Source: Gammaproteobacteria bacterium (GTDB lineage Bacteria > Pseudomonadota > Gammaproteobacteria > SG8-11). From it: a DNA stretch of 38,816 nt. This document shows, piece by piece, positions 1-38,816 of this stretch (position 1 is the stretch's first letter; each line of letters begins with the position of its first letter). Below the pieces are notes generated by a model. The model was not told the origin of the DNA and made no database searches. It worked only from the letters and a program-made list of their open reading frames with translations. The stretch lies in the NCBI GenBank assembly GCA_013151345.1, contig JAADIM010000029.1, positions 1 to 38,816 on the forward strand, in the 5' to 3' direction. The translations under genes were made by a program, and so were the position numbers.

Positions 1-62
1 TTCGTAACAAAACTAAATGGCGGCAGAAAGTGGCAGCAAAATAAGCCACAACAAAATAACTT

Positions 63-1112
63 CTATACTATGGTTTTCATTGGCTCCAATAGCAAATCAT
101 GTACATCATCATCACTGGTTCGATTTCCAAGCCAGGTGTTCCAGCCAAGCAGGTCATTTTGCCCGAGATTAAAATGCGGAACTTTTTCCTTTTTCAGCAC
201 AAGATTCACGTCCCAGTTCATACTGTCGCCGACGTAATTACGCACCATAGACCGCAGACGTTGACTACTCCCCCTGCCGGGTAACATACGTTCATAGTCA
301 TTAAAGTTCAATGGACCAAGGATAATGCGGAATTTCTGCTGGCATTGCCATACATAGTCGCCTATTGCGATATTCACGCCTAAGGTTCCCGTTTCCGGTG
401 AAATCCCAAGTTGACAGCGGCAGCTATCGGGCAACGCCATCCATTCGCCGATGAACTGTTCAATAACAACTGGCATATTAAAATAACTTTTGATCATAGC
501 GGCCAAGCCTTCGGCATTGCGCGTTTGGGATGACAATCTTCCAGCAAAATGTAGTTTCGCAAGATCGGGCATTTCGTCGCGGTTTCGCAACGACGGCATA
601 CCCAGACCAAACAACGCACCTATATAAGTACTAAAACGATCTTCTTTCGGTCGATCAAAATTAACGGTGGGCTGAGAGTTAGCCCAGCTACGATAAAAGA
701 GTGACAACATCCGGTGATGAAATATATTGAGAAATTCACTGATAGTGGGATCATCAGAGTTACGTAATCGATCACGCGCGTACTCGGTGAGGTGCAGTGG
801 TAACGGCCCGTTAGGGCCAAACATACCAAAAAAATTAACTGATAATTCGGATGGTTTACCCTTCTTCCCGGTTTTGAAGGAGGCCAGTGTGGCTGGCGAA
901 AATGCTAAGGAAGGTTCTTGCGCAAGTCGCACTGCATCATCGACAGGCCGCACCGATTCACCTATTCTGGGTTTGTTACGGTTTAAACATTCAAAACGTC
1001 GAAGCGCTTGATAGAAACCAAATTTATAAGGTTTCTCTTGGAGCTCTTTCTCTAGTGCAGCTATAGCCTCCAGTGCTATAGCATCTGACGTCGGCCGATT
1101 CTCACTGGCCAT
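63..1112 (-). CDS. tssG: T6SS baseplate protein TssG (ImpH/VasB)
   Basis: TssG is part of the TssEFGK baseplate wedge that anchors the type VI sheath and tube to the membrane complex at the inner face of the cytoplasmic membrane. The 349-residue product has the normal family length and TssG features, including the N-terminal stretch KPYKFGFYQALRRFE and the RVGES-like IGESVRPV segment. The frame is open further upstream, but the ATG at 1112 is chosen because a strong ribosome site (AGGGGAG) lies 8 bases before it and the product then starts MASENRPTSD. Its start overlaps the end of tssF by 37 bases, which suggests translational coupling. It is the last T6SS gene in the window; the 62 bases after it hold no recognisable start. 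Confidence 0.93.
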   Translation of the reverse strand: MASENRPTSDAIALEAIAALEKELQEKPYKFGFYQALRRFECLNRNKPRIGESVRPVDDAVRLAQEPSLAFSPATLASFKTGKKGKPSELSVNFFGMFGPNGPLPLHLTEYARDRLRNSDDPTISEFLNIFHHRMLSLFYRSWANSQPTVNFDRPKEDRFSTYIGALFGLGMPSLRNRDEMPDLAKLHFAGRLSSQTRNAEGLAAMIKSYFNMPVVIEQFIGEWMALPDSCRCQLGISPETGTLGVNIAIGDYVWQCQQKFRIILGPLNFNDYERMLPGRGSSQRLRSMVRNYVGDSMNWDVNLVLKKEKVPHFNLGQNDLLGWNTWLGNRTSDDDVHDLLLEPMKTIV

Positions 1113-2953
1113 CGCATTATCTCCCCTCGTCTTTCCGTCTTGATTACCGTTTCTGTAAATGAATTGATGGATACGTATTTTGCGAAAAAATCTTCTAAAA
1201 TGGCGCCTAGTAAAAAGCAACCAGTCCCTACAAAGGCGTCTTCATCCATGGTCACTGTCACTTCTAGTCCCCGGCCAAACGTGATGGGTCCTGTGATTGG
1301 CATACGACGGGTAATGGGAACGGCTGCTACGGATAGAATACCTTCTATTTGTTTTTCGATATGGGCTTCGGTGATATAACCGTAGAGCGTAAGTAACTCC
1401 CGCAATGCTGTCGCGCCTTTTTGATCATCTGAATCTACGATTGAAAGATAATTCAACGATAAGTGACTGATCAATCGCCAAGCCGTATCACCTTCCGCAT
1501 AAGATCGTTTTGGTTTACTCGGCCCTACCAGACATCGAACCGAATCCACCGGTGCTCCAGATTCCAATGTAAAGTCGGTTTTGTCAAGACCCACCGGCAT
1601 ATGCAATGGCAAATCCCGATTGGTACACAAGGTGGTCACAGCGAGTTGGCGCAGCTCCGTGGAATAAGGTGCTTCACCGGCGTCAACAAGGGATACAAAT
1701 ACTTCGCTGCCCACATAGTTAGAACGCGGTCCATAGCGTTGTTGGCGTATCGATAACAGCCGTGCTTCTCTGCGCGCAGTGTAATAGGCGCTGTTCCCTG
1801 TGCGAAGACTTGTTTCATCAGAGGAATAAAACGGCAAAAATGCCTGCTCGCGATTTTCACCAGTGCCATGGCCGACCACGCCAGTAACCTGGTAGACTTC
1901 AAAATCCATCGGCCGGGTAAGGTCAGGCACGACGTGATACTCGTGTTCTTTGGTATTGAGATGAATACGGTCTGCTCGCTTGGGAAACAGGTTAATCGCT
2001 GTTGAGCAAAACAATGCAAACGCGGAAGCATCAATTTTGTGTTCCAATACTGGATTAATACGATCCAGTAAAATGAATATTTCCAATTCGCTATCCGTAC
2101 AACTTCGCATGGCTTCCCCTAGCCCAGTCAAATCGACGAACAAGTAACCGCTTGGAAAAGCAAAATACTCATGCAGTAAACGATAACCACTAAATGATTG
2201 CGCCCCACAAGGTAACATCGCCTCATTTTCATCAAAACCGACGCGGCGGATGTTGCTTCGATCAATGACGTGTTGCCACGACGCTGAGCCTGAAATCGAC
2301 CGCACAACCATGGCAACACTATTGCCTAGTATTTGCTCATAAATCTGCATAGGAAGCTCATCGCTGCCGCGCAAATACACGGGAAGGTCTTCAAGTGACA
2401 ACTTATCAAATGTAAGCCCTGCGGTGGTGCGGAGTCGCAACCGAAATGCGGCTTTAGGCGCGGGCAAATGTGGCTCATTGATTTTGGGTAAGGCAATAGT
2501 GTTGGTGATGTATTCCGCTTCTGCTACCTCCAGCGGCCATAAGGTCACATCGTGCGAAGTGCGGAACTCACACGGAGTTTGTTCTCCTTTTCCGGGCAGG
2601 CTGCGCAATGCACTCTGTCGTGGCACTGGGAATCCTTCAGCCAACGCCCCTTCGGTTAAGTCCGGCTGGAATTGCACAACGGCCATAGAAGGGGTTGGCG
2701 CTAAATAGTGTGGATAGACCATCTCAAGTAAATGCTGAGTGAAGGTCGGAAATTCTGCATCAAGCTTATATTGAATACGTGCCGCCAGAAAGCCGAAACC
2801 TTCCAGTAGGCGCTCTACATAGGGGTCTGTACACTCAAACTCGTCTAATCCTAAGCGCCCTGCTATTTTGGGATAACGTTTGGCGAAATCACTGCCCATT
2901 TCGCGTATATAGTGCAGCTCAGAGTTGTAATACTCCAGCAACCTTGGGTCCAT
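1076..2953 (-). CDS. tssF: T6SS baseplate protein TssF (ImpG/VasA)
   Basis: TssF pairs with TssG and TssE in the baseplate wedge of the contractile injection machine. The 625-residue product has the family length. It starts MDPRLLEYYNSELHYIREMG and ends with the typical C-terminal block YVSINSFTETVIK...RGEIMRWPVRIGRR. The ATG overlaps the tssE stop as TAATG, with GGAGTGG just upstream. No frameshift or missing segment was seen. The gene is an inner member of a tightly packed run (tagJ-tssE-tssF-tssG) in which every junction overlaps, so these proteins are probably made in fixed ratio from one mRNA. Confidence 0.95.
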   Translation of the reverse strand: MDPRLLEYYNSELHYIREMGSDFAKRYPKIAGRLGLDEFECTDPYVERLLEGFGFLAARIQYKLDAEFPTFTQHLLEMVYPHYLAPTPSMAVVQFQPDLTEGALAEGFPVPRQSALRSLPGKGEQTPCEFRTSHDVTLWPLEVAEAEYITNTIALPKINEPHLPAPKAAFRLRLRTTAGLTFDKLSLEDLPVYLRGSDELPMQIYEQILGNSVAMVVRSISGSASWQHVIDRSNIRRVGFDENEAMLPCGAQSFSGYRLLHEYFAFPSGYLFVDLTGLGEAMRSCTDSELEIFILLDRINPVLEHKIDASAFALFCSTAINLFPKRADRIHLNTKEHEYHVVPDLTRPMDFEVYQVTGVVGHGTGENREQAFLPFYSSDETSLRTGNSAYYTARREARLLSIRQQRYGPRSNYVGSEVFVSLVDAGEAPYSTELRQLAVTTLCTNRDLPLHMPVGLDKTDFTLESGAPVDSVRCLVGPSKPKRSYAEGDTAWRLISHLSLNYLSIVDSDDQKGATALRELLTLYGYITEAHIEKQIEGILSVAAVPITRRMPITGPITFGRGLEVTVTMDEDAFVGTGCFLLGAILEDFFAKYVSINSFTETVIKTERRGEIMRWPVRIGRRQML

Positions 2954-3462
2954 TAAACCACTCCTGAGTAATCATAAACCTTCACATCGCCCACCTCGAG
3001 ATCGAGTTCGGTTTTTAAATAGACATGGAGTGGTGCCGGGTGAGCCCACAACTCACCTTCGATATCAAATGTCATGGCATTATGGTTCATCTGTTGTTCG
3101 TCCTTAAAGAGACGAACTCTGACGGTGCGACGCAGGATACGTGGCTCAAAATCACAAATCGCCTGGCGTAACTGCCGTTCGATTTCAGGCACATCGACAC
3201 CTGATACCGTATGTCCGGAAAAACAAGGCATGCCATAATTGAGTACCGACTTGGCCACCTCCGGATAGGCATCAAGATTTTGAACGGTAGCGAGATTGCT
3301 GGAATTAAACAACCAATTCAAATCACGCAAGACGGATTGGCGTAATTTCACCAGTGATAATCCGCGTTTTTCTTTGGGTTCACTTTTTATTTCTGGTTCA
3401 TCATCGGTGAGCCGGTCCAATAGAAATGGTTGCAGTCGCTCCTGATTCCGTGAATCAGCCAT
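2953..3462 (-). CDS. tssE: T6SS baseplate protein TssE (gp25-like)
   Basis: TssE is the gp25-like baseplate component that starts sheath polymerisation. The product, about 169 residues, carries the gp25/lysozyme-like domain in its C-terminal two thirds: an N-terminal LQPFLLDRLTDDEP motif, then YPEVAKSVLNYGMP, then FEPRILRRTVRVRL. The start is placed at the ATG at 3462, giving MADSRNQERLQPF; upstream codons in frame (KKKPKCRKPRK) are lysine-rich, unlike the family, and lie inside tagJ. The start overlaps the tagJ stop by 8 bases (ATGGCTGA). A GGAAGG site sits 11 bases upstream. Confidence 0.93.
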   Translation of the reverse strand: MADSRNQERLQPFLLDRLTDDEPEIKSEPKEKRGLSLVKLRQSVLRDLNWLFNSSNLATVQNLDAYPEVAKSVLNYGMPCFSGHTVSGVDVPEIERQLRQAICDFEPRILRRTVRVRLFKDEQQMNHNAMTFDIEGELWAHPAPLHVYLKTELDLEVGDVKVYDYSGVV

Positions 3463-4324
3463 CAGTGTCGAGCCCTTCCATTGAGTTGATTTCCGAGGTT
3501 TGCGGCACTTGGGTTTCTTCTTCATCCTGGGTATCCAGGGAGATCAGACGCAAGTCCATCAATGAGAACTCACCTTCATCGGTGGCAAACATGCGTTGTC
3601 CTAGTCCCAGATAAACATCGGCTTCATGTTCCTGCCAAATGGTTTTATGGGCGGTGCGAATCTGGTTATCATCACTGTCTTCAGAATCAGGATAACGTGT
3701 AGGGATCAGTCCAACGGTTTCTCCCCCATTGGCCCAGGTGAAATAAACCGGCGTCCACACCATATCCCGCATATCTTCTGGCGCCACGATATTGATGGTG
3801 CGTATGCGATGAAACGGCACCCAATAATAACGGCCATTAATAATGGCCTCAAGCATAGGTCCTATTCGAGAATCGGCATCGGCAATCCAATTAAAAACCT
3901 GGCCATCCGGGTCGCCTATGGTGCCTGAGGTAACTGGTGCCTGTTCGAAAGCTTGCTCGCGAATATCCTGGGACTGAGCATACTGACCGTCTGCCGTTAA
4001 GCGCAGCGCCTCAAATACTAACGCTATCCATTGTTCGGGTTTGCCGAACACGATAGGCGAACGCTTACCAGCGAACACTTCCGCCCTTAAGCCTTCACAG
4101 AGCAATGCTTCGCGATACGTCTGCACCATCGCCAACGTGCTGACATCCAACTCGCCAGCCACATTGAGTTGGGTCAAAGCACGATCCCACTGTCCCATCA
4201 CCGCAAGCAGTTGAAACAAGAACACCCGATATTTAACATTGGAAGGATCACTGCGTACACTTGCCTGCAACTGACCTAGCGTTTCTTCCAGTTTGCCTTC
4301 AGACAAGCTTTCCAGAGCTTCCAT
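3455..4324 (-). CDS. tagJ: T6SS accessory protein TagJ (ImpE)
   Basis: TagJ/ImpE is an accessory protein which in Pseudomonas aeruginosa H1-T6SS binds the sheath subunit TssB and is thought to modulate ClpV-driven sheath recycling. The 289-residue product has TPR-like helical repeats in the first ~130 residues (LSEGKLEETLGQLQASVRSD and following) and the ImpE signature region WIADADSRIGPMLEAI, GRYYWVPFHRI and NGGETVGLIPTRYP. The C-terminal ~25 residues are acidic. An AAAGGGGAAGTT site directly precedes the ATG. Its place between hcp and tssE matches H1-like clusters. The ATPase TssH, its expected functional partner, is not in the window. Confidence 0.92.
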   Translation of the reverse strand: MEALESLSEGKLEETLGQLQASVRSDPSNVKYRVFLFQLLAVMGQWDRALTQLNVAGELDVSTLAMVQTYREALLCEGLRAEVFAGKRSPIVFGKPEQWIALVFEALRLTADGQYAQSQDIREQAFEQAPVTSGTIGDPDGQVFNWIADADSRIGPMLEAIINGRYYWVPFHRIRTINIVAPEDMRDMVWTPVYFTWANGGETVGLIPTRYPDSEDSDDNQIRTAHKTIWQEHEADVYLGLGQRMFATDEGEFSLMDLRLISLDTQDEEETQVPQTSEINSMEGLDTDG

Positions 4325-4521
4325 AACTTCCCCTTTGCCACGCCGTGGACAATATAATACGGCAGCGTTCTAGAAGCCAATGTACACGATACCGTTATGG
4401 ATTGGATGGCTTCATACTCACTGCTTTAATAATCACCTGTCAACAAATCAGGGCCCCACTTAGCAATAAGTACAGCAGAGCCCATTTTTAGCTAACGGTG
4501 AATATGAAAGTGACGGGAGCT

Positions 4522-5007
4522 TTAAGAAGCATCCACATTCTTGGCGATGTCCCATCCAATGATGACAGACGCATCACCAGAACCATCGCCTTTTTGTGGA
4601 ACATATTCAGTCTTGAATTTGGAGAAATTCAAGGCAACATTCTCAGTTAGTCTATCCTCACCTCCGGAACCACCCGTTGACACCGAAGAGATAAGCCCAT
4701 CCTCCATTATAATCTTCATGTACTCCAGGGGCGTCTTTCCAGCTTTACGAACCACCAATGTAGCCTCTTTAAAGTGCGTGCCATTACAGCACATCTTCAT
4801 CAAATTAGGTGAGGCCTTATCAGTATAGTGGGTAAACGAAAGGTCCTGAACATTAACCTTGCCTGCACCACCACCCGCACCCGAATGTGTCGTGCCCGAC
4901 TGAGACATACCCCAACTCCAGGCCAATAAATCTATCTCGTCCGCATGCGAATCATCTATAGACTCGCCTTTAATGTCATCGATTTTAATAAACATGTCTA
5001 CAGCCAT
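4522..5007 (-). CDS. hcp: Hcp family T6SS tube protein (TssD)
   Basis: Hcp forms hexameric rings that stack into the inner tube and is secreted with effectors. The 161-residue product is a standard single-domain Hcp (MAVDMFIKIDDIKGES, then LLAWSWGMSQSG, then DLSFTHYTDKASPNLM and the ATLVVRKAG strand) with no C-terminal effector extension. AAGGAG lies 8 bases before the ATG. Unlike its neighbours it is set off by long gaps, 268 bases upstream and 197 downstream, so it may have its own promoter; no clear sigma-70 box was identified. Cysteines occur in an MCCNG segment in mid-protein. Confidence 0.96.
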   Translation of the reverse strand: MAVDMFIKIDDIKGESIDDSHADEIDLLAWSWGMSQSGTTHSGAGGGAGKVNVQDLSFTHYTDKASPNLMKMCCNGTHFKEATLVVRKAGKTPLEYMKIIMEDGLISSVSTGGSGGEDRLTENVALNFSKFKTEYVPQKGDGSGDASVIIGWDIAKNVDAS

Positions 5008-5275
5008 GATAATCTCCTTAATTTCCTAAAAGTTTGTTGTTGTCTGCCATTGATACCGCAAATGGCCCTTAGTTTCATTTTAATACTTATTTTCATTTTA
5101 ATAATAGTTCCCTTTTGTTAACAGCTCCGTTTTTACTGCACCTTATTTCACCTTACTTTTTTATACACCTTACATTGTTAAACCTGACGCCATTAGAACA
5201 GAACACATCCTCTTGACGCCGCAACAATTTCTATAATCGCCAGACTAAACTGCACCGTCAAAAAACAGCTACCCT

Positions 5276-6772
5276 TTAGCCACCTTTTACTGACGGCAGT
5301 TTAGATACCAGCCTCAACGACACCGTTAGTCCTTCCAGCTGATAATGCGGTCGCAAGAAAAATTTTGACGTATAGTAGCCTGGATTGCCCTCTACCTCCT
5401 CGACAACCACCTCAGCCGCAGCCAACGGTTTGCGGGCTTTGGTGTCCTCAGCGGAATGTTGAGGATCGCCATCGACGTACTGCATAATCCAGTCTTGCAA
5501 CCATCTTTGCATATCGTCCCGTTCCTTGAAAGAGCCAATTTTGTCACGCACGATACACTTCAGATAATGCGCGAACCGGCAGGTGGCGAACAAGTACGGT
5601 AGTCGCGCTGCCAGATTGGCATTCGCGGTCGCATCCGGATCATCGTATTCGGCCGGTTTCTGCAGTGACTGGGCACCGATGAAGGCGGCGATATCTGAAT
5701 TTTTACGATGGATGAGCGGCATGAATCCATTCTTTGCCAATTCCGCCTCCCGCCGATCACTAATGGCAATCTCTGTCGGGCATTTCATATCAACACCGCC
5801 ATCATCGGTGGGAAAAGTATGCGCAGGTAACTCTTCAACCAAGCCACCAGACTCAATGCCTCGAATACGCGAACACCAACCATAATTCTTAAAAGACCGG
5901 TTAATATTGACCGCCATCGCGTAAGCCGAGTTTGCCCATGTATACTTACTACTATCAGCGGCCTCGGTATCTTCCTCAAAGTTAAACTCTTCGACCGGAT
6001 CGGTTTTGGCGCCATAGGGTAACCGGGCAAGAAAACGTGGCATTGCTAAACCAATGTAACGCGCATCCTCTGACTCACGCAATGACCGCCATGCAGCATA
6101 TTCAGGTGTTGTAAATATCTTGGTTAAGTCCCGTGGATTACTCAATTCCTGCCAGCTATCCATTTGCATCAGTGTAGGCGCCGCCGCAGCGATAAAAGGA
6201 GAATGGGAGGCCGCCGAGATTTGCGCAATCTGCCCAAGCAACTCAACATCTGGCGGACTGTGATCGAAGTAATAATCACCCATCAAACAACCATAAGGCT
6301 CACCACCAAATTGCCCATATTCTTCTTCGTACAGTTTTTTGAATATCGGACTTTGGTCCCAGGCTGTGCCCTTGTAACTTTTCAAGGTTTTGTGCAGATC
6401 TTTCTTCGAAATATTCAAGACACGAATCTTGAGCATCTCATCCGTTTCTGTGTTATTGACCAAGTGATGCAGGCCACGCCAGGCACCTTCCAGTTTCTGG
6501 AATTCATCGTTGTGCATGATGAGGTTAACTTGGTCACTCAGTTGTTTATCGATTTCAGCGATCATCGACTCGATCGATTCCATCACGTCCGATGATATCA
6601 GGCTGGTATACTGTAACGCTTGCTCAGCAAGTGTCTTAACAGCATCTTCAACCGCCTTTTTAGAACGATCAGACTTTGGCTTGAATTCTTTTTCAAGCAG
6701 CGTGCTAAACTCGTTCGCCTCCAGAGGCTTAGCTTCAGGCTGTACCTGCGCGTCAGTTTCGCTTTCGGCCAT
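5276..6772 (-). CDS. tssC: T6SS contractile sheath large subunit TssC (VipB)
   Basis: TssC, with TssB, forms the contractile sheath around the Hcp tube. The 498-residue product has family length and clear TssC landmarks: EFQKLEGAWRGLHHLV near residue 95, FGGEPYGCLMGDYYFDHSP near 155, SPFIAAAAPTLM near 192, and the C-terminal FFLRPHYQLEGLTVSLRLVSKLP. The first ~20 residues are acidic and low in complexity, typical for the family. Translation is coupled to tssB: the two genes are 4 bases apart and the AGGAGA ribosome site lies inside the end of tssB. Confidence 0.97.
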   Translation of the reverse strand: MAESETDAQVQPEAKPLEANEFSTLLEKEFKPKSDRSKKAVEDAVKTLAEQALQYTSLISSDVMESIESMIAEIDKQLSDQVNLIMHNDEFQKLEGAWRGLHHLVNNTETDEMLKIRVLNISKKDLHKTLKSYKGTAWDQSPIFKKLYEEEYGQFGGEPYGCLMGDYYFDHSPPDVELLGQIAQISAASHSPFIAAAAPTLMQMDSWQELSNPRDLTKIFTTPEYAAWRSLRESEDARYIGLAMPRFLARLPYGAKTDPVEEFNFEEDTEAADSSKYTWANSAYAMAVNINRSFKNYGWCSRIRGIESGGLVEELPAHTFPTDDGGVDMKCPTEIAISDRREAELAKNGFMPLIHRKNSDIAAFIGAQSLQKPAEYDDPDATANANLAARLPYLFATCRFAHYLKCIVRDKIGSFKERDDMQRWLQDWIMQYVDGDPQHSAEDTKARKPLAAAEVVVEEVEGNPGYYTSKFFLRPHYQLEGLTVSLRLVSKLPSVKGG

Positions 6773-6776
6773 CGCT

Positions 6777-7313
6777 TTATTTCTCCTCTGCCTTAGGTGT
6801 CTCGGATGCTTCTTCTGCTTCAGGGTTTGGCGCGGATACCAATGCCGCTAATAGTGCGGGATCACCTATCGCTTTAGCGATCAATTCCTCTGCACCGGTT
6901 TTACCATCCATATAAGTCACTAGATTAGATAGTTGCGTGCGTGCTTGCAACAGTTTATTCAGCACATCAACTTTGCGCGCAATGGCAGCGGGAGAAAAAT
7001 CATCCATACTTTCGAAGGTAATGTCGACGCTGAGATTTCCCTCGCCTGTCAGTGTATTGGGAACCTGAAAGGCAGCGCGCGGCTTCATTGCCTTCATACG
7101 TTCGTCAAAATTATCCACGTCGACTTCGAGGTACTTGCGCTCGGCAACAGGCGCCAGCGGTTCAGATGGCTTCCCGGACAGGTCTGACATAACCCCCATC
7201 ACGAAAGGTAATTGAATCTTCTTTTCCGCACCATAAACTTCTACGTCATATTCGATTTGCACACGTGGCGCGCGATTGCGTGCAATAAATTTTTGGCTAC
7301 TCGCTTTTGCCAC
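6777..7313 (-). CDS. tssB: T6SS contractile sheath small subunit TssB (VipA)
   Basis: TssB is the small sheath subunit, which interlocks with TssC and is the contact for TagJ in H1-like systems. The 178-residue product shows the family core: RVQIEYDVEVYGAEKKIQLPF, then VMSDLSGKPSEP, then FDERMKAMKPRAAF, then FESMDDFSP. The start codon is GTG, preceded by a near-perfect AGGAGGTG ribosome site 4-6 bases upstream; this decides the start. The C-terminal ~20 residues are rich in Glu and Ala. The gap of 141 bases to tssA leaves room for a promoter, but none was assigned. Confidence 0.96.
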   Translation of the reverse strand: MAKASSQKFIARNRAPRVQIEYDVEVYGAEKKIQLPFVMGVMSDLSGKPSEPLAPVAERKYLEVDVDNFDERMKAMKPRAAFQVPNTLTGEGNLSVDITFESMDDFSPAAIARKVDVLNKLLQARTQLSNLVTYMDGKTGAEELIAKAIGDPALLAALVSAPNPEAEEASETPKAEEK

Positions 7314-7454
7314 AAGACACCTCCTATTAATTCATGTTAATTCAAGTTGTTAAATATTTTTTGTTTACTTATTGTTGTTAACTACGGTTGAGCGAAATAG
7401 AACCCAATACATCCAACAGTATGGCACTTCATCCCTATAATTTCTTAATTATCA

Positions 7455-8498
7455 TTACTGCTTTTGTGTCAAAACCCCAATGACCTCCTCGGCTTGCGTA
7501 ACACCCGCGGGGGTCAACTCGCGCAAAATCTCCATAAAGTCCTTTGCTACCAGACGTTTAGCGCGCTGCAGCAGCAATGGCACGGGACTGGATGGCTCAT
7601 GTTGCACAAAATAATCACACGCCATGTCTAACACCCGAATCACATCCTCACGACTGTTTATTTTGCCGCCCACCAGCCCAGATACAGTTTGTGAACCGTT
7701 CACCTCTCCCACAATTTCAGAGGGCACGCCAGTAGTATCACCGGCACCTCGTTGAGTTAAATGTTCGGACATAACCTGTTGTGCCTCCTTTAATAAATTC
7801 GGCAGTGTGCTGAAATCCGCCATCTGCATCGCGCCAACCTTCATCATCAGCAGCGATTCGATAGCTGCCACACATTCAATCGCCTGGCGAATTGCATCTG
7901 CGGTGTTTTTCAACTCATCAAGTGACGCATCCATAAAAGCGCCATTAATCGTCGAAACCTCTATGGGTTGCTCTTTAGAACCGGAGGGGAGTGACAACTT
8001 CCCTAGAGCAATTAGAATATCACGAAGACTAAGTCGGCCAAATACCGTTGAATTAACCAATGTTGTTTCACGTACGCTATGCAACACTGTACCAGAATCA
8101 CATAGTGAGGCCAGGGTGTTAATGCGCAAAGTCGGGTCGTTGTTCTCGGTAGGGTCCAGTCGCGGGTGCACCGCATCCCAATAGCTCTCCAGCAGACCTT
8201 GAATTAAGACCAAACCATCCCGCAAGCCTGTCAGGCCGTCGGTATGTATCAGCGCCTGAGTTAGATTAACTGCCACACGAAGATCTTTGGTACGCCCGAA
8301 CAGCTTTACTGCTTTCTTTAGCACCTTGGCACTGTCTGCCTCCTGCGCTGGAATTAAGGTATCACCGATTTGTTGCTCCGGCTTACCTTGTGCAGTTCTC
8401 TGCATTTCGCCGAATTCAGGATCGTACTCAAGATTCTCTCCGCAGGGGACCTCGGTCGACACTTCCTTCAGTAAGCTTTTAACATCTATCAAGCTCAT
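7455..8498 (-). CDS. tssA: T6SS baseplate/sheath-priming protein TssA (ImpA)
   Basis: TssA helps assemble the baseplate and prime sheath and tube growth. The 347-residue product starts with the ImpA N-terminal domain (PCGENLEYDPEFGEMQ, KDLRVAVNLTQALI, SYWDAVHPRLDPTENNDPTLRIN) and ends with the short conserved block SREDVIRVLDMACDYFVQHEPSSPVP...LLQRAKRL. Length and ending resemble the short TssA1 class of P. aeruginosa rather than the longer VasJ/VgrG-linked classes. GGGAA lies upstream of the ATG. It is the first gene of the T6SS run here, so the region just upstream, including three 14-bp repeats at 8603-8644, is where the main T6SS promoter is expected. Confidence 0.94.
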   Translation of the reverse strand: MSLIDVKSLLKEVSTEVPCGENLEYDPEFGEMQRTAQGKPEQQIGDTLIPAQEADSAKVLKKAVKLFGRTKDLRVAVNLTQALIHTDGLTGLRDGLVLIQGLLESYWDAVHPRLDPTENNDPTLRINTLASLCDSGTVLHSVRETTLVNSTVFGRLSLRDILIALGKLSLPSGSKEQPIEVSTINGAFMDASLDELKNTADAIRQAIECVAAIESLLMMKVGAMQMADFSTLPNLLKEAQQVMSEHLTQRGAGDTTGVPSEIVGEVNGSQTVSGLVGGKINSREDVIRVLDMACDYFVQHEPSSPVPLLLQRAKRLVAKDFMEILRELTPAGVTQAEEVIGVLTQKQ

Positions 8499-8602
8499 TA
8501 CTATTTCCCGTTTAACTCAGCTTTATACGCCTACGAAAATAAGCCTACGAAAGCTCTATGTTTTTAAAATGGGTAACACTATTTTTTTGATATGGATAAC
8601 GC

Positions 8603-8644
8603 GGTGTTATCTGGACGTTGTTATCTGGACGTTGTTATCCGGAT
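8603..8644. repeat. Three 14-bp tandem repeats upstream of tssA
   Basis: Three adjacent 14-bp units begin at 8603, 8617 and 8631. The middle one reads GTTGTTATCTGGAC; the third ends in TTATCCGGATAA (8635-8646), a perfect 12-bp palindrome. A further GGATAAC half-site lies at 8594. The array is about 105-145 bases upstream of tssA, a suitable place for a regulator-binding array, though simple slippage duplication is also possible. Confidence 0.75.
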
Positions 8645-8869
8645 AATGCTATTCATATCATGGCCTTATCATTGTTTATATTATGACGGCATGTGCTAAG
8701 TAGAAAATATTTTAGTATTCTATTGGCTCATTAGCAATATAATCAAAATCAACGATAAACACTAATGTACTCATGTATTAAGCAAATTGTATACATGTAA
8801 GTACATATATTTCAATGTATTTTATAAAATCCATTTTAATAAACTAAAAATATAAACTGATCGCTACTT

Positions 8870-8908
8870 ATATTACAGATAGGTATTACAGATACGTATT
8901 ACAGATAC
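8870..8908. repeat. Three 13-bp tandem repeats
   Basis: The units begin at 8870, 8883 and 8896. The last two are identical (GTATTACAGATAC) and the first differs at its ends. Partial units continue to about 8928 (GATACAGATATC, GATACAGATTC). No gene overlaps it. Confidence 0.8.
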
Positions 8909-9321
8909 AGATATCACCGATACAGATTCAGAGAAATTAATTTTTATGTAACGAATAAATATTAACCTAACCTGCCCTAATATATTTGATGGCTTTTTAC
9001 TCAGTCTATATGTTTTCGGCTGATGAATTCCGCTCCGTGATACTCACTGAATAGCCTTACAGCCTGCCTCACCAATGCATGATGTGCTTCAGTAACTTAC
9101 GCTGAACTTACTAAAATCGTGGTAATCACACAAACTGTATAAATTTGTAACTTATTACTCCAATTGATATTGAGGGCGACTACGGCTAGGTGCGGCTAGC
9201 TGAAAATTCGAGTTCACCTTCTCCAAACATCCTCAGTTTCGATGACACCTAGTTAATCTGTATTAATCTATGATGTATAATTTCAGATACTATGAAGTGT
9301 TATAAATTAAGAGGCAATTGT

Positions 9322-9750
9322 ATGTTAACAAATGAAGTAGAAATCGCTAAATCGGAGCAGCAACTAATTGCCTGCTATCCAGTCATGGCTCAGCTTCGTC
9401 CGCATTTGTCAGAACAAGAATTTATATCAAGGGTAAAGTCACAGATGAACGACGGCTACAAGCTGGCGTACATAACAGATAAAAATACAGTTGTCGCGGT
9501 AGCCGGTTATCGCACCGCAATTAACTTAGCATGGGGAAAGTTTCTTTATGTGGATGACTTGGTTACGGATAAAACCAGGCGCTCCTGCGGATTCGGTAAA
9601 CAATTAACCGACTGGCTTGTACAGGAAGCCAAAAAGAACAAATGCGCCGAGTTACATCTCGACTCGGGCCTGCAACGTAAAGATGCACATCGTTTTTATA
9701 ATCGAGAAGAGTTAGAAACTACAGGTTATCATTTTGCTCGAAAATTTTAA
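9322..9750 (+). CDS. GNAT family N-acetyltransferase
   Basis: This is a predicted acetyl-CoA-dependent N-acetyltransferase of unknown substrate. The 142-residue product has the GNAT fold order: an N-terminal helix region, a strand VVAVAGYRTA near residue 58, then LYVDDLVTDKTRRSCGFGKQL, where the Q/RxxGxG/A acetyl-CoA loop reads RRSCGFG, and the C-terminal AELHLDSGLQRKDAHRFYNRE. The ATG at 9322 is preferred over an in-frame ATG at 9292 because AAGAGG lies before it and nothing similar precedes the first. It stands alone, with long non-coding DNA on both sides, so its neighbours give no clue to its target. Confidence 0.88.
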   Translation: MLTNEVEIAKSEQQLIACYPVMAQLRPHLSEQEFISRVKSQMNDGYKLAYITDKNTVVAVAGYRTAINLAWGKFLYVDDLVTDKTRRSCGFGKQLTDWLVQEAKKNKCAELHLDSGLQRKDAHRFYNREELETTGYHFARKF

Positions 9751-10367
9751 TTCATCCGTTGAAAAGTCTTCGTCAATTGCCTACTATCGCCAGCACTCCG
9801 AGAAATTGGTAGACAGGTTCCTAGTGGGGACCAACTCATCGGAGGTTAAAATCCCATCCACGACTAGCATACCCTTCCAATTAACTTAGCACTTTCAACC
9901 GTGGAGGATATTTTCCTTTTTGCCCAAACCTGCGAATATGCCTCTCTTACTAACGACTTACCTAAAGAGGATAGCTGATAACTCATCGCTGGCTTTTGCG
10001 CAATTCATAAGATAGTGAAGCCATCAGTAAATCTTAAGGTAAAGATTATAGCGTTAAAAATGGCTATTATGATAAATGAGATAATGGTTTTTCTGTTAAA
10101 CCTAACACATCAGTTGGATCGTAGCGAGGGTGCCTAAGGTGCTGAAGATAGCGTGTTTTTCCATTTTTTAAGGCGATCGCGTAGTCATTCTACGGGTAAG
10201 TCTTAAAAACTGGAAAAACGCGTTAGATTCAGCGCATTAGGTGCCCGCGGTAGATCCAACTGATTTATTTAGGTTTAAAGGTCATCATCCCATAATGCTG
10301 CAATAAATTATTATTCTTTCATTTTTATATCCCTGTCCCCTATTAAACATACCAGGAAAAATAAGAC
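9751..10367. other. Intergenic region with tRNA-like remnant and long palindrome
   Basis: About 620 bases without a supported gene. The left part (about 9789-9860) resembles a degenerate tRNA-Leu: AAATTGGTAGACA matches a class II D-loop, and a 5-bp stem with a 7-base loop can form at 9816-9832, but no matching acceptor stem is present. The right part holds the palindrome at 10098-10276. A weak AGGA ribosome site precedes the response regulator gene. Confidence 0.55.
10098..10276. repeat. 179-bp near-perfect palindrome, copy A (core TAG-TCATT-CTA)
   Basis: The two arms of about 87 bases (10098-10184 and 10190-10276) are imperfect inverted copies around the 5-base loop TCATT at 10185-10189. 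Outer ends AAACCT/AGGTTT pair, followed by ATCAGTTGGATC (12 bases identical in the inverted arm), then CTGAA and GTTTTTCCA blocks, and finally GTAG/CTAC at the loop. As RNA it would form one very long hairpin. There is no open frame and no transposase, so it is MITE-like or BIME-like. A second element with the same loop and closing bases lies at 38588-38746. Confidence 0.88.
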
Positions 10368-11039
10368 ATGAAGTTATTAATCATTGAGGATTCAACAAGA
10401 TTAAGACGATCCTTGACCGCAGGTTTCAGCCGTATGGGTTACGCAATTGATAGTACAGGGGATGGTAAGGAAGGTCTGAGTTACGCAATGATTAATGATT
10501 ATGATGTGATTATTCTCGACTTGATGCTGCCATCGATGGATGGACTGAGCATACTGAAAGAGTTACGTGATAACAAAAAGAAGACTAATGTTCTCATATT
10601 GTCTGCAAAAGATCAGGTGGAAGACCGCATCGCAGGCCTTAATCTCGGTGCCGATGATTACCTGACCGAGCCTTTTTCTTTTGATGAGCTTCATGCCAGG
10701 TTATTAACCCTAATGCGTCGTATGCATGATATCAAGTCACCTACTATTACAATATATAATGTTATTATTAATACAATAATGAGAGAAGTGAAAGTTAATG
10801 ATTCGATACTTAATCTAACGCCGAAAGAATACCTTATTCTCGAAAACCTCGCCCTGAAGCAGGGGCATATAATTACGTACGCGTCTTTAGAAAATAATAT
10901 ATACACAAGCCTTGAGGCTGTTACACAAAACGCACTTGAAGCGCATGTCAGTGCCTTGCGAAAAAAACTAAAACACGCCGGCGCCTGTGATTTACTTAAA
11001 ACAAAACGCGGATTTGGTTATTACATCGATAAATCGTGA
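10368..11039 (+). CDS. OmpR-family response regulator (atypical receiver)
   Basis: This is a two-component transcription regulator of 223 residues. The receiver domain (1-115) has the acidic pair E7-D8 and phospho-acceptor D51 in VIILDLMLP. The C-terminal winged helix (about 128-222) is OmpR/PhoB-like (LTPKEYLILENLA, VSALRKKL, RGFGYYI). The oddity is the ADDYLTEPF motif: the near-invariant lysine that contacts the phosphoryl group is Glu (E101, codon GAG). It could be activated atypically or be partly phosphorylation-independent. Its stop overlaps the start of the kinase gene (GTGA), so the pair is translationally coupled. The target genes are unknown; the convergent cytochrome gene is a candidate by proximity only. 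Confidence 0.93.
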   Translation: MKLLIIEDSTRLRRSLTAGFSRMGYAIDSTGDGKEGLSYAMINDYDVIILDLMLPSMDGLSILKELRDNKKKTNVLILSAKDQVEDRIAGLNLGADDYLTEPFSFDELHARLLTLMRRMHDIKSPTITIYNVIINTIMREVKVNDSILNLTPKEYLILENLALKQGHIITYASLENNIYTSLEAVTQNALEAHVSALRKKLKHAGACDLLKTKRGFGYYIDKS

Positions 11040-12472
11040 AAAATTACTCTATAGAACAGCGATTAAGTAGACGAGTCGCCATTGTCGCTGGCCTGATATT
11101 TTTGTTCGCTGCCACCACCACTGACCTTGTAATTACACGCTGGCTGGAAAATGGGTTTAACAGGGATTTAAATGCAAAAGCCAACCTGCTAATTACACTT
11201 GTCAAAGATAAACCGGAGGGTCTGGATTTTGATTTTGCAGACGAATTTATGCAAGAATTTGCAACCGAAATAAATCCAGAATATTTTCAGCTATGGCAAG
11301 AAGACAAAAATGTTTTTGAAAGATCACGCTCACTGAAGAACAATGATTTACCTTTTTTGGGGTTAAAACAAACGGAACAAGCCCTTATGGATATTATTTT
11401 GATGGATGGGCGTCGTGGTCGAATGATACAGATAGTGTTTCTTCCTCAAATTCCGGAAAAAGAAGATCGAACACCTGAAAAACTCGCCAGTCAAAAACCA
11501 ATGGCACTGGCAGTTGCCAGAGAACGGGAGGGAATTGAAAGGATAATTACACTTGTTCACTTATCTTCATTTTTTGGCACTACCATCATTCTTATGTTAA
11601 TCCACTTTCTTGTCAAGCTTACTGTGCGTAACAGTTTAAAACCTTTAATTGAGATACAGGAGAAAATAAAAATACTTGATGCTGACAATCTTAAATTTCG
11701 GCTTGAAATTACTCATCCGCCAAACGAACTAAAGGAGGTTATTCGTCAGTTTAATCAGCTATTGACCAGGCTTGGGGAATCGTCTTCAAGAGAACAACGG
11801 TTTACATCAGATGTAGCGCATGAATTAAGAACGCCCATCGCTGAACTTAGATCACTGTCGGAAGTTGCCTTAAAATGGCCAGATGATACTAATCTTGTAA
11901 AAGAGTTTTATCAGGATGTGTTGGCTTCCAGTATGCAAATGCAACTCATGGTCAACAATCTTCTTGCTCTGGCACGATGTGAGAAAGGACAAGTTTTTCT
12001 TGAACCGAGAGAAACAGAGTTAAAAGCATTGCTATTAGAATGCTGGGATCATTACCGGCATGATGCAGACGATAAATATCTGAAGTTTAATTGCACTATA
12101 CCTGACAATTTGAAAATAATGACCAGCCTCACTGAATTTGAACAAATCATTAACAACCTGTTCTCTAATGCCGTGAGTTACGGTACTGCAAATAGTGAAA
12201 TTCGTGTTGAAACAAATATCCTTGATGACCGCGCTAATCTTGTGATATCCAATACAGCAAAGCATTTGGATAAACCCGATCTGTCTGTGATGTTTGATCG
12301 ATTATGGAGAAAAAGCATCGCCAGAACATCATCTGATCATACCGGTTTAGGCCTCGCCTTAGTTAAGGCTTATGCAGAATTACTCGAACTTAAAATCTCT
12401 ACACAACTGTCTGAACAAAATCGATTTACTATAATTATTAATAGCATACCTGCAGTTGAAACTACCCATTAA
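11036..12472 (+). CDS. Membrane sensor histidine kinase
   Basis: This is the partner kinase of the upstream regulator. The 478-residue protein starts with GTG overlapping the regulator stop. Predicted order: membrane segment at about 14-33, periplasmic domain at about 34-170 without a recognised sensor fold, second membrane segment at about 171-195, HAMP at about 196-250, HisKA with H262 in DVAHELRTPIAE, and a HATPase domain with N box NNLFSNAVSYG (373-383) and G2 box TGLGLALVK (436-444). The usual DxGxG G1 motif is not visible; the place is occupied by SNTAKHLDKPDLSVMFDRLWR-like sequence, as in some other kinases of this kind. The signal sensed cannot be told from sequence. Confidence 0.93.
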   Translation: MKNYSIEQRLSRRVAIVAGLIFLFAATTTDLVITRWLENGFNRDLNAKANLLITLVKDKPEGLDFDFADEFMQEFATEINPEYFQLWQEDKNVFERSRSLKNNDLPFLGLKQTEQALMDIILMDGRRGRMIQIVFLPQIPEKEDRTPEKLASQKPMALAVAREREGIERIITLVHLSSFFGTTIILMLIHFLVKLTVRNSLKPLIEIQEKIKILDADNLKFRLEITHPPNELKEVIRQFNQLLTRLGESSSREQRFTSDVAHELRTPIAELRSLSEVALKWPDDTNLVKEFYQDVLASSMQMQLMVNNLLALARCEKGQVFLEPRETELKALLLECWDHYRHDADDKYLKFNCTIPDNLKIMTSLTEFEQIINNLFSNAVSYGTANSEIRVETNILDDRANLVISNTAKHLDKPDLSVMFDRLWRKSIARTSSDHTGLGLALVKAYAELLELKISTQLSEQNRFTIIINSIPAVETTH

Positions 12473-12552
12473 AATAATAAAACCTATTCAGTAAATATTC
12501 AGATCACAGGGCTAAATTCGAATCAGAACAATATTTTATAGAGAATGACGAC

Positions 12553-12663
12553 ATGAAAACTTTAGCTGACTGGACCACCACGGATACAATTAGTGATACA
12601 ACCGCAAAGGTTGATGATTATACCACTTATGCTCTTCTGCTAGGCGTGACGAGGAAATTCTAA
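12553..12663 (+). CDS. Possible 36-residue small protein
   Basis: A short frame beginning MKTLADWTTTDTISDTT and ending LLLGVTRKF lies 80 bases after the kinase gene on the same strand. A weak AGAGA precedes the ATG. No membrane segment or known family is recognised. It may be a chance frame; it is listed because it is the only start-to-stop frame in the gap between the convergent kinase and cytochrome genes that shares their region. Confidence 0.2.
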   Translation: MKTLADWTTTDTISDTTAKVDDYTTYALLLGVTRKF

Positions 12664-12729
12664 CTTTGCTTGTGGTTGATCACGAACAGTGTCTAATTTA
12701 TTCAGCGTGCCGATACTCAGCAAACCTAA

Positions 12730-13920
12730 TTAGAACAAGACAGTATCATGACAATCTGCACAGTCAAAAGACGTGCCTGGGTGACCAGCTTGTTTACCGA
12801 TGGCCGTCACATTGTTATGGCAGTCGCCACAAAACCCGAATGCATTTTGATGCGCTATCGTCTTATTTAGGTTAAAAATAACCGTGCTGTGACAGGCATT
12901 ACACATGTTATTCGTAGAAATGTGCATTCCCGACTTAGCCATTGCTATCGTGCCGTTATGGCAGTCAATACACGCGCCAATTACCGCAGCATGATTGACT
13001 GCAGAAACTTGTATAAATGCCGTCGTGTTATGGCAAGCTTCACAATTATTATTTGTATTTATGTGCCCTATTTTTTTGTCCATCGCGATAGTGCCATTAT
13101 GGCAATTTGCACACACCCCTATAACTTGGTTATGGTCAACAATATTTGCGGGTGCAAAGCTGGTCGTATTGTGGCACGCCTGGCAAACTTCTTTCGCAGA
13201 AATATGGGTAGTCGGTTGCCCAAATGATTCAAATCCATCATGGCAACCAGCACAACCATTACTAAGATCAAATTGACTGTGAAAATCAGTATCGGAAAAT
13301 TGAGTCAGAACATGGTATGCGATGCTGTCAATTTGCGGCTGATCAATCTGGCTGGCCACGTTTTGCATCGCAGTGACATCATTCAATGCATTGGTAATAT
13401 CAACATCTGTTTTAAGTCGAATGTCTGGACCCGTCATTCCTGTCCCATCTATCCCATGGCAACTTGCACAATAAGTTGCATAATGCGTCTGCCCGAAACT
13501 ACCGATTGTATCGACGTTAATGTCTACAACAATACTTGTTGACAGCGCTTGGGTTGTATTCTCAGTTACCGTGAACTGCACACTATACTGGCCTATTTCA
13601 GTCCCTGTTGGCGTCCATTCGAAAATGCCGTTGGCAGCATCAAACACGGCTGGCGTTGATTGTGAAAAAGGATCATTAAATGTGCCCACGGTAACATCTA
13701 CAGAGAAAGCCAGATTATCGCCATCTATATCCGTGCCATCCAGCTCGAGGCGAAGCAAGTTGCTTGTAACAGCGTTCTTACTAGCTATAGGGGTAAGCTC
13801 AGGAGCGCTATTAGTACCATTGCCGTCTGGCACTGGCGTAGAAATAGAGCTTCCTCCACTGCCACCGCAGGCAACAAGCGAACTGACCAATATTACGAAG
13901 AGGAAATATTTTATTTTCAT
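12730..13920 (-). CDS. Nine-heme c-type cytochrome lipoprotein with Ig-like domain
   Basis: This is a predicted exported electron-transfer protein of 396 residues. A lipoprotein signal ends at lipobox LVAC, with C18 as the lipidated Cys, followed by a Gly/Ser linker. Residues about 38-137 look like a cadherin/He_PIG-type beta domain (DGTDIDGDNLAFSV, GIFEWTPTGTEIGQYSV). A single-heme cytochrome c-like segment follows (CASCHGIDGTGMTG, C151). Eight more CXXCH motifs start at C223, C246, C270, C293, C317, C340, C364 and C387. The last part is built from duplicated units of about 47 residues holding CxNCHNGTIAM and CxACHxT, with distal His residues (VDHNQ, VNHAA, IAHQN). The design resembles outer-surface multiheme cytochromes used in extracellular or periplasmic electron transfer; the partner is unknown. 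A perfect FNR-type box lies about 230 bases upstream. Confidence 0.9.
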   Translation of the reverse strand: MKIKYFLFVILVSSLVACGGSGGSSISTPVPDGNGTNSAPELTPIASKNAVTSNLLRLELDGTDIDGDNLAFSVDVTVGTFNDPFSQSTPAVFDAANGIFEWTPTGTEIGQYSVQFTVTENTTQALSTSIVVDINVDTIGSFGQTHYATYCASCHGIDGTGMTGPDIRLKTDVDITNALNDVTAMQNVASQIDQPQIDSIAYHVLTQFSDTDFHSQFDLSNGCAGCHDGFESFGQPTTHISAKEVCQACHNTTSFAPANIVDHNQVIGVCANCHNGTIAMDKKIGHINTNNNCEACHNTTAFIQVSAVNHAAVIGACIDCHNGTIAMAKSGMHISTNNMCNACHSTVIFNLNKTIAHQNAFGFCGDCHNNVTAIGKQAGHPGTSFDCADCHDTVLF

Positions 13921-14256
13921 ACCCTACACTTTATCCCTTAATCGAGAAAAACTATAAAGCATTAACCAAACTATGTAGAACTACATATTTTTGTATTTGT
14001 GACCTGCAACACTAAATTAAATTAAAATGGCTATCCCAAATATCTGTAATTTATATCAATGGCCTATATATGTAGATACGGTACTATGGACATAACAACA
14101 TCTGGGCTCTGTCAACAATGTGCTGATAAATGAAAACACAAATTGATGTGAATCAATTCACATTTTTTTGTAATTCCTTTAGATAATTCGCTAGATAAAA
14201 TAGGGCGCAGGATCTCGAACGCTGAGTGAACGCGGAGTAATTGACAGACTAATTAC
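13921..14256. other. Intergenic region upstream of the multiheme cytochrome
   Basis: This stretch of 336 bases lies between the cytochrome start and the end of the chemoreceptor gene, both on the minus strand. It is AT-rich and holds no coding frame. It contains the FNR-type box at 14143-14156 and an inverted repeat overlapping the chemoreceptor stop (14235-14258). No convincing -10 element could be fixed downstream of the box. Confidence 0.6.
14143..14156. promoter_or_regulatory. FNR/Anr-type binding site
   Basis: The sequence TTGATGTGAATCAA matches the FNR consensus TTGAT-N4-ATCAA at all ten defined positions. It is centred about 230 bases upstream of the cytochrome start and 108 bases beyond the end of the chemoreceptor gene, so the cytochrome is its only sensible target. 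This suggests oxygen-limited expression of the multiheme lipoprotein. Confidence 0.65.
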
Positions 14257-14258
14257 TC
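14235..14258. terminator. Inverted repeat at the end of the chemoreceptor gene
   Basis: GAGTAATT and AATTACTC form a perfect 8-bp stem with an 8-base loop, overlapping the chemoreceptor stop codon. No T-run follows on the minus strand, so it is at best a weak or factor-assisted terminator, or an mRNA 3' end stabiliser. Confidence 0.3.
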
Positions 14259-15546
14259 AAATTTTAAATTCTGACAATAATTTTTGCGTTTCAGTTGTGA
14301 TATTGGTAATTTCATTGCTGGCATTAGCGGTTTGCTGTGCGCCTTCTATCGTCTTGTCGGTGACATCACTTATGCTATATACACTACGATTAATTGCTTC
14401 AGCAACTGTGCTCTGTTCTTCTGCAGCAGCAGCTATTTGAGTATTCATGCTATTTATCGTACTTACTGCGCCTGCTATGAGCTCAAGAGAGTTACCGGCC
14501 TTACCTGCTTTTTCTACGCTGTCTTTTGCCATTTCCAAACCTTGTTCCATGGCGTTAACTGCTTCCCGGGAATCTTGCTGTAGACTTTCGATCATTGATT
14601 GTATTTCTTCAGTTGATTGTTGAGTACGGGAAGCTAAATTCCGAACTTCATCAGCCACAACCGCAAATCCGCGTCCCTGTTCGCCAGCTCGTGCTGCTTC
14701 AATCGCGGCATTGAGCGCGAGTAGATTGGTTTGTTCAGCAATACCTCTTATTACATCTAATACGGTACCAATATTTTCGCTTTGAATTCCAACTTTATTG
14801 ATGACGCCCGAAACGCGCTCTACCTCATCGGCCAAATTAGTTATCGATCTAACGGTTCCCGCGACAACATCCTGACCATTGGAGGTCTCGCTATCAGCAT
14901 GCTGCGCAGCACTCGCTGCCTCATGGGCACTGTTTGATACTTCTCTCACTGAAACCGCCATTTCATCAATAGCGCTGACAGCCAGATCAGTTTCTTCCCG
15001 TTGGCGTTTAGTGCCAATGTTCGTTTGTTCGATTACTGAAGTCATTTTATCTGTAGCAGACGCGAGTTGACCTGTTGACCCAACCATCTGCTCGATGACC
15101 GTATGGATTTTGATAGCAAATTGATTGAACTTTGATGCAAACAAAGCGATTTCATCTGTTTTGTTTGATTCTTCCAAACGTCTGGTTAAATCACTTTCAC
15201 CCTGGGCCATATCAGATATTGCTTGCGTTGCTTTTTTTAACGGTGAAATAAGGATGTAACTGATATACCACGCAATGGCTGCGCCGATGCACAGACCTAT
15301 AATTGACAAAATGGTAACAATTTTTTTCGTTGACGCCATTTCATTTAACAGTGCGTCATCAATTTCTATAGTTTCGGAGGCTGAATTTGTGAGCGCAGAC
15401 TCAAGATTGCTTAAGTTTTGTATGGATTTTACTGCCGCCAGAGTAAAGATAAAAAGTAACAATCCGATACTTGCCCAGATTTTATATTCAATTGTCCAGC
15501 TGGCCGGAGAAAAAACCTTCATTAAATTCGTATGTTGCGCCTTCAT
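14257..15546 (-). CDS. Methyl-accepting chemotaxis protein with minimal periplasmic loop
   Basis: This is a chemoreceptor that would signal through CheA/CheW. The 429-residue protein has membrane segments at about 22-41 and 77-100, only ~35 residues between them, a HAMP domain (about 100-150) and the MCP signalling hairpin with the conserved tip [20 protein letters not shown] and [20 protein letters not shown]. There is no CheR-binding pentapeptide; the protein ends KLLSEFKI. With so small an outer loop it probably senses membrane or redox state, or a partner protein, rather than a periplasmic ligand. A sigma-28-like promoter lies about 90 bases upstream. No other chemotaxis genes are in the window. 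Confidence 0.94.
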
Positions 15547-15636
15547 TTTCTTTTCACCTATGTTTATAACGCTAAAATTTCTAACAGATATATGGCATGC
15601 TTCTCAAAAAATTGTTAGAAAGCTGCTGCTACATGT

Positions 15637-15663
15637 ATATCGGTAAAAGCAGAAATTTCTTAA
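15637..15663 (-). promoter_or_regulatory. Candidate sigma-28 (FliA) promoter of the chemoreceptor gene
   Basis: On the minus strand the sequence TTAAGAAA-N11-ACCGATAT matches the FliA consensus TAAAGTTT-N11-GCCGATAA in spacing and in the CCGATA core. It ends about 90 bases before the chemoreceptor ATG. Placement under the flagellar regulon is usual for chemoreceptors. The -35 half is a weaker match than the -10 half. Confidence 0.5.
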
Positions 15664-15805
15664 CTAAATAGACATGGTCTCATTCTATAAAGAACAGGCG
15701 TTTTTCGGCTTATTTGGGTGAAAAATGAATGTAATGGAAGGGGAAGAGGTGAAATCAGCTGCAATTAAAAGGTGTTGATATCGGCACCGTAGTACTAAGC
15801 CTTTG

Positions 15806-15844
15806 CTTAAGCTAAGTAGCTTAAGTAGCTGGGTATAACTACCC
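15806..15844 (-). terminator. Two small hairpins just after purA
   Basis: Directly after the purA stop the minus strand can form a 5-bp stem (GGGTA/TACCC, 15831-15844) and then an 8-bp stem (CTTAAGCT/AGCTTAAG, 15806-15825). Neither is followed by a clear T-run. They mark a plausible 3' end of the purA transcript. The 300 bases between purA and the chemoreceptor hold no gene. Confidence 0.3.
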
Positions 15845-15846
15845 GT

Positions 15847-17184
<1,338 letters not shown>

Positions 17185-17241
17185 TTATATTCTCAACTTT
17201 AATTAAAACTAACCCACAGTCTTTTTATAGCCCTCAGTTCC

Positions 17242-18423
17242 CTAAATTTTAATAACTTCCCAGGTCCCCTGCTTTTCTACTAACTTGCGATCGCAACCCA
17301 TTTCCTTGGCACCCGCTTTTTGCCCGGGCAGAGCACACACTACGCGTTCACCGGCCTTTCGTAAAGAATCAATTCTTTCCCATAATTTTTGATCATTAGA
17401 GCTAGGTGAAAAAATACCGCTAGCGGAGTAGCTAAAATCTGCACCCAGGTCCATCAAGTTTTTTAAATCCGCACTAAAACCAGTTGCCGGTCGAGCACGA
17501 CCAAAGACTTTTCCAATGTCGTCATAACGTCCGCCTCGTACAATTTCCTGTCCATGCCCAGGTACATAAGCAGCGAACACAATACCCGTCTGATATTGAT
17601 ATCCGCGTAATTCTGCCATATCAAAATAGAGTGATAATGCCGGTAATTTTTTATTTACAGCCGTCGCTATGGAAACTAAATTTTCCAAAGATTGTTTTAC
17701 TGTATCATCTGCTTTGTCGAATGTTGATTTTGCCCGCTCAAGAACATCCATATTCCCATTTAGCTCAACTAAACTTGCCAGCATCATTCTGACATCTTTG
17801 TTAATTTCTATTTGCTCTAAAAACTCGTCAATCTCGGCACGTGCTTTTCGTTGTAATGCATCAAATAAGGTCGCTTCGTCAATATCACTTAAATTCGCCT
17901 GCTTTGACAAGCCACGAAATATTCCTACATGACCTAAATCAACATGAATATCCTCTAGTCCGGCACGTCCCAACATGTCGAGCATTAGCAATATTATTTC
18001 AACATCACTTTCAATACTGTCATGTCCATAAAGTTCAGCGCCTACTTGCAATGGGCTACGCGAGCCACCATATCCATCAGGTCGTGTTGTTAATACAGTA
18101 CCCAAATAACATAGTCTGACGGGTTGTTCTCGTTTTAAATGATGTGCATCAATGCGGGCTACTTGCGGAGTCATGTCAGCACGTAATCCCATCATACGGC
18201 CAGTAAGCTGGTCAGTCAGTTTGAATGTTTGCAAATCCAAATCTCGACCTGTCCCGGTCAATAACGAGTCCAGATATTCAACGAAGGGAGGCATTACCAG
18301 CTCATAACCCCAACTATGAAACAAATCGAGTATTTCTCTTCTTAATTTTTCAAGTGGCTCCGCCTGAAACGGCAGCATTTCCTGAATTCCTTCGGGAAGC
18401 ACCCAGCGATCATTTTTATTCAT
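17242..18423 (-). CDS. hisZ: ATP phosphoribosyltransferase regulatory subunit HisZ
   Basis: HisZ is a paralogue of histidyl-tRNA synthetase that has no aminoacylation role. It partners with the short form of HisG to make an active, histidine-sensitive ATP phosphoribosyltransferase, the first step of histidine synthesis. The 393-residue product starts WVLPEGIQEMLP and carries the class II synthetase-like motif 2 region GLRADMTPQVARIDAHH and the GYQYQTGIVFAAYVPG and GGRYDDIGKVFGRARPATGF blocks. HisZ presence implies a short HisG elsewhere. It lies between DUF2065 and purA, the usual place in non-enteric gammaproteobacteria. No clear ribosome site precedes the ATG. Confidence 0.96.
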   Translation of the reverse strand: MNKNDRWVLPEGIQEMLPFQAEPLEKLRREILDLFHSWGYELVMPPFVEYLDSLLTGTGRDLDLQTFKLTDQLTGRMMGLRADMTPQVARIDAHHLKREQPVRLCYLGTVLTTRPDGYGGSRSPLQVGAELYGHDSIESDVEIILLMLDMLGRAGLEDIHVDLGHVGIFRGLSKQANLSDIDEATLFDALQRKARAEIDEFLEQIEINKDVRMMLASLVELNGNMDVLERAKSTFDKADDTVKQSLENLVSIATAVNKKLPALSLYFDMAELRGYQYQTGIVFAAYVPGHGQEIVRGGRYDDIGKVFGRARPATGFSADLKNLMDLGADFSYSASGIFSPSSNDQKLWERIDSLRKAGERVVCALPGQKAGAKEMGCDRKLVEKQGTWEVIKI

Positions 18424-18494
18424 TTGTCTATCTATACCTATACATACGTACGTACGCTATACGTAGCTTGGCTTTGAGTTGAATTTTTCTATGG

Positions 18495-18689
18495 TTAAGC
18501 AGACACATTTATGAAATATAGAAGTATAACGCCCAATATCATACTGGTTAGTCCACCAAACCTCAGGGCGTTATCATCCATTTGGCTCAATATAATAAGC
18601 ACTTTGCGTAATCCGATAGGATTTATAAAGGGTAGTATGCCTTCGACAACCAACAACAAGGCAGTAGCGACTAATAAATCATGCCACAT
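18495..18689 (-). CDS. DUF2065 family small membrane protein
   Basis: This is a 64-residue inner-membrane protein of unknown role, found next to hflC/hflK in many proteobacteria. It has two hydrophobic segments (about 3-20 and 41-61) with the family-like stretch LLLVVEGILPFINPIGLRK between. The start at 18689 (MWHDLLVATALLL) is chosen over an upstream in-frame start because DUF2065 proteins begin at this point and AGG lies 11 bases before it. It may assist the HflKC complex, judging by constant neighbourhood only. Confidence 0.85.
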   Translation of the reverse strand: MWHDLLVATALLLVVEGILPFINPIGLRKVLIILSQMDDNALRFGGLTSMILGVILLYFINVSA

Positions 18690-18871
18690 TGATTTTTGAC
18701 CTATTAGATAGATATGCGCTAAAACCAAAACTGCGAATCATAAATATTATTTATAAGTTAACTCTTGTCTTCCTTTATAAACCAGACTCTTAAACCAAAG
18801 TCGTAAACCCATCTCTTAAACGATACTACCTTGATCCGTGCATTTATCACAGCGCTAGCTAAGAAAAGTTG

Positions 18872-19759
18872 TTATTTGCTTTTCTTATTACTCTCCGGAT
18901 TCGAATTTGTAAAATACTTAAAGAAATCAGAATCAGGTTTTACAACTAAAATATCGGATCTTTCTGAAAACGAATTCTTATACGCTGTCAAACTTCGATA
19001 AAGAGAATAAAACTCCGGGTTCTTATTGTAAGCCTTGGCATAAATGTCCGCAGCTTTACTGTCACCCTCACCACGTATTTGTTCCGAATCTCTATAGGCC
19101 TCTGCCAGCAAAATTGTCCGCTGCCGATCTGCGTCAGCCTGAATACGTTCCGCTGCTTCAGCACCTCTTGAGCGCGTGTCATTGGCGACCCGTTTACGTT
19201 CAGCTTCCATCCGCTCATAAACGGACTGACTGATTTTATCCGGAAAATCGATACGCTTTAGCCGCACATCTACAATTTCCATACCCAGTTCCGCAACCTG
19301 TTTGTTGAGCTTTACTTGCAAAACTTCCATGATTTGATTACGTTCACCGGAGACGACTTCCTGAATTGTGCGCTTGCCAAATTCATCGCGTAACCCATTT
19401 TTAATTATTTGCGACAACTTGTTAAGTGCAACGACTTCATCACCTGAGTTTGCAGTGAAAAACCGGGCCACATCCTTAATACGCCATTTTACAAATGAAT
19501 CAACAATAACATTCTTCTTGGCAAGCGTCAGGTAAGCCTCCGGATCAGAATCTAATGTGAGTATACGATTGTCGAATTTACGAACGTTATTCATCACCGG
19601 TATCTTCCAGTGAATCCCGGGGGCAAAATCGTCTTTTACGATTTCACCAAATTCAAACATAATGACTTTTTGTCTTTCGTCTACTGTAAAGAGTGAATTT
19701 GACACCAATATAATTACCGCAACAACGACGATTAATACCAATACTTTAGCGGTTCCCAT
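18872..19759 (-). CDS. hflC: HflC, SPFH protein of the HflKC complex
   Basis: HflC, with HflK, forms a large SPFH-domain cage in the cytoplasmic membrane that encloses FtsH and modulates its protease activity. The 295-residue product has one N-terminal membrane segment (about 5-22, LVLIVVVAVIILVS), then the SPFH/band 7 domain (VDERQKVIMFEFGEIV, IDSFVKWRI-like VDSFVKWRI) and a helical C-terminal region (ERMEAERKRVANDTRSRG). Its ATG overlaps the hflK stop as TAATG, so the two are made together. Confidence 0.97.
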   Translation of the reverse strand: MGTAKVLVLIVVVAVIILVSNSLFTVDERQKVIMFEFGEIVKDDFAPGIHWKIPVMNNVRKFDNRILTLDSDPEAYLTLAKKNVIVDSFVKWRIKDVARFFTANSGDEVVALNKLSQIIKNGLRDEFGKRTIQEVVSGERNQIMEVLQVKLNKQVAELGMEIVDVRLKRIDFPDKISQSVYERMEAERKRVANDTRSRGAEAAERIQADADRQRTILLAEAYRDSEQIRGEGDSKAADIYAKAYNKNPEFYSLYRSLTAYKNSFSERSDILVVKPDSDFFKYFTNSNPESNKKSK

Positions 19760-20997
19760 TAGCGTGTACTCCGTCGACTGCGTGCATCATCACGGCTTTT
19801 TCTATCGGATAATCTTGTGCGTGTACTTTCATCTATTTGCCTGGTAATAGCGTCCGGGGTGTCGTCGGTCCGGGCTCTTACACCTGCCGACGCAGCTAAT
19901 CGATCCAGCGGCAAATACAGAAGATTGTTTCCACCCTCAACATCGATCATCACCTTACTTGTGTTGGACATCACTGACTCCACTGCATCTAGATAAAGAC
20001 GCTCGCGCGTTACACGCGGTGCCTTCTCATATTCTTTCAAAATCTGAGTAAACCGACTCGCTTCACCTTCTGCCTGGGCTATAACCTGTGCTTTATAGGC
20101 ATTGGACTCTTCCAGAATTCGGGCTGATGCACCACGCGCTCTTGGGATAATGTCGTTAGAATAAGCCTCGGCTTCATTTTTTACGCGATCTTCATCCTGA
20201 AGTGCTTTTACAGCATCATCAAATGCGTGCTGTACCTGATCAGGCGGTTGTGCATTTTGCATGTTTACACTGGTAACAATTAGCCCTGTTTTGTACACAT
20301 CCAGGATCTCTTGAATTTTTAACATTATATCGCCACCTATTTCGCCACGACCTTCGGTCAACACAAAATCCATTTTACTTTTACCGATCTGTTCGCGTAC
20401 TGCACTTTCAGTCGCTTGATGTAAGGTCAAGTCTGGGGTCCGTACATTAAATAAATACTCCTTGGCACTACTTACCTTATATTGCACAGCAAGCTCAACA
20501 TCGATTATATTTTCATCCTGGGTCAGCATTAATGATTCACGTTCTACCGATGTAGTAGACTGACTACGTCCGCCACCAGAACGATACCCTACTTCGACGG
20601 TACGCACTTTGGAAATATCGACTTCCTCTCTGCTCTGAATAAATCGCGGATACCAGTGAAGACCCGGCAACATAGTCGTTTTATACGCACCAAACTGCAA
20701 AATCACAGTACGCTTACCTTCTTCTACTTGGTAGAGCCCGGATAACGCCCAGACCAAAAACGCCACGACGGCAACCAGCCCCGCTATTTTATTAATACCG
20801 CGGGCGGTCAAGCCCGAACCACCACCTGAACCGCCGCCGGAGCTGGAGCCAGAACCGCTACCGAACAAGCTGTTTAATTTATTTTGGAGTTTTTTGACAA
20901 TTTCATCGAGATCGGGCGGGCCTTGCTTGCTACCGCCACCACTATTATTACCCCAAGGATCTTTGCTACCCGAACCACCAGGTTCATTCCAAGCCAT
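19759..20997 (-). CDS. hflK: HflK, SPFH protein of the HflKC complex
   Basis: HflK is the partner of HflC in controlling FtsH. The 412-residue product has a cytoplasmic Gly/Ser-rich N-terminus (residues about 46-62 almost only Gly and Ser), a membrane segment at about 69-89, the SPFH domain (VEEGKRTVILQFGAYKTT...GLHWYPRFI) and the long helical part with AIKALQDE-like VKALQDEDRVKNEAEAY and AQAEGEASRFTQIL. GGAGTAA precedes the ATG. The 151-base gap to hflX is longer than other junctions in the cluster. Confidence 0.97.
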   Translation of the reverse strand: MAWNEPGGSGSKDPWGNNSGGGSKQGPPDLDEIVKKLQNKLNSLFGSGSGSSSGGGSGGGSGLTARGINKIAGLVAVVAFLVWALSGLYQVEEGKRTVILQFGAYKTTMLPGLHWYPRFIQSREEVDISKVRTVEVGYRSGGGRSQSTTSVERESLMLTQDENIIDVELAVQYKVSSAKEYLFNVRTPDLTLHQATESAVREQIGKSKMDFVLTEGRGEIGGDIMLKIQEILDVYKTGLIVTSVNMQNAQPPDQVQHAFDDAVKALQDEDRVKNEAEAYSNDIIPRARGASARILEESNAYKAQVIAQAEGEASRFTQILKEYEKAPRVTRERLYLDAVESVMSNTSKVMIDVEGGNNLLYLPLDRLAASAGVRARTDDTPDAITRQIDESTRTRLSDRKSRDDARSRRSTR

Positions 20998-21148
20998 TTA
21001 GTTACTCCAAAATTTGTGTTAGCTATATACATCGCTGTATTTTAAATTAAATTCCTGTATAAATTCTTGTACTAACGTTCTAGTGCGATAAACTCGCTGG
21101 CAATATTGTATGCAATAAGTTTGAGCCAAGAGGTGAATTGTAGGGGGC

Positions 21149-22483
21149 TTAAGCAGCGCCCGCAAGATGTTTTGACTCTGAAACAATCATTGAATTATCG
21201 AACTCCTTTTGCTGCAATACCAAATTATATTGATCACAGTCAAGTTCAACTTCCATTAACACATCATTATTGTCCAAATATCGTTCATTCAGTACACAGC
21301 CTAGATCATATAACTTTGCTCGCAAACACCCCATTGTTGGGGGAATACGCAGAAAAAGCACATCCTTCATCACGCGAAAGTACCCTGCAAGCACCTGATT
21401 TAGTAAATCCAGTCCTTCATCCGTTTTGGCGGAAACCCAGACACGTCTTACAGTTTCGTTTGTATTCTCACTGCTACTGTTGTGTTCATATTCAATATGG
21501 GCGATTTTGTCCGGTATCAAGTCTATTTTGTTAAATATTTCAATCTGTGGAATATTATCCGCGCCAATTTCCTTTAAAACGGCATTAACCTCTTCAATAT
21601 TTTCACGTCGATTTTGATCATTGGCGTCTATGACATGCAACAATAAACTAGCCTCACATGTTTCTTGCAACGTTGATCGAAAAGAAGCAACTAACTGGTG
21701 GGGTAAATGCCTTATAAACCCCACCGTATCCGTGAGGATCAGCGGATTTGAGTTAGGAAACTCAACCCGGCGCAACGTTGGATCCAACGTTGCGAATAAT
21801 TGATTAGCCGAATAAACATCCGATTGAGTCAAGCTATTAAACACGGAAGACTTACCCGCATTTGTATAACCTACTAAGGACACTGTCTTTAAATCTGCCC
21901 GACGTCTTGATCTACGACTTTGATCTCGGCGCTTATCAACTTTAGTTAATCGTTTATTGAGCTGCTTGATGCGAATCCCAATTAAACGACGGTCAGTTTC
22001 CAACTGAGTTTCACCAGGGCCACGCAAACCAATCCCGCCCTTTTGACGCTCCAGGTGGGTCCAGCCACGTACCAGACGAGTGGAAAGATGTTGTAACTGT
22101 GCCAATTCTACTTGCAAACGACCTTCATGAGATCGGGCCCGCTGTGAAAAGATATCGAGAATCAAGCCAGCGCGGTCCAGCACAAAACAACCAAGATATT
22201 TTTCTATATTTCTTTCCTGCGCAGGTGAAAGCGCATGATTAAATATAACCACTTGTGCACATTGCTCCACGACAAGCGACTTGATCTCGTCCAGTTTGCC
22301 GCTTCCAATAAAATATTTTGGGCTAGGAACCTTGCGTGAACCGGTTACGACTGCAACAGGCATAACACCAGCTGAAAGCGACAACTCTCTAAACTCATCT
22401 AAAAATCCGTCATCGCATTCCGACGCAATATCAATATGAACCAGAATAGCACGTTCACTATTTTTTACTGGACGATCAAACAA
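21149..22483 (-). CDS. hflX: Ribosome-associated GTPase HflX
   Basis: HflX is a GTPase that splits stalled ribosomes, for example after heat or antibiotic stress. The 444-residue product begins MFDRPVKNSERAILVHIDI, carries the HflX N-terminal domain with SGKLDEI, the glycine-rich linker region GGIGLRGPGETQLETDRR (149-166), and the G domain with P-loop GYTNAGKSS (205-213), DTVGF and NKIDL. The start is a TTG; an overlapping ATG in another frame stops after four codons, and family alignment begins at this residue. The initiation region is weak (GGG about 8 bases upstream), so expression may be low or regulated at translation. Confidence 0.95.
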   Translation of the reverse strand: MFDRPVKNSERAILVHIDIASECDDGFLDEFRELSLSAGVMPVAVVTGSRKVPSPKYFIGSGKLDEIKSLVVEQCAQVVIFNHALSPAQERNIEKYLGCFVLDRAGLILDIFSQRARSHEGRLQVELAQLQHLSTRLVRGWTHLERQKGGIGLRGPGETQLETDRRLIGIRIKQLNKRLTKVDKRRDQSRRSRRRADLKTVSLVGYTNAGKSSVFNSLTQSDVYSANQLFATLDPTLRRVEFPNSNPLILTDTVGFIRHLPHQLVASFRSTLQETCEASLLLHVIDANDQNRRENIEEVNAVLKEIGADNIPQIEIFNKIDLIPDKIAHIEYEHNSSSENTNETVRRVWVSAKTDEGLDLLNQVLAGYFRVMKDVLFLRIPPTMGCLRAKLYDLGCVLNERYLDNNDVLMEVELDCDQYNLVLQQKEFDNSMIVSESKHLAGAA

Positions 22484-22516
22484 ACCTCATACCCATTATC
22501 ATTTATGACATCCTGT

Positions 22517-22546
22517 AGTTATGGAAGCATGAGTTATGGAAGCATG
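22517..22546. repeat. Perfect 15-bp tandem duplication
   Basis: AGTTATGGAAGCATG occurs twice head to tail in the gap between hfq and hflX, followed by a 6-bp duplication GAACCA. This is a clean example of the recent duplications common in this window. Confidence 0.9.
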
Positions 22547-22584
22547 TATTGAGGAACCAGAACCAGTGTCATGAAATCCAGCAA

Positions 22585-22848
22585 TTACGTTGCATTTCCA
22601 GCTTCTTCTTCTACTGCTGCCGTATCATCCGCCGTAGGTATTCTTACATTACGTACCGGAACGACTGTCGATATAGCATGTTTATATACCATTTGATTAA
22701 CACTGTTCTTTAGTAAAACTACAAATTGATCAAATGAATCTATTTGTCCTTGTAACTTTATTCCATTCACTAAAAAAATCGAGACAGGTACTTTTTCTTT
22801 TCTCAATGCATTTAAGAAAGGGTCTTGTAGCGATTGCCCTTTAGACAT
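22585..22848 (-). CDS. hfq: RNA chaperone Hfq
   Basis: Hfq is a hexameric Sm-like protein that helps small RNAs pair with mRNAs. The 87-residue product has the Sm1 region [26 protein letters not shown] and the Sm2 motif [10 protein letters not shown], including the proximal-face residues. The C-terminal tail is short and acidic (about 20 residues). GAGGAG precedes the ATG by about 10 bases. It lies between miaA and hflX as in most gammaproteobacteria. Confidence 0.98.
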
Positions 22849-23079
22849 GTGTGTGTTCTCCTCATTATCGTTATGATTGTACCAAATCTTCCATGATAAA
22901 CCCGCTACACAGACGTAGTAAACTGCAAACGAGTATTACTAGCCTCAAAAAATCCACCCAGGCTAACTATTTGTTTTACTTGAATTATTAATAAACCCAC
23001 TCAATAACCGCAATATTTTTAGCCTATGTTTTCAAGTCTACGATGCTGATTGTAGCATATTTCCGGTTTGTGCTTATTC

Positions 23080-24036
23080 CTATATAGGCACCGTATTCAA
23101 ATATTTCAATACTTTAGACAATAGATTTTTGTCCGTGGCATTAAACCAGATAATTGCAGCGTCCGATCTTAACCAGGTAAACTGACGTTTTGCAAATTGT
23201 CTTGTTACAATAACCATGCGCTCTTCCATCTGAGGATAATCTAACTTCCCTTCCAGATACTCCCACACCTGACGGTAACCTACTGCGCGCATGGAAGGTA
23301 AATTTTTGTGCAAGTCGTCTCGCTTAAAAAAGCTTGATACCTCCTCTAAAAAGCCTTTTTTTAACATTTTCGCAACTCGTTTGCGTATATTTTCATGCAG
23401 TTCCGATCTATCTTCTGGCGCAACCGCTATTTTAATTATATTAAAAGGAATTGGATTTGACGCATGTTGCTCATAAAGCGACGACATCGTTTCACCGCTG
23501 ATTTCGTACACTTCGAGCGCACGTTGAATTCGTTGCGGATCATTTGGGTGTATTCGATTCGCTGACACGGGATCGACCTGCATTAAGCGTTGATACAATG
23601 CTGCTAGGCCACTCCTTTGAGCCTCTAATTCCAGCGTCTCGCGTACTTGAGGATCAGCTTCCGGCAGTTCCGATAAGCCCGCTTCCAATACACGAAAATA
23701 AAGCATGGTTCCGCCAACCAGTAACGGTATTTTGCCGCTGGCAGTAATCTCTTGCATCGCGTCTAGCGCATCTTGACGAAATCGAGCTGCGGAGTAAGGC
23801 TCATCAGGTTCGCATATATCGATTAGTCTATGTGGTGCTTTTTCAAGGACCGTTTGATCCGGTTTTGCAGTGCCGATATCCATGCCCCTGTACACTAACG
23901 CTGAATCGACACTGATAATTTCAAAGGATCTTCCATGCATTTGGTTCTGAACCAATTGAACCGCTAAATCTGTTTTCCCCGACGCCGTCGGCCCCATTAA
24001 AAATACCGCGGGAGGATAATGCGCTTTGTCTGCCAT
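23080..24036 (-). CDS. miaA: tRNA dimethylallyltransferase MiaA
   Basis: MiaA adds the dimethylallyl group to A37 of tRNAs that read codons starting with U. The 318-residue product has the P-loop GPTASGKT (15-22), the catalytic region SVDSALVYRGMDIGTAKP, and the LVGGTMLYFRVL and ANRIHPNDPQRIQRALEV motifs, as well as the C-terminal TRQFAKRQFTWLR. It opens the conserved cluster; mutL, the frequent upstream neighbour, is absent here and rimI takes that place. Confidence 0.98.
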   Translation of the reverse strand: MADKAHYPPAVFLMGPTASGKTDLAVQLVQNQMHGRSFEIISVDSALVYRGMDIGTAKPDQTVLEKAPHRLIDICEPDEPYSAARFRQDALDAMQEITASGKIPLLVGGTMLYFRVLEAGLSELPEADPQVRETLELEAQRSGLAALYQRLMQVDPVSANRIHPNDPQRIQRALEVYEISGETMSSLYEQHASNPIPFNIIKIAVAPEDRSELHENIRKRVAKMLKKGFLEEVSSFFKRDDLHKNLPSMRAVGYRQVWEYLEGKLDYPQMEERMVIVTRQFAKRQFTWLRSDAAIIWFNATDKNLLSKVLKYLNTVPI

Positions 24037-24167
24037 AATCGAAAATAGTTATTAATAGCATAGTTAGGTAAGTGTGTGATAGGCAGATATTCAGGTTTTG
24101 TTTAAGCTATTTATTATTAAGCAGCTACTAAGCAGCGCATATTAAATATTTTTATTATCTTTACTGT

Positions 24168-24641
24168 TTAGGGCACAACTCTGAATGCAAGAATTAATGC
24201 ATCCTCGCGCCCACCTTGGGTGGGGTAATAATTAGTACGCACACCCACTCGGTTAAATCCTTTCTTATCATATAAATTCAATGCCGCTGTATTCGATGGA
24301 CGAACTTCAAGAAAAATACTCTTTGCCTTGTGATCGTCGGCGAGATCCAACAAATAATCCAGCATACTTTCACCCAACCCGCGTCGCTGTGATTCCGGCT
24401 GCACACTAATATTGAGGATATGAGCCTCGTCTGCTACGCCTATGGATAAAACACCATAAGCCACAATTTTCTCATTTTCTTCCATCACCCAACAGCAATA
24501 GCCTACATGGAGACAATCTCTAAATATCGATTCAGTCCAAGGATAGGGATAAATCCGTCTATCGATCGCAATAACTTGCGCCAGATCCTCCGCACTCATT
24601 GGACGAAATTCGATAGCAGGATGATCCAGTACTGCACTCAC
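24168..24641 (-). CDS. rimI: Ribosomal protein S18 alanine N-acetyltransferase RimI
   Basis: RimI is a GNAT enzyme that acetylates the N-terminal alanine of ribosomal protein S18. The 157-residue product has the acetyl-CoA loop QRRGLG within ILNISVQPESQRRGLGESML, then FLEVRPSNTAALNLYDKKGF and YYPTQGGREDALIL, all typical of RimI. The start is a GTG at 24641 with AGGG about 10 bases upstream. It is 100 bases from the uracil-DNA glycosylase gene on the same strand, a common pairing in this group. Confidence 0.93.
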   Translation of the reverse strand: MSAVLDHPAIEFRPMSAEDLAQVIAIDRRIYPYPWTESIFRDCLHVGYCCWVMEENEKIVAYGVLSIGVADEAHILNISVQPESQRRGLGESMLDYLLDLADDHKAKSIFLEVRPSNTAALNLYDKKGFNRVGVRTNYYPTQGGREDALILAFRVVP

Positions 24642-24741
24642 GTTAGTGGTACCCTAGTAAATCCATAATATTATTGAACTTGTTGATTTGTATATTAAAA
24701 ATAAAGAGAATAGTATTCATAGTCATGTTATCGGGAAACAA

Positions 24742-25497
24742 TCAAGATTCTTTGAATATTTTTACCGCTAATTTCAGATCATTCCAAGTTTTTCGCTTTT
24801 CGAGTGGAGAACGCAGTAAATAGGCCGGATGGTAAGTCACCACAAGTGGTATTTCCTGTTCACCATACAAGTAGGATCGCCCTCTTAATTGACCAATTGC
24901 TGTATCTGATTTTAGTAAATTCTGAGCTGCTATTCGCCCCACAGCAAGTATAATTTTTGGTTTAATCAGATTTATCTGAGCCGTCAAAAAGGCATCACAT
25001 AATACAACTTCCTCTGGTTTGGGGTCTCTGTTATTGGGTGGTCTGCACTTGAGAATATTGGCGATGTACACTTGTTCACGCGTTAATCCGATAGCGCGTA
25101 ACATTTCAGTTAATAATTGACCTGCCCGCCCAACAAACGGCTCACCTTGTCGATCTTCCTCAGCACCAGGGGCTTCGCCGATAATTAGCCAATCAGCCTC
25201 GCGATTCCCTACCCCAAAAACTGTTTGCGTACGTACCTTGCTTAGCTCGCAAGCTGTGCAGTTCGTCACCTGGCTGGCCAGTGTATCCCAATCCTGTGAT
25301 ACTTTAGCGGTGACAACCGTTTTAACTGCAGCTGTAATAGCCATCGCCGGATCGATGATTTCTTGAACATTAGTATGACTCGCCATAGATTCAGGTAAGG
25401 CATTTACCTCTTCTGGCTGGGGCAAACTCCGTCTTACCCAAACCCGAATCCCCATCTCGTCCAGATATTGACGTTGCTGACTTTGATCTAATCCCAT
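24742..25497 (-). CDS. Uracil-DNA glycosylase, family 4-like (Fe-S)
   Basis: This enzyme would remove uracil from DNA to begin base excision repair. The 251-residue product has an N-terminal extension ([13 protein letters not shown]) seen in gammaproteobacterial members and a catalytic domain from about residue 72. Four cysteines (C80, C83, C151, C167) are spaced as in 4Fe-4S family 4 enzymes. Motif 1 is [21 protein letters not shown] and the second motif is HPAYLLRSP. The region [14 protein letters not shown] is also typical. It was probably once described as a phage polymerase-related protein; the glycosylase call is firm at family level. Confidence 0.92.
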
Positions 25498-25551
25498 TAC
25501 TTGTCTCTAAGCTAAACATAAGCTAAACAGCTAAGTTAAACAATGATGACT

Positions 25552-25620
25552 CACCACTAAGGACACATAGTCGGTTCTTTCTATTAAAAAACCTTTGTGT
25601 ATTTTGCGTCTTTGCGGTGG
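25552..25620. repeat. Small dispersed-type inverted repeat
   Basis: CACCACTAAGGACACATAG (25552-25570) is inverted in degenerate form at 25593-25620 (CTTTGTGT...CTTTGCGGTGG). The wording resembles short interspersed repeats of the CTTTGTGTCCTTGGTGGTG type that I recall from many bacterial genomes. It lies between udg and leuA and covers the likely leuA mRNA 3' end. Confidence 0.5.
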
Positions 25621-25641
25621 CACACACGCTTTTAATTACAA

Positions 25642-27177
25642 TTACACCTGAGGATGTGCCCGTTCTTTTGATTGCATAATTTTATTTAGTCCATTGATAT
25701 ACGCCTTGGCTGATGCAATCACAATATCTGTATCCGCCCCCTGCCCATTAACTATTCGGCCTTCCTTTTCCATACGCACAGTCACTTCGCCCTGCGAATC
25801 TGTTCCACTGGTAATATTATTTACCGCATAAAGTTGTAACTGCGTCTTGCTATCCACTATGGACTCAATTGCCTTAAAAGATGCATCCACAACACCACCA
25901 CCCGTGGCGCTTGCAGATTTTTCTTTTCCATCAACCGACACGACCAAACTGGCATTCGGAATCTCACCCATTTCAGACGTGACCTTTAATGAAACTAACT
26001 TGTAACGCTCGTTTTCCGATGATAATTTTGTTTGCGTCACTAATGCCTGCAAGTCGTCATCAAAAATTTCATGTTTTTTATCTGCAAGTTCTTTGAATCG
26101 AGTAAACGCTTCGTTTAACTCTACTTCAGACGCAAAATCTGTTCCTATCTCTTGCAAACGGGTCCGAAAAGCATTTCTGCCGGAATGTTTACCAAGCACC
26201 ATCCTGTTAGCACTCCAGCCGACATCTTCGGCACGCATTATCTCATAGGTTTCACGGCTTTTGAGCACACCATCCTGGTGTATTCCAGACTCATGTGCGA
26301 ATGCGTTTGCTCCGACTATGGCTTTATTTGGCTGTACTTTAAAACCAGTAATGCTTGACACTAAACGAGAACAAGGCACTATCTGCGTGGTGTCCAAATT
26401 TGTTTCACAATTAAAAATATCAGCACGTGTATTAATCGCCATTACAATTTCTTCCAACGCAGCATTGCCAGCACGCTCGCCTAAACCGTTAATGGTACAC
26501 TCAACTTGTCTGGCGCCATTATAAACTGCAGAGAGTGAGTTGGCGACGGCCAATCCCAAATCGTTGTGGCAATGTACTGAAAAAATCGCTTTATCCGAGT
26601 TAGGTATGCGTTCGATTAAATTGTGCATCAATTCGCCAAACTGTGTAGGTACGTTATAGCCGACGGTGTCTGGAATATTTAGCGTTGTCGCGCCAGCATC
26701 AACAACAGCTTCCAAAATCCGACAAAGAAAATCGAGATCAGAGCGACCCGCATCTTCAGGTGAAAACTCAACATCATCAGTATATCGTCGTGCGCGTTTA
26801 ACAGCCGCTACCGCTTGCTCCAATACCTGGTCGGGTGACATACGTAATTTCATTTCCATATGGATAGGTGATGTGGCGATAAAGGTGTGAATTCGCGGCG
26901 CTTCAGCCTCTTTTAGCGCTTCTCCCGCTCGATCAATGTCTTTATCAATTGCTCGTGCCAAAGCGCATATGCGACTTTCCTTGATGATTCGAGCAACTGA
27001 TTGCACTGCTTCAAAATCGCCCTTACTCGCTATGGGAAAACCCGCTTCAATCACATCAACGTGCATGCGCTCAAGTGCTTTGGCTATGCGTACTTTTTCG
27101 TCACTCGTCATAGACGCACCCGGGCTTTGTTCGCCGTCGCGCAATGTGGTATCAAAAATAATTAATTTATCTTTCAT
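25642..27177 (-). CDS. leuA: 2-isopropylmalate synthase
   Basis: LeuA condenses acetyl-CoA with 2-oxoisovalerate to form 2-isopropylmalate, the first step of leucine synthesis, and is usually feedback-inhibited by leucine. The 511-residue product has the catalytic barrel with [16 protein letters not shown] (8-23), the metal-binding [15 protein letters not shown], and the long C-terminal LeuA dimer/regulatory domain (about 390-500), so inhibition is likely retained. GGAG lies 8 bases before the ATG. A 447-base leader with a candidate attenuator peptide precedes it. It is separated from pssA and the ilv genes by egtBD on the other strand. Confidence 0.98.
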
Positions 27178-27344
27178 CTACTTGCTCCGCTGCATTGAGT
27201 ACTGATACGGCAGCTTAAATATAAATCCATGATCGGTAGTAGTTAGAGATACAGAAAAGAGTTCGAGGCCAAAAAACCGCCTGGTCTTTTCGCCCTAACT
27301 TACTAATTTTTATAGAAAACTATTGTGGTATGAGTATGTATGCC

Positions 27345-27470
27345 CTAAGGCAGCAGTAACAGATTTGAGGTGTTTGCTGACGCCGGTGTGGTACTTCTTG
27401 TAGAAATAGTTGTAGAAAAAGTTGTAGAAAAAGAAGCAGATACGCGGCTTGATATGGTAGACAACGGCAT
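27345..27470 (-). CDS. Candidate leucine leader peptide upstream of leuA
   Basis: A 41-codon frame on the leuA strand begins MPLSTISSRVSASF and ends NTSNLLLLP, with four consecutive leucine codons (CTG TTA CTG CTG) and a proline just before the stop. It lies 167 bases before leuA, downstream of a good promoter. A longer GTG start at 27551 is in frame but has no better ribosome site; here GGTG lies 5 bases before the ATG. The Leu run is the hallmark of transcription attenuation of leu genes. The segment GCTGCCT over the Leu/Pro codons can pair with AGGCGGT just before the T6 run at about 27271, but the loop is long. The middle (FSTTFSTT) comes from a DNA repeat. Confidence 0.45.
   Translation of the reverse strand: MPLSTISSRVSASFSTTFSTTISTRSTTPASANTSNLLLLP
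27396..27431. repeat. Three 12-bp tandem repeats
   Basis: AGTTGTAGAAAA occurs at 27408 and 27420, with a degenerate copy just before (TTGTAGAAAT at 27398). It lies inside the candidate leucine leader frame and encodes its FSTT repeats. Confidence 0.85.
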
Positions 27471-27630
27471 GCGACACCACAACGCAGAAGGTTGATTCTG
27501 ATTTAAATGATTGAATATGTGACTTTTTGCGTTCACTTTTTGTGCGTTCACTTAATTATTGTAGGTAAATTACTGTATGTGTGTTCACTTAATTAGCCAA
27601 AATACCTATAAATTCTCGAATGTATTGCTA

Positions 27631-27659
27631 AATATAGCCCTTTATACGGTAATTGCCAA
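27631..27659 (-). promoter_or_regulatory. Sigma-70-like promoter for leuA
   Basis: On the minus strand TTGGCA-N17-TATATT (-35 at 27654-27659, -10 at 27631-27636) matches the consensus at 5 of 6 positions in each box with ideal spacing. Transcripts would start near 27624 and carry about 447 bases of leader before leuA. Confidence 0.6.
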
Positions 27660-27714
27660 TAGCTGTTGCAAAAACGCCTTATAGTAAAAGCATATAAGAT
27701 CATCCATCCAGGGT

Positions 27715-27743
27715 TTGAAGACAATACTTAGTGCGTATACAAT
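27715..27743 (+). promoter_or_regulatory. Sigma-70-like promoter for egtBD
   Basis: TTGAAG-N17-TACAAT (27715-27720 and 27738-27743) lies about 80 bases before egtB. Both boxes are good partial matches and the spacing is ideal. Confidence 0.5.
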
Positions 27744-27821
27744 GTCACGCCACTACTGATTGGTAAATAGAGTAGATTAGCATAACCACATTAATTAATA
27801 GAGAAAAAATAAGGAAAAAAA

Positions 27822-29129
27822 ATGCCTGCACCCGGCAACATCACTCGGGTCGATTTTGATAAGGCCAGCAGCCCGATAAATTCGTTGTTAACGTCCTATC
27901 AACAAGTTCGGAAACAATCAGAAATCCTGTGCCAGAAACTTGAAATCGAAGATTACGGAATCCAGACATTTGAAGATGTCAGTCCACCAAAGTGGCATTT
28001 AGCCCATGTGAGCTGGTTCTTTGAAACATTTTTGCTCAAACCTTACGTGGCAAATTACCGCATTTTTCATCCAGAATTTGCTTATTTATTTAACTCATAC
28101 TACGAAACCGCAGGGTCATTTCACCCTCGACCAGAGAGAGGGCTATTGTCTCGACCAACGGTCAAAGAGGTGTACCAGTACCGCGCGTACGTAGATGAAC
28201 ACATGAATCAACTGTTAACCGATTGGGATCATGAGCAATGGCGTGACATTGATTCCCGAACATGGGTTGGCATTCATCACGAACAACAACACCAGGAATT
28301 GCTTTTAACGGATATTAAATATAACTTTGCTTACAATCCATTACGCCCGATCTACAATCCGTTACACCCTACTTACGAAACAAACAAACCAAGCGTGCGC
28401 GATTTACCTGGATTACGTTGGATTGAATTTGATGAAGATCTTGTCGAAATCGGTTATAAAAGCGATGGATTTTGCTACGACAATGAACTTCCACTCAACA
28501 AAGTATTTCTCGCGCCTTATAAACTCGCATCGTGCCTGGTCACCAATGGTGAATTTATAGAGTTTATTGAAGCGAGAGGTTATCAAACTGTTCGACTTTG
28601 GTTATCAGACGCATGGAAAACACTGCGTACACAAAACTGGCGAGCACCCCTCTATTGGGAAAAATCAGGCGGCCAATGGTGCTATATGACGTTATCCGGC
28701 ATGCAGGAAATTAATGAACACGCACCCGTTTGCCACGTAAGTTTTTATGAAGCCGATGCATATGCTCGCTGGAAAGGCAAACGACTACCCACAGAAGCCG
28801 AGTGGGAAGTTGCCGCGAAAAAGATACCGATAACAGGAAATTTCTTAGAATCTGGATATTTACAACCCATCACTGTTCAAGCTAATGATAAATTAGCTCA
28901 GATGTTTGGCGATGTATGGGAATGGACGCAATCACCTTATACACCCTACTCTGGTTACCAACCACTCAAAGGAACGTTAGGTGAATACAATGGCAAGTTC
29001 ATGTCTAATCAGATCGTACTTCGGGGTGGGTCTTGTTTGACATCTAAAGATCATATACGCGCGAGTTACAGAAATTTCTTTTATCCAAAAGATCGCTGGC
29101 AGTGTAGCGGTTTTCGACTGGCGAAATAA
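27822..29129 (+). CDS. egtB: Ergothioneine synthase EgtB (sulfoxide synthase)
   Basis: EgtB is a non-heme iron enzyme that uses oxygen to join a thiol donor (gamma-glutamylcysteine or cysteine) to hercynine. The 435-residue product has an N-terminal DinB-like domain with the likely iron ligands H62 (in WHLAH), H153 and H157 (in HHEQQHQE), and a C-terminal formylglycine-enzyme-like domain from about residue 200 ending RGGSCLTSKDHIRASYRNFF and WQCSGFRLAK. AAGGA precedes the ATG by 6 bases. It is followed 9 bases later by egtD. No egtA, egtC or egtE is present, as in many proteobacterial sets. Confidence 0.95.
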   Translation: MPAPGNITRVDFDKASSPINSLLTSYQQVRKQSEILCQKLEIEDYGIQTFEDVSPPKWHLAHVSWFFETFLLKPYVANYRIFHPEFAYLFNSYYETAGSFHPRPERGLLSRPTVKEVYQYRAYVDEHMNQLLTDWDHEQWRDIDSRTWVGIHHEQQHQELLLTDIKYNFAYNPLRPIYNPLHPTYETNKPSVRDLPGLRWIEFDEDLVEIGYKSDGFCYDNELPLNKVFLAPYKLASCLVTNGEFIEFIEARGYQTVRLWLSDAWKTLRTQNWRAPLYWEKSGGQWCYMTLSGMQEINEHAPVCHVSFYEADAYARWKGKRLPTEAEWEVAAKKIPITGNFLESGYLQPITVQANDKLAQMFGDVWEWTQSPYTPYSGYQPLKGTLGEYNGKFMSNQIVLRGGSCLTSKDHIRASYRNFFYPKDRWQCSGFRLAK

Positions 29130-29138
29130 TACATTAGT

Positions 29139-30107
29139 ATGAGCAGTAACAACAATAATCCAATTCAGTTCTATGATTTACACCCGAAAGCTGAAGATTT
29201 TTATACAGAGATACTCGATGGATTAAGAAACGAGCAAAAAACTATTTCACCTAAATATTTATATGATAAAAAAGGCTCGGAAATATTTGAGGAAATAACC
29301 GAACTACCTGAGTATTACGTAACGCGCACAGAGAAAACAATACTTGAAGATAACGCAATTGACATTGCCAGTTATATTCAAGAAGGCTGCCTGTTAGTAG
29401 AACCCGGTAGTGGTAGTAGTGAAAAGGTACGAATACTGTTAGATGCAATAAAGCCAAGCGTCTACGTACCAATGGAAATATCTAAGTCACATCTTAAATC
29501 TTCGGCACAGAGCTTATCAGAAGATTATCCCTGGCTTGACGTGCATGCAGCTTGTGTTGATTTTACGACCACAGACGAGTTGCCATATGCGCCAAAAAAT
29601 ATGCACAAGGTCGCTTTCTTCCCTGGATCAACAATTGGTAATTTTGAACCGGAGGAAGCGATACGTTTGCTCAATAATATATCCAAAATGGTGGGTTCCG
29701 GTGGTGGTTTGCTTATCGGCGTCGACTTGAAAAAAGATAAATCTACTCTCGAAGCAGCCTATAGTGATAAAGAAGGTGTAACCGCCTCATTTAATTATAA
29801 TTTACTTACTCGCATAAACCGAGAACTCGATGCAAACTTTAAACTTGATGAGTTTGACCACCATGCTTTTTATAATAAAGAACAGGGTCGAATGGAGTCA
29901 CATCTTATAAGCCAATGTGAACAGACAGTTTCAATTGATTCTCACTCGATCGACTTTGAACAAGGTGAAAGCATTCATACTGAAAATTCCTATAAATACA
30001 GTATTAACGAGTTTAATGAAATTGCGCGGCAAGCCGGTTTCGAAGATAAAAAAGTCTGGACTGATGACGACGAATTGTTCAGCGTGCATTATCTTGAATG
30101 TAAATAG
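29139..30107 (+). CDS. egtD: L-histidine N-alpha-methyltransferase EgtD
   Basis: EgtD trimethylates the amino group of histidine with SAM to make hercynine, the EgtB substrate. The 322-residue product has family length, with SPKYLYDKKGSEIFEEITELPEYYVTRTE near the N-terminus, the SAM-binding EPGSGSSEK (88-96) and the FFPGSTIGNF motif (160-169). It is 9 bases after egtB with no clear ribosome site of its own, so translation probably depends on egtB. Together the pair forms a minimal ergothioneine operon, on the strand opposite to its neighbours. Confidence 0.96.
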   Translation: MSSNNNNPIQFYDLHPKAEDFYTEILDGLRNEQKTISPKYLYDKKGSEIFEEITELPEYYVTRTEKTILEDNAIDIASYIQEGCLLVEPGSGSSEKVRILLDAIKPSVYVPMEISKSHLKSSAQSLSEDYPWLDVHAACVDFTTTDELPYAPKNMHKVAFFPGSTIGNFEPEEAIRLLNNISKMVGSGGGLLIGVDLKKDKSTLEAAYSDKEGVTASFNYNLLTRINRELDANFKLDEFDHHAFYNKEQGRMESHLISQCEQTVSIDSHSIDFEQGESIHTENSYKYSINEFNEIARQAGFEDKKVWTDDDELFSVHYLECK

Positions 30108-30192
30108 TTTGGGTATGTAGAGAATCTGGAACGTAACAAAGAGGCTCCTAGACTAGATAGACTATACAGATGAGAATACTCTGCCTAGTTTT

Positions 30193-31113
30193 CTATTTAT
30201 TCTGTTCCTGATTAGCTTTCGAATTGGCTTTTCTTTCTGCTCGTTTTGCCCTTATGTCTTTAAGCGTCAATAACGGACCTGAAAGTGCATATAGCGTGAA
30301 GATACCGAATAACACTAATGGAGGATCGGTAGAGATAAAAACGAACACCAATACCACTGCCAGTATCGCGACAAACGGCACCTTCCCTTTAAGATCAAGA
30401 TCCTTAAAGCTGCGGTAACGTATATTACTCACCATAAGCAATCCAACGGCAACAGTCACTATAATTGCAGGAATTTTTAATTCGGCGCCACTCATTTGAT
30501 AGTCATTGCTGATCCAGATCATACCTGCAACGACCGCCGCTGCGGCCGGACTGGCTAAACCCTGAAAATAACCCTTATCTGCAGTACCTACTTGAGTATT
30601 AAACCGCGCTAGGCGCAACGCAGTACATGCCGTATAAACAAACGCCGCCAACCATCCTAGCTTCCCTAACCCGGATAAGGACCATTCGAACACAATCAAC
30701 GCAGGCGCGAGACCAAATGAAACCATATCTGCCAAACTATCGTACTGAGCGCCAAAATCACTCTGTGTATTGGTCAAACGAGCAACACGCCCATCGAGAC
30801 CATCCATCACCATCGCAACAAAGATAGCCACTGCAGCAGCTTCAAAACGATCACTCATGGCAGCTACAATGGCGTAAAAACCTGCAAACAAACACGCGGT
30901 GGTAAACAAATTCGGTAACAAATAAATACCACGACGTCGTTTCGCCCCGGGGCCCTTATCTTGAGAAAAGGCGTCAGAAGAGTCTTGAGAAAAGTCTTGA
31001 GAAGAGTCTTGGGAAGTACCTAGAGAAGCCTTATGATCCTCCGCACGCTTACCCGGGTTATTTTTTGAGTCCTTTTTCATTGAGGTTATATTTACCAGTT
31101 TTTTGTCACTCAT
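30193..31113 (-). CDS. pssA: CDP-diacylglycerol-serine O-phosphatidyltransferase PssA
   Basis: PssA makes phosphatidylserine from CDP-diacylglycerol and serine in the inner membrane. The 306-residue product is a CDP-alcohol phosphotransferase with the full catalytic motif DG-x2-AR-x8-G-x3-D-x3-D at residues 107-129, and about seven to eight membrane helices. The first ~60 residues are a polar extension carrying SQDSSQDFSQDSS, encoded by five 12-bp DNA repeats, not part of the fold. The true start could be M12, and no good ribosome site precedes either. It lies downstream of the Psd-like gene and converges on egtD. Confidence 0.94.
   Translation of the reverse strand: MSDKKLVNITSMKKDSKNNPGKRAEDHKASLGTSQDSSQDFSQDSSDAFSQDKGPGAKRRRGIYLLPNLFTTACLFAGFYAIVAAMSDRFEAAAVAIFVAMVMDGLDGRVARLTNTQSDFGAQYDSLADMVSFGLAPALIVFEWSLSGLGKLGWLAAFVYTACTALRLARFNTQVGTADKGYFQGLASPAAAAVVAGMIWISNDYQMSGAELKIPAIIVTVAVGLLMVSNIRYRSFKDLDLKGKVPFVAILAVVLVFVFISTDPPLVLFGIFTLYALSGPLLTLKDIRAKRAERKANSKANQEQNK
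30959..31018. repeat. Five degenerate 12-bp repeats within pssA
   Basis: Units of the form TCTTGAGAAAAG begin at 30959, 30971, 30983, 30995 and 31007 with one to several changes each. They encode the SQD-type repeats of the PssA N-terminal extension and keep the frame. Confidence 0.8.
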
Positions 31114-31170
31114 TGACTGTTTGCCTGCTTATTTCTTAAACATAACTCTTGGATACGTTAGAGAATATTG

Positions 31171-31285
31171 TAGGTTGGACTAAGGGACTATGTCCAACAT
31201 ACCCACCACCCGATCACTGTCCAACACAAGCGACTTCGATCCAACCTCTAATCTGCCCCGAGTCCCTGCCATCTCCCCAACCTAT
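31171..31285. repeat. Degenerate hairpin repeat (GTTGGAC/GTCCAAC)
   Basis: In the gap between the Psd-like gene and pssA, GTTGGAC (31174-31180) and GTCCAAC (31192-31198) form a 7-bp stem, and further copies of GTCCAAC and CCAACCT follow to about 31285. The wording TGTAGGTTGG...CCAACCT resembles a hairpin repeat dispersed in many proteobacterial genomes. Confidence 0.45.
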
Positions 31286-31289
31286 GAGA

Positions 31290-31985
31290 TCAGTCCTTAT
31301 GAACTAATGTAGCCACTATATCGGACCCTGCGAGGACTTTATCACCTTTTTTTACCTCTAATCGCGAGTTTAGTGGAATAAAAAGTTCTATCGCTGCGCC
31401 AAAATGAATGAAACCACACCGTTGTCCTTGCCCGATACGTTCACCAGATTGAGTCAAACAGCCGGGCCGACGTGTAATTTTATCGTTTGTCATACTGACA
31501 ATAACATCATCACCTTCGTCACTTTGAATCCATTGTGCCGATGTAGGCGCTAATGTAGGCGCTAATGTAGGTACTGATGTAGGTGCTGATTTACTTTGAA
31601 TTTTATCAGCTGAGTTTCCGACTTCCTTAGGGTTACCGTTAAACCATTGCTTCACCACTTTACCTTCCATTGGGCTACGGATGATGTAAATACCATACCA
31701 GTTCATCTTCAACGATAAGCGTATCGCTTGGCGATCCAAAAATACATCTTGGACTTCCTCAACAGCAACCACGGTACCGTCAACCGGACTAACCAGACCC
31801 AATGCTACAGCAGGAATTTTTCGGGGAGGATCGCGAAATAAAAAAAATAAAAACAAGACAAGGAAAGCAAAGGGTAATGAAACACCCAATCCAGCAAAAG
31901 CGCAGATCAAAATAGTAACACATACTGCCAGAAATATTAACAGCCACCCTTCACGGGCAATTAATGTATGTCGTTGGGTCGGCAT
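31290..31985 (-). CDS. Phosphatidylserine decarboxylase-like protein lacking catalytic residues
   Basis: By position next to pssA and by overall sequence this belongs to the short (archaeal-type) phosphatidylserine decarboxylase family: an N-terminal AREGW, a hydrophobic pair of segments (15-50), FRDPPRKIP (50-58), LVSPVDGTVVAVE (64-76) and a C-terminal GQRCGFIHFG block (187-196). The pyruvoyl-forming GS site, however, reads GA (G196-A197, codon GCA), and the family NVHxNRxP motif reads GIYIIRSP, so the catalytic His is Y100. Self-cleavage to a pyruvoyl enzyme is thus not expected. Residues about 130-151 are a repeat insert (APT-rich). It may be a regulator or scaffold of lipid synthesis; a true Psd should exist elsewhere. 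Related variants in other gammaproteobacteria are recalled, not checked. Confidence 0.8.
   Translation of the reverse strand: MPTQRHTLIAREGWLLIFLAVCVTILICAFAGLGVSLPFAFLVLFLFFLFRDPPRKIPAVALGLVSPVDGTVVAVEEVQDVFLDRQAIRLSLKMNWYGIYIIRSPMEGKVVKQWFNGNPKEVGNSADKIQSKSAPTSVPTLAPTLAPTSAQWIQSDEGDDVIVSMTNDKITRRPGCLTQSGERIGQGQRCGFIHFGAAIELFIPLNSRLEVKKGDKVLAGSDIVATLVHKD
31540..31587. repeat. Four 12-bp repeats within the Psd-like gene
   Basis: Units beginning at 31540, 31552, 31564 and 31576 follow the pattern RATGTAGGYRCT. They encode the in-frame insert with alternating APT/VPT/APTL residues between the two conserved halves of the protein. Confidence 0.88.
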
Positions 31986-32073
31986 TTTACTTTAGAAGAA
32001 AATAGCATAGAAAGAAAGTTGAACCTTAGGTGGAGCGATAAAACTCTAAACGCCCCACTCTTCAGATCCCAAC

Positions 32074-33096
<1,023 letters not shown>

Positions 33097-33384
33097 TTAC
33101 CTTTTGCGTTGTCTTGATTTGTATAGTCTTGAATTCTTGTGAGTTAGTTTTTTCCTGCTTTTTCCCTACGATTACATCGCACCGCCAAAATATACATCTG
33201 GAATAATTTATTTAGTCTAAACGGCTGATATTTTAACAGATTTAAGGCGTAATTCATCTTAGATTAGTGAAAAATACCGGATATTCGTCAAACGAACGGA
33301 GCCCTAAAGAAGTGCTTTATTATGCCGGACTTAAATATACCGTAACAGAATAAGTCGAGCATCAACCTAGGAGGCTGCAGAATC

Positions 33385-33876
33385 CTATATCCGCAGGCAT
33401 TTTTCGCCCCGGGAGATACCTGACACACCAGTTCGTACAGTCTCAAGAATGGTCGTACTGCCCAGGGCCTCAATAAATGCATCTGATTTAGTGCCCTCAC
33501 CTGTCCACTCTATCGTATAGGTTGTTTCCGTTACATCGATAATTCGCGCGTTAAATATATCTGATAAACGCTTGATTTCCTCACGCAGTTCTCCAGTCGC
33601 CTTGACTTTAATTAGCATCATCTCACGCTCAATGTGTTCACCTTCTGTGAGGTCAATCAACTTGATGACATCAACACACTTGTTTAGTTGTTTGGTTATC
33701 TGTTCGATGATTTCGTCAGACCCACGGGTGACCAGCGTCATTCGCGAAATAGTTGCATCTTCTGTCGGCGCTACGGCTAAAGATTCGATATTATAGCCAC
33801 GCGCTGAGAATAACCCGGCGACCCGTGACAAGGCGCCTGATTCATTTTCCATTAAGATAGAGATAATGTGCCGCAT
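33385..33876 (-). CDS. ilvH: Acetolactate synthase small (regulatory) subunit
   Basis: IlvH/IlvN binds valine through its ACT domain and controls the large subunit. The 163-residue product starts MRHIISILMENESGALSRVAGLFSARGYNIESL, the classic ACT signature, and contains a C-terminal domain with EGTKSDAFIEALG. It follows ilvB by 13 bases and has AGG about 12 bases before its ATG. The pair encodes the holoenzyme. Confidence 0.97.
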   Translation of the reverse strand: MRHIISILMENESGALSRVAGLFSARGYNIESLAVAPTEDATISRMTLVTRGSDEIIEQITKQLNKCVDVIKLIDLTEGEHIEREMMLIKVKATGELREEIKRLSDIFNARIIDVTETTYTIEWTGEGTKSDAFIEALGSTTILETVRTGVSGISRGEKCLRI

Positions 33877-33889
33877 CAGTTCAACATAC

Positions 33890-35584
33890 CTATACTAAAA
33901 TCATTTCGTTTAATCCTGCACCAGCCGGGATCATGGGGTATACATTTTCAGCCTGATCAGTCACAAAATTCATAAATACCAGTTTATCCTTCATTCCCAG
34001 CCCTTCTTTTAATGCATTTTCAACATCACCTGGTTTTTCTATTTTCATGCCGACATGACCAAAACTTTCCGCTAACTTTACAAAGTCGGGCAAGGTTTCC
34101 ATATAGGATTGCGAATAGCGTTTTTCATAAAAAAATTCCTGCCACTGCCGTACCATACCCATATAACGATTATTCAGTAGAATTATTTTTAGAGGTAAAT
34201 CATATTGTTTGCAGGTCGCAAGCTCTTGTATACACATCTGAATGCTGGCTTCTCCGGTAACACAACACACCGTGCCATCAGGGTGGGCTAACTGTACGCC
34301 CATTGCCGCAGGCAAGCCGAACCCCATTGTGCCCAATCCACCTGAATTGATCCATTGACGCGGTTTGTCAAAACCATAAAATTGCGCGGCCCACATCTGA
34401 TGTTGGCCAACATCAGATGTCACGTAGGCATTACCTTCAGTTATTTTATATAACTCACTCAGCACATGCTGTGGCTTGATAAATTCACCGCTGGTATCAA
34501 ATTTCAGGCAGGCAGCAGAGCGCCATTCTTCAATTTGATTCCACCATTGTTTAATTGCAGCTTCATCCGGCCTGTCAGGACTTTCCTTTAGAATTCCCAG
34601 AAATTCTGCTAATACCTGTGCTACATCACCCACGATGGGTACATCAACTTTTACGTTTTTAGATATAGATGACGGATCAATATCGACATGAATAATTTTC
34701 GCATCGGGACAAAACTTGTCGATGTTACCGGTTACACGATCGTCAAATCGTGCACCAATCGCAATAAGCACATCACAATGATGCATACTCATATTAGCTT
34801 CATAGGTACCGTGCATACCCAGCATGCCTAGAAACTGCTTGTCAGACGCAGGGTAAGCACCCAAGCCCATTAATGTGTTGGTGATGGGATAATTTAACGC
34901 GCGCGTAAATTCAATAAGTGCTTCTGAGCCATTGCCCAGAACAACCCCGCCGCCAGTATATATCATCGGCTTTTTTGCACCAATAATCAGATCCATAGCC
35001 CGTTTTATCTGACTGGTATGCCCTTTAATCGTCGGATTATAGGAACGCATTGTGACTTTTTCTGGGTATTCATATTCCGTTTTATGCGCGGTAATGTCCT
35101 TCGGAATATCAACAACAACCGGACCCGGCCGCCCTGTCGTTGCAATATAAAACGCTTTTTTAATGGTTAACGCTAAATCTTTAACATTTTTGACCAGAAA
35201 GTTATGTTTGACACACGGTCGCGTGATCCCTACGGAATCGACTTCCTGAAAAGCGTCGTTCCCAATGAGGTCAGTATTCACTTGGCCGGTCAAAACTACC
35301 ATTGGAATTGAATCCATGTAAGCTGTCGCAATGCCAGTAACAGCATTGGTTGCACCCGGACCAGATGTCACTAATACGACACCGGGCTTGCCAGTAGAGC
35401 GTGCATAACCATCAGCCGCGTGCGTAGCGCCTTGTTCATGGCGCACCAGAATATGTTTCACCTCGTCTTGTGCATAAATTGCATCATAAATATGCAATAC
35501 CGCACCACCCGGGTACCCAAATATAAACTCTACACCTTCGTCTTTTAGACTCCGGATAACGATATCAGCACCTGTTAGCTCCAC
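33890..35584 (-). CDS. ilvB: Acetolactate synthase large (catalytic) subunit
   Basis: This ThDP enzyme makes 2-acetolactate or 2-aceto-2-hydroxybutyrate. The 564-residue product has the catalytic Glu (E50 in VRHEQGATH), the FAD-domain region about 190-340 and the ThDP domain. The cofactor motif, usually GDG with NN about 26 residues later, reads GEA (444-446) and NN (471-472). Glu in place of Asp is known to me in relatives of this group; the Ala is less usual. The start is a GTG with GAGGGAATT before it. A promoter candidate lies 85-115 bases upstream. Confidence 0.97.
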   Translation of the reverse strand: MELTGADIVIRSLKDEGVEFIFGYPGGAVLHIYDAIYAQDEVKHILVRHEQGATHAADGYARSTGKPGVVLVTSGPGATNAVTGIATAYMDSIPMVVLTGQVNTDLIGNDAFQEVDSVGITRPCVKHNFLVKNVKDLALTIKKAFYIATTGRPGPVVVDIPKDITAHKTEYEYPEKVTMRSYNPTIKGHTSQIKRAMDLIIGAKKPMIYTGGGVVLGNGSEALIEFTRALNYPITNTLMGLGAYPASDKQFLGMLGMHGTYEANMSMHHCDVLIAIGARFDDRVTGNIDKFCPDAKIIHVDIDPSSISKNVKVDVPIVGDVAQVLAEFLGILKESPDRPDEAAIKQWWNQIEEWRSAACLKFDTSGEFIKPQHVLSELYKITEGNAYVTSDVGQHQMWAAQFYGFDKPRQWINSGGLGTMGFGLPAAMGVQLAHPDGTVCCVTGEASIQMCIQELATCKQYDLPLKIILLNNRYMGMVRQWQEFFYEKRYSQSYMETLPDFVKLAESFGHVGMKIEKPGDVENALKEGLGMKDKLVFMNFVTDQAENVYPMIPAGAGLNEMILV

Positions 35585-36259
35585 AATTCCCTCAAATCTT
35601 CAAATTAACCATTAAAAAACGAGCGATTTACAAAACATCGCAATGTAAAACACACAAGACAACCTTCTCATATACTGTACAAGGACTATTTAGGTCAAGT
35701 AATATAAAAAATTAGAACACATAAACACAAAAAATTGAGCTATAATCCTTACGTAACTGATTCGCAAAAGGAATTGTCTAAAGAAAGTTGTGGCATTTTC
35801 GCAATCTAACGGCAACACTTAACGAAAGAGATGCTCTCCACTTTTAACAACTATTTACAGCAAATATTAGAAAAAGTGCATTGTATAAATCGAGGGAATT
35901 GAGAACAATAATCGATAGGCTGCTGATAATTCAGTAAATTTGCTATTAGCATCGACTACTAGCAAGCAAGAAGCATCAAGCCCGTTTATTCTCAGACCCG
36001 AGATATACTGCTTTCGCCGACAACGCCAACAGTCCATAATAAGAACAGTTCATAATAAGTTAAAGCATATAAAAATTGTGCGGTGCAAGTCAAAGTGTAA
36101 TACCCAGCAGGTGTTGGCGTCAAAAGAAACGCAGCAATATATTATTTATAATTAAGTCTGTCTAAAGATCGTTCTTTTATGATCAAAAAATAAGATCAGC
36201 AAAAATTTGAAATCTTTAACGGAAAAAGATTGAAGTTAACCAAAACAATGGAGATGGCC
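35585..36259. other. Divergent intergenic region between ilvB and the DUF3579 gene
   Basis: About 675 AT-rich bases with no supported gene. It holds a candidate ilvB promoter (35669-35698), a TATAAT box on the plus strand (35741-35746) without a clear -35, and a 16-bp tandem duplication AACAGTYCATAATAAG (36028 and 36044). No leader peptide with runs of Ile, Val or Leu codons was found upstream of ilvB. Confidence 0.55.
35669..35698 (-). promoter_or_regulatory. Candidate sigma-70 promoter for ilvB
   Basis: On the minus strand TTGACC (35693-35698) is followed after 18 bases by TATATG (35669-35674). The -35 box is 5 of 6, the -10 box is weaker. It sits about 85-115 bases before the GTG. Confidence 0.4.
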
Positions 36260-36577
36260 ATGGGGATATCAGAAATTAACGATTCAACCATAATTATTGA
36301 AGGTCAAACTAAAGATGGCCGGAAATTTCGACCAAGCGATTGGGCCGAAAGAATGAGTGGCGTTCTGTCTACATTCGGAAAAGATCACCGAATCCACTAT
36401 TCAGCAAAGTTAAAACCACTATCAATTAATGGTCTTAAGTGTGTCGCACTTAATGCCTCATTAAAAGATGAACATCCAGAGCTATTCAGCTATTTGATGG
36501 ATTTTGCTGAAATGAATAAACTAAATGTCATCAACGGCACTGATGCGATTAACCAAACTGATGCGGATGCGGCGTAA
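36260..36577 (+). CDS. DUF3579 family protein
   Basis: This is a conserved hypothetical protein of 105 residues. It shows the family core IIIEGQTKDGRKFRPSDWAERMSGVLSTFG followed by the LKPLSINGLKCVALNASL block and PELFSYLMDFAEMNKL. Its function is unknown; DUF3579 is found widely in beta- and gammaproteobacteria. The frame is open from a TTG at 36230, but the ATG at 36260 is preferred because GGAG lies 6 bases before it and the product then starts MGISEIND. The next gene follows after 130 bases on the same strand. Confidence 0.85.
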   Translation: MGISEINDSTIIIEGQTKDGRKFRPSDWAERMSGVLSTFGKDHRIHYSAKLKPLSINGLKCVALNASLKDEHPELFSYLMDFAEMNKLNVINGTDAINQTDADAA

Positions 36578-36707
36578 GCCTGATAAATTAACCAGTTAAC
36601 GCGTGCGCCGCTTCATATAGACTTACGTTCTCACGTGGAATGCTCACGTGGACATACATACTTACGTAGACATACAAAGGCTACCGACCGGCGAAACACA
36701 CGAATCT

Positions 36708-37052
36708 ATGCCCTATTTAAAAATCCAGACCAACGTCTCGATCGATATTGATCAGAAAAACATGTTATTATCCAAAGCGTCTCAATTGGTCGCTGAAATT
36801 CTTAGCAAACCTGAAAAATATGTCATCGCCGTAATAGAAAATAACCCTTCTATGTTATTTGATGGAAAAAATGATCCGCTAGCTTACCTTGAACTAAAAA
36901 GTATTGGTCTACCGGAAACCAAGACCAGCAGTTTTTCTCAGGCACTTTGTGACCTCATCTATCAAGAGCTTAATATAAATAAAGATCGGATATATATCGA
37001 ATTTTCTAATGCTGACCGGCATATGTGGGGCTGGAATGGCGCGACTTTTTAA
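36708..37052 (+). CDS. MIF/tautomerase superfamily protein
   Basis: This is a homologue of macrophage migration inhibitory factor, probably a keto-enol tautomerase of unknown natural substrate. The 114-residue product starts MPYLKIQTNV, so Pro1 would be the catalytic base once Met is removed. Other MIF landmarks are present: KPEKYVIAVIENN with the active-site Lys, LKSIGLPE in place of the SIGKIGG region, and the C-terminal DRIYIEFSNADRHMWGWNGATF, close to the DRVYINYYDM...GWNNSTF ending of animal MIF. An in-frame ATG exists at 36648 but would bury the Pro. The ribosome site is weak. Confidence 0.9.
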   Translation: MPYLKIQTNVSIDIDQKNMLLSKASQLVAEILSKPEKYVIAVIENNPSMLFDGKNDPLAYLELKSIGLPETKTSSFSQALCDLIYQELNINKDRIYIEFSNADRHMWGWNGATF

Positions 37053-37131
37053 AGATTTTTTTATCAAATAATTCTTATGCGATCATAGTGATAAAACTAT
37101 AATTACTAATGACATCCCTATTCATGCCAAA

Positions 37132-37617
37132 ATGAAATCCCTCCTGTACAAACTTATATTCCTTACTGTTATATTATCTGGCTGGATTGTTTACGACCGA
37201 TGGGAAATGGTTTCTAGTTTCTTTCAATCCACAACCAATAAAATCTCCACTCAAGCAGCAAAAATACTTTCCTCAGACAACCCAGATAAAGTAACCATTA
37301 CTACAGTTTACAAGTGGAAAAATAAAAAGGGTGAATGGCAATTCAGTAATACGAAACCGAAAAGCGTACCCGATGCAGAAATTCAACTATTTCGCTCAGA
37401 CGAGAATGTGATCCCGTCAGTACCTGCAACATCAAGCCTCGACAATAACTCTCTAGATAACTCTTCAGATAACTCTTCAGATAACTCTTCAGATAACTCT
37501 TCAGATAATAAAGAAAAAAAATCAGACGGTGTTTTTGAATCGATCAAAGGCAAGATTAATGAAGTAACAGAATTGAAAAAAACACTGGAAACACCTAAAA
37601 CGCTACCTGCTGAATAA
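37132..37617 (+). CDS. DUF4124-like membrane-anchored protein with DNSS repeats
   Basis: This is a 161-residue protein of unknown role. It has an N-terminal membrane segment (about 5-22, possible anchor or uncleaved signal), then a short DUF4124-like motif TVYKWKNKKGEWQFSNTKPK (about 58-78), similar to the YKWVDEDG-type motif of that family. Next comes a low-complexity stretch with DNSS repeated four or five times (about 108-126) and a charged helical end. The repeats come from a 12-bp DNA array. The position after the MIF-like gene suggests no clear pathway. Confidence 0.75.
   Translation: MKSLLYKLIFLTVILSGWIVYDRWEMVSSFFQSTTNKISTQAAKILSSDNPDKVTITTVYKWKNKKGEWQFSNTKPKSVPDAEIQLFRSDENVIPSVPATSSLDNNSLDNSSDNSSDNSSDNSSDNKEKKSDGVFESIKGKINEVTELKKTLETPKTLPAE
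37456..37509. repeat. 12-bp VNTR-like array encoding DNSS
   Basis: GATAACTCTTCA occurs four times without change (37456, 37468, 37480, 37492) with a partial fifth copy. It is in frame in the DUF4124-like gene. Perfect identity indicates recent slippage and possible copy-number variation between strains. Confidence 0.93.
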
Positions 37618-37745
37618 TAAATTCCTTTCCCTTAACTTCTGCTGCGTAGCGTAGTTACTGCTACCTAGTTACTGCAACATAGCTACTTCTCAAGATTGCT
37701 GCTTCAATCTTATTACTTCACCATACGTTTGTATAGATCATCAGT

Positions 37746-38036
37746 TTAGCCACTTGCCTTGAGGGGCATATTGCTAGAACTAGAAATAGTCCTCAGATGT
37801 AAATTTGAGAGTTTCACAAAAGCGACCCACGCCAACATGATACTGACGACAATAATGCCTAGTTGGAGAACAAAAGCATTCATTCCAATCAGATTAAACC
37901 CAATACGAGTAACGTGAAATCCTTCATTGGCTGCTTCCAATACAAAATCGACAACGCGTAAAAACAACACGATTGCGGACATCGCCAATAATAGCATCCA
38001 TTTTAATGTCCTTCTTTTTGTGGTTACAGGTTGCAT
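37746..38036 (-). CDS. Small hypothetical membrane protein
   Basis: A 96-residue frame with two hydrophobic segments (about 13-33 and 54-75), a basic N-terminus (TTKRRTLK) and a polar tail. No family is recognised. No ribosome site precedes the ATG, so the start is uncertain. It lies 88 bases downstream of the thioesterase gene on the same strand and could be read with it. Confidence 0.5.
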   Translation of the reverse strand: MQPVTTKRRTLKWMLLLAMSAIVLFLRVVDFVLEAANEGFHVTRIGFNLIGMNAFVLQLGIIVVSIMLAWVAFVKLSNLHLRTISSSSNMPLKASG

Positions 38037-38124
38037 AATAATTATATCGCGTATCGATTATTCTATACCCGTAGCAAACTCACGGGGCATCAAGATGAAT
38101 TTCCTGAAACCACAGATTTATCGG

Positions 38125-38523
38125 CTAGATGGAAAATAAATTTGCTATTTCATCCGGTATAAATGGCCTGCCTCTTTCATTTATAGAAGTACCTGTAATT
38201 TTTGCGCTTAATATTAATTTCTCGTCCAAATCGCGATAGATATCTTGCGAAAATTCAAAGCGGACTTTCGATGGTCGATGTAGATTTAAACCAACCCAAA
38301 ATTTTTCGCCGCTCCTTAATGGAAACTTGTAGTCTAACTCTGCTCTTACTACAACAAGGTTTATATTTTTTTTTGCAAGATCAGCGAAATCAATACCAGA
38401 TTCCAACAAATATTCATGGCGGGTATGTTCCAGATAATTCTGATATACACTATTATTTACCACTCCCTGAATATCGCATTCATAATCTCTGACTTTGAAA
38501 TTCAGTTTATATGAATAATCCAC
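38125..38523 (-). CDS. Hotdog-fold acyl-CoA thioesterase (YbgC/FcbC type)
   Basis: This is a predicted thioesterase of the 4-hydroxybenzoyl-CoA thioesterase/YbgC group. The 132-residue product has the hotdog N-terminal motif VRDYECDIQGVVNNSVYQNYLEHTRHEYL, in which D17 or its neighbour acts as the catalytic acid, then LVVVRAELDYKFPLRSGEKFWVGL and a terminal strand region ending FIPDEIANLFSI. The start is a GTG with GGGGATC 7 bases before. YbgC is often near the tol genes, but none are seen here, so the physiological substrate is open. Confidence 0.85.
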   Translation of the reverse strand: MDYSYKLNFKVRDYECDIQGVVNNSVYQNYLEHTRHEYLLESGIDFADLAKKNINLVVVRAELDYKFPLRSGEKFWVGLNLHRPSKVRFEFSQDIYRDLDEKLILSAKITGTSINERGRPFIPDEIANLFSI

Positions 38524-38587
38524 TTTAGATCCCCGAAGATAAGTTTAATTTAGGTTTAAGCACCACGGGTATTAAAACATGTTGATT

Positions 38588-38746
38588 AGGAATGCGCACG
38601 TAATAACATCCTATTTTGGCGTAGATATTTTTCTTTCTGTCGAGGCGCAAACAGGTACGCATAGTCATTCTATGAAATCCTGTTTGCAACGACGGCATAA
38701 AGGAAAATAACACGTCAAAATAGGATGTTATTACGTGCGCATTCCT
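38588..38746. repeat. 159-bp palindrome, copy B (core TAG-TCATT-CTA)
   Basis: The arms 38588-38664 and 38670-38746 are inverted copies around the loop TCATT (38665-38669). The outer 31 bases of each arm pair perfectly, a 28-base middle pairs partly, then GCAAACAGG pairs perfectly and CATAG/CTATG closes at the loop. It holds no real gene. It shares the loop and closing bases with copy A at 10098-10276 while the arms are otherwise unlike, and it lies just upstream of the thioesterase gene. Confidence 0.9.
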
Positions 38747-38816
38747 TAGCATTAGGCAAAATATTCTATCCATAAAAGAAATGCCTAACGACGGGAAGTG
38801 AACCTATACGACTAAA

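Follow-up and report, generated by a model that had tools for sequence, protein, structure and literature searches.

The window (the whole stretch of DNA analysed, 38,816 nucleotides) carries, as judged from translations only, a type VI secretion-like cluster at 63-8498 on the - strand, with TssG, TssF, TssE, ImpE-like, Hcp, TssC, TssB and TssA-like proteins, and at 27822-30107 on the + strand a pair of neighbouring ORFs similar to the ergothioneine-synthesis proteins EgtB and EgtD. The features studied here are two palindromes with the same centre. The core TAGTCATTCTA (TAG-TCATT-CTA) occurs twice in the window, both times on the + strand, at 10182-10192 and 38662-38672, and was absent from 100 shuffles of the window. 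Palindrome 1 (approximately 10101-10273) has arms at 10122-10184/10190-10252 and an outer pair at 10093-10120/10253-10280. The inverted arms of palindrome 2 (38583-38622/38712-38751) are 93% complementary, with an unbroken run of 31 pairs between 38588-38618 and 38716-38746. The arm sequences of the two are unrelated, and TAG-TCATT-CTA is almost all that they have in common. The initial annotation had reported the shared centre in one orientation, and arms that differ between the palindromes yet remain self-complementary (31 uninterrupted pairs in the second); all of this was confirmed. It had also excluded a normal transposed repeat, and in this it was wrong. Both palindromes are transposed repeats, ie MITEs of two different families, each with its own terminal repeats and target duplications.

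Two families of miniature elements

Element A is a one-arm MITE of 173 bp at 10101-10273 (+ strand) with termini CCTAA...TTAGG. It belongs to family A, of about 41 copies, which has CCTAAATWAATCAGTTGGATC ends (CCTAAAT). An exact 5-bp target duplication, mostly WTNAW, flanks 31 of the 41 copies; that of the window copy is degenerate (TTAAA / TTTAA). The arm of element A (10157-10217, + strand) scored 26.5 bits with covariance model R1 (E 4.4e-5). It is a shortened hairpin that lacks the positions corresponding to the AAGGCG / CAACGC bubble of the model, and the core at 10182-10192 forms its apex on the + strand. Family A, like a one-arm family of another genome (G236), thus retains no more than a reduced arm. 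No autonomous element with family A ends was found in the 68.5% complete source genome or in the fetched loci. Copies L001, L002, L008 and L232-L236 are a longer variant (219-234 bp), in which one side is extended by an additional outer segment, GAAGCTTCCGCTCCTGCTCACGCCCC, with another CCTAAAT end beyond it, as though the end had been re-acquired further out.

Element B, also a one-arm MITE and 157 bp in length, occupies 38589-38745 (+ strand) and was delimited by its inverted repeats and by a second genomic copy; its termini are GGAATGCGCACG...CGTGCGCATTCC. The left terminal inverted repeat, which is also the outer helix (38589-38618, + strand), pairs perfectly with the right one (38716-38745, - strand). 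These ends (GGAATGCGC) are flanked by a TTA target duplication at 38586-38588 and 38746-38748, and the pair A38588:T38746 of palindrome 2 lies within that duplication, outside the element. The same 3-bp rule (TTA/TAA) was followed by several copies of the one-arm family of G236. The arm, located by model R1 at 38630-38705 (+ strand), has a GAGGCG / GCAACG bubble, a 7-bp middle helix and the core as its apex (38662-38672, + strand). It scored 54.9 bits (E 3.9e-13), family B being absent from the model alignment. Family B has two copies, and the second (G000:C22:11712-11868) has flanks, TCA/TTA, that are not identical to each other. No ORF of at least 90 aa lies inside element A (173 bp) or element B (157 bp). 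Characters by which MITEs are recognised were found, namely a length below 500 bp, a non-coding sequence, terminal inverted repeats, target duplications and multiple dispersed copies.

The source genome (2.18 Mb in 134 contigs, 68.5% complete) was scanned for the core. Seventeen exact cores were found, against none for a reversed control, and each of the 17 lay within a palindrome: 14 belonged to family A, two to family B (the window copy included) and one to family C. The cores thus neither fall into one alignable repeat family nor occur mostly without flanking symmetry, the two outcomes that would have spoken against the initial annotation. In 30 other genomes of the class (L018-L047) the exact-core matches were mostly due to chance and had no symmetry. 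Family C is represented by a 271-bp element with ACTAGGGYYTGTTGACGTTTCAT ends. Two further families of the source genome were recovered with the covariance model: family D, with TATACCCGTRGCG ends, at least 10 copies and the loops TCGCT or CGGGA, and family E, with CATGGGCTTGTCAA ends. The same interior hairpin is therefore present in at least five families of this genome, each of which has its own kind of ends. The TCATT loop of the core is not universal, family D having TAG-TCGCT-CTA, and the conserved signature is broader than the core, including the AAGGCG and CAACGC bubbles. Short duplications at the apex (for example GTAGTGTAGTCATTCTAC) or runs of N were seen in copies of families A and D (L003, L005, L007, L011, L217, L226, L389 and L390), and are either an assembly artefact at the palindrome or real slippage.

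A hairpin with fixed bubbles and variable stems

The arm is a hairpin of about 75 nt with the core at its apex. From the outside inwards it consists of an outer helix, an AAG/a loop, a GCG:CGC step, a CAA bulge, a 7-bp helix, a 4x3 bubble, a 6-bp helix and the TCATT loop; the unpaired motifs (AAGGCG, CAA bulges) are fixed and the stems vary freely. The pattern AAGGCG-N-TAGTCATTCTA-N-CAACG, in which each gap could range over 6-20, was used to scan 84,980 species genomes. The matches listed that had a telling title came from Beta- or Gammaproteobacteria, except for a single Chitinophaga-labelled MAG and some entries labelled only as bacterium or Proteobacteria. Together with other loci the matches listed formed 49 clusters, whose stems could not be aligned from one cluster to another, and among the matches listed most clusters had gaps of 14 and 13 although 6-20 were permitted.

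In 33 unrelated families the helices were defined by covariation, and they run from -1:+1 to -3:+3, from -8:+7 to -14:+13, and from -22:+22 outward. In alignment A1 of 33 families 87.7% of the stem cells were paired, compared with 56.9% after shuffling, and two-sided changes were seen in 308 cells, compared with 107. The covariation score was 0.753 (0.179 when shuffled), and structures slid along the alignment gave 0.11-0.17. At two helix positions G.U was the commonest pair. The near-invariant parts of the arm are the GCG:CGC step and two unpaired motifs, AAG and CAA, the column composition being AAGGCG on the left and CAACGC on the right. The invariance of the apex in the aligned arms is due in part to the search pattern, which demanded the core.

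Among the families tested, a second arm was recovered in 25 elements. It is inverted, lies mostly 30-32 bp from the first and had not been used in the model. Found without any requirement for the apex, it has the loops TGGTCATTCCA and others. Watson-Crick pairing was observed in 76% of its cells, compared with 32% after shuffling, and the identity of its stems to those of arm 1 in the same element was 0.357, against 0.320 between elements, ie the stems are unrelated. The minimum-energy folds predicted for whole elements have a terminal stem, two long arms and, between these, a short CCC-GGG hairpin.

Each G.T mismatch corresponds to an A.C mismatch on the opposite strand. On the arm strand, the mismatches of arm 1 were G.T in 69 cases and A.C in 21 (p 4e-7), or 45 and 18 (p 9e-4) when the two positions that prefer a wobble pair were left out; arm 2, read on its own strand, gave 30 and 5 (p 2e-5). 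The excess of G.T over A.C on the arm strand indicates that one particular strand is selected as a folded single strand, and this would be the strand whose 5' to 3' direction leads from either end of the element towards its interior. One-arm families showed no orientation bias relative to the flanking genes (12 same, 13 opposite), and for that reason a role as a cis-acting mRNA element is unlikely. Orientation relative to local GC skew, taken as a measure of replication-strand preference, had opposite signs in the two families tested.

Ends, distribution and known systems

The covariance model detected arms in 98 of the 274 class genomes scanned (E<=1e-3). Of 299 genomes sampled from the phylum, 98 had arms (E<=1e-4), and many of these do not belong to the class. 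Two of the four order-level relatives of the source genome had arms, and two had none. Inverted repeats bound 30 of 37 new loci found by the model but none of 222 displaced control positions, and the sizes of the bounded loci fell into two groups, 149-193 and 253-287 bp, with ends of many kinds. The arm module recurs in one- and two-arm MITEs of Beta- and Gammaproteobacteria and beyond. A typical element is about 268 bp long and has two inverted arms with unrelated stems, and the one-arm elements measure about 160-180 bp. Relatives were found on named replicons of Vibrio, Pseudoalteromonas, Pseudomonas, Azotobacter, Halomonas and Acinetobacter; neither these replicons nor the plasmid records with relatives carry any annotation of the element.

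The target duplications of arm-bearing elements are TA, TWA or 5 bp, so the arm is not tied to a single transposase. The length of the duplication and the bases at the ends point to putative IS5/Harbinger-type (TWA), IS630-type (TA) and IS1380/piggyBac-type ends. Ends of the type TATACCC...CTCAAGATGC were found at an IS630 transposase gene. In the fetched loci no transposase was seen between matching ends, whether of family A or of other types. Loci L106 and L109 (Deefgea) and L155 (Thalassotalea) have ends that are near-identical within one genus, around arms with unrelated stems. Stems would thus turn over faster than ends.

Several known systems resemble the arm in part. In integron attC sites the fold and the protruding bases are conserved, the stems are free and one strand is recognised. 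The arm is like attC in all these respects, but its conserved positions at the hairpin base have neither the inverse core RYYYAAC nor the core GTTRRRY, and its surroundings are MITEs flanked by target duplications instead of cassette arrays. REP/BIME sequences, which are associated with RAYT (TnpA-REP), are imperfect palindromes with conserved mismatches that are recognised in a strand-specific manner as single-stranded DNA. The arm shares the imperfect palindrome, the conserved mismatches and the strand specificity. REPs have a length of 20-40 bp, and most bear a GTAG or CGTC tag at one end (PMC3733652). A Y1 transposase was more frequent in arm-rich genomes (20/22 vs 6/15), but an arm lay within about 2 kb at only one of 20 Y1 transposase loci, and G051, which is 100% complete and rich in arms (15 matches), has no Y1_Tnp. 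A RAYT/Y1 transposase was therefore rejected as the partner of the arm, being missing from that complete genome and not adjacent at 19 of the 20 loci.

Like the prokaryotic MITEs Correia/NEMIS, ERIC, RUP, QMITE and Chunjie, the arm-bearing elements are short and non-coding, with terminal inverted repeats, target duplications, high copy number and long stem-loop folds (PMC10969869, PMC2229807). Each known family, however, is one alignable sequence with one kind of ends, whereas many arm-bearing MITEs have one fold in common although neither their ends nor their stem sequences are related. CIR elements of Caulobacter/Brucella also have two hairpin arms, a linker and a conserved motif in the apical loop, but they are alphaproteobacterial, lack terminal inverted repeats and carry GANTC (PMC2229807). 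The window and 18 loci gave no Rfam match above the gathering threshold, tRNAs excepted. The core appears in no relevant open-access paper, and the literature was otherwise general work on MITEs and REPs. MITEs are thus already known, as are repeats with two arms (CIR) and hairpins recognised by their structure (REP, attC); no description of one fold common to MITEs with unrelated ends was found in open-access papers, Rfam or annotated plasmids, although an earlier one is possible.

Function of the arm

The arm is very probably a conserved structural module, in which the unpaired positions are kept and the helices drift by compensatory change. A structural function for a family conserved in loop and fold, and not in stem, was one of the two origins offered by the initial annotation, and it is upheld by the covarying stems and fixed unpaired motifs of 33 unrelated families, and further by the common fold and different stem sequences of the two arms of one element. 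The best overall explanation, to which we give a probability of roughly 0.6, is that MITEs of different families enclose the same structural module, most likely a DNA hairpin that would be recognised by its structure and would aid the movement of the MITEs that carry it. We infer the following course. A hairpin or cruciform would be extruded during replication or supercoiling, a host factor or some widely shared protein would recognise the folded single strand, and the arm would be an accessory site making short elements efficient substrates for whichever transposase fits their ends. An accessory site of this kind would explain why unrelated transposon ends have repeatedly enclosed the same arm. 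Action at the DNA level, taken alone, is a tentative assignment at a little under even odds; it is favoured because a MITE would be selected chiefly for moving as DNA. The chances are about equal for and against a still unnamed module, defined by fold and present in MITEs of several unrelated transposases across Proteobacteria, that serves as a shared, strand-specific hairpin signal for mobilisation or tolerance. On the other side, no binding protein or autonomous partner of the arm was found in the source genome or the fetched loci, family A and the G236 family have only reduced arms, and the support is comparative throughout.

The strongest rival is that the arm works as RNA, a hairpin in a read-through or element-borne transcript being recognised by a common RNA-binding protein or nuclease. 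The strong excess of G.T over A.C on the arm strand speaks for this, and the two positions at which G.U is commonest would suit RNA as well or better. Two inverted arms would place a functional arm first in either direction of transcription, and two-arm elements do present a correctly oriented arm in each reading direction. NEMIS/Correia MITEs are, moreover, processed by RNase III (PMC10969869, PMC2229807). An RNA role would nevertheless require a benefit to the host, while the copies behave like neutral insertions, and the unbiased orientation of one-arm families and the lack of an Rfam match also count against it. We consider it unlikely, although a serious candidate.

Fold-back copying at the core, the other origin offered by the initial annotation, would have one arm rewritten from the other by hairpin-templated repair or replication slippage. 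Stems that differ freely between families and yet remain paired are what it predicts, and the small apex duplications of some family A and D copies lie where slippage would act. Such copying, however, would erase internal mismatches first, and it is precisely the bubbles that are the most conserved part of the arm. The bias of the mismatches to G.T on one strand, which points to selection on the folded strand, and the module spacing fixed at 14/13 where 6-20 was allowed also speak against it, and it is very improbable. Least probable of all is ordinary divergence from one MITE, with a functionless arm whose symmetry is left over from a recent origin: it would account for the common layout and size of the elements, but pairing that is not under selection should be lost at the same pace as sequence similarity, and stems with no sequence similarity still pair in approximately 76-88% of cells and show nearly three times the two-sided changes of the shuffled alignment (308 vs 107).

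MITEs are usually taken to need only their ends. An interior conserved by fold alone, between unrelated ends and in a large part of the phylum, implies that the host cells supply a shared partner. The arm can readily be used to test whether hairpins of DNA (or RNA) aid the movement of short elements, and the covariance model should mark many repeats that are at present unannotated.
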